Made by a program: the position numbers and the translations under genes. Shown here in pieces: positions 1 to 64,000 of a DNA stretch of 64,000 bases. Each line of letters starts with the position of its first letter. The stretch's first letter is position 1. The DNA comes from Terriglobales bacterium (GTDB taxonomy: Bacteria > Acidobacteriota > Terriglobia > Terriglobales > Acidobacteriaceae), in NCBI GenBank assembly GCA_035764005.1, contig DASTZZ010000111.1, forward strand, positions 62,001 through 126,000. The letters run 5' to 3'. The notes under the pieces are model-generated. The model did not search any database and was not told the origin of the DNA. It saw nothing but the letters and a program-made list of their open reading frames with translations.

Positions 1-2478
1 GCCGCCGACCAGTACTACGGCACACAGCAGTACTGGACGCGGGTGATCGACTACGGCTTTTCGAAAACTAAAGACGAAAGTCTGCAGAACTGGGGGCATG
101 ATCGCGTGCTTGCAGACGTTGTGCGCGTCGTGCGCATGACGCGGCCGCTGGTCATCACGTCCGTTTTTGTGGGCGGCCGCACCGATGGGCACGGAAATCA
201 CCAAACCGCGGGGCAGATGGCGCAGGAAGCCTTCAAAGCTGCGGGCGATCCCTCGATGTTTCCTGAGCAACTGAAAGAAGGACTTAAACCTTGGAAACCC
301 ATCAAAGACTATGCCCGCGTGCCCTTCGCGCGCATTACCGAAAAGGGAATCTACGACTACGCTGACGGAAAGTATTATCCAGCGGAATTCAACAACTACA
401 CGAACGGCACCGTCGAAAAGGGCCAGTTATCGACAGCCGTCGAAATACCCGAAGGTGACTACAATCCGCTGCTTGGTCTTACTTACGAGCAGGTCTCGCG
501 GCTTGGCCTTGGCCATCAGCGATCGCAAAACGGCGGGACCGGCATGCCTCCGGCAGAAGAGCAGATGAGTCCGTACCATCGCTTCGCCTCGCTCGTCTCT
601 GTTCCCGAGAAGGAATCGACCTTTTTCGACGGCGTCGATGTGTCGCTGGCCGGCATCGCAACTCTCGCGCAGGGCGGGGATGCATCGTTCCTCAATTCTG
701 GCCTCGCGCAAATCAACGTGTCGGTCGAGAAGGCGCTTCATGAGTTCTCAGCGCAGCATCCTGAAGCTATCGCCGACACGTTGGCGGAAGGACTTAAAGC
801 CACGAACGAGCTCTTGGATAAAGTGAACTCGAGCAGCTTGAATGATGATTCCAAGTACGACATCAGTCATGAGCTGAAAGTGAAGCAGGTCCAATTCGAG
901 AACGCGCTCGCCGAGTCGCTGGGAATTTCCGTGCTCGCTACGCTCGCTCCCGAGAAGGAACCGACGGGTCCATTTGCGCGATTCTTCCGTAATCCGGAGA
1001 CGTTCCAGGTGGCGATTCCAGGCCAGCAGTTTTGGGTGAAGGTCCACACCACCAATCCGACCAATCTGCCGGTCGAGATCGAGAGCGTTTCACTCGAAAC
1101 TCCTCAAGGCGACCAGTGGAACGTTACACCGGAGGGTCAGACTCGAGGCACCCTGAAATCCAATCAGTCGATAGATGTGCGCTTCACCGTGAATGTTCCC
1201 CAGAACGCCGGCTATACGCGTCCTTACTTCAGCCGTCCTGATATCGAGCAGCCTTACTACAACATCGATCAGCCGCAGTACCTCAACTTGCCGCTTGCGC
1301 CATACCCGCTAGCCGCAAAGGTGAAATTCAGTTACGAGGGAACGCCTTTTGAGCTCTCGCAGGTGGTGCAGTCGGTAAAACGAGTGACCGGACCTGGAAC
1401 CGTGCTGGAGCCGCTGATTGTAGCTCCTGCAATTTCGGTCGCGCTCTCGCCTACCGCGGGCATCGTGCCGCTGAGCTCAAAGGCCTTCGATCTGACCGTA
1501 ACTATCCACAGCAACGTTAAGGGCCCTGCAAAGGGCACCGTTAAGGTCGACCTTCCTGCCGGATGGAACGCGGCTCAGCAGGAATTCTCGACGGCAAAAG
1601 ATGGTGATGACCAGAATCTGAAATTCCACGTTGTACCGGGACGCATCGAACAGAAGCCATACACGCTCACCGCCGTCGCTACATACAACGGGCGCGACTA
1701 CAAGGAGGGCTACCACACCACGGGATACCCGGGACTGCGCCCCTACAATCTTTATCGCCCTTCTGCTTACCGAACCACCGGCGTGGACGTGAAGGTGGCT
1801 CCGGGCCTCAACGTGGGCTACATCGTCGGTGCGGGGGACGAGGTACCGCAGTCGCTGACCAATTTGGGAATCAACGTGCACTTCCTATCGTCAGGAGACC
1901 TGGCGAGCGGTGATCTATCGCGATTCAATACCATCATCCTCGGCGTACGCGCATATGCCGTGCGCGAAGATCTCAAGACCTACAACACACGCCTTCTCGA
2001 TTACGTGAAAAACGGCGGCGTAGTGATCGTGCAGTACAACACGCCGGAATACGATCATGACTACGGACCGTATCCGTACAAGATGGGTTCGAACCCGGAG
2101 GAAGTAACCGACGAGCATTCCAAAATAGAAATCCTCGATCCTTCGAATCCAGTCTTCTCCTGGCCGAATCGGATAACGACTAAAGACTTCGATGGGTGGG
2201 TGGAAGAACGCGGCTCGAAGTTCCTGCAATCGTGGGACAGTCACTACGAACCATTGCTTGAAACGCACGATGCGGGACAAGAGCCGCAGAAGGGCGGCCT
2301 CGTCTATGCCCATTATGGGAAAGGCGTTTACATCTACAACGCTTATGCATTCTATCGACAATTACCCGAAGGCGTGCCGGGCGCCTATCGATTATTTGCG
2401 AACATGATCAGCCTGGGCAAGAGTCCGCAGATCGCAGGCGGACAGGGAGGACAACGTTCCGCGGCCAGGAAGCCGTAA
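1..2478 (+). CDS. PIG-L (LmbE-like) deacetylase family protein, 5'-truncated
   Basis: The reading frame is open from the first base, so the start lies outside the window; 825 residues are visible. The catalytic LmbE fold is at most partly present. What remains looks like the long C-terminal extension of acidobacterial PIG-L proteins: a beta-rich NEW3-like domain (around nt 1440-1720, PLSSKAFDLTVTIHS) and then a GATase1/ThuA-like alpha/beta domain (nt 1800-2430, GYIVGAGDEVPQSL to ILGVRAYAVREDL). Known family role: N-deacetylation of GlcNAc-type amino sugars with a zinc ion. The exact substrate cannot be told here. It converges on the TPR gene that follows, 16 bp away. Confidence 0.75.
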   Translation, partial: AADQYYGTQQYWTRVIDYGFSKTKDESLQNWGHDRVLADVVRVVRMTRPLVITSVFVGGRTDGHGNHQTAGQMAQEAFKAAGDPSMFPEQLKEGLKPWKPIKDYARVPFARITEKGIYDYADGKYYPAEFNNYTNGTVEKGQLSTAVEIPEGDYNPLLGLTYEQVSRLGLGHQRSQNGGTGMPPAEEQMSPYHRFASLVSVPEKESTFFDGVDVSLAGIATLAQGGDASFLNSGLAQINVSVEKALHEFSAQHPEAIADTLAEGLKATNELLDKVNSSSLNDDSKYDISHELKVKQVQFENALAESLGISVLATLAPEKEPTGPFARFFRNPETFQVAIPGQQFWVKVHTTNPTNLPVEIESVSLETPQGDQWNVTPEGQTRGTLKSNQSIDVRFTVNVPQNAGYTRPYFSRPDIEQPYYNIDQPQYLNLPLAPYPLAAKVKFSYEGTPFELSQVVQSVKRVTGPGTVLEPLIVAPAISVALSPTAGIVPLSSKAFDLTVTIHSNVKGPAKGTVKVDLPAGWNAAQQEFSTAKDGDDQNLKFHVVPGRIEQKPYTLTAVATYNGRDYKEGYHTTGYPGLRPYNLYRPSAYRTTGVDVKVAPGLNVGYIVGAGDEVPQSLTNLGINVHFLSSGDLASGDLSRFNTIILGVRAYAVREDLKTYNTRLLDYVKNGGVVIVQYNTPEYDHDYGPYPYKMGSNPEEVTDEHSKIEILDPSNPVFSWPNRITTKDFDGWVEERGSKFLQSWDSHYEPLLETHDAGQEPQKGGLVYAHYGKGVYIYNAYAFYRQLPEGVPGAYRLFANMISLGKSPQIAGGQGGQRSAARKP

Positions 2479-2494
2479 CTTTGCACACTGCGGC

Positions 2495-4363
2495 TCATTT
2501 GTGATCGCGAGGATCGTTCTCAATTGAGTACAGGAAGGTCTTGATCGTCTCGTCGCGGCGAGCGTTTTCATCAGCAACCCGCGTCGAGGCAGTTTCGTAC
2601 AACTTCATTTGCTCTTCCGCCCGCTGCTGCTGCCCGAGATGTTGATAAATTTGCGCGAGCCGGTAATGCGCATCCGCTGAGTTGGGGTCCATGCGCGCGC
2701 AAACCTCGGATTCGCGCAGCGCATCCTGCCAGCGCTCAAGCCAGCGATACGCCTTTCCCAGTTGGCAGCGTGGAGCAGCATCGTGCGGGAGAGCTTTCGC
2801 CGAGGCGTTCAGATCGCGCACGAGTTCTTCAGCATGGGCAGTGTCGTGAGCCGCGTAATCACGATGAAAGCGAAGTGCCGCGCAGTAGAACTGAATTCTT
2901 GTCGAGTGAGGATGCGCGCTGCTGTAGTTGCAAATGCCTTTCACTGCCGCCGGATCCGGTGCTCCGCTCTCATCCATTTCAATCTGGCCGACATGCTGTA
3001 GAGCCGCGTCTGGATTGGGGGAAATAGCCGCAGAGTTCAGAAGTGTTTTGATCGCATCCTGCAAGCTGCCGGCGAAATATTCGACCATTCCCAACGCAAA
3101 CTGAATACGCCACGACTCCGGATGCGACTCTTCCGCTTGCTTCAAAACGACGCGCGCAGGTTCAAAGCTCTTGTGGCGCATCAGTTCCAACGCCAGAGAA
3201 ATTCGATATTTTTCTTCGCTCGGAGCCAAAGCCACGGCGGCTTCATAACTATGGACTGAGGCAAGATTGTCGCCGCGCGCCTCCTGAATGTCGCCGATCA
3301 AGTCTTCGAGTTCGGCGGTATCAGAGGTCTTTTGCAGAGCCTCGGCTGTAGCCAATGCGTCGTCGAGTTTCGCGGCTCTGAATTGTGCGAGCGCAAGATT
3401 GAACTTCAGGTCGGCGCGCGAAGGTTCAAGCTCGATCGCTCTCTTGAGTTCCTCAGTCGCGTCGGTGAAATGCTCATGTCCGATAAGAAGCTCTGCCATG
3501 CGCTCGCGCAAACGGCTTTCCTGATCGGCCGGCAATGAGATTTCGCCGAGAGCTTGGAGCGTTGGGCTGACGTCGTCATTGCTGCCAAGTTGGGCCTCGA
3601 GCAGCATAAGTCCGACGTTTGCGTCATGAGTGCTATCGAACAGTGAGGCCGTCAAAGTCTCAGCGCGTTTCCAGTGGCTGGCCTGAAGTTCGGCGGCTGC
3701 CGTAGCCATCTGAAGAGTAACCTGAGCCGGCGCGAGCGTCAGAGCTTTTTCCATCTCTGAAGCTGCGGTTTCAGGCTTTCCCAATCCGAGAGCAACGGCT
3801 GCTTTGAGGCGATGAAATGCAATCGCTTCCTCGATTGAAGATGGAGCTGGCACGCCGGCTAAGGCGCGAGATGCTTCAGGATACCGATGCATTCGCGCAA
3901 GAACAGCCGCCCAGGCAGTTCGAATCTGTGCATGACCGTGACTCAGCTCGGAGGCCCGAGCGAGAAGCGGTTCAGCCTTCGTCAAATCGCCCGCACGTTC
4001 GTATATCTCTCCGAGCCCCGCCAAAGCCGAATAGTTTGCTGGAGCAGCTTGCAGGATGTTTTCGTACTGCTCTTGAGCTTGGCCGTCTTGCCCTGCAGCC
4101 ACATAAGCCTGAGCCAGAGCTAAACGCGCCGAAACATCCTGAGGATGACTCTGAATGCGAGGAGACAAAAGCCGGATGGCTTCTCCCGGATTGCCGGAAG
4201 CCAGCGCTGCCCTCGCCTTTCCGACGGTGGAGGCGGGCTGCTTTCGTATACCGGAAGACTGCAGGAAAGGCGATGCAAAGGTCCCGCTTGCTGCGTACAG
4301 CAACACACAACAAACAAAAAGTAGGTTTTGTGTTCGGCCCAAAGTGGAACGATTGACCTGCAC
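2495..4363 (-). CDS. Exported tetratricopeptide-repeat protein
   Basis: This 622-residue protein begins with a signal-peptide-like segment (LLFVCCVLLYAASGTFA, about residues 14-30). The rest is alpha-helical repeats with the TPR pattern throughout, for example DVSARLALAQAYVAAGQDGQ, YSALAGLGEIYERAGDLTKA and ADAHYRLAQIYQHLGQQQRA. No catalytic domain is visible, so it probably acts as a periplasmic or outer-membrane-facing scaffold. It lies 9 bp downstream of the creatininase-like gene on the same strand, so the two may be cotranscribed. The function of the pair is unknown. Confidence 0.85.
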   Translation of the reverse strand: MQVNRSTLGRTQNLLFVCCVLLYAASGTFASPFLQSSGIRKQPASTVGKARAALASGNPGEAIRLLSPRIQSHPQDVSARLALAQAYVAAGQDGQAQEQYENILQAAPANYSALAGLGEIYERAGDLTKAEPLLARASELSHGHAQIRTAWAAVLARMHRYPEASRALAGVPAPSSIEEAIAFHRLKAAVALGLGKPETAASEMEKALTLAPAQVTLQMATAAAELQASHWKRAETLTASLFDSTHDANVGLMLLEAQLGSNDDVSPTLQALGEISLPADQESRLRERMAELLIGHEHFTDATEELKRAIELEPSRADLKFNLALAQFRAAKLDDALATAEALQKTSDTAELEDLIGDIQEARGDNLASVHSYEAAVALAPSEEKYRISLALELMRHKSFEPARVVLKQAEESHPESWRIQFALGMVEYFAGSLQDAIKTLLNSAAISPNPDAALQHVGQIEMDESGAPDPAAVKGICNYSSAHPHSTRIQFYCAALRFHRDYAAHDTAHAEELVRDLNASAKALPHDAAPRCQLGKAYRWLERWQDALRESEVCARMDPNSADAHYRLAQIYQHLGQQQRAEEQMKLYETASTRVADENARRDETIKTFLYSIENDPRDHK

Positions 4364-4372
4364 GATGAATGT

Positions 4373-5242
4373 CTACCAGCTCCCTGCTGCTTCGGGGTGG
4401 GCAAGCCAGTTTTCAATCAGTTTCAGGATTCCATCTTCGCTCATCTTCACCAGTCTGCGTCCCTTTTCGGCCGAAGCTTCACTCACACGACCTGAGTAGC
4501 CGGGCCAATCCTGCGCAGTGGATTTTTGCAGAAAGTATGGTGGCCCGCCGGAAAGATCAGGCGGCTCAGGCAGATCGCGTGCTTTGTCGAGGTGAATGAG
4601 ATCTGGACGAAAAGCTGCAACAGCCGACGTTTCCAGTGGACCTCCGTGACCGTGTCCTCCATTCGATTGGGTAAACAAACCGAGCGATTTAACGGTTTCT
4701 GCCGGCAGAAACTCCCACCAGCTCGCGAAGAGCAATGCCGAATCGTTTACCTCGTGCGCCACCTCGGCAATGGCTCCGCGCGCCGGGCCAACGTTGCCGT
4801 CGTGTCCGTTGAGAATGAATATTCGCTTGAACCCAAGATGAAGCACATTGCGCAGAACGTCCGCGAAGTACATGGTCATCACCTCCGGTCGCATGCTCAC
4901 GGTTCCCGCAAAATGCGCGGTGTGCGATGGACATTGCGTGAATCGGATAGTCGGAAGCAGCAGCGCCTTAGTTCGCGCTGCGACGCTATCGGCTATGCCG
5001 GAGATGATCATCGAGTCCGTTCCTAGAGGATTATGTGGGCCATGAAATTCCAGACTGCCCAACGGCACTATCGCAAATGGATGCCGAGAGACAAGTTCGC
5101 CAGCCTCAAATCCGACTACTTCTTCATAGCGTGTTGGCTGCACGCGATCGTCATGCGCTTGCATCTCAGCACGCATGGTTCCGAACAGCGCGGGGGCGGT
5201 CAACGCCGCGCGCAGTACCGTTCTTCGTGTCAGCTCCTCCAT
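4373..5242 (-). CDS. Creatininase family amidohydrolase-like protein
   Basis: The 289-residue protein carries the metal-binding signatures of the creatininase family: LEFHGPHNPLGTD near residues 64-76, LNGHDGN in the middle, and the glycine/His segment GGHGHGGPLETS. The family includes creatinine amidohydrolase, MftE-type peptidases and the riboflavin/F420 enzyme ArfB, so the substrate is open. The N-terminus (ELTRRTVLRAALTAPALFG) resembles a twin-arginine signal, suggesting export, which is unusual for the family but common in acidobacteria. It is divergent from the permease gene; an operon with the following TPR gene is likely. Confidence 0.8.
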   Translation of the reverse strand: MEELTRRTVLRAALTAPALFGTMRAEMQAHDDRVQPTRYEEVVGFEAGELVSRHPFAIVPLGSLEFHGPHNPLGTDSMIISGIADSVAARTKALLLPTIRFTQCPSHTAHFAGTVSMRPEVMTMYFADVLRNVLHLGFKRIFILNGHDGNVGPARGAIAEVAHEVNDSALLFASWWEFLPAETVKSLGLFTQSNGGHGHGGPLETSAVAAFRPDLIHLDKARDLPEPPDLSGGPPYFLQKSTAQDWPGYSGRVSEASAEKGRRLVKMSEDGILKLIENWLAHPEAAGSW

Positions 5243-5319
5243 GCTCCTCCCTCAATGCTGCTCTGCTCTACGTGCTATATTGCGCTCACCGTTCGTCTTT
5301 CAAAATTCAGGATTCCCCA

Positions 5320-6732
5320 TTGGCCGACAACTCTACACCGCATCTTCCCCATGAGGTAGCGCGCGCTTCCGACAAATTAGTCCGCGGCATGGGAGTCACT
5401 CAATCCGTAGCTGTGAACATGCTGGGGATGATCGGCATCGGTCCATTCATCACCATTGGCATCATTCTCTCCGCTATGGGTGGACCGCAGGCAATTCTAG
5501 GCTGGTTCTTAGGGGCGATATTTTCCATTTGTGATGGCATGGTCTATGCAGAGCTGGGCGCGGCCATGCCAGGTGCCGGTGGCGCGTATATCTACTTCCG
5601 AGAGGCCTTCGGTCCACACACATGGGGCAGGCTGGTTTCTTTTCTCTTTTTGTGGGAAACGATCTTTGCCGCGCCACTCTCGATCTCGGCCGCGTGCGTG
5701 GGATTCGCTGAATACTCTCACTTCTTCTTTCCCGGACTGACTCATTTCGGTGTTGGAGCTTTGGCCGGATTCATCAGCTTGCTGATCGCCTTCCTTCTGT
5801 ATCGCCCCATCAAAACGGTCGGACGGCTCTCCGTCATTATGCTGGTAATCGTTCTGTGCGCGATGTTCTGGGTGATCAGTGCCGGCCTGATTCACATGAA
5901 CAGCCGCATGGCATTCGATTTTCCTTCAGGAGCATTTCATCTCTCCAAAATGTTTTTTTATGGGCTCGCCAGCGCCACTCTGATTGCCATGTACAACTAC
6001 GGCGGGTACAACAACATTACTTATTTGGGAGCAGAAGTTAAAAAGCCGGCAAAAAACATTCCTCGTGCGATTGTCTTATCGGTACTGCTGGTTGCGGTGC
6101 TTTATCTGATTATGAGCGTCACTATCATCGGAACCATTCCCTGGAGAGACGCGGCGGTCTCGCACGCGGTGGTTTCAGAATTCATCGGCAAGTTATACGG
6201 ATCGCGTGCGGCAGCGTTTATGACGGTGCTAATCCTGGCTGCGACTCTGGGTGGAATCTTTACCATGACTCTCGGATACTCGCGGATTCTCTACGCAGCC
6301 GGAGCTGAAGGAAATTTCTTTAGCGTCTTTGGCCGGGTCCATCCAAAAGGACACTTTCCCACTGTGGCACTGGTTGCAATCAGTCTACTGGCTGTCCCGC
6401 TCTGCTGGCTATCGCTGGAGCGCCTGGTGTCGGCCTTGATGATCACGCAGATCATTTTCCAGTTCATCCCCCAGATTCTGGCGTTGTTCGCCATTAGGCG
6501 ATATCGAAAGGATATTCCGCGTCCTTACACGATGTGGCTCTTTCCCGTTCCGGCACTCATCGCACTGGTCGGGTGGATTTACGTCGCTTCCACTCCTGAC
6601 CAGCGCCAGTACGTTGGGAGTGCGCTCGTTCTGCTAGTTCTAGGATTGGGAGCGTTTCTCTTACGAGCTCGGGCACTCAGGTCTTGGCCGCTGAAAGAAC
6701 GCGTCCACAATCGGTCAACGTCCGCTGTTTGA
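5320..6732 (+). CDS. APC-superfamily amino-acid permease
   Basis: About 470 residues with roughly twelve hydrophobic segments. The first helix has the APC pattern (SVAVNMLGMIGIGPFITIG), followed by AELGAAMPGAGGAYIYFREA, the conserved substrate-binding region of amino-acid/polyamine/organocation permeases. It resembles LAT-type members more than the GABA or lysine groups, but I cannot name a substrate. The open frame extends upstream to 5035, but that stretch is antisense to the creatininase gene. I chose TTG 5320 because an AGGA lies about 6 nt before it; ATG 5389 is the alternative and would leave little before helix 1. The M20 peptidase follows 22 bp later, consistent with a peptide/amino-acid scavenging pair. 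Confidence 0.85.
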   Translation: MADNSTPHLPHEVARASDKLVRGMGVTQSVAVNMLGMIGIGPFITIGIILSAMGGPQAILGWFLGAIFSICDGMVYAELGAAMPGAGGAYIYFREAFGPHTWGRLVSFLFLWETIFAAPLSISAACVGFAEYSHFFFPGLTHFGVGALAGFISLLIAFLLYRPIKTVGRLSVIMLVIVLCAMFWVISAGLIHMNSRMAFDFPSGAFHLSKMFFYGLASATLIAMYNYGGYNNITYLGAEVKKPAKNIPRAIVLSVLLVAVLYLIMSVTIIGTIPWRDAAVSHAVVSEFIGKLYGSRAAAFMTVLILAATLGGIFTMTLGYSRILYAAGAEGNFFSVFGRVHPKGHFPTVALVAISLLAVPLCWLSLERLVSALMITQIIFQFIPQILALFAIRRYRKDIPRPYTMWLFPVPALIALVGWIYVASTPDQRQYVGSALVLLVLGLGAFLLRARALRSWPLKERVHNRSTSAV

Positions 6733-6754
6733 TTCTGGTTCCAGTTCCTGAATT

Positions 6755-8221
6755 ATGACAACAGTCATTGCACGTTCATCTCTCCGCACTCGCCACCTGT
6801 TGAATTTATTCGTTCTGGTTTTCTGCCTTGCCGTTTCGGCACAGACGCTTCGGGCTGAAGGGGACGAACACCCGACCGCCGACCTGCTCTCCGAGCTGAT
6901 TCGCATCGACACCAGCAACCCCCCGGGAAACGAAAACAAAATCGCAGAATTTCTCGCTTCCCGTTTGCGTCCACTCGGGTTTGAAATCCAAATCGTGCCG
7001 ACGCCCGCTCCGGGCAAATCGCATTTCATCGCCCGCCTCAAAGGAGACGGCACAAAGAAGCCAGTCCTCATTGCGGCTCACGCCGATGTGGTGGGAGTCG
7101 AGCGGGAGAAATGGACGGTTGATCCGTTTTCGGGAATCGTTCGCGGCGGCTACGTGTACGGTCGCGGCGCCATCGATTTCAAAGGCGGCCTTGCCGTCTT
7201 CACCCAGGCCGTGATGCAGCTTGCGAAAAACCATGTTCCTCTCCATCGAGACGTAATCCTTCTCTCCGAAGCTGACGAAGAAGGCGGACCATACAACACT
7301 ACATGGCTGGCAAATTCGCATTGGGATCTGATCAACTGCGAGTTTGCCCTGAACGAAGGCGGCTGGATCATGGAGGACACCGCTGGCCACGTCCAGTATG
7401 TGAGCGTCTCGACCGCAGACAAGTTTTCGATTCCCGTACTGGTTACTACGACGGGAAATTCGACGCACTCGTCTATGCCGACGCCGGACAACGCGATCTA
7501 CTCTCTAGCCCGCGCTCTGAGCCGTCTTTCCGAATATGAAACTCCGCTGGAACTCATTCCCAGCACGCGCGAATTTTTTCAAACGCTGGCGAAAGTCAGC
7601 CAGCCGCCGCTTTCGAGAAATCTAGACATCCTGCTCAACAGCAAAGACCCCGCGCAGGTGCGGGAAGCCGACCGGCAGGTGAGCCAGAATCCTCTGCTCC
7701 ATGCGCTCATGCGTAATACCCTCGCCCCCGTGCTTCTCAAAGCCGGATTTCGCGGAAACGTGATTCCAGGTTCGGCTCAGGCGACGATCAACGTCCGTCT
7801 GATTCCCAATACAGATTTCGATGCTTTACTCTCCCGCATGCGGCAGGTCATCAACGATCCTCGCGTTGAGGTCTCGCTGGCATCGCCCGACACGCCCGAA
7901 GGACAGCGCGCCGCAGCGCTCCTGAAGCTCAGGTCGAGCCTGAGTCCTTCGAGGAAAGACACCGCGCTTTACCGCGCGCTCGAAGCAAGCGCGCATTCGA
8001 TATGGCCTGACACTCCGGTGACGCCCTACCTGTTCCAAGCCGGAACAGATGCCGGCGCCTGGCGCAGCCGCGGTGTTCCCGTTTACGGAATCTATCCGTA
8101 CCCGATCACCTCAGAGGATCTGCGGCGTATGCACGGAAACGATGAGCGCGTGTCCATTCACTCGCTCGAGCAAGGGACAGAGCTGATCTATAAGACGCTC
8201 GTGCAGGTTGAGTCGGAGTAG
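6755..8221 (+). CDS. M20 family metallopeptidase, exported
   Basis: 488 residues with an N-terminal signal sequence (HLLNLFVLVFCLAVSAQ). Metal ligands of the M20/M28 fold are clear: H109 and D111 in LIAAHADVVGVE, D141 in GRGAIDFKGG, and the general-base pair E175-E176 in SEADEEGG. The dimerisation/lid domain occupies the middle, and the C-terminal catalytic half ends with HGNDERVSIHSLEQG, which supplies the last His. Family function is hydrolysis of peptides or N-acyl amino acids with two zinc ions; this one should act in the periplasm. The upstream amino-acid permease fits uptake of the products. Confidence 0.9.
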   Translation: MTTVIARSSLRTRHLLNLFVLVFCLAVSAQTLRAEGDEHPTADLLSELIRIDTSNPPGNENKIAEFLASRLRPLGFEIQIVPTPAPGKSHFIARLKGDGTKKPVLIAAHADVVGVEREKWTVDPFSGIVRGGYVYGRGAIDFKGGLAVFTQAVMQLAKNHVPLHRDVILLSEADEEGGPYNTTWLANSHWDLINCEFALNEGGWIMEDTAGHVQYVSVSTADKFSIPVLVTTTGNSTHSSMPTPDNAIYSLARALSRLSEYETPLELIPSTREFFQTLAKVSQPPLSRNLDILLNSKDPAQVREADRQVSQNPLLHALMRNTLAPVLLKAGFRGNVIPGSAQATINVRLIPNTDFDALLSRMRQVINDPRVEVSLASPDTPEGQRAAALLKLRSSLSPSRKDTALYRALEASAHSIWPDTPVTPYLFQAGTDAGAWRSRGVPVYGIYPYPITSEDLRRMHGNDERVSIHSLEQGTELIYKTLVQVESE

Positions 8222-8260
8222 ATAGCACGCCATTGGTCGGCCACCAGTTCAGCGGCTGCT

Positions 8261-9256
8261 ATGATTTTGAGAGTAATGGCGTCTTCTCCAGGCACCCACG
8301 GCCCGACTCTGGTCGTCGTCGGCGAATTCTTTCTTGACTTGATCTTCTATGCTCTTCCCGACCTTCCCAGATTGGGAGAAGAAGTGAAAACCCGCCATTT
8401 TGCTCAGCTTCCCGGAGGAGGACTGGCAACTACATCTTTGGTTGCGTCCAGACTGGGAACCCGGACCGCAGCTATCGCCAGGGTTGGAGAAGATGTGCGT
8501 TCAAGTCCGGCATGGCGAAGTCTTGGAGACAACAAGGTTTCTATGGATGCCTGCGAATACGCGTCAGCGCTTCCCACAGCACGCACTGTCTGCGCGGCCT
8601 TCAATGGCGATCGAATGATGATTACGCATGACACCATCAATCAACATCTTGAGAAACTATTGAGCCGTCCCGCAGCGCAGCAAGCGTTGCGCAATGCCAG
8701 GCACGTCCATCTCGCCTGTGCGCTCTGGCCAATCGCTGCATGGCTCCCTTGGATAAAGCGCCTACGTGCGCAACGTCTAAGCGTCTCCGCCGATATAGGT
8801 TGGAATCCCGAGATGTTTAGATCACAAGACTTGTCGCGCTTGCTCCGGCAACTCGATTTCTTATTCCCGAACGAAGTCGAGGCTCGTGCCATCACGAACG
8901 AGAAAACCACCGAGCGAGCACTGAAAAAACTTGCAGAATGGATGCCTGTGCCACTCATAAAGTTAGGACCTGCAGGTTCGGTTGCAATTCAAAATGGGAA
9001 GGTACTGCGGGTAGCATCGCTGCCCGTCCGCTCCATCGACGCGACGGGAGCAGGTGACGCTTTCAATGGCGGCTTTCTTCATGGCTATCTTGCGGGCTGG
9101 GATCTCGGAGACTGTCTGCGGGCCGGAAACGTCTGCGGAGCACTGGCAACCACCGGGGCAGGTGGCTCGTCGGTTCTTCCTTCGGCGGCAAAGCTGCGAA
9201 AATTAATGGGCCGGCTCAAGAGCAATTCCGACCAAATGGATCGGCACAGGAATTAA
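8261..9256 (+). CDS. PfkB-family carbohydrate kinase
   Basis: 331 residues with the PfkB N-terminal glycine motif (LPGGGLATTS, about 50-59) and the ATP/anion-hole signature DATGAGDAFNGGF (260-272; catalytic Asp at 266). The family phosphorylates ribose, fructose, tagatose, nucleosides and similar compounds; specificity is not readable here. ATG 8261 and the in-frame ATG 8276 are both possible starts; the second has a GAGAG immediately upstream. Only 19 bp separate it from the GH4 gene downstream, and a GGAGAA precedes that gene, so the two should be cotranscribed. The kinase may act on the sugar released by the GH4 enzyme or make its phosphorylated substrate. Confidence 0.85.
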   Translation: MILRVMASSPGTHGPTLVVVGEFFLDLIFYALPDLPRLGEEVKTRHFAQLPGGGLATTSLVASRLGTRTAAIARVGEDVRSSPAWRSLGDNKVSMDACEYASALPTARTVCAAFNGDRMMITHDTINQHLEKLLSRPAAQQALRNARHVHLACALWPIAAWLPWIKRLRAQRLSVSADIGWNPEMFRSQDLSRLLRQLDFLFPNEVEARAITNEKTTERALKKLAEWMPVPLIKLGPAGSVAIQNGKVLRVASLPVRSIDATGAGDAFNGGFLHGYLAGWDLGDCLRAGNVCGALATTGAGGSSVLPSAAKLRKLMGRLKSNSDQMDRHRN

Positions 9257-9275
9257 TTAGGAGAACAACTCGATA

Positions 9276-10628
9276 ATGAAGATTGCGATCATCGGCGCCG
9301 CGGGCGTGAGAACGCCGCTTCTGATCTATGGGCTCGCGGAAGTTTCGCGAACGGTTCCAATTTCGGAAGTTGCATTTTGGGACATCGATTCCGCTCGCCT
9401 GGCCGCAATGGGCAAGGTCTCGCGTGCAATGGCGAAACGCAGTCAACTTGCGGCAAGCCTCGACGTTTGCCCCACTGCGGAGAAAGCGCTGGAAGGAGCG
9501 ACTTATGTGATTACTAGCGTACGTGCCGGTGGCATCGAGGCCCGCGTGAAAGACGAAACCATCGCTCTTGCGCATGGGTTGGTCGGACAAGAAACCGTCG
9601 GCGCCGGCGGCTTCGCATGCGCGATGCGCAACCTGGCGGTCATGCTGGAATATGCGCGTCTCGTCGAGCGTATTGCCCCAAAGGCAATTATGATCAACTT
9701 CACGAACCCGGTCGGCATCATTTCTCAAGGCCTGCTGAATCACACAAACGTGAACGTAATTGGAGTGTGCGACACTCCGCTCGAAACGTTCGAGTCAATC
9801 GCAACTTCTCTCGGAAGAAACCCTTTCGAGCTCGAGTTCGACTATTTAGGGTTAAACCATCTTGGCTGGGTGCGATCGGTTCGGACCAAGGCGGGTGAGG
9901 ATCTGCTGCCCAGGATTCTTGCTTCGCCTGAGCTCATCCAGAAGTGTTATCGACACGCGCTGTTTCCATCTGACTTTATTCAAAAGTTGGGCTTGCTTCC
10001 GACTGAATATCTTTACTTCTACTATTTCCCCGATACAGCTTATCGCAACACCAAACGCACAGGACAATCGCGTGGCGAAGCGATTTCCAAGATGAACCGG
10101 GAATTGTTCCAACGGCTCTCTGGGGCTCCCGAATTGAAACTGATCGAGATCTATGAAGGTTACTTACGCGAGCGAAACGCCTCCTACTTCAGCATCGAGG
10201 CGACGGCGGGAACGGTGCGCAAAGGAGAACAAGAACTCTATTCGGAGTTTTCGGGATATGAACGCATTGCAACCATGGTGCTGAAAGCACTGAATGCACC
10301 ATCGCCGACTTCTATACCACTCACGGTTCGCAACAATGGCGCTCTCGAGAACCTCCAACCCAGCGATGCTGTGGAATTGCCTTGTTCAGTATCCTCCTCG
10401 GGAGTAACTCCGCGGCGAGTTGGCCATGCGCCCGAGGCGGTGAAGGAGTTACTGCTACAGGTTAAAGAATACGAACGTTTGACTGTCGCAGCAGCCTTGA
10501 ATCGCTCCAAAGCAGCCGCAGTGACAGCATTGGTCAAAAATCCTTTGATCGCTCGGGAGAAAGCTGCGACCCAGGTGCTCTCTGACTATATGCAGGTATT
10601 CGGCAACCAGATGGGCTTGGACTCCTGA
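9276..10628 (+). CDS. Glycoside hydrolase family 4, NAD-dependent 6-phospho-glycosidase-like
   Basis: 450 residues, the usual GH4 size. An N-terminal Rossmann segment (MKIAIIGAAGVRTPLLI) binds NAD(H). GH4 signatures follow: NFTNP (141-145), GVCDTPLE with the Mn-ligand Cys165, and GLNHLGW with the ligand His195. GH4 enzymes cleave alpha- or beta-glycosides by an oxidation-elimination mechanism needing NAD+ and Mn2+, often on 6-phosphorylated disaccharides. The GGAGAA ribosome site 8-13 nt before ATG 9276 supports the start. It is cotranscribed with a PfkB kinase rather than PTS genes, so the source of the phosphate is unclear. It is cytoplasmic (no signal peptide). Confidence 0.88.
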   Translation: MKIAIIGAAGVRTPLLIYGLAEVSRTVPISEVAFWDIDSARLAAMGKVSRAMAKRSQLAASLDVCPTAEKALEGATYVITSVRAGGIEARVKDETIALAHGLVGQETVGAGGFACAMRNLAVMLEYARLVERIAPKAIMINFTNPVGIISQGLLNHTNVNVIGVCDTPLETFESIATSLGRNPFELEFDYLGLNHLGWVRSVRTKAGEDLLPRILASPELIQKCYRHALFPSDFIQKLGLLPTEYLYFYYFPDTAYRNTKRTGQSRGEAISKMNRELFQRLSGAPELKLIEIYEGYLRERNASYFSIEATAGTVRKGEQELYSEFSGYERIATMVLKALNAPSPTSIPLTVRNNGALENLQPSDAVELPCSVSSSGVTPRRVGHAPEAVKELLLQVKEYERLTVAAALNRSKAAAVTALVKNPLIAREKAATQVLSDYMQVFGNQMGLDS

Positions 10629-10665
10629 TGTAAAAGTCCTAGCTCCGTCGGTTCAGGGCTCCAAA

Positions 10666-11340
10666 TTAACTGACTGGCGCCGTCGTCCCCACTGCGCAGA
10701 TCCAGCCTTTTTCGGCTTGCGTTGCAATTTCAATCTGGGAAAAATCCGCGTTCGCGAACAATTCGCGGTGCTCCTGGATATCGAGCAGGACCAAGCCGGT
10801 CTGTGGCGCGTGCTTTTCCACGAGGCGTGATATGGTCGAGTTCGCACCTTTATAGACTTCCGCAATAAGGACAAGCTTGCCTCCCGGTTTCAAGACTCTG
10901 TTGATTTCACGCATGCCTTCCTGCAGGTTGGACCACCAGAAATGAGTCTCTACGGCAGTAACGAGATCGAACATGTGATTCGCAAAGGGAAGTTGAGAAA
11001 CCGAGCCAAGCCGGACTTCGACGCGTCCCATCGCAACCCACTTAGCATTCGTCTTCTGGCTAGCGGCGACGCTCTCCTCAGAATGATCGATGCCATAGAT
11101 TCTGCCTTCTGTGACGACCGCGGCCAACTTGCTGAGCGTCCTTCCACCGCCGCAGCCAACATCGAGAATCGTGTACTGCTTCTCGATGCGAACGTGCGAC
11201 AAACCCCAATCAGTGACCCTCGAGTGCCGCGAGTTCATGTTCCACAGGAAAATCCGTCCCAACCATCCTTGCGGCTTTTGGCAGTGATTGCGGCGTGGCT
11301 TGATTGTGATTATTTTCATCGTGCACCAGTATTCATCCAC
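10666..11340 (-). CDS. Class I SAM-dependent methyltransferase
   Basis: 224 residues with the SAM-binding motif I ILDVGCGGGRT (about 58-68), an acidic residue at the end of beta-2 (YGIDHSEES), and post-motif segments FDLVTAVETHFWW and LKPGGKLVLIAE typical of UbiE/Methyltransf_11 proteins. The methyl acceptor is unknown. ATG 11340 gives the longest form; ATG 11319 (MKIITIKPRR) is equally plausible and neither has a clear Shine-Dalgarno. It converges with the GH4 gene and is downstream of the serine hydrolase on the same strand after a 107-bp gap. Confidence 0.85.
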   Translation of the reverse strand: MDEYWCTMKIITIKPRRNHCQKPQGWLGRIFLWNMNSRHSRVTDWGLSHVRIEKQYTILDVGCGGGRTLSKLAAVVTEGRIYGIDHSEESVAASQKTNAKWVAMGRVEVRLGSVSQLPFANHMFDLVTAVETHFWWSNLQEGMREINRVLKPGGKLVLIAEVYKGANSTISRLVEKHAPQTGLVLLDIQEHRELFANADFSQIEIATQAEKGWICAVGTTAPVS

Positions 11341-11447
11341 TTGAATGCCATGGAGCCGATTCGGGTGGAGGAGTTTGATCTCGAAAGCAGAAAGTGAAAC
11401 TGTCGCGGTGGCTCGCAGGCGCGCCGTCTGCGCTCGAATTTCGCAAG

Positions 11448-12590
11448 CTACGGATGAGGCATGTGATAAAGGTCCAAAATGGGACGAAGCACATCGTCCG
11501 GTCTACCGTTTTCATCGTTCGTGAATACAGCAACTGCAAAGCGCTTGCTCGGGATAAACGCCATAGCTGTGCTTGTCCCCTGCTGACCTCCGTTATGCGT
11601 GACGTATTTCTGCCCGGCTGTGGTAAGAACGTCGAATCCCATGCCGTACGTCGATGGCTTTCCGCCTTGAAGCTGCGGACGATCGCTCGGAGTCCACATT
11701 GCGGCGAGCGTCGCCGGCTTCAGGATTTTGCCGTCCATTAAAGCGAGATCGAAGCGCACGATGTCTTCCGCTGTCGAGACCAGCCCACCTCCGGGAATCT
11801 TGTAACTTGAATCCATCAGCCCGGCGTTTTCGACATTCCCATTTTTGACCTGATATCCGCGTGCACGATGCAGCACGATGGTGGACACGCTATCGACAAA
11901 CGTATGCGTCATCCCTGCAGGCTGGAGCACATGTTCACGAAGGTAATTGAAGAACTTCTCGCCCGAGGCGCCTTCGAGCACACATCCAACGACTGTGTAT
12001 CCGTAGGTGCTGTAACTGAACTTGGTTCCAGGTTCGAATAGGAGCGGATCATTCGCAAAGATAGCGAAGCCATCGCTCATGGTCTCGTAGTGCCTGGTGT
12101 TCGCGATCTCGTCATCCTTGTAGTGACGGATTCCGGATGTATGCATCAGCAGCTCGCGCGTCGTGATCTCCCACGGCTTGCGCGGAAACGTCGGGCAGTA
12201 CTTCTGAACAGGTGCATCAAGCTCCAGCTTGCCGGCCTCCACCCACGTCAATACCGCCACCGCACTAAGCGGCTTCGCAATCGAACCGGTGCGAATCAGC
12301 GTCTCCGCAGTGGCAGGAACGCCGTTCTCTAGATCAGCGCTCCCAAATCCCCTGGAGTAGACGACCCTCCCATCTAAACCCACGGCAATGGTCATCGCAG
12401 GAATCTTCTGCTTCTGCAATTGCTCGGTGGCAATGCGATCAATTGCCTCCTCCGCATCGAAACCTGATTGTGTTTGCCCCGCAGATGCCGGGAAGGTGAG
12501 GCACAGGATTGACAGAAGGATGAAGTAAACAGGCGCGCGACGGCCCGGAAATAGCGATAGGAGAAGTGAACGGCTACGTGTACTCAGCAT
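11448..12590 (-). CDS. Beta-lactamase-related serine hydrolase (class C / S12 fold), exported
   Basis: 380 residues from the ATG at 12590, chosen because a signal-like segment follows at once (VYFILLSILCLTFPASAG). The open frame extends to 12764 but would run through a transcription terminator. The catalytic motifs are SIAK (Ser103, Lys106), the Tyr motif YSTYG (193-197), and a C-terminal HNGG in place of the KTG triad. Family members include EstB-type esterases, D-aminopeptidases and penicillin-binding-like proteins, so a cell-wall role or an esterase role cannot be separated. It acts in the periplasm. Confidence 0.85.
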   Translation of the reverse strand: MLSTRSRSLLLSLFPGRRAPVYFILLSILCLTFPASAGQTQSGFDAEEAIDRIATEQLQKQKIPAMTIAVGLDGRVVYSRGFGSADLENGVPATAETLIRTGSIAKPLSAVAVLTWVEAGKLELDAPVQKYCPTFPRKPWEITTRELLMHTSGIRHYKDDEIANTRHYETMSDGFAIFANDPLLFEPGTKFSYSTYGYTVVGCVLEGASGEKFFNYLREHVLQPAGMTHTFVDSVSTIVLHRARGYQVKNGNVENAGLMDSSYKIPGGGLVSTAEDIVRFDLALMDGKILKPATLAAMWTPSDRPQLQGGKPSTYGMGFDVLTTAGQKYVTHNGGQQGTSTAMAFIPSKRFAVAVFTNDENGRPDDVLRPILDLYHMPHP

Positions 12591-12746
12591 GCGAGTGCGC
12601 ACGATTCTAGCGCGCTTGCCACGTTTGCGGGCGACTGCTGAATGCTCCAGGGCATCGGTTCGCGATTTCCCCATGTGGCCATAGCGTCTGCCTTCGTGAC
12701 GAAATTTTTCTGATAGCGAGGAACTCTTGGAATCGGTATACGCAAC

Positions 12747-12774
12747 AAAAAAAAGACCCGCCATTCGGCGGGTC
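12747..12774 (-). terminator. Rho-independent terminator
   Basis: Perfect 8-bp hairpin GACCCGCC / GGCGGGTC (12755-12762 and 12767-12774) with a four-base loop. On the minus strand it is followed by eight consecutive T. It lies 27 bp after the stop of the zinc-ribbon gene and should end that transcript. Confidence 0.9.
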
Positions 12775-12800
12775 TTATTACTTTCGAGGTTCAGGTGCGC

Positions 12801-13292
12801 CTAAATCTGTGTTGCCTTTCGACCATTCAGGAGAATGCCGCAAACAAAGGCTACGCCGGCAGCGATCAGCCATTCGCAGCGCCAAGCTTGGATCGCTTGC
12901 CAATCAACCAGGGTATTGGCGGTATAGATGAAACCCGTTGCCACTGCCGCACCGACGCAGGCTACGCCGAGGATGAAGCAGATCATTGCTCCAATGCTCA
13001 ACCCGAGACTGCGGCGGAGCTGCGAGAAGTCGGCAGCGCGCCAGAGGCTCTTATTGTCGCGAGCCATGGAAGTCTCGTCCTTCGCGCGACCGCACATGCG
13101 GCAGAATGGGGAGTCGACTACGAATTCCGCGCCGCAGTGGCGGCACAGGTCATGACGAACCGTTGGCTCGGCTTCTGCTACTGCCGTATGCGCTCCAGTT
13201 CCGCTTCCGCCGGGAGCGTCAGCTTCCCAGTGCTCGTAATCCAGCACTGGCTTCCAGTAGGAGCCTTCTCTTCGCAGAGGGTTGGTACTCAT
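12801..13292 (-). CDS. Zinc-ribbon membrane protein of unknown function
   Basis: 163 residues from ATG 13292, which has AGGA about 9 nt upstream; the open frame extends to 13493 but without a ribosome site. A double CxxC zinc ribbon (CRHCGAEFVVDSPFCRMCGR) sits near residues 50-70. Two hydrophobic segments follow (SIGAMICFILGVACVGAAV and LIAAGVAFVCGILL), so the protein is probably an inner-membrane protein with a cytoplasmic zinc ribbon. No function can be assigned. A small HTH gene lies upstream on the same strand, and an inverted repeat lies between them. Confidence 0.75.
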   Translation of the reverse strand: MSTNPLRREGSYWKPVLDYEHWEADAPGGSGTGAHTAVAEAEPTVRHDLCRHCGAEFVVDSPFCRMCGRAKDETSMARDNKSLWRAADFSQLRRSLGLSIGAMICFILGVACVGAAVATGFIYTANTLVDWQAIQAWRCEWLIAAGVAFVCGILLNGRKATQI

Positions 13293-13334
13293 GGGAAAAT
13301 TCCTAACTTTGTTGCTCGCACGTGAAGAGCCAAA

Positions 13335-13350
13335 GTTACGTATCCGTAAC
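13335..13350. promoter_or_regulatory. Inverted repeat, candidate operator
   Basis: GTTACG-TATC-CGTAAC is a perfect 6-bp dyad in the 112-bp gap between the HTH gene and the zinc-ribbon gene. It lies 43 bp before the zinc-ribbon start. A second pair (AACTTTG at 13305-13311, CAAAGTT at 13331-13337) brackets the start-proximal side. This may be a binding site for the small HTH protein next door; that is inference. Confidence 0.35.
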
Positions 13351-13404
13351 GTTTGTGGATTCAACAAGTTATGAATTTGCGTTGGGGAAGTTATGGTGAA
13401 AGTT

Positions 13405-13674
13405 TTACCGCTCGCTTTCAAAATCGTCAGTTCCGGTGCCCCGACGCATGCTGCGCGAAGGCATCTGGATGAGCTTGGGCTGGTCCTGCTCAAGCCAAAA
13501 GCGGAGCAGGATGAGGTCGGTGCTCTGGAAGCTGAGAGTTGCAGGGCGTCCAGAGCCGTCGTTGAAAAGTTTGCGATCGAGCAGATGGTTGAGCCGCTCG
13601 ACGGAGATGTTCAGCTCCGCCGCTGCCTCTGCCGCGGTATAGCAATCCTTTGCCGTTCTAACCGGCCTGTTCAT
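13405..13674 (-). CDS. Small MerR/excisionase-like helix-turn-helix protein
   Basis: 89 residues. Residues 10-45 (CYTAAEAAAELNISVERLNH) fit the helix-turn-helix of MerR/AlpA/excisionase-type DNA-binding domains, where a Y-T/S-x-x-E-A-A start is typical. There is no effector domain. It is encoded directly upstream of the zinc-ribbon membrane protein on the same strand. It might control that gene or itself through the dyad at 13335-13350. No phage genes are nearby, so an excisionase role is unlikely. Confidence 0.65.
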   Translation of the reverse strand: MNRPVRTAKDCYTAAEAAAELNISVERLNHLLDRKLFNDGSGRPATLSFQSTDLILLRFWLEQDQPKLIQMPSRSMRRGTGTDDFESER

Positions 13675-13766
13675 AGATAGAGTTCTCGCAGTCTTTCCGG
13701 GGGCAGGTTCTTTGTACCTGCTTCAGGGCAGCGCGAATATCAGGTAAACTTCGCAAGTACCCCGCC

Positions 13767-15029
13767 ATGAAGCCTTACCCGGTCCTTAGCTCTCCGGTGC
13801 ATGTACGTGCGGTTTTCCTACTGTGTTTCCTCGGTGGCTTGGTAGTAAATACCTTCCTCGTTAGCCCGCAGATTCTCAACGCGTCGAGTCCGGAGGCGTC
13901 TGTGACCCCATATCGCGCAGCAGACGATCCTCAGGTAAAGCTCGCGCTCGATGATTTCTACAATTTGGAGTACGACAAGGCGGTTTCCCAATTTGAGCGC
14001 ATCGAAAAAGCCCATCCGCAGGATCCTTTTGCGGTAGTCCACGTTCTGCAGGCGACGGTCTTTCGTGAGCTATATCGTCTTAACCTTCTGGACACTACGC
14101 TTTACGCCCATGACGGCTTCTTGAGTGGGCGCGCCGCAAATGGCAATCCGGCGGTTCGAGCGCAGGTGGATCAGCTTACGGCGGAAACCATTAACCTGTG
14201 CAACGAGCGGCTGGCCAAGAATCCGAATGATGTGGACGCGCTCTATGTCCGAGGCGAGGCTCGTGGGCTGAAGTCGACCTATATCGCTTTGGTCGACAAA
14301 AGCTTCCTCTCGGCGCTGCGGAACGCCGTTGCTGCGCGACGAGATCACGAACGCGTGCTACAGCTGGATCCGAAATACATCGATGCGAAGACCGTGGTTG
14401 GCGCGCATAACTACGTCGTCGGCAGCTTGCCGATGCCGGTGAAGATGCTGGCCGGCATCGCCGGGCTTGGAGGTAACAAAAAGAAGGGATTGGAGTATCT
14501 GCGGGAGGCTGCGAAGGAAGGACACGAGTCAAGCGTCGATGCGCGTGTCGCGCTGGCCCTGTTTCTCCGCAGAGAAGGCAAATATGACGAAGCGGGAAAG
14601 GTCGTCGATACGTTGACCAAGCAATACCCGAAGAACTTTCTGTTCGCCCTCGAGGAATGCAATCTGCTGAAGGACGGCGGGAAGGGGACAGAGTCGATCG
14701 TCTGCTACGAGAAACTGGTGAACGGAGCTAAGGCCGGCCGCTACGCTGGCGCGCATATCGAATTCGCGACTTTCGGTTTAGCCGAGAGCCTGCGCGGGCA
14801 GAAGAAGTATGACGAGGCGCTCAAGAATTACGAGGTCACGGCCAGCGTCCCCACGGGACAGCTCAGCCTGCGTCAGCGTGCCGAGCTTGCCGCGGGACAA
14901 CTTTATGACTTAATGCGCGAGCGCAATCAGGCTGTCCAGGAGTATCAAACGGTCATCGCGCAGGACGACTCCTCGACACAGGCCGAGATTGCGCGTAAGC
15001 TGCTGCGCGAACCGTATCGGGCACAGTAG
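13767..15029 (+). CDS. Exported TPR-repeat protein
   Basis: 420 residues. An N-terminal hydrophobic segment (VFLLCFLGGLVVNTFLV, about 16-32) acts as signal or anchor. Helical repeats follow, including a clear TPR near residues 55-80 (LALDDFYNLEYDKAVSQFER) and others around 250-400 (DARVALALFLRREGKYDEAG; LAESLRGQKKYDEALKNYE). It has no enzymatic motif and is unlike the other TPR protein in the window in sequence and length. It stands alone, divergent from the HTH gene and followed by a palindromic repeat. Confidence 0.8.
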   Translation: MKPYPVLSSPVHVRAVFLLCFLGGLVVNTFLVSPQILNASSPEASVTPYRAADDPQVKLALDDFYNLEYDKAVSQFERIEKAHPQDPFAVVHVLQATVFRELYRLNLLDTTLYAHDGFLSGRAANGNPAVRAQVDQLTAETINLCNERLAKNPNDVDALYVRGEARGLKSTYIALVDKSFLSALRNAVAARRDHERVLQLDPKYIDAKTVVGAHNYVVGSLPMPVKMLAGIAGLGGNKKKGLEYLREAAKEGHESSVDARVALALFLRREGKYDEAGKVVDTLTKQYPKNFLFALEECNLLKDGGKGTESIVCYEKLVNGAKAGRYAGAHIEFATFGLAESLRGQKKYDEALKNYEVTASVPTGQLSLRQRAELAAGQLYDLMRERNQAVQEYQTVIAQDDSSTQAEIARKLLREPYRAQ

Positions 15030-15047
15030 GAAAGACGGAGTAGGCAC

Positions 15048-15132
15048 TAAGCAATAGGCGATAGGCAGAACACCTTTAGAGGGCGGACGCTGCGACTCTG
15101 TAGCCTATTGCGTATCGCTTATTGCCTATTGC
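15048..15132. repeat. Short palindromic intergenic repeat cluster (GCAATAGGC type)
   Basis: The gap between two genes carries repeats of the unit GCAATAGGC/GCCTATTGC in both orientations. The left arm 15048-15067 (TAAGCAATAGGCGATAGGCA) faces the right arm at 15101-15132, which reads CCTATTGC, GCTTATTGCC and CCTATTGCC. It can fold as an imperfect hairpin and may act on mRNA ends, but it has no T tract for termination. Confidence 0.6.
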
Positions 15133-15181
15133 CCGCGGAACTTTTTCGCACGCCGATTCGTTACAACTCTCAGGAGGACCT

Positions 15182-15508
15182 ATGTACTGCAATTTCTGCG
15201 GACGCACGATGGCAGATGACTGCCTGTACTGTTCAGCCTGTGGACGTCAACTGGGCGCTCGCGTGGCGCGACGTCCGCTGGAGCGCGCCAGAGAAGGACG
15301 CAAAATCGCTGGTGTCTGCATGGGCTTCGCCCGTCACCTCGATGTCGACGTCACGCTGGTCCGACTGGTATGGCTGGTTCTAGCACTAGCCAGCGGCGGC
15401 CTCGGTTTCATCGGCTATCTCGTGGCTTGGATCATCATTCCAGAAGAGCCCGTGATTGTGCCTCAGGCGTTTGTGGCGCCGACTCAGCCCAGCACGCCAT
15501 CTGCATAG
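15182..15508 (+). CDS. Zinc-ribbon PspC-domain protein
   Basis: 108 residues from ATG 15182, preceded by a strong AGGAGG. An N-terminal double-CxxC zinc ribbon (CNFCGRTM, CSACGRQ) is followed by a PspC domain (ERAREGRKIAGVCMGFARHL) with its hydrophobic hairpin ending in GGLGFIGYLVAWIIIPEE. PspC proteins sit in the inner membrane and take part in envelope-stress responses. The combination with a zinc ribbon is common outside enterobacteria. No PspA or PspB gene is nearby. The Mpo1-like gene starts 35 bp downstream. Confidence 0.88.
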   Translation: MYCNFCGRTMADDCLYCSACGRQLGARVARRPLERAREGRKIAGVCMGFARHLDVDVTLVRLVWLVLALASGGLGFIGYLVAWIIIPEEPVIVPQAFVAPTQPSTPSA

Positions 15509-15543
15509 TTGACCCAAGTCTCACGTTAGTGGCGGAGGTGACG

Positions 15544-15846
15544 ATGTTCTTCGGACGCTCTTGGAATGACTGGATCGCCCAGTATTCGACCAGTCATCGG
15601 AACTCCATCAATCGCCTCTGCCACACAGTTGGTATTCCGCTCATTATTCTCTCGGTACTGTTAGCTCCGGTTGCAATCTTCCTCGCGGGCTTTTGGAAGT
15701 GGCCACTTTCACTCTTCATTGTTGGGTGGATCTTCCAATTCGTCGGACACGCCTTCGAAGGCAAGCGTCCGGAGTTCCTTCATGATTGGCGCTTTCTCTT
15801 TGTGGGTGCGAGATGGTGGGTGGCGAAAATACGGGGCCGAGCTTAG
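15544..15846 (+). CDS. Mpo1-like (DUF962) membrane protein
   Basis: 100 residues from ATG 15544, which has GGAGGTGA directly upstream. The sequence shows the DUF962/Mpo1 pattern: an N-terminal YSTSHRNSINRLCHTVGIPL with conserved His residues, two hydrophobic helices, and FVGHAFEGKRPEFLHD near the C-terminus. Yeast Mpo1 is an Fe2+-dependent dioxygenase in alpha-oxidation of 2-hydroxy fatty acids. By analogy a lipid-oxidation role is possible, but the bacterial members are largely uncharacterised. Confidence 0.8.
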   Translation: MFFGRSWNDWIAQYSTSHRNSINRLCHTVGIPLIILSVLLAPVAIFLAGFWKWPLSLFIVGWIFQFVGHAFEGKRPEFLHDWRFLFVGARWWVAKIRGRA

Positions 15847-15903
15847 CGTGGTGCATTGAAACCGGCTGACCTGGCGCGCTTGCTTCAGCTATCATCAACT
15901 TAA

Positions 15904-17073
15904 ATGTCCGCAACGCTCCAGAGTTCGGCTTCAACTGGCGTTTCTTCCACCCGACACGCATTCCAAACGGACGATTCGCGGCTTCGCCCAATTGCGGAAA
16001 AAGTACTCGCGAACGAGCGCTTGAGTTTCGAAGATGGTCTGGCTCTGTATCGTTCCACGGACATTCTCGCCATTGGCTGGCTGGCGAATCAGGTGCGCGA
16101 GCGCATGTGGAGCGATACGACATTTTTCAACGTCAATCGTCACATCAACCCGACGAATGTCTGCGTAGCTGCCTGCCGGCTTTGCGCGTTCGGGCGAAAG
16201 AAGGATGCTGACGGCGCCTATACGATGGCGCTCGAAGAAGCGTGGCAGACTGCCGCTTCAGGATATTCAGAGGCCGTGACGGAATTTCACATCGTTGGGG
16301 GACTCCATCCTGATCTGCCGTTCCAATACTTCCTCGATCTCATTTCGGGACTGAAAGAACGTTTCCCGCAAGTTCATCTGAAAGCCTTCACCATGGTCGA
16401 AGTTGCGTTCCTGGCGAAGCGGGCGAAATTTAGTATTCGCGAAACCTTAGAGCGACTCAAAGCTGCCGGAATCGATTCCCTGCCGGGGGGCGGCGCGGAA
16501 ATTTTCAACGAACGCGTGCGGCGCGTGATCTGCGACCACAAGATCGATGGCGATCAATGGCTCGAGACTGCGCGCACCGCGCATGAGCTCGGACTGAAGT
16601 CGAACTGCACGATGCTCTATGGACACATCGAGAACGAGGAAGATCGGGTAGATCATCTGGTGCGCCTGCGCGAGCTACAGGACCAAACGCACGGCTTTCA
16701 GACGTTCATCCCACTGGCATTCCACCCGGATAATACGCCGCTACAGCATCTGCCGAAGACGACTGGCATGCTCGACATCAAACAGATCGCCGTGGGTCGC
16801 CTGATGCTCGACAATATTCCACATATCAAAGCCTACTGGCAGATGCTCACGCCGAAGATCGCGCAAATTTCGCTCCGCTTCGGGGCTGATGACCTTGACG
16901 GCACCGTGATCGAAGAAAAGATCTATCACGATGCCGGGGCGACTACTCCACAGGGCATGCGCCGCCAGGAACTCGAACGGCTGATCCGCGAAGCCGGTCG
17001 GATTCCGGTTGAGCGCGACACGCTCTACCGTCCAGTTACCAGGACTGAAGATTCGTTCACAGTTGCCGTCTAG
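15904..17073 (+). CDS. mqnE: Aminofutalosine synthase MqnE (radical SAM)
   Basis: 389 residues, standard for the family. The radical-SAM cluster motif CVAACRLC (Cys87, Cys91, Cys94; CX3CX2C) is followed by FGRKKDADGAY. Other conserved segments are HIVGGLHPDLPFQYFLDL, LKAFTMVEV, LPGGGAEIF and TMLYGHIE. MqnE joins 3-[(1-carboxyvinyl)oxy]benzoate to SAM to give aminofutalosine in the futalosine route to menaquinone. The related MqnC is excluded mainly by the overall match to MqnE. No other mqn genes lie in the window. It is encoded alone, before the metal-transport operon. Confidence 0.9.
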   Translation: MSATLQSSASTGVSSTRHAFQTDDSRLRPIAEKVLANERLSFEDGLALYRSTDILAIGWLANQVRERMWSDTTFFNVNRHINPTNVCVAACRLCAFGRKKDADGAYTMALEEAWQTAASGYSEAVTEFHIVGGLHPDLPFQYFLDLISGLKERFPQVHLKAFTMVEVAFLAKRAKFSIRETLERLKAAGIDSLPGGGAEIFNERVRRVICDHKIDGDQWLETARTAHELGLKSNCTMLYGHIENEEDRVDHLVRLRELQDQTHGFQTFIPLAFHPDNTPLQHLPKTTGMLDIKQIAVGRLMLDNIPHIKAYWQMLTPKIAQISLRFGADDLDGTVIEEKIYHDAGATTPQGMRRQELERLIREAGRIPVERDTLYRPVTRTEDSFTVAV

Positions 17074-17181
17074 TTTGCGCGCGGGCTCCACTCAACTCAT
17101 TCTGCGCGCGGTTCGCTGAGAGTTTCTCCACGAACAGTGCCAAAGCTGGCAGCTTGCAGCGCTGAGCTGCTAAAATATCTA

Positions 17182-17212
17182 GTTGAAATTGAAATTCATT
17201 TTCAATTTCAAC
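17182..17212. promoter_or_regulatory. 31-bp Fur-like palindrome, candidate operator of the metal-transport operon
   Basis: Two perfect 13-bp arms, GTTGAAATTGAAA and its reverse complement, flank a 5-bp centre (17195-17199). The right arm ends 13 bp before the FTR1 start codon. It also reads as four Fur-type hexamers, GAAATT-GAAATT-C-ATTTTC-AATTTC. The 19 bases from 17185 match 14 of 19 positions of the E. coli Fur consensus. A possible -10 (TAAAAT, 17171-17176) lies just upstream. Metal-dependent repression is inferred; the binding protein could be a Fur homologue elsewhere or the DtxR-like domain encoded in this operon. Confidence 0.75.
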
Positions 17213-17225
17213 TTCTGATTTCTTC

Positions 17226-18509
17226 ATGCTGCAAGCCCTTATCGTCACTCTCCGGGAAGGCGTAGAAGCCGCTCTCATTATTGGCATTACTCTGGCGTAC
17301 CTGAAGAAAATTGGCCGCCCTGATCTACGCCGGACCGTCTACATCGCTTTAATCGCAGCTTTCGTTTCCAGCATCGGCGTAGCTATCGCACTCTCTCGGA
17401 CACAATTCAATCAGGATGTCTTCGAAGGCGTGGTGATGCTCATTGCAGCATTCTTTGTGGTCACCATGATCTGGTTCATGGGACGTGCCGCTAAGAAGCT
17501 GAAGGGCGAGATCGAAAGCAGGATAGGTGGATTTGCGGCGAAAAGCAGTGGCCTTGGCCTGTTCCTGTTCATCTTCCTGATGGTGCTGCGCGAAGGGGTT
17601 GAGACCGTTCTGATCCTCGCGGCTGTTGAGTTCAACTCCACTCAGTTGCTCAGCTTTATGGGGACGTTGGTTGGAGTGATTCTCGCGATCATCTTTGGCG
17701 TGATGTTCGTGAAGGGCAGCGTGCGCATTAATCTGCAGCGGTTCTTCCGTGTGACAACTGTCATTCTCGTGTTCGTCGCCGCTCAGCTCCTCGTCTCTGG
17801 TCTGCACGAGCTTTCCGAGAATGGGATTTTGCCCTCGAGCAAGCAGGAGATGGCGATCATTGGACCGATCGTCCGCAACGATCTTTTCTTCTTTATAACG
17901 ATTCTCGCCCTCGCCGCTCTAATGATCCTCTTCGATCAGCGCAGGAGACAAGGTGCTCCGCCGCGCGGTGGCTCAGGTGCGAGCGCGATCGGAACTGATG
18001 TCGAGTCGCGAGCGGTGCGACGGAAGGCGCAATGGTCGGCGCGCAAAGAGAAGCTATGGTCAACGGCCGTTTACGCATCATCCTTCGTTTTCATCGTTCT
18101 CGTCACGGCCCAGTTCATCTATGCCAAGAGCACCTCTTCCCTGTCTCCAGCCCATGAACTCGCCATAACGAATGGTCAGGTTGATATTCCCCTAAATGAC
18201 GTTTCGGATGGCAACTTGCATCGCTACTCCGTGAACCTTGATGGCAAAGAGATTCGCTTCCTCCTGTTCAAGAAACCGGACGGGAACGTAGTAACAGTGC
18301 TCGATGCGTGTCAGATATGCGGCCCGGTCGGCTTTTACAAGAGTGGCAATCAGATCATCTGCAAGAACTGCTCGGCCCCAGTAAATCCGCAATCCGTTGG
18401 ACAGGCGGGCGGATGCAATCCGATTCCAATCAAATCCACCAGCAACGGACAGCAGATCGTTATTACTCAAGCCGATCTCACGACTTCCCTGCCGGTCTTT
18501 GGAAAGTAG
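17226..18509 (+). CDS. FTR1-family iron permease fused to DUF2318 Fe-S-type domain
   Basis: 427 residues. The N-terminal membrane part has both FTR1 signatures, REGVE at 10-14 and 122-126, in the first and fourth helices; these acidic motifs carry iron through the channel. The C-terminal ~110 residues form a DUF2318 domain with paired cysteines at 362/365 (DACQICG) and 379/382 (CKNC) plus GGCNP, a proposed metal or Fe-S binding module. In the Campylobacter P19 system, as I recall, FTR1 and a DUF2318 protein are separate genes beside two ABC permeases and an ATPase; here they are fused and no p19 gene is seen. A Fur-like palindrome precedes it. No clear Shine-Dalgarno is present. Confidence 0.9.
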   Translation: MLQALIVTLREGVEAALIIGITLAYLKKIGRPDLRRTVYIALIAAFVSSIGVAIALSRTQFNQDVFEGVVMLIAAFFVVTMIWFMGRAAKKLKGEIESRIGGFAAKSSGLGLFLFIFLMVLREGVETVLILAAVEFNSTQLLSFMGTLVGVILAIIFGVMFVKGSVRINLQRFFRVTTVILVFVAAQLLVSGLHELSENGILPSSKQEMAIIGPIVRNDLFFFITILALAALMILFDQRRRQGAPPRGGSGASAIGTDVESRAVRRKAQWSARKEKLWSTAVYASSFVFIVLVTAQFIYAKSTSSLSPAHELAITNGQVDIPLNDVSDGNLHRYSVNLDGKEIRFLLFKKPDGNVVTVLDACQICGPVGFYKSGNQIICKNCSAPVNPQSVGQAGGCNPIPIKSTSNGQQIVITQADLTTSLPVFGK

Positions 18510-18514
18510 GACTT

Positions 18515-19765
18515 GTGTTTCTTCGGCTCCTATACCAATCCTTCCGGCGGCAGCAGAGGAGAAAACTGCTTGCAGGGATCGCCGTCATACTCGGCGTCGC
18601 CGTCGCTACGGCGATGATCGCTGTTGGCGTAGATGTTGGGGATAAGATCAACCGCGAACTACGCAGCTATGGCGCCAATATCGTTGTCTATCCCGAAGAC
18701 GCGGCGCTCGATGTGAGCGTCGGCGATCAGCAGATTAAACCTGTTTCGGGCGGCGCACATTTGAACGAATCGGATCTGCCAAAGATCAAGGGAATTTTTT
18801 GGGGACACAACATCCTCGCTTTTGCTCCTTTCCTCGAGACCACAAAAGAGGTTGAAGGTCATCAAGTCAGAGTGATAGGCACTTATTTCGATAAGCAGCT
18901 TCATTTTGGAAATGAAGCATTCCGAGCGGGAGTTCGTAAGCTATATCCGTGGTGGAAGATCGAGGCCGGAGGTTGGCCCGATGATCAGAGCGGCGGAGTG
19001 CTCATAGGATCTAGACTGGCACAACAGCTTCACCACGGGTGGGAACAGGGAAAGTTAACGAAGCTAGGGAGAGTCTCAGGAATCCTGACCACGGGCGGCT
19101 CTGAGGACATGGCTCTTGTCGTACCGCTTGCTGTCGCCCAAAAGCTCGCAGACAAACCAAACGCTGTAGACAAAATCTACGTTAGTGCGCTCACAAAGCC
19201 TGAGGACGCCTTCGCGCGCCGCGATCCTGCACGCATGAATGCTGCGGACCATGACCGCTGGTACTGCTCGCCATACGCGAACTCGATTGCTTTCCAACTT
19301 CAGGAAACCTTCCCCGGCTCGCGCGCCGAGCAGATTCGACAGGCGGCACAGAACGAGGGCGCAGTACTCTCTCACATTTCCGGCATGATGCTTCTGATTG
19401 CCATCGCATCGCTCATAGCGGCGGCACTCGTAGTTTCCGCGGCAATGGCGACTACCATTTTGGAACGGCGCCGCGAAGTCGGATTGATGAAGTCGCTCGG
19501 AGCAACAGCTGCGACCATTGCTTCATTGTTCGTGACTGAGGCTTCCCTGCTTGCTATTGTCGCTGGGCTGATTGGATTCGGGCTGGGCACCGTGATCGCG
19601 CAGCGCATCGGACGAACGATTTTCCATTCCGGCGTAGAGATCGCGCCTGTGCTTCTGCCCATCGTGATCTTCCTCGCGCTGCTGGTCACGATCGGCGGCA
19701 GCGCCGCGGCGATTCGACGCGCACTGCGTCTCGATCCTGTTGTGGTGCTGCGAGGCGACGCATGA
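18515..19765 (+). CDS. FtsX/MacB-type ABC transporter permease (first of two)
   Basis: About 416 residues from GTG 18515, five bases after the FTR1 stop and preceded by TAGGA; the frame is open further upstream but overlaps FTR1. One N-terminal helix (LLAGIAVILGVAVATAMIAV) precedes a large periplasmic MacB-like domain. The C-terminal FtsX core has three helices with LERRREVGLMKSLGATAATI, the coupling segment that contacts the ATPase. It forms the membrane part of a heteromeric transporter with the next gene. In MacB-like systems such permeases move substrates across the envelope by a mechanical stroke rather than a classical channel. Confidence 0.88.
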   Translation: MFLRLLYQSFRRQQRRKLLAGIAVILGVAVATAMIAVGVDVGDKINRELRSYGANIVVYPEDAALDVSVGDQQIKPVSGGAHLNESDLPKIKGIFWGHNILAFAPFLETTKEVEGHQVRVIGTYFDKQLHFGNEAFRAGVRKLYPWWKIEAGGWPDDQSGGVLIGSRLAQQLHHGWEQGKLTKLGRVSGILTTGGSEDMALVVPLAVAQKLADKPNAVDKIYVSALTKPEDAFARRDPARMNAADHDRWYCSPYANSIAFQLQETFPGSRAEQIRQAAQNEGAVLSHISGMMLLIAIASLIAAALVVSAAMATTILERRREVGLMKSLGATAATIASLFVTEASLLAIVAGLIGFGLGTVIAQRIGRTIFHSGVEIAPVLLPIVIFLALLVTIGGSAAAIRRALRLDPVVVLRGDA

Positions 19766-20868
19766 GTCTGCGTCGCTCCATGTTCTTCCACCTGCTCCGA
19801 CGCGGACTACTCGGACGTGGCAATCGTCCTGTGATTGCGCTCATTGCATTGACCATTGCGGCCACGATAATCACAGCGATGCTGAACCTCTACTACGGGC
19901 TTGAGAGCAAACTCAATCGCGATTTTCGTGCCTATGGAGCAAATGTCACTGTCGCCGCACCGGAAGGAAGTATTCTTCCGCCGGAAGCTTTCGAGAAAGC
20001 CCAGCAAATTCTGCCACCAGGTTCGCTTGTCGTGCGGTTTGCGTTTGCGATTGCGCACGCGAGCGATGGAAGCGCTATTGTCATCGCCGGCACTGATTTT
20101 TCCAAGCTGCAGAACCTCGACAAATGGTGGCTGGTTTCAAAATGGCCCACGCGAACCGATGAAGCTATCGTCGGCGTGAAAGCCGAACCACACATTTCTC
20201 CATCCAATGGCAGCTTCGATCTGAATTTCTCCGACCGCACTCTGCATCTGATTGAAGCGACGACGGTAAGGACAGGCGCCGAAGAGGAGAATCGGATTTA
20301 CATCTCGTTGCCCGGCTTCGAAAGTTGGACCGGCGTTCAACCTTCTTTGCTCGAAGTCTCCGTTCCCGGCTCTCGCCAGCAGGTCAATGCTGCCATTCGG
20401 CAACTGCAATCAGCGTTTCCATCGATGCAGGTGCGTCCGGTACGGCAACTTCTGGAAGCTCAGGGCGCAGTAATTACCCGCATGCGTTCGGTGATGCTCG
20501 CATCGACGTTGCTCATCACGCTCATGGTCGCGCTCTGCGTGTTTTCGACACTCACTTCATCTGTGCTGGAGCGACGACGGGATTTTGCTGTCATGAAGGC
20601 GATCGGATCGTCGCAAACTACAGTCAACGGATTGTTTGCCGGAGAGGCGGTTGTAATCGCGCTTATCGCGGCATTAAGCGGATATCTACTCGGCTCCGGA
20701 CTCGCCGCGTGGATTTCGAAGGCAAACTTCTATACCGCAGTTACGCCCAGGATCGCAGTGCTTCCCCTGGTGATTGCATGCAGCGTCGCATTGGCACTGC
20801 TCGCGGCACTGCTGCCGCTCGCGCAGTTGCAAGGGATTGAGCCGGCGGGCATCCTTAAAGGCGAATAA
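19762..20868 (+). CDS. FtsX/MacB-type ABC transporter permease (second of two)
   Basis: 368 residues. It overlaps the first permease by ATGA (19762-19765), indicating translational coupling. The architecture is the same: an N-terminal helix (VIALIALTIAATIITAML), a periplasmic domain, and a C-terminal FtsX core with LERRRDFAVMKAIGSSQTTV. The two permeases are clearly paralogous, sharing the N-terminal RDFRAYGAN / RELRSYGAN segment, so the transporter is probably a permease heterodimer. Its stop overlaps the ATPase start (TAATG at 20866-20870). Confidence 0.88.
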   Translation: MSLRRSMFFHLLRRGLLGRGNRPVIALIALTIAATIITAMLNLYYGLESKLNRDFRAYGANVTVAAPEGSILPPEAFEKAQQILPPGSLVVRFAFAIAHASDGSAIVIAGTDFSKLQNLDKWWLVSKWPTRTDEAIVGVKAEPHISPSNGSFDLNFSDRTLHLIEATTVRTGAEEENRIYISLPGFESWTGVQPSLLEVSVPGSRQQVNAAIRQLQSAFPSMQVRPVRQLLEAQGAVITRMRSVMLASTLLITLMVALCVFSTLTSSVLERRRDFAVMKAIGSSQTTVNGLFAGEAVVIALIAALSGYLLGSGLAAWISKANFYTAVTPRIAVLPLVIACSVALALLAALLPLAQLQGIEPAGILKGE

Positions 20869-22097
20869 TGTCGATCGAGATCATCAATGTTCGCAAGATC
20901 TACCCGGGCGGCCAACGCGGCCAGGCCGGCGAAATTCGTGCGCTCGACGGCATCTCACTCGGCGTACGCAAGGGCGAATGGCTCGCCATTATGGGACCTT
21001 CAGGCTCAGGGAAATCATCACTGGTGAACTTGATTGGCTGCCTTGATCGACCAAACTCAGGCGAGATCTACATTGATGGTCAGGATCTGAAGGAGCTCGC
21101 CGGCTCCGAGCTCAATCGCTTTCGCGCCGAGAAGATCGGCTTCATCTTCCAACAGTTTCACTTGATTCCGTATCTCACTGCTCTGGAAAATGTGATGCTC
21201 GCGCAGTACTTTCATTCCATGACGGACAAGCAGGAGGCATTGGAAGCGCTCGACCGAGTAGGACTGAAGGATCGCGCGAATCATCTTCCTGCACACCTTT
21301 CTGGCGGCGAACAGCAGCGCGTTTGCATCGCGCGTGCGTTGATCAATGATCCGAGCATCCTCCTCGCCGATGAACCGACTGGGAATCTTGATGCCAAGAA
21401 CGAAGAGATTGTTCTGCGCCAGCTGCGCGAGTTGCATCGCCAAGGGCGAACTATTGTGATGGTCACGCACGATCCGGTGGTGGCACGGCTGGCTGACCGC
21501 TCCATCGAACTGCACCACGGAACGATCGCGAATCAGCAGATGTTCAACATGTCCGACGAGATGCAATTCGACGAGGTGCTGGAAGAAATTTGGACGCTCC
21601 ACGAAAACGGTGAACTTGCTGAAGTTGGTCGAATGCAAGTTGATGGCGCCCTGCCTGTCGCGCTCGCCGTAGATCGGATGGAAGAGCTTGGATTGGTTCG
21701 CAAACGCCCGCATGGAGCCGCGGATCACACGCACAAAGACGTCCTAAACCGTTGCCATGAAGTTGTTCATCCGCAAACGCATTCCACTGAGCACGGGCAG
21801 TTCATTGTTGAATTCACGCCCGCCGGCCGGCGGCGCGCAGCGGATGTGATTCGCCGCCATCGCCTGGCGGAGCGTCTGTTCACGCAAACCTTGCAGGTGC
21901 AGAACGAGGACGAAATCGAGCAGCAGGCCTGCAAATTCGAGCACATCCTTTCACCTGAGGTCACCGATAAGATTTGTTCTTTTTTGGGACACCCTGAGAC
22001 TTGTCCGCACGGTAGCGCGATTCCTGCAGGAGAGTGCTGCGAGAAGGCAGGGAAGTCAGAAACGCGGGCCTTGGAAAAGAATCACGTCGAAGCATAG
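20868..22097 (+). CDS. ABC transporter ATPase fused to a DtxR/MntR-type metalloregulator domain
   Basis: 409 residues. Residues 1-225 are a MacB/LolD-class ATPase: Walker A GPSGSGKS (43-50), signature LSGGE (144-148), Walker B ILLADEP (164-170) and H-loop His201. Residues 230-280 look like a degenerate winged helix (FDEVLEEIWTLHENGEL). Residues 315-382 match the DtxR dimerisation/metal-binding domain: FTPAGRR, VIRRHRLAERLF, ACKFEH and GHPETCPHG. By my alignment His331, Glu335, Cys355, Glu358 and His359 correspond to DtxR His79, Glu83, Cys102, Glu105 and His106, while DtxR His98 is Glu351. A His-rich insert (282-309; seven His and one Cys) replaces the wing. Metal control of ATPase activity or of transcription is inferred. 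It is in frame throughout, with no sign of a frameshift. Confidence 0.9.
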   Translation: MSIEIINVRKIYPGGQRGQAGEIRALDGISLGVRKGEWLAIMGPSGSGKSSLVNLIGCLDRPNSGEIYIDGQDLKELAGSELNRFRAEKIGFIFQQFHLIPYLTALENVMLAQYFHSMTDKQEALEALDRVGLKDRANHLPAHLSGGEQQRVCIARALINDPSILLADEPTGNLDAKNEEIVLRQLRELHRQGRTIVMVTHDPVVARLADRSIELHHGTIANQQMFNMSDEMQFDEVLEEIWTLHENGELAEVGRMQVDGALPVALAVDRMEELGLVRKRPHGAADHTHKDVLNRCHEVVHPQTHSTEHGQFIVEFTPAGRRRAADVIRRHRLAERLFTQTLQVQNEDEIEQQACKFEHILSPEVTDKICSFLGHPETCPHGSAIPAGECCEKAGKSETRALEKNHVEA

Positions 22098-22112
22098 CTC
22101 TTTTCCGAGGCC
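22067..22112 (+). promoter_or_regulatory. Hairpin spanning the ATPase stop codon
   Basis: A 14-bp stem, GGCCTTGGAAAAGA (22067-22080) with TCTTTTCCGAGGCC (22099-22112), has a single G-T wobble and an 18-base loop containing the ATPase stop codon. No T tract follows, so it is not a typical terminator. It separates the four transport genes from the HEAT gene, whose ATG is 21 bp beyond, and may tune readthrough or mRNA stability. Confidence 0.55.
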
Positions 22113-22132
22113 TGCTTCTAAACAACCCGCAA

Positions 22133-23119
22133 ATGAGCAAGTCTGATCCGATTGAGAAGGCTCTTGACCGTATCGCCGAGTTGCGTCACGGAGACCCGTC
22201 TCCTCGGGATACTGACGAGATTCGCCGGTTCCTCACACACAAATCGAATCTCGTCGTTTCCAAAGCCGCGAAGCTAGTCGCAGAACAACGCCGATCGGAG
22301 TTTGTTCCCGATCTGGTTTCCGCATTCCATCGTTTTATGGCCAATCCGGCACAACTCGACAAGAGATGTGCCGCGCTCACCGGAATTACCGAAACCCTCT
22401 ATGAGATGGACTACTGCGAGCCAGACATTTACTTGCAAAGCCTGCGCCATGTTCAGATGGAAGCATCATTCGGTCCACCGGTCGATGCCGCTGCTGCTCT
22501 GCGTGGAATATCCGCTCAAGCTCTTCTGCGCACGCGCTACGAAGACGCGATGGCCGCGGTTCTGCCTCTGCTCGTCGACCGCGAGCCGCCTGCCAGAATC
22601 GGGGCGGTTCGCGCACTTGCAATCAATGGCGGCACCGCAGGCGCTCTTCTTTTACGGCTAAAGGTGCTGACGGGTGATTCGGAACCGGAGGTAATCGCGG
22701 AGTGCTTCTTGGGATTACTAAGCAACGCACCGGACGAATCGCTTTGCTTCGTTGCCGGCTTTATGGACGCTGACGATCAAGCGATATCAGATGCGGCCGT
22801 CTGGGCACTAGGACAATCCCGTCTGCCGGCAGCTTTCGAGGCGCTAAAAAATAAGTGGGAGAGGACAATTGAGCGCGATCAGCGAAGACGGATTTTATCG
22901 GCTATTGCAATGCTGCGACTGGAGAGTGCTGTTGAATTGCTATGTTCGATTATTTATTCGGAAAACCAAACTACTGCGAGCGACGCTTTGAATGCGCTCG
23001 CAACATTCAAATCGAACAGGAATATCCGCGAGGCGGTCGCAACGGCAGTTCGGAAGCGATGCGATAACAATTTACAGAGCACGTTCGTCCGCGAATTTGG
23101 CGAAACAAATCCTGAGTGA
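22133..23119 (+). CDS. HEAT-repeat protein
   Basis: 328 residues from ATG 22133; the open frame extends to 22034 but that part overlaps the ATPase gene. The sequence is all-helical with HEAT/PBS-lyase-type repeats, for example PARIGAVRALAINGGTAGA, PEVIAECFLGLLSNAPDESL and AISDAAVWALGQSRLPAAF. It has no catalytic motif. It is downstream of the iron-linked transporter with only a hairpin between, and the next structure is a strong terminator, so it is probably the last gene of that transcript. Its role there, perhaps as a scaffold, is unknown. Confidence 0.75.
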   Translation: MSKSDPIEKALDRIAELRHGDPSPRDTDEIRRFLTHKSNLVVSKAAKLVAEQRRSEFVPDLVSAFHRFMANPAQLDKRCAALTGITETLYEMDYCEPDIYLQSLRHVQMEASFGPPVDAAAALRGISAQALLRTRYEDAMAAVLPLLVDREPPARIGAVRALAINGGTAGALLLRLKVLTGDSEPEVIAECFLGLLSNAPDESLCFVAGFMDADDQAISDAAVWALGQSRLPAAFEALKNKWERTIERDQRRRILSAIAMLRLESAVELLCSIIYSENQTTASDALNALATFKSNRNIREAVATAVRKRCDNNLQSTFVREFGETNPE

Positions 23120-23150
23120 GAACCAAATCGCGCCCTAGAACAAAACAACA

Positions 23151-23180
23151 AAAGGCACGAGCCGGTTAGCTCGTGCCTTT
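23151..23180. terminator. Bidirectional Rho-independent terminator
   Basis: The stem AAAGGCACGAGC / GCTCGTGCCTTT (23151-23162, 23169-23180) has a six-base loop. It is flanked by an A/C-rich run on the left and TATTT on the right, so it can end transcripts from both the HEAT gene (plus strand) and the convergent tonB-like gene (minus strand). Confidence 0.9.
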
Positions 23181-23204
23181 TATTTCTCCTGATGATGACT
23201 TACT

Positions 23205-24233
23205 TCAGAAGAGCCTGAAAGCAACTTCTACGCTGATAGCCACTGCAACAGGTTTGCCGTCTTTTTCAGCGGGTTCAAACTTCCAGTTTTTGACAGCTTC
23301 CATCGCCTTCTCGTCGAGTCCCATTCCGAGACCCCGTTCGACTTTGAGACCGCGCGTGCGTCCATCGGTGCCGACGATGCAAGCCAAAACCACTGTACCT
23401 TGATACTTTGCTTTGCGAGCTTCTTCGGAGTACTCCGGCTCGGGCTTAAATATCACTTTCGGTTCGGTCACTCCGCCCACACCGGGACGAAACACTCCGC
23501 CGCCGTATCCACCGCCGACGCCATTACCGAGACCGCCACCTACGCCCGATCCGATTCCGCCACCGCTGCCAGAACCAATACCGGCGCCACTACCGACACC
23601 GTTCGAAGGCGGACCAGCGATCACCGGGGATTTCGGATCGCCAAGGTTCGGGATGTTATTGCTGGCGAGCTTCACCTGCGGAGGCATCACCATTGTGGGC
23701 TCTGCCGTGAGCTTTGGATGCTCGTTGCGCACCACAACTTCAGGAGGCGTGATCTGCTCCATTGCCGGCTTGGGTAAATGTCCCTTCGGAGCAATGACTT
23801 TATCGCGGTCGCCGCCACCACCGCCGCCCTGCAGAGTTGGCTGCTGCTTCGGGGTCATCGGCATGTACTCAGAGATGTCCGGAGCTACGAGCGTGACCGT
23901 CTCCTTCTTGGCCTCGGTGTAAACCTTGTGTCCCAAAATGGAAACGGCAACCAGCGCCCCAATCAGTCCAGCATGGACGACGACCGACGACGTTCGCGCA
24001 ACTTTGCGATTGTCGTAAGCGCCCCAGATGCTTTTGACGGCAACCGGGCGAGAGGTCAACTTGAGTGGGGGAAGCTTCTCCGGAAAAAGAACGTCGCGAA
24101 TGTTCTCTTTCAACGACTGAAAGAGAGAGCCTTCCGCCTTGAGGCCGAAGTTCGGCACGTGCTGCGCCGAAGCCGGTCTGCGTACCGGAGCATTCTGAGT
24201 CTCAGTAGGAGCGATCAAAACCTGGTTTGCCAT
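23205..24233 (-). CDS. tonB: Energy transducer TonB family protein
   Basis: About 342 residues from ATG 24233. One transmembrane helix (SSVVVHAGLIGALVAVSIL) follows a cytoplasmic N-terminus of about 80 residues. The periplasmic linker contains a long glycine/serine-rich stretch (GAGIGSGSGGGIGSGVGGGL). The C-terminal TonB domain is clear: EPEYSEEARKAKYQGTVVL to VKNWKFEPAEKDGKPVAV. It should transfer proton-motive energy to TonB-dependent receptors such as the Oar-like protein at 42.6-46.1 kb. TTG 24257 with GAAGGG upstream is a possible earlier start. No exbB or exbD is adjacent. Confidence 0.88.
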   Translation of the reverse strand: MANQVLIAPTETQNAPVRRPASAQHVPNFGLKAEGSLFQSLKENIRDVLFPEKLPPLKLTSRPVAVKSIWGAYDNRKVARTSSVVVHAGLIGALVAVSILGHKVYTEAKKETVTLVAPDISEYMPMTPKQQPTLQGGGGGGDRDKVIAPKGHLPKPAMEQITPPEVVVRNEHPKLTAEPTMVMPPQVKLASNNIPNLGDPKSPVIAGPPSNGVGSGAGIGSGSGGGIGSGVGGGLGNGVGGGYGGGVFRPGVGGVTEPKVIFKPEPEYSEEARKAKYQGTVVLACIVGTDGRTRGLKVERGLGMGLDEKAMEAVKNWKFEPAEKDGKPVAVAISVEVAFRLF

Positions 24234-24589
24234 AGAAACTAAATTCGACCCTTGCAACCCATTCCCTTCGTCGTTCTGGAGAGTGGCTGCTTACCTCTAT
24301 CCGATGAGTCATCTTCTTCTTTTGTTGCTCGCACAGCAGCCCCGATATTTACAACTTTGTCAAGACCTTAGACTGCGAAAATCTTAAAAAGTTTTTCGCT
24401 TGTCCCACAAATCAGAGCAACTCTGCCCACAAACTTGCATCCGCAAAATTAACAGTGACATGCATGCAAATGCATCGCTGTTTAGATGCGAACACCCGCC
24501 ACGCGGAACCAGACGTGAGTCTCCTTTGATGTAAACCCATCCCCTATAATGAAGTTTCCCGCCTTTTTAGGAGTAGATAACGACTGGGC
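24234..24589. other. Intergenic region between divergent tonB-like gene and ileS
   Basis: The gap holds the promoters of both neighbours. On the plus strand a TATAAT (24545-24550) suits ileS. An A/T-rich stretch around 24370-24400 could belong to the minus-strand promoter. ACATGCATGCAAATGCAT (around 24460) is a small self-complementary run. I see no T-box signature before ileS and no small ORF that I can support. Confidence 0.5.
24545..24550 (+). promoter_or_regulatory. Candidate -10 element of ileS promoter
   Basis: A perfect TATAAT lies 45 bp before the ileS start. No convincing -35 box is present at the right spacing (TCCTTT at 17 bp is weak). An AGGAG at 24569-24573 is the likely ribosome site, although it is 16 nt from the ATG. 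Confidence 0.5.
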
Positions 24590-27445
24590 ATGGCCTCTGA
24601 ACTGAAAGACACACTGAATCTGCCGAAAACTGACTTCGCCATGAAGGCGAATCTGCCGCAAAATGAGCCGAAAAGGCTCAAATTCTGGCGCCAAATCGGC
24701 ATATATCAGCGCATCCGCGAGGCACGCAAAAATGCGCCTCCGTACCTGCTGCACGACGGCCCTCCATACGCAAACGGAGAGATCCACCTCGGCCATGCAC
24801 TTAATAAATGCTTGAAAGATTTCGTGGTTAAGTCGAAGACGATGGCCGGCTTCGATGCCCCGTACGTCCCAGGATGGGACTGCCACGGCCTCCCGATCGA
24901 GATCAAAGTGGACGAAAAGCTGGGCCGTAAGAAGCTGGAGTTGGCGCCTGCACAGGTGCGCAGCGAATGCCGCAAGTATGCGCAGAAATATCTCGATATT
25001 CAGAGCGACCAGTTCCAGCGCATCGGCGTCTTCGGGCAATTCGACCATCCGTATTCGACGATGTCGCGCGAATACGAATCGGTCATCGCTCGCGTCTTCT
25101 TCGATTTCTGGGAGAACGGCTTCGTTTATAAAGGCCTCCGCCCCGTGTATTGGTGCATTTTCGATCGCACCGCGCTCGCCGAAGCCGAAGTTGAATACGA
25201 ACAACATACAAGCCCTAGCGTTTGGGTGAAGTACGCACTCACCAGTCCGCCGGATGCGATCGATCCTGCTCTTATTAACAAACAAGTAAACACCATCATC
25301 TGGACGACCACGCCTTGGACGCTGCCGGCGTCGATGGCGGTAGCATTCCATCCTGATTACGAATATGTGGCACTGGAAGACGCGAAAAGCGACGAAGTCT
25401 ACATCGTTGCTGATGGATTGGCCGAAGCGACTCGCGAGAACGCCGGACTAAAAGATGCTAAGGTCGTCGCGCGTTTCCCGGGACGAAAGCTCGAAGGCAC
25501 AACTTTCCAACACCCCTTTCTTGATCGCAAGATCCTTGGCGTGCTCGCCGATTATGTGACTCTTGAACAGGGCACAGGCGCGGTCCATACCGCTCCATCA
25601 CACGGCGCGGACGACTTTTACACCGGCGTGAAGTACGGGATCGATCCCACGTGTAACGTCGATGGAGCTGGACGCCTGCATAACGGCCTGCCCGAATATG
25701 AGGGCAAGACAGTCTTTGAGGCCAATCAGCCGATCATCGAGCTGCTCAAATCGCGTGACGTCTTGATGGGTGAGTCGAAGATCACACACTCGTATCCACA
25801 TTGCTGGCGCTGCCACAATCCCGTCATCTTCCGTGCCACGGAGCAGTGGTTTATCGGTATGGAGAGCGCGATGCACAGCTCGACGCTGCGCCAGCGTGCG
25901 CTCGACGAAATCAAGAAAGTGAAATGGGACCCGGGTTGGGGCGAAGAGCGTATCTCAAACATGGTCGCCTCACGTCCCGATTGGTGTATCTCCCGGCAGC
26001 GCGTCTGGGGAGTTCCCATTCCGATCCTCTTCTGCGACGGCTGCAATCAGCCGCTGCGCTCGAAGACCGCCAACGAGGCCGTAATCGCGCTGTTCGCGCG
26101 CGAAGGCGCCGACGCATGGTACACACGCGAAGTAAACCAGATTCTGCCGGATGACGTGAAGTGCCAACAATGTTCCGGTAAGAACTTCCGCAAAGAGTTC
26201 GACATCATCGATGTGTGGTTCGAGTCAGGTTCGAGCTGGGCTGCGGTGATGAAGGAAAATGTCGCCGACATGTACATCGAGGGCGGCGATCAGCATCGCG
26301 GATGGTTTCAATCTTCCCTGCTCTGCTCTGTAGGCACCCGTAATCGCGCGCCGTACAAAACTGCCGTCACCTGCGGCTGGACACTCGACCCTGAAGGCCG
26401 CGCGATGTCGAAATCATTGGGCAACGGAGTTGATCCAGTAGAGGTCGCGAATAAGCTTGGCGCGGAGATTGTGCGCCTGTGGGTCGCGTCCGTTGATTTC
26501 CGCGAGGACATGCATGCTTCTGACGAACTCATGCAGCGCGTCGCCGACAACTATCGCGACATTCGCAACGCCTTTCGCTGGATACTTGGGAACCTCGACG
26601 GCTTCGAACCGGAGCGCGATCAAGTCACCTTCGAGCACATGGAGCCAATCGACCGCTATATGCTTCTGCTCACGGCCGATCTCGTGCGCGATGTGCTGCT
26701 TTGGTATGAAAAGTTCGAGTTTCACCGCATCTACCAGCGCGTGATCGCGTTTCGCACCAGCGAACTGAGCAACTTCTACTTTGATGTACTGAAAGATCGG
26801 CTCTACACCCATCCACGAACTTCGCAGGCGCGCCGCTCCGGGCAGACCGCCATCTGGCGCATCGGCCAGGCATTGGTCCGTCTGCTCGCGCCAATGATGA
26901 GCTTTACTGCGGAAGAAGTATGGCAGTTTCTGCCGTCGGTGGGAGAGAAGCCCGAAAGCGTACATCTAGCTCTCTTCCCCACTCCTGAAGAGGTACTGGG
27001 TAACACAGAACATACGCCCGATGTTTCGGGCAAATCGATGCCAAGTGGAACCGAACAGATTCGCGCTGACTGGGACCGTTTGCTACTCATCCGCGAAGAA
27101 GTCTTTCGCCATCTGGAGACCGCGCGCAAAGACAAGGTGATCGGCAGCGGACTGCAGGCCAAGGTCAGAATCTCCGCGCCTCCGGAAACTTACGTGTTGC
27201 TCGATCGGTATCGTGAAACTCTGCGCTACCTCCTCATCGTCTCTCAAGTGGAGCTACAGACGCTCGCAAGCAGCGGAAACGGCGCAGGCTTAAAAATTGA
27301 AATCTTCCCTGCGGACGGAAAGAAATGCGAACGCTGTTGGAATTATTCGACGCAGGTGGGAGCCGATCCCGAATTTCCGACGGTCTGCGAGCGTTGCAGC
27401 GGGTGGCTGCCGGAAATCCTTGCAACCGCAGGAGGACGAAGCTAG
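24590..27445 (+). CDS. ileS: Isoleucine--tRNA ligase
   Basis: 951 residues, typical for bacterial IleRS. The HIGH motif appears as HLGH (66-69, in PPYANGEIHLGHALNK), and KMSKS as MSKS (606-609, in GRAMSKSLGN). The editing (CP1) domain contains TTPWTLPASMAVAFHP. The C-terminal zinc ribbon is present (KCERCWNYSTQVG and CERCSGWLP). It charges tRNA-Ile with isoleucine and edits valine in the cytoplasm. lspA follows after a 154-bp gap filled with short repeats, an ileS-lspA order shared with many bacteria. Confidence 0.97.
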   Translation: MASELKDTLNLPKTDFAMKANLPQNEPKRLKFWRQIGIYQRIREARKNAPPYLLHDGPPYANGEIHLGHALNKCLKDFVVKSKTMAGFDAPYVPGWDCHGLPIEIKVDEKLGRKKLELAPAQVRSECRKYAQKYLDIQSDQFQRIGVFGQFDHPYSTMSREYESVIARVFFDFWENGFVYKGLRPVYWCIFDRTALAEAEVEYEQHTSPSVWVKYALTSPPDAIDPALINKQVNTIIWTTTPWTLPASMAVAFHPDYEYVALEDAKSDEVYIVADGLAEATRENAGLKDAKVVARFPGRKLEGTTFQHPFLDRKILGVLADYVTLEQGTGAVHTAPSHGADDFYTGVKYGIDPTCNVDGAGRLHNGLPEYEGKTVFEANQPIIELLKSRDVLMGESKITHSYPHCWRCHNPVIFRATEQWFIGMESAMHSSTLRQRALDEIKKVKWDPGWGEERISNMVASRPDWCISRQRVWGVPIPILFCDGCNQPLRSKTANEAVIALFAREGADAWYTREVNQILPDDVKCQQCSGKNFRKEFDIIDVWFESGSSWAAVMKENVADMYIEGGDQHRGWFQSSLLCSVGTRNRAPYKTAVTCGWTLDPEGRAMSKSLGNGVDPVEVANKLGAEIVRLWVASVDFREDMHASDELMQRVADNYRDIRNAFRWILGNLDGFEPERDQVTFEHMEPIDRYMLLLTADLVRDVLLWYEKFEFHRIYQRVIAFRTSELSNFYFDVLKDRLYTHPRTSQARRSGQTAIWRIGQALVRLLAPMMSFTAEEVWQFLPSVGEKPESVHLALFPTPEEVLGNTEHTPDVSGKSMPSGTEQIRADWDRLLLIREEVFRHLETARKDKVIGSGLQAKVRISAPPETYVLLDRYRETLRYLLIVSQVELQTLASSGNGAGLKIEIFPADGKKCERCWNYSTQVGADPEFPTVCERCSGWLPEILATAGGRS

Positions 27446-27530
27446 TCTTCAGAGAAGGCGATTCGCAACACAGTTTCGGTGCGCGGAGATGATGACGATT
27501 CCCAAACACCAGAGTCTTAAATCAGCAGAA

Positions 27531-27595
27531 AAGCTTCCGACCTCTCAAGCCGCGAAGCTTAGAAGCTCAGCAGCTTAGGAGCTTAACAGCTTTAG
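27531..27595 (+). repeat. AAGCTTAGAAGCTC-type short repeats
   Basis: The ileS-lspA gap contains tandem-like degenerate units of AGCTT/AGCAGCTTAG: AAGCTTCC, GAAGCTTAGAAGCTCAGCAG and CTTAGGAGCTTAACAGC. The last 17 bases (27574-27590) recur with one change at 29543-29559, so it is a dispersed repeat. No function is evident. Confidence 0.6.
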
Positions 27596-27599
27596 TTCA

Positions 27600-28136
27600 A
27601 TGTCCACTGGGACTCTTCGCAAATACGTTCTGCTCATCGCCGGCGTGGTGCTGGCGCTCGATCGCTTCAGCAAATGGATCATCTCGCGCAGTATCCCGCT
27701 CCATGACAGCGTCAACGTGATCCCCGGTTTTTTCAAGCTGACGCACGTGACCAATGGGGGCGCGGCATTCGGGCTGTTTGCCGACTCTCCCTCTGAGTTG
27801 CGGATCGTCTTCTTGATCTTCTTTTCGCTGCTGGCGTTGGCGGTAGTTTTGGCGCTGCTCTGGAGACACACTCAGGGACTTAACAGCACCGCAGTTGCTC
27901 TTTCTCTGATTCTGGGTGGAGCATTCGGAAATCTTTGGGACCGTGTCCTATCCGGACATGTAGTCGATTTCCTGGAGTTTTACATCGGCCAATACGTCTG
28001 GCCAGACTTCAACATCGCGGACAGTGCAATTGTTGTAGGTGCGGCGATCCTAATGGTCGAAATCCTCTTCGCGCCCAAGCACCAACCTGCCTATAAAGAT
28101 GGCGTAATCGCCCAGCCAAGCTCGGAAGCAGAGTAA
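27600..28136 (+). CDS. lspA: Lipoprotein signal peptidase (signal peptidase II)
   Basis: 178 residues with four transmembrane helices. The two catalytic aspartates are in VVDFLEF (Asp123) and FNIADSAI (Asp141). Other family motifs are DRFSKW near residue 21, NGGAAFGLF (52-60) and GGAFGNLWDR (106-115). It removes the signal peptide from prolipoproteins in the inner membrane after Lgt acylation. It lies downstream of ileS, a common gene order. Confidence 0.95.
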   Translation: MSTGTLRKYVLLIAGVVLALDRFSKWIISRSIPLHDSVNVIPGFFKLTHVTNGGAAFGLFADSPSELRIVFLIFFSLLALAVVLALLWRHTQGLNSTAVALSLILGGAFGNLWDRVLSGHVVDFLEFYIGQYVWPDFNIADSAIVVGAAILMVEILFAPKHQPAYKDGVIAQPSSEAE

Positions 28137-28245
28137 GCCCGTACCGTTCGTTCGCCGGAGAGGTAATTGAAACCGCGAGATCGCGAATCCTCCGCGTCGG
28201 CTGCGGAATCTACCATTACAGATTTCTTGTTCGCGTAGGAGACCT

Positions 28246-28569
28246 ATGAAATTGTTCAGTTGGCGGAAGCGCGAGAAAGCGGTGAATGGAACAGTGAAGG
28301 TATCGATGTACACCCTATCGATCTGCCCGTCCTGCAACAAGGCGAAGAAGTTCTTCACTGAGCGGTACATTCCATTCAAATTTATTAATTATGATCTAGC
28401 AGACGAGGCCACTCAGGAGAAGATCCTGCGCGAGCTCGAAGCTGAGCAAGTCGTGGCGTTTCCATTCGTTCGCATAGGCGATGAGGCGGTTCAAGGGTAC
28501 GACCCGAAACGCTATGCCAAGCTGCTGGAGAGTGCTGAAAACAGCGAAGCTTCCGTTGCGGCATCCTAG
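28246..28569 (+). CDS. Glutaredoxin-like protein (CPSC)
   Basis: 107 residues with a thioredoxin-fold core: VSMYTLSICPSCNKAKKFF with Cys27 and Cys30, and FPFVRIGDEAVQGYDPKRY with the cis-Pro. The N-terminal ~15 residues are basic. TAGGAG precedes ATG 28246. It should act as a dithiol reductase in the cytoplasm. It is a Cys-containing relative of the selenocysteine glutaredoxin at 36.8 kb, which makes a direct comparison possible within the window. Confidence 0.85.
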   Translation: MKLFSWRKREKAVNGTVKVSMYTLSICPSCNKAKKFFTERYIPFKFINYDLADEATQEKILRELEAEQVVAFPFVRIGDEAVQGYDPKRYAKLLESAENSEASVAAS

Positions 28570-28584
28570 GTGCGTCTCCTTCTT

Positions 28585-29532
28585 TCAGCCGCTGATAGTC
28601 CCTGCTCCCGAACGTCGGCTGAAGTATGCGGCCGAGCTCAGAGTCATCAAGCCACCGAGAATCCCGACAGTTCCCAGTCGCTCGTGAAGAATTGCCAGGC
28701 CCAGCAGCGTCCCAATCAGCGGCTCTAAATTAAGGAAGACTCCAGCCCGAGCCGCAGGTACGCGAGCCAACCCCCAATTCCAGAAGACGTATGCTCCGGT
28801 CGTAGCAAGAAATCCTTGTGCAATGACCGCAAGCCACACCCGCACAGAAAAATGAATCCGCACAGGATGTGTAGCTTCGGTCCAAACGAGCAATATAACT
28901 GTACCGATCAGGAGCATCGTCGCCGTAACCTGCAGCGATCCGTACTCCGTCATTAGGCGCTTGCTGATAAGAATCATCACAAGCGCTGCAAACATTGAGA
29001 CGAACACAAGCAGATCTCCTGCGACCGTGGGCTGAGGACCGCCGACACTCTTTCTGGAAAACGCGATCAGTACCGCACCCAATGCGGACAGCAGCATTAG
29101 GGCATACTCGTAACCCTTCATCTTGTCCTTGAATAATGCGGCTGAACTCAGTGCAAGCAAAACGGGCAAGATGCCGACGATGAGCGAGGCGTGGGAGACG
29201 GTAGTGAGCTGCAGCCCTTTGAACTGCATGAGAAATTGCACAGGAACGCCAACGATGCTCGCGGCCAGAAGCAGCATCCATGCATGGCGATTATGAAATC
29301 GTGGAGGCCGCTTCCAGAGAATCGGCAGCAGCCCAAGAGATCCGAAAATAAATCGGTAGCCGCAGTTTTCGAAGACATTCATCTCGGCAAACGCGATCTT
29401 GCCGAAAAAAAATCCGGTACCCCAAAGACATCCAGCAGCGGCCAGGCTCACCACTGGCCACACTGAACTCGATCCGTGTTGAAGTTCTTCCGGAGTCTGC
29501 GTTTGTAACTGTGTACTGCTATCCGCCGCCAT
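28585..29532 (-). CDS. EamA/DMT-family transporter
   Basis: 315 residues with about ten transmembrane helices arranged as two EamA repeats (AAGCLWGTGFFFGKIAF at the start of the first; AQGFLATTGAYVFWNWGLARV and GVFLNLEPLIGTLLGLAIL in the second). DMT proteins export or import metabolites such as amino acids or purines; the substrate is unknown. It converges with the glutaredoxin gene, 15 bp away. Confidence 0.88.
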   Translation of the reverse strand: MAADSSTQLQTQTPEELQHGSSSVWPVVSLAAAGCLWGTGFFFGKIAFAEMNVFENCGYRFIFGSLGLLPILWKRPPRFHNRHAWMLLLAASIVGVPVQFLMQFKGLQLTTVSHASLIVGILPVLLALSSAALFKDKMKGYEYALMLLSALGAVLIAFSRKSVGGPQPTVAGDLLVFVSMFAALVMILISKRLMTEYGSLQVTATMLLIGTVILLVWTEATHPVRIHFSVRVWLAVIAQGFLATTGAYVFWNWGLARVPAARAGVFLNLEPLIGTLLGLAILHERLGTVGILGGLMTLSSAAYFSRRSGAGTISG

Positions 29533-29591
29533 TGATGTTCAACTTAGGAGCTTAGCAGCCCAGACGATCCGGAAGCTGTAAGCTAACCAAA

Positions 29592-29966
29592 ATGGCCGTT
29601 GAAATTTATCCTTCAGGCGCTTGGCGCGGCTTCTACAGCTATGGCCGTGGCGACCGGCATGACATGCAGCTGGATCTGCTGTTTTCCAGTGGCATACTTG
29701 CGGGCGATGGAATCGACGACGTTGGCAGCTTCGTCATGCATGGCGGCTATGATCCGCTTTCTGGAGCATGCCGTTGGACCAAGACCTACATTGGCTCCCA
29801 CGATGTCACCTACTCCGGCGGACGTGACGGCACCGGCATCGCCGGAAACTGGCAGCTTGAGCGCACCGCCACTGGCACCTTTCGCATCTGGCCGGCACGA
29901 GGCAGTGATGCCACCGACATGGATGAATCCCTCCAGTTGCTTGAGCCCATCCAAGCTGGACTCTGA
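29592..29966 (+). CDS. Conserved protein of unknown function
   Basis: 124 residues with no signal peptide and no membrane helix. It is rich in Gly, Tyr and Trp and predicted mostly beta (GAWRGFYSYGRGDRHDMQL; WTKTYIGSHDVTYSG; DGTGIAGNWQLE), suggesting a small beta-barrel or sandwich. I do not recognise a family that gives a function. A frame on the same strand (29599-30159) overlaps it but looks like noise. The peroxiredoxin-like selenoprotein gene starts 205 bp downstream. Confidence 0.6.
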   Translation: MAVEIYPSGAWRGFYSYGRGDRHDMQLDLLFSSGILAGDGIDDVGSFVMHGGYDPLSGACRWTKTYIGSHDVTYSGGRDGTGIAGNWQLERTATGTFRIWPARGSDATDMDESLQLLEPIQAGL

Positions 29967-30171
29967 GTTGGCCAGGCTGTTGTGGGGTTGGCACAACTAT
30001 GTGATTTCCCCGAACAACGAGCATAGCCCGAACCTATCGCTCACGTGGCACGCGAAAGTGAAGAGATCAAATGGCCTCTCGAAATCAGAAGTAAAGCCGG
30101 ACGCTCTGGCGCTGTATCAGGGAAACAAGAGCTACTATGGACAAGCTTTCTCCTGCTGAGCCTTAACAAAC

Positions 30172-30705
30172 ATGGCGCAATCCTATAGTGAAAGACTCGC
30201 TGACGTTATCTTGCCTGACACCGGAGGCAACAACGTTAGACTTGGCTCCCTTTGGCAGGAGCGTCCGGCTGCGGTGGTCTTCCTTCGCCACTATGGCTGA
30301 ATCTTCTGCCGCGAGCACGCCGCACAGTTGCGCGAGCATCAGAGTGAATTTGACCGAAAAGGCGCAGGGCTAGCAGCAATCGGACTGGGAGACCCGCATT
30401 ACGCGCGTGCCTTCCGAGAAGAATCTGGCATCAAATTTCCGCTCCTTATTGATGAGCTACGGCAGGCTTATCGGACCCTGGACCTGAAGCAAGCTAATCT
30501 GTTTCATTTGTTCTGGAAAGTGAATAGCCTGGGACGCAAACGAGCGAAAGCATCCGGGCATCGCCAGCACAAAATGGGCAAAGATCCTTTCCAGCTGGGA
30601 GGCAGTTTCGTTTTTGGTCCTGGAAACGTGGACCATTTCGTCCACATCAGCGAGACTTTCTCTGACAACGCTCCGCCGGACGTACTCTTGAGCGCGATTC
30701 CTTAA
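30172..30705 (+). CDS. Peroxiredoxin-like (AhpC/TSA_2 type) protein, probable selenoprotein with UxxC
   Basis: Reading from ATG 30172 gives 177 residues if TGA 30298-30300 is decoded as selenocysteine (residue 43). The context is VVFLRHYG-U-IFCREHAAQL, exactly the redox site of the AhpC/TSA_2 (SelU-like/PRXL2) family, where the usual motif is GCxxCR. The frame continues without any other stop and with family-like sequence (GLAAIGLGDPHYARAFREE, FPLLIDELRQAYRTL, GGSFVFGPGN) to TAA 30705. Standard gene calling sees only 30328-30705. Role: thiol/selenol-based reduction of peroxides or disulfides. The alternative, a nonsense mutation of the first Cys (TGC or TGT to TGA), cannot be excluded from sequence alone. 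Confidence 0.75.
30304..30334 (+). promoter_or_regulatory. Candidate bSECIS region after the TGA of the peroxiredoxin-like gene
   Basis: Two mutually exclusive GC-rich hairpins can form. One has loop CAGT (30325-30328) closed by GCA/TGC and, after a bulged C, CGC/GCG; its loop starts 24 nt past the TGA. The other has loop AGCA (30314-30317) closed by GCG/CGC and TGC/GCA around a C-C mismatch. Bacterial SECIS elements sit within about 40 nt after the UGA and need a loop G; both options have one. I cannot choose without folding software. Confidence 0.4.
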
Positions 30706-30860
30706 ATCGCTTTTCACGATGGAAACACGGAGAACACGGAGAAACAATTGCTGATTATGCAATTCAGAAACCGAGGAATTGACTATGAGTGAAATGGGGC
30801 GGCGGTTGTCAGTACTGAAGTTCTCAATTGTCCTCCATGGATGCGTGGTGAAATATTCGG

Positions 30861-31289
30861 TTAAGCCGAGGTATTGGTTGCGACCTCTGCCTTCCATTGA
30901 AAGCACAAATTGAAGCCATCCGGATCATGAAGGTAAAGTTGCTTCATGCCGTAGTAGGCGATCTGCGGCTTCTTAACCGCAACTCCGCGCGCAATCAGGT
31001 GCTCATAAACCGCATCGACGTCCGGCGCTCCGAAGTACAGACAAGTATCGTCATGGCTGCTGATGCGCAGCGGATCGGGCATTGATGGACGATTCTCGTA
31101 CTCGTATGCGGTATTGAGCATCAGGTCAGCTCCACCAAGCCTAAGCCACACCCAATTGTGATTCGGCGCGACAGTATTGCTGTCTGTCGTCACGATCTCA
31201 AAGCCAAGCACATCGCAATAAAAGTTGAGTGACGTCGCCATGTCAAATACCTGGAGCAACGGCGTCATACCGCGGACATCGGGTGCCAT
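30861..31289 (-). CDS. VOC-family (glyoxalase/bleomycin-resistance fold) protein
   Basis: 142 residues from ATG 31289, which has GGGAG upstream; an extension to 31343 would overlap a terminator. The paired beta-alpha-beta-beta-beta modules are visible: TPLLQVFDMATSLNFYCDVLGF at the start and DTCLYFGAPDVDAVYEHLIARG in the second half, ending in YLHDPDGFNLCFQ with metal-ligand-like residues. The family includes dioxygenases, glyoxalases and resistance proteins, so the reaction is unknown. Confidence 0.85.
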   Translation of the reverse strand: MAPDVRGMTPLLQVFDMATSLNFYCDVLGFEIVTTDSNTVAPNHNWVWLRLGGADLMLNTAYEYENRPSMPDPLRISSHDDTCLYFGAPDVDAVYEHLIARGVAVKKPQIAYYGMKQLYLHDPDGFNLCFQWKAEVATNTSA

Positions 31290-31329
31290 GTTGGAACTCC
31301 CTTGTCGAAAGTTGTAGCACGATGTCTCT

Positions 31330-31366
31330 GGTAATAAAAACAAGGGTGTCGTAAATGCGACACCCT
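31330..31366 (-). terminator. Rho-independent terminator
   Basis: A perfect 9-bp stem, AGGGTGTCG / CGACACCCT (31343-31351, 31358-31366), has a six-base loop. On the minus strand it is followed by TTGTTTTTATT. It lies 17 bp past the stop of the secreted HEIAE-motif gene. Confidence 0.9.
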
Positions 31367-31383
31367 CGTGTATCGATTTAAAG

Positions 31384-32814
31384 TTACTGCGTCTGTCCGC
31401 AATTCAAGGGTTGCGGATCTGACAAGTGCGGGAGCACCGTCTCATCCGGATAGCTGTACGCGTTGTCAATGGCACTCGAGTTCTTTTCAAACATGAACCA
31501 TGGCAAAAGCGCTTCGTTCTGTGGATGGTAGGTGAAGCCATCAATGGTGACCGGATAGGTAGGACGCGGCAAGTCTTCAATCACATCGCCGTCTTCCATT
31601 ACGTCCTGGCACTGACCGGCGGGGTTTTGCCAGAAAGGCGTCACGTTGTGGAGACCGTCGAAGGCAACAAATGGATCGTTGAACGTTTCGGCGATTTCGT
31701 GGCTGTGCGCGGTTACATCCTGGAATCCACCACCGAAGAGTCCTGGGCTGATCCAGCTCGCATAGTTCATGACATAGAACTTCGTGCGATTTCCATTGGC
31801 GGCGTCTCCAGCTTCAACATCAAAGCTGTGGAAGCCAAGCACGCAACAATCGCTGGTGCTGCTGCCAAACAGATACGCGTTCGGAAACAGGAACGAAGAA
31901 ATGTCCTGCGGAGTCATGCGCCCCGCCACCTCGGCCGCACCGATGACGGTCGAATTGTCAGGAGCGGCCGGTGGAAATAGCAGCCTCGTAAATACACTTT
32001 CCTGAATGAGTACAAACCGGCAGCAGGTTCCGTCCGGATTCAGTGCGAACTGATACGCAGGAAGCGGATCATCTTTCGTCGGCACGTGTTGAACGATTGT
32101 CATGACCTCGGCTGGTTTCAACGAAGGGCTTAACAGAGTGTGCCAGTCCGCACGCGCGTGATTTCCGAATTCGGCACGTTGGACCGCATCGGTTATCTGC
32201 GTGGGAACTTGGCTGCTGCTATAGATTGAATTGCGGAAGACCGGGCCATTAAGGAACGGCTGTACGAATGGGGTGACGTCGGAGAAAAGACGCTGGCATC
32301 CTGCAGGAGCGGAACCATCCGCAGGATTCGCACAAGTGACCGTTTGTCCGTTGACTACTTTCACGTAACGGACCGAGCCATCGGAATTGCGAAGATCCAG
32401 CGAGACCGGAACCACTGGAGCGTTGAAAACCGTCGTTCCCCCATGGGCCGGATCGTTTCCGACCATGCTGTATTCCCAAATGTGGTGCGGAGTACCGTCG
32501 AAGTAGATTCCTTGTGCTTCGAAATGACCGGTGAAGTTCGTGAGTGTATCCACGCCAGCGGGAAAACCATGTGGAGTAGGAATATTGCCCTTCCCGTGCA
32601 AACCACCAGCATTGTTCGTATGTTTTACGTGCATACCCATTAGATAGTTGTCAGGCACTACGTCATCATCGGACGCGAATGCCGCAAAACTAAAGAGCGC
32701 AAGCGACATCAAACAAAGACCAATTTTCTTGCTAGCCGACAAAAATTGGCCAGAGCGACTAGATCCTTTTTTCAAGAACACCTTAGACTCCTTAGCGGAT
32801 TTGTGTGTAGACAA
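31384..32814 (-). CDS. Secreted protein with HEIAE motif, EXORDIUM-like
   Basis: 476 residues with an N-terminal export signal (IGLCLMSLALFSFAAFA, about 31-47). The central segment AHSHEIAETFNDPF resembles the HE(I/L)AE...TDP element of plant EXORDIUM/PHI-1-like and related secreted proteins. It also superficially looks like a metalloprotease HExxH, although the last His is missing. Several cysteine pairs (TCCRF, DCCVLG) suggest extracytoplasmic folding. A strong terminator follows. The function is unknown; a metal-binding or cell-surface role is only a guess. Confidence 0.6.
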   Translation of the reverse strand: MSTHKSAKESKVFLKKGSSRSGQFLSASKKIGLCLMSLALFSFAAFASDDDVVPDNYLMGMHVKHTNNAGGLHGKGNIPTPHGFPAGVDTLTNFTGHFEAQGIYFDGTPHHIWEYSMVGNDPAHGGTTVFNAPVVPVSLDLRNSDGSVRYVKVVNGQTVTCANPADGSAPAGCQRLFSDVTPFVQPFLNGPVFRNSIYSSSQVPTQITDAVQRAEFGNHARADWHTLLSPSLKPAEVMTIVQHVPTKDDPLPAYQFALNPDGTCCRFVLIQESVFTRLLFPPAAPDNSTVIGAAEVAGRMTPQDISSFLFPNAYLFGSSTSDCCVLGFHSFDVEAGDAANGNRTKFYVMNYASWISPGLFGGGFQDVTAHSHEIAETFNDPFVAFDGLHNVTPFWQNPAGQCQDVMEDGDVIEDLPRPTYPVTIDGFTYHPQNEALLPWFMFEKNSSAIDNAYSYPDETVLPHLSDPQPLNCGQTQ

Positions 32815-33001
32815 GCCCGCCTACGATACTGCTACTCGGGTCGGGATGTAAATGCATTTGGTGCGGATGATCAGGGATGGAAATACGCGGTGATTACCGC
32901 GTCAAGAGAGTTGCCGAAATACTGCAAAACTTTGCGTTTTCCAAGATAGCGTGATGCAGTTAAGTGCAGTTTTGGAACCTTCGTCTCGCCTAATCGTCAA
33001 G

Positions 33002-34078
33002 CTAATAAGACGTGTCCGGCGCGACACCCGCGGTCGCACTATCCGCCAGAGCGCTTTCATTGCTGTATCGAATCACTTGCTCGTAATCTTCGGAGAGGAT
33101 TGAGCGCAGTTTCGAGAGATCGAGTGTATAGCTGCCAATCAAATACGGGAATGAATCGGGCGGGATCGACGTGACGCCCATGTTCCACATCGTATTTATT
33201 AAGGCGCGGCACATGGTGACCGTGGGAACACGCTTTACGGGAGTGTCAATGATTTCGGCACACTGAGCCACAGTGAGCGAATCGCCTCGGCTAGCGACGT
33301 TGAGAATGGTGAGCGGATCGGAAGCCTTGGGCCTCGCCAGCAGCCATGCGATCACTCTTGCGACGTCATCGACATGGGCAAATTGCAACTTGTGCTCCGT
33401 GAAGCGCTTGCCCATGGGAAGAATGATTGGCAATTTGCTTTTCCTGCGAGCCAGCATTCTACCCAGTCGTCCTGCTCCGTATGCCGTGCCGCGAATGCAA
33501 TCGATCATGTAATTCTGAACGGTTGCTCCAGCGAAGATGTGCGGACGCAGAATGTAAACATCGCACCCTCCAAGACTCTGGACGCGTGCCTGGACCGCGA
33601 GCTCGGCCTCTTTCTTGTGAACTGCGTAGGTGAGGGTGTGCGCTTTCAGTTCGTCATTTTCCCGCGCAGAACGTTTGAGATTGGGACCATAGACCGACAC
33701 GCTACTGAGGTGAATCAGCTTCTCGAGACTGGCACCCATTCTGTTGGCTTCGGCAATCGCCTCCAGAACGCGCGCGGTGCCAGCGACATTGATGCGCCAC
33801 ATGCGATCCCGATCGAGAATGCCCGTGCGCAGCGGATCGAGAACGAAGGCGAGATGTACAATGCCGACTGCATGTGTTTCGCGCAGGATTGCCGCCATGC
33901 GTCCGCAGGACGATTCTTGCCCTAGATCGATCTTTTCAAATTCGATCGAGCTTTCGATTCCCTCAGGCGGAGCGATATCGAGCCCAATGACGTGGAACTC
34001 TTGAAGCAGCGGCAATAGGCGTCGTCCGAGACTTCCGGAGACACCAGTTACCAGCAATGCGGGCTTCTTGGAAGCCAT
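33002..34078 (-). CDS. NAD-dependent epimerase/dehydratase (extended SDR)
   Basis: 358 residues. The N-terminal Rossmann motif is LVTGVSGSLGRRLLPLL (TGxxGxxG), and the catalytic Tyr-Lys pair appears in YAVHKKEAE (YxxxK) after HLSSVSVYG. Family members act on nucleotide sugars or steroid-like substrates; none can be named. Its start is 2 bp from the stop of the upstream PPIase gene, so the two are probably cotranscribed. Confidence 0.85.
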   Translation of the reverse strand: MASKKPALLVTGVSGSLGRRLLPLLQEFHVIGLDIAPPEGIESSIEFEKIDLGQESSCGRMAAILRETHAVGIVHLAFVLDPLRTGILDRDRMWRINVAGTARVLEAIAEANRMGASLEKLIHLSSVSVYGPNLKRSARENDELKAHTLTYAVHKKEAELAVQARVQSLGGCDVYILRPHIFAGATVQNYMIDCIRGTAYGAGRLGRMLARRKSKLPIILPMGKRFTEHKLQFAHVDDVARVIAWLLARPKASDPLTILNVASRGDSLTVAQCAEIIDTPVKRVPTVTMCRALINTMWNMGVTSIPPDSFPYLIGSYTLDLSKLRSILSEDYEQVIRYSNESALADSATAGVAPDTSY

Positions 34079-34080
34079 AG

Positions 34081-35259
34081 CTATTTCGGCGTGGGCGATT
34101 GGGTCGTAGTCGGAGGATTGCCTTGCCCCGATCCAATACCCCGCGTTGGCGATGACGTCGGCATCATAGGGCGAGCGGCGGCACCTTCAGGCCCGAAGTA
34201 CACGTCGTTATATTCCGCCTTGCTCGCACTCATGATCTTCTGCCGCGAATCTGCGAGATGCTGTTGGGTGAGCCGACGCTTGATGTCGTCCTTCACCTGA
34301 TCGAACGGCAGTTCCTTTTTGGAATCAAGCTTGTAGATCGTATAGCCGATGGAGTCTGAGAAAACCTCGGATACGTCGCCGGCGTTGAGCGTAAAAATCT
34401 TTCCTTCCTGAGCCGGGGGAAGACTTCCTCGCCGTCGCGACCCGAATTTCGTGCTGGGTGGCGTTGTTGTGTTCTTCAGTTGTTCGTAGGCCGTCTTCTC
34501 AACTTTTTCCGGATCGTCTCCTGCGACGAGCTGCTTGTGAGCCTCGTCGGCGATTGCCTGCGGATCAGCAGCGGCCGGCTGCGCAGGCGCAGTTCCGGGA
34601 TTCGTTGGAGTGGCCGGATTGCGGGGAATGAAAATCCTCGTCAGCGTTACCTCTTCAAAAGCGGAAGGATTCTGATCGTAGTACGCCTTCTCGTCAGCCT
34701 CGCTCACATTTGCAGCTTCGGTCTGAAGCTTGCGTTCTGCGGTCTGCGCCAGCACCTGCAAGCGCGCGATGGCGAGTTGCTCTTCGTATTCCGGATCTTT
34801 GTTGATCCCCAACTTCACACCTTCGTTTGCCGCAGTGAGAAGCTGCACGTATCGCGTTGCGATTTGTCGATTCACGTTAGCCGGCGCATTGGGAGCGACA
34901 GCTTTCAGGAGCTTCTCGAACTCCGCTCGCGTAATTTGCGTCTTGCAGGACTTTGGTGACTGCACCTCCGAGGTCTTCGCGCTGGCGCTCCTGGAAACCG
35001 TCGAGTGGGCCGGAGCGGCCGGTTTTATGGTTCCATTGAGGGAAATGTCGCAGATGCCATCGATCGTAATCACTGGTGTGCTCTCGGGCACGCTCGCAAT
35101 GGATGGAGCGACCGGTGACGCAGGAATCGTCGAAGGTGTAGTTGAGCTTTGTGTAGGCGCAGATTGTGGAGCCGTCGTACCGGGAGCTGCTTGTCCAAAG
35201 GCAAAGCACGCGCCGGCTAGAACGTATGTACAGAAGAAGAGCGAATGACGCTGAATCAA
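34081..35259 (-). CDS. Parvulin-type peptidyl-prolyl cis-trans isomerase, exported
   Basis: 392 residues from TTG 35259, which has a GGAGG 6 nt upstream; the open frame extends further to 35304. A signal sequence (LFFCTYVLAGACFAFGQ) is followed by a Pro/Ser/Thr-rich stretch. The C-terminal half resembles SurA/PrsA: an N-terminal helical segment (TRAEFEKLLKAVAPNAPANV), and a rotamase domain with FGSRRRGSLPPA (parvulin signature FGxxxxGxLP-like) and VSEVFSDSIGYTIYKL. It assists folding of outer-membrane and secreted proteins in the periplasm. It likely shares a transcript with the downstream SDR gene. Confidence 0.85.
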   Translation of the reverse strand: MIQRHSLFFCTYVLAGACFAFGQAAPGTTAPQSAPTQSSTTPSTIPASPVAPSIASVPESTPVITIDGICDISLNGTIKPAAPAHSTVSRSASAKTSEVQSPKSCKTQITRAEFEKLLKAVAPNAPANVNRQIATRYVQLLTAANEGVKLGINKDPEYEEQLAIARLQVLAQTAERKLQTEAANVSEADEKAYYDQNPSAFEEVTLTRIFIPRNPATPTNPGTAPAQPAAADPQAIADEAHKQLVAGDDPEKVEKTAYEQLKNTTTPPSTKFGSRRRGSLPPAQEGKIFTLNAGDVSEVFSDSIGYTIYKLDSKKELPFDQVKDDIKRRLTQQHLADSRQKIMSASKAEYNDVYFGPEGAAARPMMPTSSPTRGIGSGQGNPPTTTQSPTPK

Positions 35260-35359
35260 GATGCCTCCACGATGAACGGGGAAAATCGATGCTAGCACAG
35301 GCAAAACGAATGCTGTGCCTCTGAGTAAGACGGCCGTATAACATTAGGGTACCAGCCAG

Positions 35360-36790
35360 ATGGCCACCTCTTACATCTCGGGCGCCGACAGCGTACGGAG
35401 CGAAAAGCGTTCAGTGGCGCGCAATTCCGTCATCGCTGCCGTGGGGATTACCGCGCTCAAGATTTTCGTCGGAATCGCAACCGGCAGCTTGGGACTCATT
35501 TCAGAGGCGGCCCATTCTGGGCTCGACCTGGTCGCGGCGGTTATAACGTTCTTTTCGGTTGGTGTTTCGGATAAGCCCGCTGACGCGGACCATCAATACG
35601 GCCACGGCAAAGTTGAGAACTTCTCTGCTTTCATCGAGACTGGCCTGCTGCTTGTAACGTGCATATGGATTCTCAGTGAAGCGGTGCGCAGGCTTTTCTT
35701 CCATCACGTCTCGATCGAGCCCTCGATCGCAGCATTCGCGGTTCTATTTCTCTCGATGGCTGTGGACTTTTGGCGTTCTCGCGCGTTGGGTAAAACCGCT
35801 GTTCGATATGACAGCCAAGCCCTCGAAGCCGACGCCCTGCACTTCACGACAGACATTTGGTCGAGCGGCGTAGTCGTAATCGGACTCGCCTTGGTATGGG
35901 TCGGCCATCGCATGGGCATTCCCTGGCTGCGCGTGGCTGATCCCTTGGCAGCGCTGGCCGTCGCAGGCGTCATTATTTATGTAAGTTCGCGGTTGGCGCG
36001 GCAGACGATAGATGCCTTGCTCGATGCGGCTCCGACCGGGGTTCGCGGCCAGATCATACGAGCTGTGGCCGACATCCATGGCGTGCTCGATGTCGATCGT
36101 GTTCGGGTTCGCCGCGCTGGCAATAGATACTTCGCTGAAGTTCAGGTCGCGCTGAATCGCAATGCAACCTTGCAGCATTCCGAGAGCATGGCATCATCCG
36201 TGACCGATGCCGTTCACAGCGTGCTTCCCGATGCCGACGTTACCATTCGTACGCTTCCCCGAGCCACTGGAGCAGAAAGTATTTTCGATCGCATCCATGC
36301 AGTAGCGGCGCGGCATAATCTTGGCGTTCACGACGTCAACGTTCAGGACCTGAACGGGAAATTGCATGTCGAGCAGCATCTGGAACTGGATGAGCGTATG
36401 TCCCTGAAGGACGCCCACGACTTCGTTACCGTCCTCGAGTCAGAGATGCGCAGCGAAGTTCCCGAGATCGATTCGATCCTTACGCACATTGAGAGCGACT
36501 CGGCGACCATCGAAACCGGCGATGCCACGTTTCACGATGCTTCTCTGGAGAAGAAGCTCAGAAACATAGTCGAGAGAGAATTTCCTGAGATTATCGATTT
36601 GCATGAGATTGTCTTGAAGAGAGTGCGGAATCGCATCTATCTCTCTTGCCACACTACCTTGCCAGACGATCTGTCGCTGGCGCGCGTTCACGATATTTCA
36701 ACGGCGTTGGAAATTCGTTTTAAGCAGGCTGCTCCAGAGCTTTTCAAGGTACTCATCCATACCGAACCGCAGACGGATAATCGAAGATGA
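35360..36790 (+). CDS. Cation diffusion facilitator transporter with extended C-terminal domain
   Basis: 476 residues, longer than the usual ~300. The membrane part (residues 1-215) has six helices and both metal sites: HSGLD in helix 2 (H-x3-D) and HFTTD in helix 5. The rest looks like the standard cytoplasmic dimerisation domain (about 220-300, GVLDVDRVRVRRAGNRYFAE) followed by one or two more copies of the same ferredoxin-like fold (NLGVHDVNVQDLNGKLHVEQ and IDLHEIVLKRVRNRIYLSC). It exports Zn2+, Fe2+ or similar ions by proton antiport. The triplication could alter metal sensing and is worth noting. Confidence 0.88.
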   Translation: MATSYISGADSVRSEKRSVARNSVIAAVGITALKIFVGIATGSLGLISEAAHSGLDLVAAVITFFSVGVSDKPADADHQYGHGKVENFSAFIETGLLLVTCIWILSEAVRRLFFHHVSIEPSIAAFAVLFLSMAVDFWRSRALGKTAVRYDSQALEADALHFTTDIWSSGVVVIGLALVWVGHRMGIPWLRVADPLAALAVAGVIIYVSSRLARQTIDALLDAAPTGVRGQIIRAVADIHGVLDVDRVRVRRAGNRYFAEVQVALNRNATLQHSESMASSVTDAVHSVLPDADVTIRTLPRATGAESIFDRIHAVAARHNLGVHDVNVQDLNGKLHVEQHLELDERMSLKDAHDFVTVLESEMRSEVPEIDSILTHIESDSATIETGDATFHDASLEKKLRNIVEREFPEIIDLHEIVLKRVRNRIYLSCHTTLPDDLSLARVHDISTALEIRFKQAAPELFKVLIHTEPQTDNRR

Positions 36791-36831
36791 TTGCAGACAA
36801 ACTCCAAACCCGGGAGCGAAACTAACGGTAT

Positions 36832-37071
36832 ATGCAAAAACATAAAGTCGTAGTATTCAGCCAGCCTGGCTGACCGCCGTGCCGCACTGCCGAGGCCTTC
36901 CTCTCGGAGAGAGGAATCGATTTCGAAATACGAGACGTTTCGCGCGACTACTCGGCTGTCCGAGATTTGGTCGGAAAATATCAGAGCCGTTCCACTCCTA
37001 CCATCGTTGTTGGCGACCAGGTGATGATTGGCTTCGATCCCCAGCGACTCGAACAGATGCTCCAGGCTTAG
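36832..37071 (+). CDS. Glutaredoxin-like selenoprotein (UPPC)
   Basis: From ATG 36832 the frame gives 79 residues if TGA 36871-36873 is read as selenocysteine (residue 14). The context is VVVFSQPG-U-PPCRTAEAFL, the glutaredoxin/NrdH active site with U replacing the first Cys. The remaining sequence is a full glutaredoxin: RGIDFEIRDVSRDY, the cis-Pro motif STPTIVVGDQV and IGFDPQRLEQML. There is no other in-frame stop up to TAG 37071. The EamA gene begins inside its 3' end (37028). Without recoding the gene would be dead, yet it shows no other lesion. The Cys paralogue at 28246 shows what the same family looks like with CPSC. Confidence 0.8.
36887..36909 (+). promoter_or_regulatory. Candidate bSECIS hairpin of the glutaredoxin selenoprotein
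   Basis: The stem CCGAG (36890-36894) / CTCGG (36903-36907) closes an eight-base loop whose first base is G. Two more pairs (C36887-G36909, T36888-A36908) extend the stem past a bulged G. The loop begins 22 nt after the TGA. Position, short stem and a G at the start of the apical loop agree with the known bSECIS pattern; binding by SelB is inferred. Confidence 0.6.
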
Positions 37072-37999
37072 CGCCGCAAAAATCGAAGGCTACCTGCTCA
37101 TCGCTGCCGCAGCGTTCTGCTACGGAGCTTCGGCGGCGGTCGGCAAAGTTGTCTTCAACGGACAAAGCTGGCTGCACGGAACCAGCATCGATCCTCTCAT
37201 CCTCTCGCAGGCGCGATCGACCTTCGCCGTACTCGTCCTGCTTCCACTCGTCGCTGCCGGTCCTGGAGTGGGAACGTTACGCGCCAGCCGTCGCACGCTG
37301 TGGAAATGCGCAGCTATGGGAGTCTTGGGCCTGTGCGGCGCCAACTTCTTCTATTACTACGCAATCGCCAAGAGCACCGTTGCAACCGCGATCACGGTGC
37401 AGTACACCGCTCCAGTCTGGGTTTATGCATACACAGTCGTGGCGAGACAGCAGCGCATATCGTGGCTTCGCAGTTTGGCCGTGGTGCTGGCATTCGTAGG
37501 ATGTGGACTAGTCGCGCTTACCGCGCCGCAGGCTCATCTAAAGGCAAGCACCATCGGAATCGTTGCGGCGCTGGGTGCCGCGTTTTCCTACTCGTTCTAC
37601 AACGTTATCGGCGCTGATCTGCTCAAGCAGTTTTCCCGCTGGTTGGTGCTCTTTTATGCGCTTCTCTTCTCAACGATCTTTTGGCTGATCGTGAATCCTC
37701 CATGGCGCGTCGCAGCCCAGCATTACTCCGAACGCGAATGGTTGTTTCTTTTCGGATTTGCAATCATCTCGATGCTCCTGCCATTCGCTCTGTATCTCGG
37801 AGGACTTCGCCTGCTTGATCCGACCAGCGCGATCGTAACTAGCTGTCTCGAGCCAGTGTTCGCCAGCGTGCTCGCGGCAACTTTTGCAGGTGAGGGCTTG
37901 CGTGTGTGGCAGATTGTCGGGATGGCGCTGGTGCTGAGCCAGTCAGTGGTGATTCAACTGCCTGAGCGCGGTGAAAGGAAGCGGGAAAGGAGTGTGTAG
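37028..37999 (+). CDS. EamA/DMT-family transporter
   Basis: 323 residues with about ten helices in two EamA repeats (AAAAFCYGASAAVGKVVF in the first; FAIISMLLPFALYLGGL and SAIVTSCLEPVFASVLAA in the second). It is a second DMT member in the window, not closely similar to the one at 28.6 kb. The start is uncertain: TTG 37028 lies inside the glutaredoxin gene, giving a 44-bp overlap that suggests coupling to it. The substrate is unknown. Confidence 0.85.
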   Translation: MASIPSDSNRCSRLSAAKIEGYLLIAAAAFCYGASAAVGKVVFNGQSWLHGTSIDPLILSQARSTFAVLVLLPLVAAGPGVGTLRASRRTLWKCAAMGVLGLCGANFFYYYAIAKSTVATAITVQYTAPVWVYAYTVVARQQRISWLRSLAVVLAFVGCGLVALTAPQAHLKASTIGIVAALGAAFSYSFYNVIGADLLKQFSRWLVLFYALLFSTIFWLIVNPPWRVAAQHYSEREWLFLFGFAIISMLLPFALYLGGLRLLDPTSAIVTSCLEPVFASVLAATFAGEGLRVWQIVGMALVLSQSVVIQLPERGERKRERSV

Positions 38000-38015
38000 T
38001 GGGGCCGTTGGCCTT

Positions 38016-38152
38016 TGTCATTCCGAAAACAGGCTCACGCGCAGTTTGCGTGAGCCGGAGTGAGGAATCCCTATTGCACCCATGCGTTCGAGGTTAGGAT
38101 GCGTAGGAGTCGATAGGGATTTCTCCGCCAAAACCAGGCGTTCGGAATGACA
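38016..38152. repeat. Nested inverted-repeat element, about 137 bp
   Basis: Outer arms TGTCATTCCGAA (38016-38027) and its complement (38141-38152) enclose a 9-bp hairpin GGCTCACGC / GCGTGAGCC (38032-38040, 38048-38056) and a further inverted pair AATCCCTAT / ATAGGGATT (38066-38074, 38113-38121). It fills the gap between two convergent genes and may be a transcription stop and/or a dispersed non-autonomous repeat. Confidence 0.75.
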
Positions 38153-38162
38153 GAACAGCCGA

Positions 38163-39413
38163 CTAATACTCCTGTTGCATCGACTTCGCCTCATCCCAAG
38201 TAACGCGCCGCTTGTTGCGATAGGCCAGATTGGCCATGTGGCCCGCGACGGCCGAGAGATATCCGATCTCAACCGGCGCATTCGGCTGCTTGCGCGAGCG
38301 CACGCAGTCGATCCAGTTCTGCATGTGATTCTGATCGGGAGTCTCGCCGGTGAGCGCGGCTCCGTCTTTACGGTTCACCTTTTCGGGATAGTAGCGCGTG
38401 GCCGACTCCGAGCGTCCGGTGACCATATTCTGCTCGCCCGAGACGTGCTCGATGGTGCCATCGCTGCCGAGGATGTGTTCGCCCAGGCCGTAGTGGCTGT
38501 TGCTGAACGTGGATTGCCAGATCACTACGATATCCTGCGGAAATTCGAGCGTGACGGCGATGGTGTCGGGAACCTCGCGTCCGTCTTTCTCTGAGAACAC
38601 GCCGCCCGACATCGTCGCAGCACTCGGCACTGGCAGATCAAGCGCGCTCATGATCCAGGAGATCTGGTGAACCATGTTCTCAGTAATGTTGCCGCCGGAG
38701 AATTCCCAAAACAGACGCCAGTTGATGAATTTGTTCGCGTCGAACGGCTGCGATGGACGTCCATTGAGGAACGCTTCCCAGCGGATGTTCTCCTGATTGC
38801 AGTCCGACGGAATCGGACGCACCCACTGCCCTTTGCCGTGCGGAGTGTTGCGGCTCATCCACGATTCGACCATGGTCACTTTGCCGACGATTCCATCTTT
38901 AATCCACTTCTTCGTATCGGCCAGTGAGCCGTCGCTTTCGTGCTGCAGGCCAAGCTGAACGATACGATCGGAGTTCTTCGCGGCGCGCAGGCACTCTTCC
39001 GCTTCCGGAATCGACCACGTCATCGTCTTCTCGGTATAGAGGTCTTTGCCGGCCGCGATTACGTCAACAAAATGACGCGCATGGATGTGCAGCGGGCTGG
39101 CCACGATCACCGCGTCGATATCTTTCTGGTCGAGGAGCTTGCGATGATCGTCGAAGGTCTGGATGTTGGGAACTTTGGCTTTGGCTTCCTCACGACGGCG
39201 TGTGTAGATGTCGGCCATGGCGACGAGTTCCACATTGGGCACACGGGTAATCTGTTTGAGCAACTCGCTGCCGCGTCCGCCAACGCCGATCATGCCGACG
39301 CGCACACGGTCATTGGCGCCCAGCACGCGCGCCGGTGGATACAGCATGAATGCAGCGGTGCCGAGGGCAGCCTGCTTTATAAAGTCACGCCGCGCAATAG
39401 ATGTGTCTGACAT
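38163..39413 (-). CDS. Gfo/Idh/MocA-family oxidoreductase, Tat-exported
   Basis: 416 residues. The N-terminus has a twin-arginine signal (ARRDFIKQAALGTAAFML). A Rossmann motif follows (VRVGMIGVGGRGSELL), as does the EK motif of the active site in YTEKTMTWS (the usual EKP becomes EKT). The C-terminal beta-sheet domain contains FSGGNITENMVHQISWIM. These enzymes oxidise or reduce sugars or inositols using NAD(P). Export suggests the cofactor is tightly bound, as in glucose-fructose oxidoreductase. It is the last of a four-gene cluster on the minus strand. Confidence 0.88.
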   Translation of the reverse strand: MSDTSIARRDFIKQAALGTAAFMLYPPARVLGANDRVRVGMIGVGGRGSELLKQITRVPNVELVAMADIYTRRREEAKAKVPNIQTFDDHRKLLDQKDIDAVIVASPLHIHARHFVDVIAAGKDLYTEKTMTWSIPEAEECLRAAKNSDRIVQLGLQHESDGSLADTKKWIKDGIVGKVTMVESWMSRNTPHGKGQWVRPIPSDCNQENIRWEAFLNGRPSQPFDANKFINWRLFWEFSGGNITENMVHQISWIMSALDLPVPSAATMSGGVFSEKDGREVPDTIAVTLEFPQDIVVIWQSTFSNSHYGLGEHILGSDGTIEHVSGEQNMVTGRSESATRYYPEKVNRKDGAALTGETPDQNHMQNWIDCVRSRKQPNAPVEIGYLSAVAGHMANLAYRNKRRVTWDEAKSMQQEY

Positions 39414-39442
39414 AGTGCCTCCTGGATTATGACTGCGTTGTT

Positions 39443-39580
39443 ACGGAACCGCCGGCGGTAGCCGGTGGGGCAGCCGTGTCTTTTGCGGCTGCGCGATCAT
39501 GAGGTTCCGCGCTACTCTTTCAACCCGGAGCTGGCCTTCTCGGCCAGCTCCGGCCCACCGGCTACCGCCGGCGGTTCCGT
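39443..39580. repeat. Long inverted repeat with internal 12-bp hairpin
   Basis: Two perfect 27-bp arms (39443-39469, 39554-39580), each containing GCCGGCGGTAGCCGG or its complement, enclose an internal hairpin CCGGAGCTGGCC / GGCCAGCTCCGG (39525-39536, 39542-39553). It lies between two same-strand Gfo/Idh genes; the right arm reaches the stop codon of the upstream gene. Confidence 0.85.
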
Positions 39581-40599
39581 TAACTGCACCCAACCGCATC
39601 TCGCACGCGCGCGGCCTGGTAAATCGCTTCCACCACCGCCACGCTTCGCCGACCTTCTTCGCCGCCGCACACGGGATCGCGACCGGTTTCAATTGCCTGC
39701 ACGAAGTCCTCGATGATTCGCTGGTGTCCGCGAATGTCGCCCACGACTGGAGAGCTTGCGCTGGCGTTTTGGTCTGCCGGTTCGATCTCATCTGCGAGGG
39801 CGGACGGATTGCGCAGATCGAGACGCGTGATGCGATCCTGCTCAATGCGAACCGTGCCTTCGGTTCCGGTAATCTCAACCCGTCGAGGATAGCCGGGGAA
39901 AGCCGCAGTAGTCGCATGCAGCGCGCCGACTGTTCCATTCGCAAACTCCAGAGTCGCAACGCAAGTATCTTCGCTCTCGATGTGATGGAGTGCCGTTTTT
40001 GTGACTGATTGCACGCGCGTGATATCGCCGAGCAGATAGATGAGCAGATCGACGGTATGAATCCCCTGATTCATTAATGCCCCGCCGCCATCGAGGGCAA
40101 GCGTGCCGCGCCACTTCGATCCGGAGTAATACTCTGGCGGACGATACCATTTCACTGCGGCTTCGACCAAAATGGGACGCCCAAGTTTTTCCGAATTGAT
40201 CCAATCCTTCACGCGCAGAATGTCGGGCTTGAGGCGGTCTTGAAAGAAGACTCCGAGCTTTACGCCGGCAGCGCGTGCCGCTTTGATCAGTGCATCTGCG
40301 CGCTTGACCGTCACATCGATCGGCTTCTCCGTGAGCACATGCAGGCCGCACTGCGCGGCGGCAATGCCTTCGTCGGAATGAAGAGCCGACGGACTGCCGA
40401 GCATCACGATATCCAGCGGTCGATGCGAGAGGAAGCGATCAAAGTCGCTGTACGGTTCGCCGCCGTATTTCTGAGCAAGCGTCCCGACCTTGGCCGAATT
40501 TGTTCCGTAGATCGCAGCGATGTTCAGCCCAGCGGCAGCGGCGGCGCGGATGTGAGTCTCCGTAATGTTTCCGCCGCCGGTGAAGCCCGCGTGAAGCAT
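39580..40599 (-). CDS. Gfo/Idh/MocA-family oxidoreductase, cytoplasmic
   Basis: 339 residues without a signal peptide. The Rossmann start is atypical in detail (MLHAGFTGGGNITETHI) but the family EKP motif is intact (LTEKPIDVTV), followed by FFQDRLKPDILRVKDWI and LDGGGALMNQGIHTVDLLIY with the conserved H-x-x-D. Substrate unknown; probably an NAD-dependent sugar dehydrogenase. Its start is 3 bp from the stop of the upstream isomerase-like gene, so cotranscription is likely. Confidence 0.88.
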   Translation of the reverse strand: MLHAGFTGGGNITETHIRAAAAAGLNIAAIYGTNSAKVGTLAQKYGGEPYSDFDRFLSHRPLDIVMLGSPSALHSDEGIAAAQCGLHVLTEKPIDVTVKRADALIKAARAAGVKLGVFFQDRLKPDILRVKDWINSEKLGRPILVEAAVKWYRPPEYYSGSKWRGTLALDGGGALMNQGIHTVDLLIYLLGDITRVQSVTKTALHHIESEDTCVATLEFANGTVGALHATTAAFPGYPRRVEITGTEGTVRIEQDRITRLDLRNPSALADEIEPADQNASASSPVVGDIRGHQRIIEDFVQAIETGRDPVCGGEEGRRSVAVVEAIYQAARVRDAVGCS

Positions 40600-40602
40600 T
40601 GT

Positions 40603-41484
40603 TTAGGAAAGCGCTCCGGCTTTCTGCAGCTCTTCTTTCATGCCTGCCCAGCTCTGACGCGTAGATTCCTCCGGAGTCCCGCCGCCGCGCCAGTGCGTCT
40701 CGAGGCTGGTCGCGTATTTGTAGCCTTGCTGCTTGAGCGCCTTGAACTGCCCGGTCCAGTCGATGAGCCCGCGACCCATGGCAGCCCACTGCTTGCCCGA
40801 ACCGTCGGGCTTGTTCTGGATGTCTTTGCAATGGACGTGGCCGATCCGTTCCTTTGGCAAGGCGTTGTACCCATCCGGGAATGCCTTCTCACCGCGCATC
40901 GCCGCATTGCCCGGATCCCAATTGACCATGAAGTTCTTCGCCTTTACGGCAGAGAGCAGACGCCCAGCTTCTGCGCCGGTAGCCGTGTTGCAGGCGAACT
41001 CGTTCTCAAGAACCAGAATGATCTTTTTCTTCGCAGCTTTGTCGGCCGCATCGCGCATTTTGTCGTCGATTGCGGCGCGATAGGGAGCCTGATCGTCAAG
41101 CCGCCAGAAATCAAAGATACGTACGCGATCGGTGTTGAAGGCCTTCGCCAGTTCGAACGCGCGCTCCAACAGCTCGTCCTGCTGCTTGAATGTGAAATCG
41201 GCATTGAAGGTGTCGTGCCGCTCGCGCTCTTTCGAGGGCGGTGCGCCCGGCCAGTCAACTTTGAAAACCGGGCTGGCGATATCCGTCACCCGCATCTTTG
41301 CTTTTTCGAGAATCTGGCGAGCTTCGTCGATCTCCTTGGAATCGAGCTTCAGAATGTTCTTGTTCCACATCCCGCGCAGCTCGATCCAGTTCATACCGAA
41401 CTCGCGCGAGGCGACATCGACTGCGTGCCCGAAGTCCTGACTGATCTCATCGTTGATAACTGCGACGCGAAATTGGGAGTTCAT
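40603..41484 (-). CDS. Sugar phosphate isomerase/epimerase family protein (TIM barrel)
   Basis: 293 residues of the AP-endonuclease-2-like TIM barrel (xylose isomerase-like). Recognisable pieces are WIELRGMWNKNILKLD, ILVLENEFACNTATGAE (metal-binding Glu), FMVNWDPGNA and HVHCKDIQNKP (His and Asp/Lys at the barrel mouth), and ATSLETHWRG. No signal peptide. The start overlaps the upstream isomerase-like gene by ATGA, so translation is coupled. The reaction (keto-sugar isomerisation or epimerisation) is inferred from the family. Confidence 0.85.
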   Translation of the reverse strand: MNSQFRVAVINDEISQDFGHAVDVASREFGMNWIELRGMWNKNILKLDSKEIDEARQILEKAKMRVTDIASPVFKVDWPGAPPSKERERHDTFNADFTFKQQDELLERAFELAKAFNTDRVRIFDFWRLDDQAPYRAAIDDKMRDAADKAAKKKIILVLENEFACNTATGAEAGRLLSAVKAKNFMVNWDPGNAAMRGEKAFPDGYNALPKERIGHVHCKDIQNKPDGSGKQWAAMGRGLIDWTGQFKALKQQGYKYATSLETHWRGGGTPEESTRQSWAGMKEELQKAGALS

Positions 41485-42443
41485 AGGCTGACTCCCACAC
41501 GGTCATGAAGATAGTTCTTGCTGATCAATGCAGAGTCCTTTGGTGTTCGCGAAGGATCGGGAACGGCATCAAGTTCAACCACAGCCCAGCCGCGGAAGTT
41601 GTTGTCTTCGAGTGCCTTGAAGCTTGCCGCGACATCGACGCGTCCGCGGCCGAGTTCGACGAAGCGGTAATCGCGCCCGCGCCTTGATTCCTCTTTTGGG
41701 ATGCTCTCAACATCCTTGATGTGCACGAACAGCAGACGATCTTTGTACTTCTGAATTGCTTTTACCGGATCGCCGCCACCTTGCACGCAGTGCGCGATAT
41801 CGAGCTCGAGCTTCACGTAACGCGGGTCGCTCGCATCCATCACGCGATCCATTTCTTCCGGGCTTTGTCCCAGCGATCCCATGTGATTGTGATATCCAAG
41901 CTTCACATCCAGGTCCGCAGAGCGTTTGCCGATTTCCGTGAGCATCCGGCCAAGCTTCTTGTAGTCGTCGGCGGTGGCTTCGCGTTTGGGACGCATGTCG
42001 ATCATTTGCAGGTAGAGCCCATGCGCATCATGCATGTACCTGGCATTGGCGCTGTGCTTCGCAATCTCAGCTTTTTCGTCGGGCGACTCCATATTTATGC
42101 TGCCACTCGAGAGCGCGACGAACGTGAGATGGTGCTGGTCAAGCAGTCTGGCTACTTCGTTCGGGTCGGGAATTTCCTTCACCACATTCGAACGCAGTTG
42201 AATGCCCGCATAGCCAAGGGACGCGATGTCATCAATCGCCTGCCGATCGTTACCGCCCCAGGTAATCGACGCATATCCAATCTTGATATCGGCCGGTGCA
42301 GACGAAATCGGAGTGTCAAAATAGGAAAGATCCATCGGCGGATACAGCGGCTCGAACGCGGCAAGCGCGGGCATCGGCAATGCCGCCACCGCTCCCGCTG
42401 CAATGAGCCCGCCTAAAAAATCACGACGCGAAAAAGAAGACAT
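41481..42443 (-). CDS. Sugar phosphate isomerase/epimerase family protein, Tat-exported
   Basis: 320 residues beginning with a twin-arginine signal (FSRRDFLGGLIAAGAVAALP). The mature part is the same TIM-barrel family as the next gene: IKIGYASITWGGNDRQAIDD, DVKLGYHNHMGSLGQ, LELDIAHCVQGGGDP and LFVHIKDVES. It is the first gene of the minus-strand cluster isomerase-isomerase-Gfo/Idh-Gfo/Idh. The outer two proteins are predicted periplasmic and the inner two cytoplasmic, suggesting one route working on both sides of the membrane. Confidence 0.87.
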   Translation of the reverse strand: MSSFSRRDFLGGLIAAGAVAALPMPALAAFEPLYPPMDLSYFDTPISSAPADIKIGYASITWGGNDRQAIDDIASLGYAGIQLRSNVVKEIPDPNEVARLLDQHHLTFVALSSGSINMESPDEKAEIAKHSANARYMHDAHGLYLQMIDMRPKREATADDYKKLGRMLTEIGKRSADLDVKLGYHNHMGSLGQSPEEMDRVMDASDPRYVKLELDIAHCVQGGGDPVKAIQKYKDRLLFVHIKDVESIPKEESRRGRDYRFVELGRGRVDVAASFKALEDNNFRGWAVVELDAVPDPSRTPKDSALISKNYLHDRVGVSL

Positions 42444-42579
42444 TCTTCTACAGTCCTCCTCGGAACCTTATGACCAACCAACAACGATACCGCTCCAGCT
42501 CTGCTGAAGTCTATTTCGTCCCAGCAGCGACACGTGGCAGACGATTTGGATCGATTCGAATCAAGTTTGTCGGTTTGCA

Positions 42580-42625
42580 GCGCGAAAAAGACAACGACCG
42601 AGACAGCTCATCGCCGTCTCGGTCG
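42580..42625 (-). terminator. Rho-independent terminator
   Basis: The 10-bp stem CGACCGAGAC / GTCTCGGTCG (42595-42604, 42616-42625) has an 11-base loop. On the minus strand it is followed by TTGTCTTTTTCGC. It lies 9 bp past the stop of the TonB-dependent receptor gene. Confidence 0.85.
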
Positions 42626-42634
42626 CGACTTGTT

Positions 42635-45600
42635 TTAGAAGGTGAACTTCGCGCTCAACTCCAGCACGCGATTTCCATCACCGACCGCGCCGTTTTGGTC
42701 ACCAGTTCCTGTGATACGGCCGTAAGTTGATGACGTGATGCTCACGCTGGGATTACTGAAATGCGGCGTGTTGGTGATGCTGAATGCCTCAGCCCTAAAC
42801 TCGAATCCCATCCTCTCCTTGACTGGAAACTTGCGGGACAAGGATGCGTCGAGATTGAAGTAGCCAGGGCCGGAGAACTGATAGCGGCGCATATTGCCGA
42901 GTACGCCGTTGCCTTGCGGTTGAACGAAAGCAGTAGTGTCGAACCATAGATTAGTGTCGACTCCACCTAGTACATGGAAGGGAGCGACCTGGTTCGGATA
43001 CTGCGTCGATCCCGGCGCGTTGAGAGCTTTGCCATCCGCAGTGAAGTGCAGCGGGGTGCCGCTCATGCGCGTCAGGACTCCACTGATCCCCCAACCACCG
43101 AGAATCCAGCTTGCCGGACCGGAGTTGAGGAATTTCTTGTTTTTGCCGAACGGCAGCTCATAGACGTAGCTTTGGACAAAAACATGCGCTCGATTACGGC
43201 TTGTGACGGTGTAGTTGCGCTGGAAATCAAGGTAGTTGTCAGGGCTGCCATCATCGGCGCCCATATCGGACCGATAAGCGAGCGCTTTTGACCAAGTGTA
43301 TGAAGTCGTCAGCAGGAAGCCGTTCTTGAACTTCCTGTCAAGGCGAGCTTGCAGCGCATTGTAGTTAGAAACAGTGGGCTTGAACAGGAAAGTCGTGGTT
43401 GCAGTACGGCCGTACTGCACACAGAGCGCTTCGACCGTGCAAGTGTTCGTGAGCCCACTAGAATTGACTGCCGGTGTGAGCGCAGCATTCAGGTTGTAAG
43501 CAACTGGAATTTTCACTCCATGATTGCCAACATACGCCAAGTCCATCACAAAGTTTGCAGGCAGGGCCCGCTGAATTGAGAGGTTATAGGACTCGACGTA
43601 GGGCTCCTGGAAGTGCTTGTCGACGACGTTGTACGGATCGCCGTTGCTCGGAGTCACAGTTCCATCGCTGGCGATGGCAACCGTACTCGGCGCTGGAAAT
43701 CCATTCGGGAAAGTTCCCAGCAGGCCATTACTGAAAAAGGGGAACGCGAAACTGTTCGCTTGATTGGTGCCCTGATTCTGTCTTTCTGGGAAGTTAAACG
43801 CGTACTGATTATTAGTAAACGGCTCGTAGCTGATTCCAAAGCCGCCGCGGATGACAGTTTGCTCGCTAAGGCGATAAGCAAGACCCACACGCGGAGCGAA
43901 ATACTTGTAGTAAGTTTCGCGGCCAAGATTCAGAGGATTGCCATCGATACCTGCAAGCACGAGCCGATTAATCGAAGGATCATAATTGGAGTACCGACCG
44001 GGACGGCTCGGAGTTGCCGGCAGATAGAGCTCCCATCGCAAGCCGGCATCGATGGTTAATTTCGGTGTGGCATGCCATGTGTCCTGACCGAAGAAGAATG
44101 CCTCGGTCTCACGCCACGAGCCGGATACCAGAGAAATATCGCGGCCTACCTGCGTGGGTGCATCGATCAGGAATGCAGCGAAGTTGTTGGCTTGCGTAGA
44201 ACTACACGCTTTGCCTGAGCAACTGGTATCCCCATTGAGCGACGTGGTGCCCGTACCAAAAGTGAAGTGTCCGCGAGGTCCGAAGGTCTGCGCCTGGACT
44301 AGATCATCACGAAGGCGGCGAATATCAGCGCCCCACTTGAACGTGTGATTGCCGCTGATCTTCGTCCAGTTGTTGACGACGTCGATGTTGGTCTCGCCGC
44401 GATCCCATGGCTGGGAAGCCGAGTATCCGACAAAGGGATTGCCGAACCCGTTTTGAATTTCCACCTGCGTCAGACCGCTGGTGAACGCATCCAAGTTCGC
44501 GCCCGGAATGCCCAGGGCAGTAGTTGCCGTTGAGCCGTGATCTGAAGTGACAGCGATATTCCGATAGTGGCTGATTCCCGCGCGGGTCTCCATCACGAGA
44601 GTCGGAGAGAAGATGTGCGTTTCGTTAATCGCTCCGCTCTGTTCGTGTTGGTTACCCGGACCCTGGAATCCGATCGGGCCACCAGCAAGTCCAAACATCG
44701 GCTGCTGGAACGGGTTCTGCACGGCGCGGCTGAAGCGAAACGCGAGTCGATCTTTCTGGCTGAAGTTGTGATCGATCTTTGTATCGAACGACCAACTGTC
44801 TTTCCTGAATTGAGTGTTTTCCTGATAGTTGCTGGTAAGTCCCGGAAGATTCGTGTGCGGAACGAGTGCAAGAATCTTCAGCGAGATCGGATCCATCATT
44901 GCGAGTGGAACTATGTTGGTACACGTTGGAGCTCCGGTGCACGCCGGATTGTAAGCATCTACGAGCCCGTTCCGCCCCTGGATGGTTGCTGTCCCAGGAG
45001 TGGATGAGGCGAAAATCGCCGCTCGCCCTGTTCCGTCCGCATTTCCCGTGAAGGGATTATAAATATTCGATTTGCCGGACGTTATCGCCGCTCGTACGTC
45101 TCCATTGCGGAACGCATCGTTCGGCAACTGCGTGAGCTGGAACTGACCGCGGATGTCGTTGATCCGGAGCAGGTCGAAGAAGAAGAACGTTTTGTCCTTG
45201 ATGATCGGGCCGCCAATGGTTCCACCGTAGTAGTTGAAAGTCGTACGCGGTACAGAACCTGCTCGCTGAAAATAGGTGCGCGCTTGCAGAGCGCTGATGC
45301 GGTTGAATTCATACAACGAGCCGTGAAAATTGTTTGTGCCCGACTTCAGAATCACATTCGTGACTGCCCCGCCTGCGCGCCCGAACTCCGCCGCGTAATT
45401 GCTTGTCGTGACATCGACGGTCTGAATCGCCTCGGCCGGAGGAACGTAGATCTGAAGGAGGCCGGTACGTTCGTCGTCGTTCACGCCTTCAATTGCAAGC
45501 TGGTTGAACTCTCGCGATTGTCCGTTGACCTCGACGGAAAGCGTGTCCTGCGGGTTGAAGAACTCTGAGTGATCTCGGTGTGGTTTGTCGGTACCAGGAA

Positions 45601-46096
45601 TCAACGCAAGAAAATTCTGGAAATTCCTATTAGCGCCACCCACCGGCAATTGCTCCAATTGCGTGGTCTCGATGTTTTGGCTCACGTCCGCGCGATCGGT
45701 CTTGAGCAGAGGCACCGCTCCCGTGACTTCCACGGTTTCGGTGACAGCACCTAACTCCATCGTCATGTCCACACGGACGCTCTGGTTGACGTCGAGGCGC
45801 ACACCAGTTCTCGTCACTTTCTTGAAACCGTGGGCTTCGGAGGTCACGTCGTAGTTGCCAGGCGGAAGATTCGGGATAACGTAGTTTCCGCTGGCGTTGG
45901 TTTCAGTCGTGTGGGGAATCCCGGTGCCCTGCTCGGTAACAGTGACCTTTGCGGCTGGCACCACGGCGCCTGATGAATCAGTCAACGTGCCAAGCAGTGT
46001 GCCGTTCACGGCTTGACCGAACATTGTGGTTGCGGAAAGCACTAACACGCACGCAACTAGATTTAGAACTGTACGGGCTCTCTTACTGGCGGACAT
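42635..46096 (-). CDS. Oar-like TonB-dependent outer-membrane receptor with carboxypeptidase-regulatory-like domain
   Basis: 1153 residues from ATG 46096, which has AGGAGGAG directly upstream. A signal sequence (VLNLVACVLVLSATTMFGQ) is followed by a carboxypeptidase-regulatory-like domain (GTLLGTLTDSSGAVVPAAKV to LPPGNYDVTSEAHGF), a plug domain (QLAIEGVNDDERTG, AEFGRAGGAVTNVILKSG) and a long beta-barrel ending in the aromatic LSAKFTF. Acidobacteria hold many such proteins; they are thought to import or display oligosaccharides or peptides using TonB. A terminator follows. The neighbouring cupin and CarboxypepD_reg genes run in the same direction but are separated by an inverted repeat. Confidence 0.9.
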   Translation of the reverse strand: MSASKRARTVLNLVACVLVLSATTMFGQAVNGTLLGTLTDSSGAVVPAAKVTVTEQGTGIPHTTETNASGNYVIPNLPPGNYDVTSEAHGFKKVTRTGVRLDVNQSVRVDMTMELGAVTETVEVTGAVPLLKTDRADVSQNIETTQLEQLPVGGANRNFQNFLALIPGTDKPHRDHSEFFNPQDTLSVEVNGQSREFNQLAIEGVNDDERTGLLQIYVPPAEAIQTVDVTTSNYAAEFGRAGGAVTNVILKSGTNNFHGSLYEFNRISALQARTYFQRAGSVPRTTFNYYGGTIGGPIIKDKTFFFFDLLRINDIRGQFQLTQLPNDAFRNGDVRAAITSGKSNIYNPFTGNADGTGRAAIFASSTPGTATIQGRNGLVDAYNPACTGAPTCTNIVPLAMMDPISLKILALVPHTNLPGLTSNYQENTQFRKDSWSFDTKIDHNFSQKDRLAFRFSRAVQNPFQQPMFGLAGGPIGFQGPGNQHEQSGAINETHIFSPTLVMETRAGISHYRNIAVTSDHGSTATTALGIPGANLDAFTSGLTQVEIQNGFGNPFVGYSASQPWDRGETNIDVVNNWTKISGNHTFKWGADIRRLRDDLVQAQTFGPRGHFTFGTGTTSLNGDTSCSGKACSSTQANNFAAFLIDAPTQVGRDISLVSGSWRETEAFFFGQDTWHATPKLTIDAGLRWELYLPATPSRPGRYSNYDPSINRLVLAGIDGNPLNLGRETYYKYFAPRVGLAYRLSEQTVIRGGFGISYEPFTNNQYAFNFPERQNQGTNQANSFAFPFFSNGLLGTFPNGFPAPSTVAIASDGTVTPSNGDPYNVVDKHFQEPYVESYNLSIQRALPANFVMDLAYVGNHGVKIPVAYNLNAALTPAVNSSGLTNTCTVEALCVQYGRTATTTFLFKPTVSNYNALQARLDRKFKNGFLLTTSYTWSKALAYRSDMGADDGSPDNYLDFQRNYTVTSRNRAHVFVQSYVYELPFGKNKKFLNSGPASWILGGWGISGVLTRMSGTPLHFTADGKALNAPGSTQYPNQVAPFHVLGGVDTNLWFDTTAFVQPQGNGVLGNMRRYQFSGPGYFNLDASLSRKFPVKERMGFEFRAEAFSITNTPHFSNPSVSITSSTYGRITGTGDQNGAVGDGNRVLELSAKFTF

Positions 46097-46255
46097 CTCT
46101 CCTCCTGGCCGTTTTGTACAGCGAAAAACAGAGTTGTTTAGGCGAACCGCATGTTGACTGACAACTGCAGCCACTGTCAAGACGGGCAAGACAATCGATT
46201 TAGCAAAAGCAAACGATGAAGTGGATCGGGTGATGGGATGATCGCATGAGAAGCC

Positions 46256-46405
46256 GAAAACCCGACGCGGATTGCGCGGATGGGACGCGGATCAACGCGG
46301 AAAATTTTGCTCGGCTTCGTTCCCCGCAAAGATATTTCGTACCAGGCCTAATCTGATTTTCCGCGTCTATCCGCGTCCCATCCGCGCAATCCGCGTCAGG
46401 TTTTC
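46256..46405. repeat. Long inverted repeat of GCGGAT-type units
   Basis: The 49-bp arms 46256-46304 and 46357-46405 are complementary at 46 of 49 positions and each carries repeated CGCGGAT units (ATTGCGCGGATGGGACGCGG in the left arm). The 52-bp centre is unrelated. It lies between the cupin gene and the TonB-dependent receptor gene. Confidence 0.85.
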
Positions 46406-46420
46406 GCTGCACTCTCTCGT

Positions 46421-46837
46421 CTAGCCCATTTCGCCTATTGCAACCACGAAATAGTTTGCGGGACTATCGCCGACGTTCTTAATCCCGTGCAGATCATTTC
46501 CCGTAGCTAATCCCACGCCGCCCGGACCAAGGCGATGCGTCTGACCATTGATATTCAGTTCCACGGTGCCTTCACGGATAAGCCAGAACTCGCTGTGCTT
46601 GTGACGGTGCGGTGCGTGGGGCATCGATCCGGGAGCGAGCGTCGTTTCGTGTACCTCGACGTGCTCACCGGTTGAAAGCTTGCCGTTCACGACAGGACGC
46701 GTGGTGTGTCCGTCGCCTTGTTTCTTCTGAAGCTCGTCAAAAGGAAAAGTGGTGGAAGTGAGAGTCTGATCGTTCGCTGCCCAGGAACTGGCCAGGGCGA
46801 GTAACGGCATTGCCACGCACAACTCACGGCGATTCAT
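46421..46837 (-). CDS. Exported cupin-domain protein
   Basis: 138 residues with a short N-terminal hydrophobic segment (LCVAMPLLALASSWAAN), probably a signal peptide. The cupin motifs are clear: motif 1 MPHAPHRHKHSEFWLIREG with three His and a Glu as metal ligands, and motif 2 near NDLHGIKNVGDSPANYFVV. A single-domain metal-binding cupin in the periplasm could be an isomerase, dioxygenase or sugar-binding protein. AGGAG is 9-13 nt upstream. It is downstream of the carboxypeptidase-regulatory-like pair. Confidence 0.82.
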   Translation of the reverse strand: MNRRELCVAMPLLALASSWAANDQTLTSTTFPFDELQKKQGDGHTTRPVVNGKLSTGEHVEVHETTLAPGSMPHAPHRHKHSEFWLIREGTVELNINGQTHRLGPGGVGLATGNDLHGIKNVGDSPANYFVVAIGEMG

Positions 46838-46961
46838 CGTTCGCGTTCTCCTTGTATGGATTCTGTCGCGAAATCAAGTTTGCCCATCGGGATTGAGCTC
46901 AATGGTGCGCACATTGTAATCGGGACACTCCGACAGTTCGCGTAATGAGGCGATGTAGCAC

Positions 46962-48578
46962 TCACCGAGCGGCGACTTTGATGTCGAGCGTCTGCTTGCC
47001 GCCGATCTGCACTGGCGTGCCGTGCGCGAGATAAGGACGCAGCACATCCGGCGAGCCCCACTCCAAATCCCATCCATTGCGAATGGCAATTATCGTGTAC
47101 CGTCCAGGAACGACGTCAGGCAGCATAAACGTTCCGTCGCTGTCGCTTTGATCGCGACGAAAAAGGCTGGCATTATCGGAAATATCCTCCGGTACGAGCA
47201 CGACCATTGCGCCAGGAAGTGGCTTGTCACCATTCATGACAATGCCGTTGATCGTGCCTACGCCTTTCGATGCGACAATCGAAAGCTCAATCGGCTGCGC
47301 GCCTGTAATTTCAATCGTGCGTCCGCTCACGCGCGCGCCGGTAGCGGAGAGGCTGCGAATCGCGTATCCCGGAGCGTTCGCGAGCATAGCTACGTATCGA
47401 CCAGAAACTTCCGGCTGCACGTTGAACTCTCCGCGTTCATTCACGCGCGCTCCCATCGAATTGCCGGAGCCGAGGTCGCGAAATTGGAGAAACGCATTCT
47501 GGGGAGGCGTGTCGTCGAACTTCACTACTCCATGAACCCCCTCAAGATTTGCGCCAGCAGACACATCGATATCGCCACTCTGCTGAACATTAAGGCTTTG
47601 CCTCTGGTTGGTAGGGCCAGTGGGATCGAAATGATGAAGATTGAAATCGTAGTTACCCGGAGCGATCCCGGAGATCTCCATCTCGCCCTGCTCGTAAACA
47701 ATATTCGCCTGCTGAAATCCAACCGGCTGCCCAAAGGCAATCTGCCGGAAGCTTGGCTGCGCAGGTGGCTGGTTCCCTTCTCCGCTGCCCTGCCGAATTG
47801 TTAGATGTAGTGATTGCACTGGCGTGAGACTAAAGTCGGCGCTGATGCGATCGCCTGCGCGCAACACGATCGCTCCCGCTTCATCCGCGTCCATTGTTCC
47901 TGGGTAATAGACGAGTGGATAAGCAACATCCAGCGCGGGATCAATCTCAGTCGCGTGCTGATTGAATCCACTACGCCGATATCCACCCTGGAAGTAGCGG
48001 CGATACCACGGCTGCGCCGAAACGACCAGGTAGTAAGTCCCCGGTCCCAGATGCCCAAAACGGTACTCGCCGAGATCATCGGTAGCGGAGAGCCCTCGAC
48101 GCTCAGTCGTAGAGCGCCCCATATCGTTCCGTTTTTGGAACAACCACACCTGAGCGTCACGGACTGGTTCGTTATGCTCGTCGAGAACGCGTCCGGTAAT
48201 CGCACTCATCGGACGCATGCGGAAAACGATGCCGGTAGAAACCTTTTCTGGACCAACCACAATTGCGGTGCTGAAGCCCTCGTGCTGATCAAACGACTGA
48301 AAGAGAAATCCTGGAGCCTGTGCGCCGAGGTTGTACTTTCCGGGGGTAACGTTATGAAAGATGAAGGAGCCGTCCGTACCCACTTCCGATCGCCGCGGCT
48401 GGTCTGCTTCACGCGAAGCCCTCAGCTGCACGAAGGCGTTGTGGACAACTTCTCCCGAAGCCCAATTCACCAGAGTGCCACTCACCTCAAATTGCCCCCC
48501 GGACGCACTCGCCGCCTGCTTCGCTCGTGCGCACGTTGCTAAGCAAAGAAAAGCGAGAATGGAACCGATGAGCTTCAT
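46962..48578 (-). CDS. Secreted carboxypeptidase-regulatory-like domain protein
   Basis: 538 residues. A signal sequence (IGSILAFLCLATCARA) is followed by several beta-sandwich modules of the CarboxypepD_reg/Cna-B kind: EVVHNAFVQLRASREADQ, ITGRVLDEHNEPVRDAQV, LGEYRFGHLGPGTYYLVVS and SDGTFMLPDVVPGRYTIIA. No enzyme domain is visible. Such proteins are thought to be surface or outer-membrane modules. Its start overlaps the paralogous upstream gene by ATGA (48575-48578). Confidence 0.82.
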   Translation of the reverse strand: MKLIGSILAFLCLATCARAKQAASASGGQFEVSGTLVNWASGEVVHNAFVQLRASREADQPRRSEVGTDGSFIFHNVTPGKYNLGAQAPGFLFQSFDQHEGFSTAIVVGPEKVSTGIVFRMRPMSAITGRVLDEHNEPVRDAQVWLFQKRNDMGRSTTERRGLSATDDLGEYRFGHLGPGTYYLVVSAQPWYRRYFQGGYRRSGFNQHATEIDPALDVAYPLVYYPGTMDADEAGAIVLRAGDRISADFSLTPVQSLHLTIRQGSGEGNQPPAQPSFRQIAFGQPVGFQQANIVYEQGEMEISGIAPGNYDFNLHHFDPTGPTNQRQSLNVQQSGDIDVSAGANLEGVHGVVKFDDTPPQNAFLQFRDLGSGNSMGARVNERGEFNVQPEVSGRYVAMLANAPGYAIRSLSATGARVSGRTIEITGAQPIELSIVASKGVGTINGIVMNGDKPLPGAMVVLVPEDISDNASLFRRDQSDSDGTFMLPDVVPGRYTIIAIRNGWDLEWGSPDVLRPYLAHGTPVQIGGKQTLDIKVAAR

Positions 48579-50242
48579 GGCGTGGGGTGAATCACATCTA
48601 GGGTTACCCGAGCCTGCTCTTCGGGACTCAAAGTAATGTGAGCCGCGTGCGAGAGATAGGCGCTCAGTGCTTCCCGATTGCGATATTCGATTCCATCCAG
48701 GCGATCGAAGGCCAAGACGTCATAACTGCCCGGAGCCAGCCCCTGCACGTGAAACTTTCCTGACGGATTGAAGAATAGCTGTCGCGGCGCAGATTGGGTC
48801 GCGCCTTCGGGAACCATCAGGACTACGCCCATCTGGCCAGGTGTGGAGTTCTGCACATTCCCATCTACGGAAGCAGCATCGTCGCGCAACAAAACCTCAA
48901 TCGGCTGTGGATCGGAACCTTCAGCGACGACCAACGGCTGCGAAAGCAAATCCAGTCCACCGCTCGTCATGGACGCCACGTAAGAGGAGCCGTTCCCTTC
49001 TGCCTCAACGTCGTAAGTTCCCGGCTCCAGCCCGCGAATCATTGCCGGCGCGTCCTGGCCCTCGCGATTGGCCGAAAACTGCTGAAACGGCGGCTTACGG
49101 GAGATGAGCCAAACGCGTCCCAGGAATGACGCCGCGAACGAACGGCGACCTGAACCGCCGCCCACAAATCCCAACCCACCAGGTACACGTTGCGACGATT
49201 CCGGCTTGGTAAAGTCCGTTTGGTACTCGACCGGAATCGAGAGCGTGCGCGATACACCAACATGCAGTTCGGGAATGTTGCCGGTTACTTGAATGGGAAC
49301 GTCAGCAAAAAGCTGCTCACCCTCGGGGCTTCGTCCGTTGAATCGCAGCCGATATGAGCCGGCCGGAACAGGAAATGCCTGAAACCGACCTGTCCGGTGA
49401 TCGTAGCGAACACCTACATCCACGTGATCGCCATCGACATCCGACAAATATAGCCCACCATTGTCGGTGCCGCCGGCGATCATTCCCGAAATGCGATACG
49501 CGGGCACACGCCTCACTCCAAAATCTACACTCGCGTGCTGGCCGGGTGCGAGTCGCAGCGGAGTGGCAGCGCCCATTTCGCGCACGCCCGGATAGTACTG
49601 CGCCGGGACGACTTCAAACTTTCCTGTGTCGCTCTGCTCTTCGCCAATCGGACGCGCACGATTGTTCGGTCCCGCTTCGACGTAATAAGTTCCCGGCCGC
49701 AGATCTGCAATGCGGAAGTTTCCGTCTTCGTCGGTTTGGCGATGTCCGAACTGCTGCCATACGCGGCGTCCATTCATGATCTGGCTGAAACGCAGGCGCA
49801 CAGGAACACCGCTGACCGGCTCGCCTTCAGGATTCTCCACGTGTCCGCTGATTACTGCTTCGGGCACGAGTTGGATGGTGATGCTGGTGGGATGATCGGA
49901 CAACGTTGCCATGAACGGTGTGCGAGCTTCGCCAATCTCATTCGAGCCAAAAAATCCTGGCTTATGCGCCTGGACGCTAACCGATGGAGAGCTCAGATGA
50001 TCGAACTCGAAATTCCCATTCTGGTCTGCGAGTTTTGCGCTCTGGTCGGCCTGAACAAGGGCATAGGGAATTGGTGCGCCCGTGAATGAATTTACGACCG
50101 TGCCGGTGAGGACGTAAGCAGGAGGAGTTTGCTGATTGTCCCCGAAGCCTTGAGCTTCGGCACGAGACAAAAGAGCTGCGAGCGCCGCAATCAGTACAGC
50201 ACAACCAACCCAGAAACGACCCCGGGCAACACAACACCGCAT
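48575..50242 (-). CDS. Secreted carboxypeptidase-regulatory-like domain protein (paralogue)
   Basis: 555 residues with a signal sequence (FWVGCAVLIAALAALLSRAEA). The modules match those of the next gene: LTGTVVNSFTGAPIPYALVQ, ISGHVENPEGEPVSGVPV, DGNFRIADLRPGTYYVEAG and IRGLEPGTYDVEAEGN. The two genes look like a tandem duplication that has diverged strongly; their similar order of modules (about 3 N-terminal, then two or more shorter ones) supports this. They are translationally coupled. Function unknown. Confidence 0.82.
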   Translation of the reverse strand: MRCCVARGRFWVGCAVLIAALAALLSRAEAQGFGDNQQTPPAYVLTGTVVNSFTGAPIPYALVQADQSAKLADQNGNFEFDHLSSPSVSVQAHKPGFFGSNEIGEARTPFMATLSDHPTSITIQLVPEAVISGHVENPEGEPVSGVPVRLRFSQIMNGRRVWQQFGHRQTDEDGNFRIADLRPGTYYVEAGPNNRARPIGEEQSDTGKFEVVPAQYYPGVREMGAATPLRLAPGQHASVDFGVRRVPAYRISGMIAGGTDNGGLYLSDVDGDHVDVGVRYDHRTGRFQAFPVPAGSYRLRFNGRSPEGEQLFADVPIQVTGNIPELHVGVSRTLSIPVEYQTDFTKPESSQRVPGGLGFVGGGSGRRSFAASFLGRVWLISRKPPFQQFSANREGQDAPAMIRGLEPGTYDVEAEGNGSSYVASMTSGGLDLLSQPLVVAEGSDPQPIEVLLRDDAASVDGNVQNSTPGQMGVVLMVPEGATQSAPRQLFFNPSGKFHVQGLAPGSYDVLAFDRLDGIEYRNREALSAYLSHAAHITLSPEEQARVTLDVIHPTP

Positions 50243-50637
50243 GCGAATAAAGCTAGCTGAGAGTTCCTGCTCAAGGCAAGCGGAACGCCGTGCGGGTGGA
50301 ACCCTCCGACTACGGGGTGGGAGCCCCCGACTTGAGTCGGGGGCGCACGGCGCTAAGCCGTGCGTCTTCGTCGTGCAATTAAGAGCTGCGCTTAGCGCTG
50401 GTCCATGCGCGAAGCGCGCTTGTGGTCAGACTCCTTCATCGCGGCACTTGCAGGACGAAAACGAAGCTCACTCCCAGATTGTCGTGTTTCATTGGCGAGA
50501 TCAAATGCGCGCGTCGCGCGTCGGCCAGCGCTAAAGCGCGGTTTTCACTGGCCTCCGATAGACGCACGGCTGCGCCGTGCGCCCCCGACTCAACTCGGGG
50601 GCTTCCGCCCAAACCACGACTCGAACCTGAAACATCT
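50243..50637. other. Gene-free region between the paralogue pair and the BNR protein gene
   Basis: Almost all of this 395-bp gap is occupied by the inverted-repeat element at 50321-50604. The flanks (50243-50320 and 50605-50637) show no gene. I see no convincing promoter; the upstream paralogue must start transcription here or within the element. Confidence 0.7.
50321..50604. mobile_element. MITE-like element with two-hairpin terminal inverted repeats, about 284 bp
   Basis: The left end (50321-50366) contains hairpin CCCCCGACT/AGTCGGGGG and then GCACGGC/GCCGTGC. The right end (50561-50604) carries the same two hairpins in mirror order, so the ends are inverted copies differing at a few positions. 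Further inside, GCGCTTAGCGCTGG (50387-50400) is mirrored by CCAGCGCTAAAGCGC (50525-50539). No transposase is encoded, and no target-site duplication could be identified. A non-autonomous mobile repeat is inferred; a REP/BIME-like element is the alternative. Confidence 0.6.
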
Positions 50638-53600
50638 TTAATCCATCTCGCGCATCCGCATCGAACCCGGGCCTGACGAAGGCGCTCCGCCTTCGGCTGC
50701 GTTCTGCTCTTTTTGCCAATCCTGCTCCGAGATCACCTCGATGGGCAGCAGTTTCTTTGTTATCAGCTTCTTGTTCATCGAAAGCTCAGGCGTGACCAGT
50801 TTCTGGAATTCGTTGATCACGTCTTCGAGTTCACGGCCGAGCACATCGGTGCGGGCGACCTGCGAATCCGTGGGCTTGCCCTCGTAGCCGTTCACGTCGC
50901 TGTAGAGGCCGGCGAGGAATTCGCGCAAGCGTTCTTCGCCGGTGATCGCGCCGCCTTCTTTCGTGGCCACAATCTTGCCACGAATCACGTCCACATCAGC
51001 GGCTAGCTTCGTAAGCCGCTGCTTGAGCGGATCGTTGTTCTTGAGCTGACTTGCATCGCGATTTGCTGTATCACGAACATTGACAATCGCGTCTACTGCC
51101 CAGCTCATATGGTTGAGAAGGGCGGACAGTTTGGTCGCGAGATCGAACTGCGCCTTACGATCTTCAACCGTGTACTTCGCCCGGGGATCCAGCACCACGT
51201 TGATCTTTTCGGTGTAGGTTTTGTCACCCTTCGTCATCTTCACCGTATACGTGCCGGGAAGAACGCGCGGGCCAAACGCGGCTCCAAATGCCGCACTAGC
51301 TGCTGGTGGAACTTTCGGCGGCTTCAGGTGCATCGACCAGGTCACGCGATTCACGCCGCGATGCTTGCTGGTGTTGACCGAATCCACGAATTTGCCCTGA
51401 TCGTCGAAGATCTCGATCTTCAGGTCGCCGAAGATGTGGCGCGTGCGCTGATAGTACGGAATCGTCGCCTCTTCCGGACGATTCTGCCCGTTGAACGAGT
51501 TCGCGCCTTCGGGCCACCCGCCTTGGGTCTCCATCCACTGCACTGCCGGCGGGGTCGGCAGGAATCCCGCGTCTTCCTGCATGATCTGCGGCGTCAGCGC
51601 GCGCAACGGAGAGATGTCGTCGATGATCCAGATACCACGCCCGTGTGTGGCCAGCACAAGATCGTTGGTGCGCGGCTGAATTACAAGATCATCAACCGGA
51701 ACTGCCGGGAAGCTGCTGCCTTTGTACTGCGCCCAACGCTCGCCGCCATCGTTGCTGACGAAGAGCCCAAATTCAGTTCCAAGAAAAAGCAGGTTGGGAC
51801 TGACCAAGTCCTCCTTTATGACGTGTGCCCAGCCGCGCACTCCGCTGTCGTTCGCGACGATCGACTTCCACGTTTTGCCGAAGTCAGAGGTTTTAAAAAC
51901 GTGCGGAGTCATATCGCCGTACATATGACGATCGACTGCGGCGTATGCCGTACCCTCATCAAAGCGACTGGCCTCAACCCACGCTATCCATGAGCCTTGT
52001 CCCGCTTCGGAAACATTTCCGATGACGTTCGTCCAGTTCTTGCCGCCATCGCGAGTCACTTGAATATTTCCGTCGTCGGTTCCCACCCAGATCACTTGGC
52101 CATTCTTCGGAGATTCAGAAATCGAATAAATCGTCGTGTTCATCTCCGCCGCGGAGTTATCGACGGTGATGCCGCCGGATTCCTCCTGCTTCTGCTTCTC
52201 CGGGTTGTTGGTGCTTAGGTCCGGGGAGATGCGCTCCCATGATTGCCCGTGATCGCGCGAGCGAAAGAGGAACTGCGCTCCGAGATAAAGAGTGTTCTTG
52301 TCGTTCGGGCTTACCTGGATGGGAGTGTTCCAGTTGAAGCGCAGCTTCTTCTCACCATATTGCGGATACGGTTTGATTGCGCGCGTCTCGTGCGTCCAGC
52401 GATTCACGCGTCCGATCTCGCCGCCCTGCGCTTCAGCGTAGAGGTAATCGCGATCCGACGGATCCTCCCACATCCAGAAGCCATCGCCGCCGTACATATT
52501 TTCCCAACGCGAATTGCTCACGCCGCCGGGGTAAGATGAATCACCCACCCACGAGCTGTTGTCCTGCAGTCCGCCGTAGACGTGATAGGGAATATTGTTG
52601 TCGACGCTCACGTGATAGAACTGCGAGATTGGCAGGTTCATCTGGTGCTCCCATCGCGATCCGCCATCGAAGCTGCGCCATACACCCCCGTCGTCGGTAG
52701 CAAAGACCGTGTTGGTGTCGTTGGGATCGATCCAGACGTCATGAAAGTCGCCATGCGCCTGATTGGAAACTGCGCTGAAGCTCTCGCCGCCGTTCACGCT
52801 CAAGAGCAGCACCAGATCAACTTTGAAGATTTTGTTTTCGTTCTTGGGATCGACGATCAGGTTGGCAAAGTAGAACGGACGCCACACCATGTACTGACTG
52901 GCATCGAGCTTCTTCCAGCTTTGTCCGCCATCGTCGCTGCGATAGAGCGCGCTGGCTTTGCACTCAATCATCGCGTACACCGTCTGCGGTTTCGACGGAG
53001 CTACCGCAATAGCAATGCGCCCGTATGGTTTCGCAGGCAGGCCTTTGGCGTTGCTCTCATTGATCTCGCTCCAGTGCTCGCCCCCATCGGTCGATTTGAA
53101 GATGCCGCTGCCCGGACCTCCTGAACGGAACGTCCAAGCTTGACGGCGGAAGTCCCACGTAGTGGCGTAGATCGTGTTCGAATCCTGCGGACTCGCCGAC
53201 ATCTGTCCGCAACCGGTCGAGCGATTCGCTCCGGCGAGCACCTTGCGCCAGTTCTGCCCGCCATCCGTCGTTTTGTAAACTCCGCCGGCATCGTTGTCCG
53301 CGAATGCCGATCCAGTGGCGCAGACCAAAACGGAATTTCCGTCTTTGGGATTCACGAGAATCTTGACAATGTGCTCAGTGTCCTTGAGTCCAACGTTGTT
53401 CCAGTTCTCGCCGCCGTCGGTCGATTTGTAAATCCCGTCGCCGATGGAGACGCTGTTTCGCATCCAGCTCTCACCGCTACCCGCCCATACGATTTTTGTA
53501 TTCGTGGAATCGACCGCAAGGGCGCCAATCGATTGCACATCCGGCTGGTCAAAGACCGAACGGAAGCTGCTGCCGCCATTCACCGACTTCCACACGCCGC

Positions 53601-53841
53601 CACTCGCGGCGCCTATGAACACCGTAAGACGGCCGTGATCGCTATAGGCGGTGACTGCAGCGACGCGTCCGCTCATCGTCGCGGAGCCGATGTTGCGCGC
53701 CGGCAGTCCCGAAATGGTACCGGCATCGAAGCGCACGGGACGGGGCTGCGGCTGCTGCGCGAAAACACTGATTGGAACTACAAGAGCAAGAAGGAATAAT
53801 TGAGAACACAAAAGAAAATGCTTTCTGCGGCTAAACATCAT
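50638..53841 (-). CDS. Large exported BNR/sortilin-like repeat protein (VPS10-type glycosyl-hydrolase family)
   Basis: About 1067 residues from ATG 53841, with GAGGA about 10 nt upstream. A signal sequence (FLLCSQLFLLALVVPISVFA) precedes many BNR/Asp-box-like repeats: STDGGENWNNVG, TTDGGQNWRKV, SDDGGQSWKKL, TRDGGKNWTNV and SNDGGERWAQY. These form a large beta-propeller as in VPS10/sortilin or sialidase-like proteins. The C-terminal part has a beta-sandwich segment (LPGTYTVKMTKGDKTYTEKI) and then a helical tail. No catalytic residues can be named. It is exported or outer-membrane associated. Confidence 0.85.
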   Translation of the reverse strand: MMFSRRKHFLLCSQLFLLALVVPISVFAQQPQPRPVRFDAGTISGLPARNIGSATMSGRVAAVTAYSDHGRLTVFIGAASGGVWKSVNGGSSFRSVFDQPDVQSIGALAVDSTNTKIVWAGSGESWMRNSVSIGDGIYKSTDGGENWNNVGLKDTEHIVKILVNPKDGNSVLVCATGSAFADNDAGGVYKTTDGGQNWRKVLAGANRSTGCGQMSASPQDSNTIYATTWDFRRQAWTFRSGGPGSGIFKSTDGGEHWSEINESNAKGLPAKPYGRIAIAVAPSKPQTVYAMIECKASALYRSDDGGQSWKKLDASQYMVWRPFYFANLIVDPKNENKIFKVDLVLLLSVNGGESFSAVSNQAHGDFHDVWIDPNDTNTVFATDDGGVWRSFDGGSRWEHQMNLPISQFYHVSVDNNIPYHVYGGLQDNSSWVGDSSYPGGVSNSRWENMYGGDGFWMWEDPSDRDYLYAEAQGGEIGRVNRWTHETRAIKPYPQYGEKKLRFNWNTPIQVSPNDKNTLYLGAQFLFRSRDHGQSWERISPDLSTNNPEKQKQEESGGITVDNSAAEMNTTIYSISESPKNGQVIWVGTDDGNIQVTRDGGKNWTNVIGNVSEAGQGSWIAWVEASRFDEGTAYAAVDRHMYGDMTPHVFKTSDFGKTWKSIVANDSGVRGWAHVIKEDLVSPNLLFLGTEFGLFVSNDGGERWAQYKGSSFPAVPVDDLVIQPRTNDLVLATHGRGIWIIDDISPLRALTPQIMQEDAGFLPTPPAVQWMETQGGWPEGANSFNGQNRPEEATIPYYQRTRHIFGDLKIEIFDDQGKFVDSVNTSKHRGVNRVTWSMHLKPPKVPPAASAAFGAAFGPRVLPGTYTVKMTKGDKTYTEKINVVLDPRAKYTVEDRKAQFDLATKLSALLNHMSWAVDAIVNVRDTANRDASQLKNNDPLKQRLTKLAADVDVIRGKIVATKEGGAITGEERLREFLAGLYSDVNGYEGKPTDSQVARTDVLGRELEDVINEFQKLVTPELSMNKKLITKKLLPIEVISEQDWQKEQNAAEGGAPSSGPGSMRMREMD

Positions 53842-54160
53842 TGTCTGGCATTCCTCTCGGTAGATAGGGCGATTCTTTTGACTTGTTGACGAAACAGGCG
53901 ACACGCATATGACCAACTCGTTCCTTCTATACGCACTGTCATCCGTCGCGTCGCTGCGAAGCAGTATCGAATCGGGAACAACTGCCTTTGCGACGCGGGG
54001 GATCTGCTGTTCGTGCGAGTGAATTCAACAGCAGGTCCCCCGCGCAGCAAAAACAACTCTCCAGCATCCTCACTTTTATGGCGGCTGCGCGAGGGATGAC
54101 AGTTCCTGGAGATGTTGCGGTTGCATTTCGCCGTAACGTTCATCTAGCGACTTTCGTTAG
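53842..54160. other. Gene-free gap with a 17-bp hairpin
   Basis: The region contains a hairpin with 17-bp arms and one mismatch (53995-54011 and 54027-54043; GCGGGGGATCTGCTGTT with AACAGCAGGTCCCCCGC) around a 15-base loop. No credible ORF is present. No T tract follows on either strand, so it is probably a repeat rather than a terminator. Confidence 0.6.
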
Positions 54161-54931
54161 CTATTTGAGTCCCGGTTTCGACCCTGCAGGCTTCGCCGGC
54201 GCGGCGGGCGCGCTCGGCATCTTGAACTGGGTATCGGGGATATCGACGTTGGCTTCCATTTTCTCGATGGTGACTGTCCCTTTCTGGTTCGGACGGTTCT
54301 TGGGGCCGCTTGAGATCGAAAACGGGAAGTAGACTCCGTTCACCTGTTTGTACGACCCAAGATCGGTCTGCGTCTCGCGGACGGCGCCGCGGATGAACTG
54401 CTGGCGATCGGTGCGAATCTCGATGTAGGTATCGGGATCGAGATACATGTAAACGATGTCGCCGTTTTTTAATGTGACCTTCAGCCGATAGACGTCGTCG
54501 CCATCCACGGTATCGTGACCGAGATACTCAACCGTGTTTCCTTTTTCCTTGTAGTCGACCAACGGTCCGTAGAAATCGGCATCTTCGCTGATATCGCGCA
54601 GATCGTCTTCACCCAACATCTCAGGGTCGCGTCGGCCCTCGAACGGCGAGATCTGCCAGCCGACGTTGCCGTCGTAGGCCTGAATTTGCGTCATGCCCTG
54701 AATGGTGAACATCTCGCGCAGATCGTCTGGAGCCTTAGCTTCTTCCGCAACCTGAGCAGTGAAGCTGCCTTGCTGATATTTGCCGGAAAACTTCAGCGAC
54801 TTGATGGCCTTGATCTTCTCCAGACCGCCCTTGGCCTGAAGGTTCTTGGCCACAAGCTCATCGGCAGTTTGGGCCGACAGAACGGTCGTGCCGCAGGCGA
54901 TCGCCAGCACCAGACCCAGTCCTTTACGCAT
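54161..54931 (-). CDS. Exported protein, LolA/outer-membrane lipoprotein-sorting-like
   Basis: 256 residues from ATG 54931, which has GAAGGAG upstream. A signal sequence (GLGLVLAIACGTTVLSA) is followed by the pattern ADELVAKNLQAKGGLEKI seen in LolA/LppX-like outer-membrane lipoprotein-sorting proteins of acidobacteria. A beta-rich domain comes next (VYRLKVTLKNGDIVYMYLD; YKQVNGVYFPFSIS), and the C-terminus is Pro/Ala-rich. It would bind a lipid or lipoprotein acyl chain in a half-barrel; the cargo is unknown. It lies downstream of a gap with a small doubtful ORF. Confidence 0.7.
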   Translation of the reverse strand: MRKGLGLVLAIACGTTVLSAQTADELVAKNLQAKGGLEKIKAIKSLKFSGKYQQGSFTAQVAEEAKAPDDLREMFTIQGMTQIQAYDGNVGWQISPFEGRRDPEMLGEDDLRDISEDADFYGPLVDYKEKGNTVEYLGHDTVDGDDVYRLKVTLKNGDIVYMYLDPDTYIEIRTDRQQFIRGAVRETQTDLGSYKQVNGVYFPFSISSGPKNRPNQKGTVTIEKMEANVDIPDTQFKMPSAPAAPAKPAGSKPGLK

Positions 54932-55403
54932 CAGAATTGCTCCTTCATTAGTACGGCGAGTGTGCCGCCTTCGACTCGATTCAGTTGTGAAAATTGAAAA
55001 CGGGAAAGTGTACATCAAGGGAGCAAGTTGCTCGTCGCAAATGCGATGGGACTCGTCCCATGCTGTGAAGCTTACCGGGGCGGAATTGAAGGCGGGTTTA
55101 CAACCTCGCCGTTTTCACCGAAAACGAGGCAAGCCAATTGTCGTTTTGTCTGCACGAGTTTCGCAGGAGTGTTGGCAGCTAAGAATTTTCGAGCAACCTG
55201 AAAGAAGTGCTCTTTATCGCTGACTGAAGTGGGCCTTCCGCCGTTGCGTTTGAAACGTTCTCTCTTCCTCATGCTGAAAAGACTTAGAAAATTGTACACA
55301 TTCCGATCTTACCGATGACCGATCGCCCAATTTCCTCTCGGCGTATCATTAGATTTAACTCTGACCCAACCTTCCCCGGTCACAAGAGCCATCGGAGCAG
55401 TCA
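54932..55403. other. Intergenic region before deoC
   Basis: A 472-bp gap. One possible small ORF lies on the minus strand (55072-55272). Otherwise I see only the AGGAG of the upstream minus gene and no identifiable terminator or promoter motif. Confidence 0.5.
55072..55272 (-). CDS. Possible small hypothetical protein
   Basis: 66 residues from ATG 55272 (MRKRERFKRNGGRPTSVSD). The sequence is basic at the N-terminus and has the look of a coding region (KEHFFQVARKFLAANTPAKL), but there is no clear ribosome site and no recognised domain. It could be a DNA- or RNA-binding fragment, or non-coding. Not part of any visible operon. Confidence 0.25.
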   Translation of the reverse strand: MRKRERFKRNGGRPTSVSDKEHFFQVARKFLAANTPAKLVQTKRQLACLVFGENGEVVNPPSIPPR

Positions 55404-56411
55404 ATGGCGGTGAAAACCGATTTTGAGTATCGCGTAACGGAAACGCGTGCGCAGCAGCTCGAGCTGCAGCCGAATCGTGGTGTGCCTCTCAATCTCGACT
55501 GGGTGGAAGACGTCCGCATAAATACCAGTGCCGTCGAGCGACGCGCCGAGTCGCTGACTAAGCGGCGCACGGTGAAGAAAGATTGGCAGGCGGCATGGCT
55601 GCTGCGCGCGATCTCGTGCATGGATCTCACTACGCTCTCCGGCGACGATACCGAGCAACGCGTCCTTCGACTTTGTGCTAAGGCGAAGCAACCCGTCCAG
55701 CACAGCATCATGAAGCAGCTCGGACTGGAAGATTTCCGGCTCAAAGTGGCCGCGGTATGCGTTTATCACAGCTTCGTTGAGACTGCGTTGCGCGCGCTTG
55801 AGGGTACGGGCATCAATGTAGCTGCTGTCTCGACCGGATTTCCTGCTGGACTTTCACCATTGGCGGAGCGCGTAGGGGAAATTCGCCGCTCGGTAGCTGC
55901 TGGAGCGCAGGAGATCGATGTGGTCATCACACGCGCACACGTCTTCGGCGGCCGATGGCAGGCACTCTTTGACGAGGTTGCAACATTCAAAGAAGCATGC
56001 GGCAAAGCGCACATGAAGGTGATCCTCGGGACGGGCGATCTGGTGACGCTGCGCAATGTCGCTCGTGCCAGCAAGGTTGCCATGATGGCAGGTGCAGATT
56101 TCATCAAGACCTCGACCGGAAAGGAAAGCGTGAATGCCACTTTGCCGGTAGGTCTGGTCATGGTTCGTGCCATACGCGAATACGTCGCGCACACCGGCAT
56201 GGCGGTGGGATTCAAACCTGCAGGCGGCATCCGCACCGCAAAGCAGTCGCTCGATTGGCTCGCGCTTATGAAAGAAGAACTGGGAGATCGCTGGCTCGAT
56301 GCAAGTCTGTTCCGCTTCGGCGCAAGCGGAATGCTCGCCGACATCGAGCGGCAGCTCGAATACTACGCAACCGGACGTTACTCGGCGGATTACAGGCATC
56401 CGATTGCGTGA
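55404..56411 (+). CDS. deoC: Deoxyribose-phosphate aldolase
   Basis: 335 residues of the DeoC type with an extended N-terminus. The Schiff-base lysine is Lys235 in ADFIKTSTGK, and other DeoC signatures are CVYHSFVETA, VSTGFPAGLSPLAER, EIDVVITR and VGFKPAGGIRT. It splits 2-deoxyribose 5-phosphate into glyceraldehyde 3-phosphate and acetaldehyde. The next gene, an aldehyde dehydrogenase, can oxidise the acetaldehyde. The ATG at 55404 follows GGAGCAG. Confidence 0.93.
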   Translation: MAVKTDFEYRVTETRAQQLELQPNRGVPLNLDWVEDVRINTSAVERRAESLTKRRTVKKDWQAAWLLRAISCMDLTTLSGDDTEQRVLRLCAKAKQPVQHSIMKQLGLEDFRLKVAAVCVYHSFVETALRALEGTGINVAAVSTGFPAGLSPLAERVGEIRRSVAAGAQEIDVVITRAHVFGGRWQALFDEVATFKEACGKAHMKVILGTGDLVTLRNVARASKVAMMAGADFIKTSTGKESVNATLPVGLVMVRAIREYVAHTGMAVGFKPAGGIRTAKQSLDWLALMKEELGDRWLDASLFRFGASGMLADIERQLEYYATGRYSADYRHPIA

Positions 56412-56421
56412 GGAAAGACAC

Positions 56422-56489
56422 TAGCATTCAGCAATCAGCATTCAGCACTCAGGGTTGCTGACGGCTGATTGCTGATGGCTGACTGCTAA
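56422..56489. repeat. Palindromic GCTGATTGCTGA-type repeat cluster
   Basis: Degenerate units of AGCATTCAGCA / TGCTGATTGCTGA alternate in orientation: GCATTCAGCAATCAGCATTC on the left (56424 onward) and GGCTGATTGCTGATGGCTGA on the right. It fills the deoC-ALDH gap and resembles the GCAATAGGC cluster at 15.1 kb in design, though the unit differs. Confidence 0.65.
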
Positions 56490-56493
56490 TTTC

Positions 56494-58884
56494 ATGTCTA
56501 AGATCGCGGAAAAATTCGCCACCATGGAGTACGGCCCGGCGCTGGAGGATGCGAAAGAGGCGCTGAGCTGGCTCGATCGCCACAAGCGGCACTTTGGGCA
56601 CTTCATCAAAGGAAGCTGGCAGGAGCCGGTCGAGGGAGAGTACTTCGATACCACCGATCCGTCGACAGGTGACAAGCTTGCGGCCGTCGCTCAAGGGAGC
56701 GCGAAAGATGTAGATGCGGCGGTGAAAGCGGCGCGCGCAGCTTTCCCATCGTGGAACTCCCTCACAACGCATGCGCGAGCTCGCTACCTCTATGCTCTCG
56801 CCCGGCAGATACAGAAGCATTCGCGGCGGCTCGCGGTTTTGGAGACGCTTGACAACGGCAAGCCGATCCGGGAAAGCCGCGATATTGATATTCCGCTGGT
56901 TGCGCGCCACTTCTATCATCACGCCGGGTGGGCGCAGATTCTCAACGAAGAATTTCCCGGCTACGAAGCTTGCGGCGTTGTAGGACAAGTGATTCCATGG
57001 AACTTCCCGCTGCTCATGCTGGCATGGAAGATCGCGCCGGCTCTTGCGACCGGCAACACCGTTGTCTTGAAGCCCGCGGAGTTCACGCCGCTCACGGCTC
57101 TGGCCTTCGCGGACATCTGTCACGAGATTGGGTTGCCGGCCGGCGTGGTGAACATCATCACCGGCGATGGCCGCACGGGAGAGGCGCTGGTTAAGCATCC
57201 CGATGTAGACAAGATTGCCTTCACCGGCTCAACTGAGGTTGGGCGCGCGATTCGCAAAGCCACCGCAGCCAGCCACAAGAAGCTTTCACTTGAACTCGGC
57301 GGCAAGTCTCCGTACATCATCTTCGATGATGCCGATCTCGACAGCGCAGTAGAGGGACTGGTCGATGGGATCTGGTTCAACCAGGGACAGGTCTGCTGCG
57401 CGGGCTCGCGTCTGCTGATGCAGGAGAGCGTTGCCGATGCATTGGTCAACAAGATTCGGGCGCGGATGGAGACTCTTCGCGTAGGTGCGCCTCTGGATAA
57501 AGCCATCGATATCGGGGCGATTGTCGCTCCCGTTCAGCTCGAACGCATTCGCCGTCTGGTCGATCAAGGCGTTGCCGAGGGAGCGACCTGCTGCCAGCCC
57601 GGAACGCAGCTTCCCATTAAGGGGCTGTATTATCCGCCGACGCTTCTCACGAATGTTCATCCCAGCTCAACGGTGGCGCAGGAAGAGATCTTCGGGCCCG
57701 TGCTTGCGGCCATGACCTTCCGCACATTGCGCGAGGCCGTCGAATTGGCAAACAACACAACGTACGGCCTGGCCGCGAGCGTTTGGAGCGAGAACATTAA
57801 CGTCGCTCTCCAGGTCGCCTCGCACATCAAAGCCGGCGTGGTCTGGGTGAACAGCACGAACCTATTCGACGCGGCCTGCGGCTTCGGCGGCTATCGCGAG
57901 AGTGGCTATGGACGCGAAGGCGGACGCGAAGGGCTGCTCGAGTACCTCGAGCCATCTTGGTTCAAGAGAGCTCCGCTGCTGCTAAAGAGCACGAAAAATG
58001 TGGAGCAGCAAGCAGGAGACGAAGAACCCTCGCCCGGCATTCCAGGCATCGACAGAACGGTGAAGCTTTACATCGGCGGCAAACAGGCTCGTCCCGATTC
58101 GGGATACAGCTTTCCGGTGTATGGAGCTGACGGTGCACTGCTCGGCGAAGCACCACTGGGAAATCGTAAAGATATCCGCAATGCAGTTGAAGCTGCGCGC
58201 AAAGCCGAATCCTGGGAAAAGGCGACTGCACACAATCGCGCTCAGATCCTGTACTACATGGCCGAAAACCTGTCGCAACGCGCGACAGAAATTGCTGCGC
58301 GATTGGCGCGAGCTGTAGGCGAAAAGCAGGCCTCGGCCGAGGTTGAGCGCAGCATCGAGCGCATCTTCTCTTATGCGGCCTGGGCAGACAAGTTCGATGG
58401 GGCGGTGCACAATCCACCGTTCCGCAATGTTTCCATTGCGATGAATGAGCCGATTGGGACGGTAGCAATTGTCGCTCCAGCAGAAGAGCCTCTGCTCGGA
58501 TTCCTTTCCCTCGTCTTGCCGACGATTGCAATGGGAAACACCGTCGTAGCGATTCCGTCCGAACGTTATCCGCTGATTACCGGCGACTTGTACCAGCTCT
58601 TCGATACCAGCGATCTCCCGGCAGGCGTGGTGAACATCGTCACGGGACGAGTCGCGGAACTCACGAAAGTTCTGGCCGAGCACGACGACGTCGATGGCGT
58701 CTGGTGCTTCTCTGACGAAAGCGCGGCTGCGCAGGTAAAGGCACTGTCAATCGGAAATCTGAAGCAGGTCTTCACCAATGAAGGTCGCGCTATCGACTGG
58801 TTCAAGAACGATCAAGCCGAGGGCCGCTGGTTCCTTCAGCATGCAGTACAAGTGAAGAACATCTGGGTGCCATACGGAGAGTAA
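56494..58884 (+). CDS. Two-domain aldehyde dehydrogenase (ALDH16-like)
   Basis: 796 residues, nearly twice the usual ALDH length. Residues 1-490 are a complete [24 protein letters not shown], general base Glu267 (LELGGKSP), and catalytic Cys301 ([12 protein letters not shown]). Residues about 520-796 form a second, shorter ALDH-like domain ([20 protein letters not shown]-type start, [30 protein letters not shown]) with no catalytic Cys or Glu. This is the ALDH16 layout. After deoC it probably oxidises acetaldehyde to acetate using NAD+. The second domain may serve dimerisation. Confidence 0.9.
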
Positions 58885-58916
58885 CGCAAGCGGCGAGGAT
58901 CGCGGGCTCATTGTCG

Positions 58917-59294
58917 ATGAAAGGTCCAGCTCCCAAGCACGATAAGGGTGAACACATTCAGCGTGTTCGCCGGATTTGTATGGCCCTGCCCGGAACAACC
59001 GAAAAGCTGTCGCATGGTGAGCCTACGTTCTTTGTAGCCAAGAAGGTCTATACCATGTTTGCCGACAACCATCACGACGATGGCCACATTGCCGTCTGGC
59101 TGCCCGCCGCGCCGGGAGCCCAGCCAGCCTTAATTCGCCAGAATCCCAAGGCTTACTTCAAGCCTCCTTATGTAGGCGTGCGCGGCTGGATCGGTGTCAA
59201 TCTCGATCACCTTGATGAGGATGAATTGGGCGCCCACATCCACGAAGCGTGGCAGATGGTCGCCTCAAAAAATGCGAAGAGACGCGGGGTGTAG
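58917..59294 (+). CDS. YjbR/MmcQ-like protein
   Basis: 125 residues from ATG 58917; TTG 58911 is an alternative start. It shows the MmcQ/YjbR family pattern: RVRRICMALPGTTEKLSHGEPTFF at the N-terminus, then YTMFADNHHDDGHIAVWL and GWIGVNLDHLDEDEL. The fold is thought to resemble CyaY, and DNA binding has been proposed. No ribosome site is convincing. It lies 32 bp after the ALDH gene on the same strand and may be cotranscribed. Confidence 0.8.
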   Translation: MKGPAPKHDKGEHIQRVRRICMALPGTTEKLSHGEPTFFVAKKVYTMFADNHHDDGHIAVWLPAAPGAQPALIRQNPKAYFKPPYVGVRGWIGVNLDHLDEDELGAHIHEAWQMVASKNAKRRGV

Positions 59295-59613
59295 CGGTGC
59301 TTGCTTTGCCGTTCGCACCATTGAGTTTCTTTGCCTGCTGCGAAAATTCCCTGTTCGGTGCTCCAAAATCCCTGGGGCTCGGGAATGTAGTCGCGCCTTT
59401 CGTCTAAGTCATATCCGATCAGCGGCAATACCGGCGTTTGTGAAGAATCCCTGCTCATTCGCTGTTAGTTCCCTGCCCTGCAGAAAAATTCGTCAAATTT
59501 CGGCAGAAACACGCAATTTCGCGAAATCCTGAAGAAAGTTCCCTCTATACTTCGCTGTTAACGATTGGAATGGGAACTTCGGGGGCGGAACAAAGCGAAG
59601 ATCGCCGCGACAA
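59295..59613. other. Gap with short AACAGGGAATT-like repeats
   Basis: On the minus strand this stretch contains several related short segments (CAGGGCAGGGAACTAACAGC, GAGCAGGGATTCTTC, CAGGGATTTTGGAGC, AACAGGGAATTTTCGC), as if it were the decayed relic of a repeated sequence or a broken ORF. No open gene can be supported. Confidence 0.5.
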
Positions 59614-60393
59614 TCAGGCCGTCTTGGTAACAACTCGCGCCTGGGCGGCTGGAGAGATGTACTTCCCCCCTACGGAGTTCATGCGAATGCGGAGTAGCTC
59701 GCCGAGCATTCGCGTACCGTCACGCATAGGGCTGATCTTGGAGCGATGATCGTGGGCCCACGAGACCGGGACTTCCGCCACACGCAGTCCATAGCGACGA
59801 GCCAGGAAAAGGATCTCGGGATCAAATCCCCAGCGTTCAATCTTCATATTTGGGAAGATCGTCGTAACAGCCTTCCGATTGAAGGCTTTAAACCCGCACT
59901 GGGTATCAACATACGAGAGTCCAAGAATCATGCGCAGCGCCCCATTGAAGGCTCGTCCGAGCATGCGACGATGCAGCGGCTGCTTTCGCGTCTGCAGCTC
60001 GCTTTGCAGATAGCGGGAGCCAATAGCAACATCCGCCTGGCCACTCTCGATTACAGCGAAAAGCTTGTTCGCTTCCTCGATCGGAGATGACAGGTCGGCG
60101 TCAGTAAAAAGCAGCACCTGCCCCGAAGCATTCAGCATTCCGTTGCGGACACTATATCCTTTGCCGCGATTGCCCGGATTCTCCAGCACACGGATGATGG
60201 GATTCCGACCCGAGTACTCCTGAACGACCTCGGACGTGTTATCGCGGGAACCGTCGTTGACCACGATAACTTCTGCCGACCATCGCGATTCGGCGATGTA
60301 GCTAAGAATACGGTCAAGACTGGCGCCGATACGTTCGGCCTCGTTATAAGCCGGGATGATGATGCTGTAGAAGGGGGCGGGCATTGGTGCCAA
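59614..60393 (-). CDS. Family 2 glycosyltransferase, dolichyl/polyprenyl-phosphate glucosyltransferase-like
   Basis: 259 residues. The GT-A start is clear: YSIIIPAYNEAERIGASLDR with the acidic residues of the nucleotide-sugar site (VIVVNDGSRDNTSEVV) and the metal-binding DAD of LFTDADLSSPIEE. Further family marks are VAIGSRYLQSE and YVDTQCGFKAFNR. It resembles Alg5/DpgS-type enzymes that transfer a sugar to a polyprenyl phosphate. No membrane helices are predicted. The MPAP start at 60384 is also possible. It may feed surface polysaccharide assembly. Confidence 0.88.
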   Translation of the reverse strand: MAPMPAPFYSIIIPAYNEAERIGASLDRILSYIAESRWSAEVIVVNDGSRDNTSEVVQEYSGRNPIIRVLENPGNRGKGYSVRNGMLNASGQVLLFTDADLSSPIEEANKLFAVIESGQADVAIGSRYLQSELQTRKQPLHRRMLGRAFNGALRMILGLSYVDTQCGFKAFNRKAVTTIFPNMKIERWGFDPEILFLARRYGLRVAEVPVSWAHDHRSKISPMRDGTRMLGELLRIRMNSVGGKYISPAAQARVVTKTA

Positions 60394-60536
60394 TCCGGTA
60401 CCTGAGACTTAGACGCTCACGATTGTACGTCAGTTGCTAAGGAAGTGGGATGGAATCAGTCCCGCTTTCTGTAACTTATGACCTAAGTGGGAATGATGCG
60501 GGCAACCTGCTCGGGAGTTGGTACCACACCTCGTCT

Positions 60537-61538
60537 TTAGGCCGCGCGGCGCTTTGCTTCCAGCATGCTGAAGAATTCGCGAACGAGTTCGTAGTCCCAA
60601 AGTCCGCGTTTGGCTTCGCGCAGCATCGTCTCTTTGGCTTGAGCGGTTGGGAGTGCAGGCTTATAAGGACGAGCCGTGGTGAGCGCATCGAAGACATCTA
60701 CTACTTGGAGAACTCGCGCTAGGACGGGAATGTTGTGACCTTCGAGCCCGTCCGGATAGCCCGACCCGTTCCAGTGCTCATGATGGTGACGAATAATCGG
60801 AAGGACTTTGCGGAAAGATTTCAGCGGTTGGCAGATGGTTTCGCCATCGACGGGATGCTGCTTCATGATGTCCCACTCGTCACGGGTAAGCTCTGAGCCT
60901 TTCTTGAGGATTTCATCCGGTACCTTGATCTTGCCAAGATCGTGGAGATACCCCCCGCGTTCGAGCGCAATGATGTTCTCATTATCGAAGTGGAGATGCC
61001 GCCCGAGGGCACTGGCATAGTGCGCGAGTCGGGAGCAATGATCGCCTGTGAATGGATCCCGGGCCTCTACACCCAGAGCCAGCGTAAACAGGACCGATTC
61101 CGCGTTCTCAAGCTCATCGGTAAAATGCTTGAGCTTCAGCAGGCTCTTGACGCGGGCATATAACTCTTCTGGATAGAGCGGCTTGGAAAGAAAATCGTCG
61201 GCTCCGGCCTCAATGCCGCGGATGCGGTCGGCGCGGTCGCTGAGTCCGGTGATCATGACTACCGGAATAAGCCGAGTGGCGGGATCTTCTTTTAATTCCC
61301 GGCACAAGTCATAGCCAGACCGACCCGGCATGATCACATCCAGCAGAATTAAATCGGGTCTCTCCGCATGAATAGCTTCGATCGCTTCGTCGGCGTCAGA
61401 GGCAGTCGTAACGTTGTATCCGCGGGAGGTGAGTAGCTCGCGGACCAGCAGAAGGGTGTCGAGCTTGTCGTCAACTACCAGGATTGTCTGTAACTTGCGC
61501 GGCGTGCCGCTGCGAGAGCCCTGGAGCATGGATGCCAT
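60537..61538 (-). CDS. Response regulator with HD-GYP phosphodiesterase domain
   Basis: 333 residues. An N-terminal receiver domain has the phosphorylation site Asp67 (ILLDVIMPG) and the conserved Lys119 (FLSKPL). A C-terminal HD-GYP domain has the HD pair (199-200, GGYLHDLGKIKVP) and HHHEHWNGSGYPDGL (251-265), with the intact GYP at 260-262. HD-GYP enzymes hydrolyse cyclic di-GMP, so phosphorylation should lower cyclic di-GMP and alter motility or biofilm. No sensor kinase is adjacent. It is divergent from the unknown exported protein. Confidence 0.92.
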   Translation of the reverse strand: MASMLQGSRSGTPRKLQTILVVDDKLDTLLLVRELLTSRGYNVTTASDADEAIEAIHAERPDLILLDVIMPGRSGYDLCRELKEDPATRLIPVVMITGLSDRADRIRGIEAGADDFLSKPLYPEELYARVKSLLKLKHFTDELENAESVLFTLALGVEARDPFTGDHCSRLAHYASALGRHLHFDNENIIALERGGYLHDLGKIKVPDEILKKGSELTRDEWDIMKQHPVDGETICQPLKSFRKVLPIIRHHHEHWNGSGYPDGLEGHNIPVLARVLQVVDVFDALTTARPYKPALPTAQAKETMLREAKRGLWDYELVREFFSMLEAKRRAA

Positions 61539-61655
61539 CTACTGATGTGAGGGCAAATGTGCATCTCTGAGTTGCACAATCGCGCCTCAAGACTGAATTA
61601 CTATTGTGCCAGCACCGCCGAACGACTGGACAGCCAAGTTTACCTTAATACCAAC

Positions 61656-62330
61656 ATGCGCAATAGCTTCCTGGTCGCTATCTGCTTCGTAATTTCAACC
61701 GCAACTCTGGCTCATTCCGCCAAAGCGCACCTCGTCACCTTTGGGCCCTGGATCAAAGTAAAGCTATTCCTCGGGCCTGAAGCCGACCGCGTTCAGGACA
61801 TGAGAATCCGTTCGCTCAACGTTGATGGACGCTCGCGAGAGTTCACGATCGATCAGCCGCACGATGTGACCGACCGCGTCTTCGTAGTTCGTCGCGCCTA
61901 TCGCATGAACGACGCGCTTACCTCGCGCCCGGACTGGAAATGGCAGCGCGATGGCTGGCTTCTGGTGGATCGCAGCTCGGGGAGGGTGTCGAAGATCAAT
62001 CTTCCCGACTTCGATCCTTTTTATTCTGTCGTGAGCTGGTTCCGCGACTACGCGGCTTATTGCGGAGTCACCGACCGACAGAAGCTCTATGCGGTTGTAG
62101 CGCAGCTAGGCCAACGTAAGCCGGTGCTTCGGACTCCGCTCGGACAAGCCAGAGGCGGCGACGATCCCGATTCGGAATGCAAAGCGCCGGTCTGGCAGAA
62201 GCAGCCGGTGCGAGTGACCTTTGAACCGCTGAACGGCGAAAAACGCAGCTTCTCCGTTCGCGGCCGGTCCACTGAACCCGAGCAGGCGGAAGATCAACCC
62301 GAGCAGAAGGAAGGCGAGAAGCCGCAATAG
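61656..62330 (+). CDS. Exported protein of unknown function
   Basis: 224 residues from ATG 61656; the longer frame to 61557 lacks a signal sequence at its start. A signal sequence (SFLVAICFVISTATLAHSA) is followed by a domain with no family that I recognise (TFGPWIKVKLFLGPEADR, RVFVVRRAYRMND, WLLVDRSSGRVSKINLPD, WFRDYAAYCGVTD). The C-terminus is acidic and charged (EPEQAEDQPEQKEGEK). The FmdE-like gene follows 11 bp later, so they are probably cotranscribed. Confidence 0.65.
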   Translation: MRNSFLVAICFVISTATLAHSAKAHLVTFGPWIKVKLFLGPEADRVQDMRIRSLNVDGRSREFTIDQPHDVTDRVFVVRRAYRMNDALTSRPDWKWQRDGWLLVDRSSGRVSKINLPDFDPFYSVVSWFRDYAAYCGVTDRQKLYAVVAQLGQRKPVLRTPLGQARGGDDPDSECKAPVWQKQPVRVTFEPLNGEKRSFSVRGRSTEPEQAEDQPEQKEGEKPQ

Positions 62331-62341
62331 CCGTTGCTTGT

Positions 62342-62929
62342 ATGGAACCGCTCGAGACCTACCTTCATGAAGCCGAAGTTGCGCATGGCCATTTATGCGC
62401 CGGACAAGTTCTAGGCGTGCGCATGGCAATGGCCGGTCTCTCCCGATTGGGGATTCACGACGCTCGCGGTGCTGATCGCAAGCGGCTGGTCACATACGTC
62501 GAAATCGATCGCTGCGCAACTGATGCAATTGGCGTTGTCACCGGATGCCGTCTGGGCAAGCGCGCGCTCAAGTTTTTCGATTGGGGAAAAATGGCAGCCA
62601 CGTTCGTGGATCTCGAATCCGGACGCGCAATTCGCGTCTCAGCAAAAGAATCATCGAAGGAAGCGGCTCGGCGCCTCCATCCAGAGCTTCAGAGCAAGAA
62701 CGAGCAGCAAATGCTCGCATATCGAGAAATGAAAGATGAAGACCTCTTTGATTTTCAGAACGTGAAGGTAGAGGTCCGCCCCGAAGATCTGCCCGGATTC
62801 AAAGCGGAAAGAATCGTCTGCTCAAAATGCGGCGAGGGCATCAACTTCCATCGCGAAGTCAGACGGGGGGATCAAATCCTTTGCCGCGCCTGCTCAGGTG
62901 ACAGCTACTACACGCTAATTGGAAGCTAA
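62342..62929 (+). CDS. FmdE-like protein (formylmethanofuran dehydrogenase subunit E family)
   Basis: 195 residues. The family motif HGHLCAGQVLGVRMA (His15, His17, Cys19) is followed by the internal segments VEIDRCATDAIGVVTGCRLG and LKFFDWGKMAATFVD. A C-terminal zinc ribbon (CSKCGEGINFHREVRRG, CRACSGD) closes it. Bacterial FmdE proteins are not formylmethanofuran enzymes; a link to molybdenum cofactor handling has been suggested, not shown. It is cotranscribed with the exported protein upstream. Confidence 0.85.
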   Translation: MEPLETYLHEAEVAHGHLCAGQVLGVRMAMAGLSRLGIHDARGADRKRLVTYVEIDRCATDAIGVVTGCRLGKRALKFFDWGKMAATFVDLESGRAIRVSAKESSKEAARRLHPELQSKNEQQMLAYREMKDEDLFDFQNVKVEVRPEDLPGFKAERIVCSKCGEGINFHREVRRGDQILCRACSGDSYYTLIGS

Positions 62930-63018
62930 GCGGAATCTCCGTGACCTCCGCCGTTTACCTCCGTGACCTTCGTGTTCGCTCTTGGGGTTTGAATCGAACT
63001 CAGCCATCAAGCATCTAC

Positions 63019-64000
63019 ATGGCCATGCCAGACTTTGCCCTGCTCGATTCTGCTCTTCCAGCGCAGCCTTCTCTTCAGTCGTCTATCCCAATTCCTGAAG
63101 ACATTGAAATCCTTGACAGTTATTCGCGCGCAGTAGTCTCGGCCGTCGAGAAGGTTGGCCCTGCGGTGGTTCACATCTCCGTACGCCAGCAGAGTTCTGC
63201 ACGCAATCCGCAAAGTGAACGCGGAGGCAGCGGCTCGGGGTTTGTCTTCACGCCCGATGGCTTTGTCCTGACGAACAGCCACGTGATTCATAACGCGTCG
63301 GAGATCATCGTCACTTTCCTAGACGCGCAGACCTGCCGCGCCACTCTGATCGGCGACGATCCCGATTCCGATCTCGCCGTGCTTCGCGTCGATGTATCCG
63401 GTCAACTTCCGTTTGCCGCGCTGGGCAGCCGCCGCCCGCTCGTAGTTGGACAAGTCGCCATTGCCATCGGCAATCCTTTGGGCTTTCAGCACACCGTTAC
63501 CGCGGGCGTGGTGAGCGCGTTAGGACGCAGTATGCGCTCGCGGACTGGCCGGCTAATCGATAACGTGATTCAGACCGATGCGGCACTAAATCCCGGCAAT
63601 TCGGGCGGTCCGCTGGTGAACTCGCGCGGCGAAGTCATCGGCGTGAACACGGCGACGATCATGGGCGCGCAGGGAATCTGCTTCGCCATCGGAGCGGACA
63701 CGGCACAATTCATCGCTGTCCGCCTGATCCGAAACGGGAAGATCGAGCGTAGCTACATCGGCGTCGCCGGACAGGATGTTCCGATTCATCCGCGCATCGT
63801 GCGCCACTATTCACTGAAGGCGAGCACGGGAGCGATGGCGATTTCAATCGAGCCCCGCTCCCCAGCTGAAGCGGCAGGCCTGCGGGAACGAGATGTAATC
63901 ATTGGCTTCGGCCGCAGTTCCATTTCGGGCGTCGATGACCTCCATCGACTGCTCACCGAAGTCGCTCCCGACGAGTCAATCGAAATAACCGTGCTTCGCG
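63019..64000 (+). CDS. HtrA/DegP-type serine protease, 3'-truncated
   Basis: The frame runs from ATG 63019 (or ATG 63025) to the end of the window, so the C-terminus is missing. The trypsin-fold triad is His88 (LTNSHVIHN), Asp118 (DPDSDLAVLRV) and Ser195 (NPGNSGGPLV). A PDZ domain begins near residue 235 (SYIGVAGQDVPIHPRI) and continues with SPAEAAGLRERDVIIGF. There is no obvious signal peptide, so it may be cytoplasmic or use a non-classical start. It degrades or refolds misfolded proteins. No ribosome site is clear. Confidence 0.9.
   Translation, partial: MAMPDFALLDSALPAQPSLQSSIPIPEDIEILDSYSRAVVSAVEKVGPAVVHISVRQQSSARNPQSERGGSGSGFVFTPDGFVLTNSHVIHNASEIIVTFLDAQTCRATLIGDDPDSDLAVLRVDVSGQLPFAALGSRRPLVVGQVAIAIGNPLGFQHTVTAGVVSALGRSMRSRTGRLIDNVIQTDAALNPGNSGGPLVNSRGEVIGVNTATIMGAQGICFAIGADTAQFIAVRLIRNGKIERSYIGVAGQDVPIHPRIVRHYSLKASTGAMAISIEPRSPAEAAGLRERDVIIGFGRSSISGVDDLHRLLTEVAPDESIEITVLR

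Follow-up and report, generated by a model that had tools for sequence, protein, structure and literature searches.

Iron import in bacteria is thought to be set mainly at the level of transcription, by regulators such as Fur and DtxR. The window analysed here, a stretch of 64,000 nucleotides from a Terriglobales bacterium, contains an operon in which a domain of the DtxR family is attached to the ATPase of the transporter itself. The locus thus raises the question of what a repressor-derived domain does at such a place: Does it still bind DNA, or does it act on the transporter that carries it? The protein corresponds to FetD extended by a DtxR-derived domain. We favour the idea, with a probability of roughly 60%, that this fused domain gives direct metal feedback on the transporter and that the transcription of the operon is left to Fur.

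The genes of the operon (17226-22097) overlap or nearly touch each other and the ATPase gene (Table 1), and the identical gene order is found again in related loci. The initial annotation had already described an iron-linked transporter operon around the fusion, and the Pfam matches to FTR1, DUF2318 and two permeases bear this out; that the operon is of the Fet type had not been recognised. In the C. jejuni Fet system, fetM encodes the FTR1 protein, fetA the DUF2318 protein, fetBC the permeases and fetD the ATPase, and fetM, fetP and fetA-fetD are each required for normal growth under iron limitation (PMC10783030, PMC6083913). Judged by its predicted products, our operon resembles this iron-uptake system: As in C. 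jejuni fetMP-fetABCDEF, the genes for FTR1, DUF2318, both permeases and the ATPase stand together in a cluster with a Fur box. In contrast to C. jejuni, the FetM and FetA parts form one protein, and FetD bears a DtxR domain, a term with no occurrence in PMC6083913. Moreover, a search of the genome, which is 97.5% complete, for P19/FetP (PF10634) at E 0.01 was negative (one of 14 control genomes was positive), and genes for the thioredoxins FetE and FetF are absent at the locus, where the next gene downstream encodes a HEAT-repeat protein. This HEAT-repeat gene (22133-23119) was considered as a partner and rejected, because none of the other 109 loci gave a match to it at E 1e-8; the flanking MqnE gene had no match in these loci either.

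Table 1. Features of the Fet-like operon and of the fusion protein (positions in the window).
Feature	Position	Strand	Details
33-bp palindrome upstream of the operon	17181..17213		core TTGAAATTCATTTTCAA, 17 bp, 17189-17205, Fur-type box
FTR1 iron permease fused to FtrD-like (DUF2318) domain, corresponding to FetM and FetA parts	17226..18509	+	PF03239, E 3e-38; PF10080, E 1e-32
MacB/FtsX-type permease, FetB-like	18515..19765	+	GTG start (chosen by reading the sequence) 5 bp past the previous stop; PF02687, E 6e-17; PF12704, E 3e-11
Second MacB/FtsX-type permease, FetC-like	19762..20868	+	4-bp overlap with the preceding gene; PF02687, E 1e-16
FetD-like ABC ATPase with C-terminal DtxR-like domain	20868..22097	+	409 aa; 1-bp overlap with the preceding gene
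Nucleotide-binding domain	20868..21533	+	residues 1-222; ABC_tran 26-171, E 5e-37 (Pfam)
Degenerate winged-helix part	21555..21815	+	residues 230-316; PF01325 below cut-off
His/Cys-containing wing insert	21705..21800	+	residues 280-311; alignment, low pLDDT
DtxR metal-binding and dimerisation domain	21816..22025	+	residues 317-386; PF02742
Cys/His tail C370, H375, C379, H381, C390, C391	21975..22040	+	alignment

The fusion gene is a single open frame of 409 codons that runs from an ATG at 20868 to a stop codon at 22097, and the proposal that it encodes an ABC ATPase and a DtxR-like C-terminal domain in one frame is borne out by the profile matches of both halves. In the ATPase half, Walker A (GPSGSGK, residues 43-49), LSGGE (144-148), ADEPT (167-171) and H201 are present, with Walker B, signature and H-loop intact, and these elements are invariant in 29 aligned homologues; in the wider class set, five frames deviate, with MSGGE (L190), LSAGE (L194, L210), LSTGE (L209) or ADEPA (L279). 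The C-terminal half shows the predicted similarity to DtxR and IdeR both in profile and in structure comparisons: Fe_dep_repr_C (PF02742) matches with 94 bits against a cut-off of 27 (E 5.4e-27), and among solved structures, DtxR/IdeR chains are closest in sequence (best E 9.6e-15, or 3e-23 with a family profile, the alignment of which runs from the first helix of the winged-helix part onward). In the AlphaFold model, the C-terminal 191 residues have a pLDDT of 90.9, and this part matches DtxR (2qq9) with a Z score of 17.2 and an rmsd of 2.0 Å over 134 residues. The domain thus shares the fold, the dimerisation domain and the metal ligands with DtxR, IdeR and MntR, but it differs from them in a decayed helix-turn-helix (HTH), in an extra Cys/His tail, in its position behind an ATPase and in the lack of the SH3/FeoA domain (PF04023), which is not universal in the DtxR family and had no match in the fusion protein or elsewhere in the genome.

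A sequencing error or frameshift that joins two separate genes is excluded as the origin of this architecture. In a class survey of 200 genomes, FetD was found in 102 at E 1e-80 or better; 74 of these genes are fused, and the other 28, each of the genes having been read individually, simply stop at the ATPase. An ATPase and a DtxR part encoded by separate genes were not seen in the relatives. In the best 80 of 436 relatives, all acidobacterial, both parts lie in one frame at 76 of the 80 loci and the remaining four are cut by a contig end. Among 61 relatives including the genome itself, there were 23 full-length matches; 22 of them are free of internal stops, and in the remaining one (G030) stops occur only after the CC motif. 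Another six frames, the matches of which ended early because they lack the wing insert, are also fused, and in G008 and G010 the fusion gene is divided over contig ends. In a set of 92 class loci, 65 frames are fused; of these, L204, L206 and L233 run into a contig end before they reach the CC motif, L208 has a garbled core and L266 an altered tail. The tail-less form belongs largely to one genus group (g49; 20 of the 28 genes), and the four g49 operons that were checked are all complete. The fusion is widely conserved and present in many Acidobacteria; the genomes compared are all of this phylum.

The patterns HxxxE, CxxEH and GHPETCPHG pointed out in the initial annotation are present as described (H331/E335, C355/E358/H359 and G374-G382). 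In an alignment of 29 fusions, from which L024 was left out because it is cut by a contig end, H331, E335, E358, H359, C370, H375, C379, H381, C390 and C391 are found in every sequence and C355 in all but one (28 of 29). A second alignment samples the phylum with 40 sequences, of which 32 are fused and 8 unfused; of 47 prepared rows, seven others, each of them fused, were omitted. Here, E335, E358, H359 and the Cys/His tail are invariant in all 40, and C355 as well as two acidic residues on helix 1 of the winged-helix part, E236 and E239, are kept in at least 90% of the rows. H331 is replaced by Gln in five rows (L126, L130, L132, L135, L139). From their conservation and position, E236 and E239 are likely metal ligands. 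We take E239 to be the counterpart of Glu11 of MntR, and H331 and E335 to be those of His79 and Glu83 of DtxR. E236 aligns with the ligands Met10 of DtxR and Asp8 of MntR, and C355, E358 and H359 with the ligands Cys102, Glu105 and His106 of DtxR (PMC4805248). PgMntR, which has an Asp-Cys-Glu-His set, binds Fe(II), and the Cys is crucial for this; nevertheless, Mn(II) is the better metal for DNA binding by PgMntR, and the complex of the protein with DNA is made less stable by Fe(II) (PMC4805248). The metal of the fusion can therefore not be inferred from the ligand set. C370, H375, C379 and H381 are not Cys or His in the aligned solved IdeR chains, and C390 and C391 lie beyond the alignment; the Cys/His tail may form another site, either for a second metal or for an iron-sulfur cluster.

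Within the genus (6 genomes, 15 pairs), where dS is saturated and dN alone was used, the ATPase has a mean dN of 0.069, and the winged-helix core and the metal core both have a value of 0.057. The wing insert reaches 0.19, which is above its surroundings, and the last 16 residues 0.90. Thus, outside the insert, the appendage up to the CC motif is under the same degree of constraint as the ATPase. The insert itself is missing in the alignment from the sister-family homologues L025-L030. In most members of the one family that has it, it carries a pattern HxHK...NxCH[DE], and it might be a further metal site.

The conserved ligands can also be read in two other ways. The tail could serve as a metallochaperone, i. 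e. as a site that receives or stores iron, takes over the ferrous iron imported by FTR1 or feeds redox chemistry, and does not switch the ATPase. The extra invariant Cys and His residues and the FTR1 permease in the operon would suit such a role, as would the idea that the Fet system is redox-driven (PMC10783030). We consider it unlikely: the closest solved structures both by sequence and by fold are metal-sensing repressors, and a metallochaperone has no obvious need for a dimerisation domain or for E236 and E239 on the old winged-helix part. Slightly less probable still is a domain that acts as a dimerisation scaffold and holds two ATPase subunits together, with a vestigial or structural role of the metal. 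The presence of the DtxR dimerisation domain, its lack in 28 of the 102 FetD proteins and the Gln in place of H331 in some rows agree with a scaffold, but most of the ligands are invariant or nearly so in both alignments, while the former DNA-binding part that surrounds them has changed.

The fate of this DNA-binding part bears on the question of whether the protein may still be a repressor. It had been called degenerate, and this is correct: scanned as a fragment, it reaches 13 bits with the HTH profile PF01325 (E 0.11, cut-off 26). The same profile stays below the Pfam cut-off in all 40 sequences of the sub-type; only six of them reach even E 1 (best E 0.0011), and the best row in longer form scores 18 bits. 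By comparison, nine of nine ordinary acidobacterial DtxRs pass with 38-49 bits. In the model, the first and the third helix are present, as are the strands of the wing, but a turn of three residues takes the place of the second helix. From helix 1 onward, the sequence is acidic, with a mean net charge of -4.6 over 48 residues in 32 fused proteins (range -10 to +3) as compared to -1.6 over 55 residues in the nine ordinary DtxRs, with some overlap between the two groups.

The control region of the operon points to another regulator. The palindrome that had been proposed as a site for the fusion (17182-17212) does exist and is 33 bp long, but it fits a Fur-type box: TTGAAATTCATTTTCAA agrees with the delta-proteobacterial Fur box (dFUR-box) WTGAAAATNATTTTCAW (PMC545781) at all positions but one. 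Of 55 related operons, 43 are preceded by a box that scores 14 or higher out of 16 positions, and none of 1100 shuffles, which kept the base composition only, scored above 13. The other 12 of the 55 fused operons score below 14. Outside the family, six fused operons (L153-L155, L158-L160) score 14 in one case, 13 in one and 8-10 in four, and the four tail-less g49 operons are without such a box (scores 9-10). Conversely, in G017, which lacks a DtxR domain and has a tail-less FetD, the box is kept at 14 of 16 positions. The genome has one Fur, and the fusion is the only DtxR domain found in it, as it is in five of six genomes of the genus. From these patterns, the palindrome is most likely used by Fur and not by the fusion. 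The earlier suggestion that the fusion represses its own operon at this palindrome is set aside: the HTH has decayed, and the box is of the Fur type and is kept where no DtxR domain exists. The same observations leave very little room for the broader idea of a bifunctional protein, an ATPase that is also a metal-dependent transcriptional repressor of its own or other operons, even though the domain is of DtxR origin with the DtxR fold including the wing, is the only DtxR domain found in the genome and keeps a well preserved winged-helix core within the genus.

TTGAAATTCATTTTCAA occurs without mismatch at two places in the genome. The other copy (G000:C25:2188-2204, L033) precedes a gene whose 290-aa product has no Pfam match. 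A cytochrome c gene comes next, and the two may belong to the iron-uptake route as a second part.

The tail-less operons have a different upstream element. TTGACGACYAAWTYAGTC is located 57-122 bp before ftr1 in all five readable tail-less operons (four of g49 and that of G017; L239-L242, L163), and it was found in none of the 55 upstream regions of fused operons, where the best place has four mismatches. Since the pattern was derived from the five tail-less operons, the result in the fused ones alone is a test. TTGACGACYAAWTYAGTC may be the operator of another regulator, and the loss of the tail may accompany a changed transcriptional control.

The relatives of the fused domain are found with iron transporters as well. 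The best 30 matches in 396 genomes of the phylum comprise 22 ATPase fusions and eight unfused frames of 215-282 amino acids with a FeoA domain. FeoB adjoins six of the seven unfused DtxR-FeoA genes with examined surroundings (the exception is L149; L138 was left out), and Fur is a neighbour of two; the initial annotation had not noticed that the sub-type also exists in this unfused form beside feoB. A tblastn search of plasmids gave one match, a DtxR-like/FeoA protein of Pelobacter propionicus that is encoded after feoB on pPRO1 (L166:5782-6441, WP_011733790.1). The unfused proteins of Acidobacteriota and Pelobacter share with the fusion the sub-type, the CPHG..IP.G.CC motif and an HTH below the cut-off (in nine of nine unfused forms), but they are separate proteins with a FeoA domain and stand beside FeoB rather than on an ABC ATPase. 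WP_011733790.1 is annotated as a metal-dependent transcriptional regulator and lacks a Pfam match to the DtxR HTH; judged by its sequence, it may be misannotated. In a tree based on 79 columns, in which few forks are resolved, the fused and unfused members of the sub-type stand apart from the ordinary acidobacterial DtxRs with a support of 100/99, and the unfused forms are on one side of a branch with 87/86. Another arrangement in the same phylum joins an MntR-like DtxR domain to an ABC-3 metal permease (L179:4551-5915). Here, too, a DtxR metal domain is mounted on a metal transporter, but it sits on the permease, has the MntR-like ExxEH, lacks the Cys tail and groups with the ordinary DtxRs in the tree. 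We conclude that the fusion of a DtxR domain to a transporter took place repeatedly, and the occurrence of the sub-type on FetD, beside feoB and on the Pelobacter plasmid indicates that it goes with iron transporters. It is tempting to speculate, although we rate this somewhat below even odds, that the sub-type, i. e. the core with the CPHG..IP.G.CC tail, gave up DNA and became a transporter-mounted iron gauge that acts on the Fet ATPase and, as DtxR-FeoA, with the FeoB GTPase, thus giving direct feedback of cytoplasmic iron on two unrelated importers.

How might direct metal feedback on the Fet ATPase work? When ferrous iron is ample in the cytoplasm, it would bind to the DtxR core via E236/E239, H331, E335, C355, E358 and H359, perhaps with a contribution of the Cys/His tail; the metal, the binding of which we infer, could also be Mn(II). 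The metal-bound core would stabilise or re-orient a dimer of two such domains beneath the two nucleotide-binding domains, and the changed dimer would alter ATP hydrolysis, most simply by blocking it, as with the C-terminal domains of MetN and ModC. Both the link between metal binding and ATP hydrolysis and the direction of the change are predictions. With the transcription of the operon left to Fur, the fused domain would be a fast brake at the protein level. In MetN and ModC, the C-terminal domain senses the substrate that is transported and shuts off the ATPase (PMC10710835). The fusion shares with them the position of the domain, C-terminal of the ATPase (the C2 domain in MetN), where a sensor is predicted in our case; it differs in that its permeases are of the MacB/FtsX type and in that inhibition of the ATPase is only predicted. 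The C-terminal sensor domains of MetN and ModC have a fold different from that of the DtxR-like domain.

Several lines of evidence favour the direct metal feedback. A DtxR-like metal and dimerisation domain on a normal ATPase in an iron operon makes direct metal sensing by the motor subunit, one of the two possibilities raised in the initial annotation, the most likely reading. First, the fusion is the prevailing form of FetD in the class (74 of 102), its metal ligands and Cys/His tail are kept as the HTH falls below the cut-off, and the metal and winged-helix cores are as constrained as the ATPase. Second, most related operons have the Fur-type box upstream, and one Fur and no DtxR domain other than the fusion were found in the genome. 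Finally, the sub-type goes with iron transporters, MetN and ModC provide a precedent for the arrangement, and PgMntR binds Fe(II) with an Asp-Cys-Glu-His set. On the other hand, several observations weaken the idea of a brake. The 28 FetD proteins without the domain imply that it is not needed for transport, even though a dispensable domain fits better with an accessory brake than with a catalytic part. To our knowledge, there is no precedent for the regulation of MacB/FtsX-type permeases by such a domain, and this counts against it. Moreover, H331 is not kept in five of 40 rows, the constraint on the winged-helix core could mean that a partner remains, and the substrate transported by FetBCD is unknown (PMC10783030).

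Both halves of the protein come from families already described, and there are other ABC ATPases with a sensor at the C-terminus. We found no paper on a DtxR-ATPase fusion in the open-licence literature, a search that cannot show absence in print. If the proposed feedback holds true, a transporter ATPase with a DtxR metal core would be a direct and fast brake on iron uptake at the protein level, and a family of repressors would have been turned into an allosteric subunit. As FetD occurs naturally with and without the tail within one class, the role of the Fet ABC transporter becomes accessible to tests.
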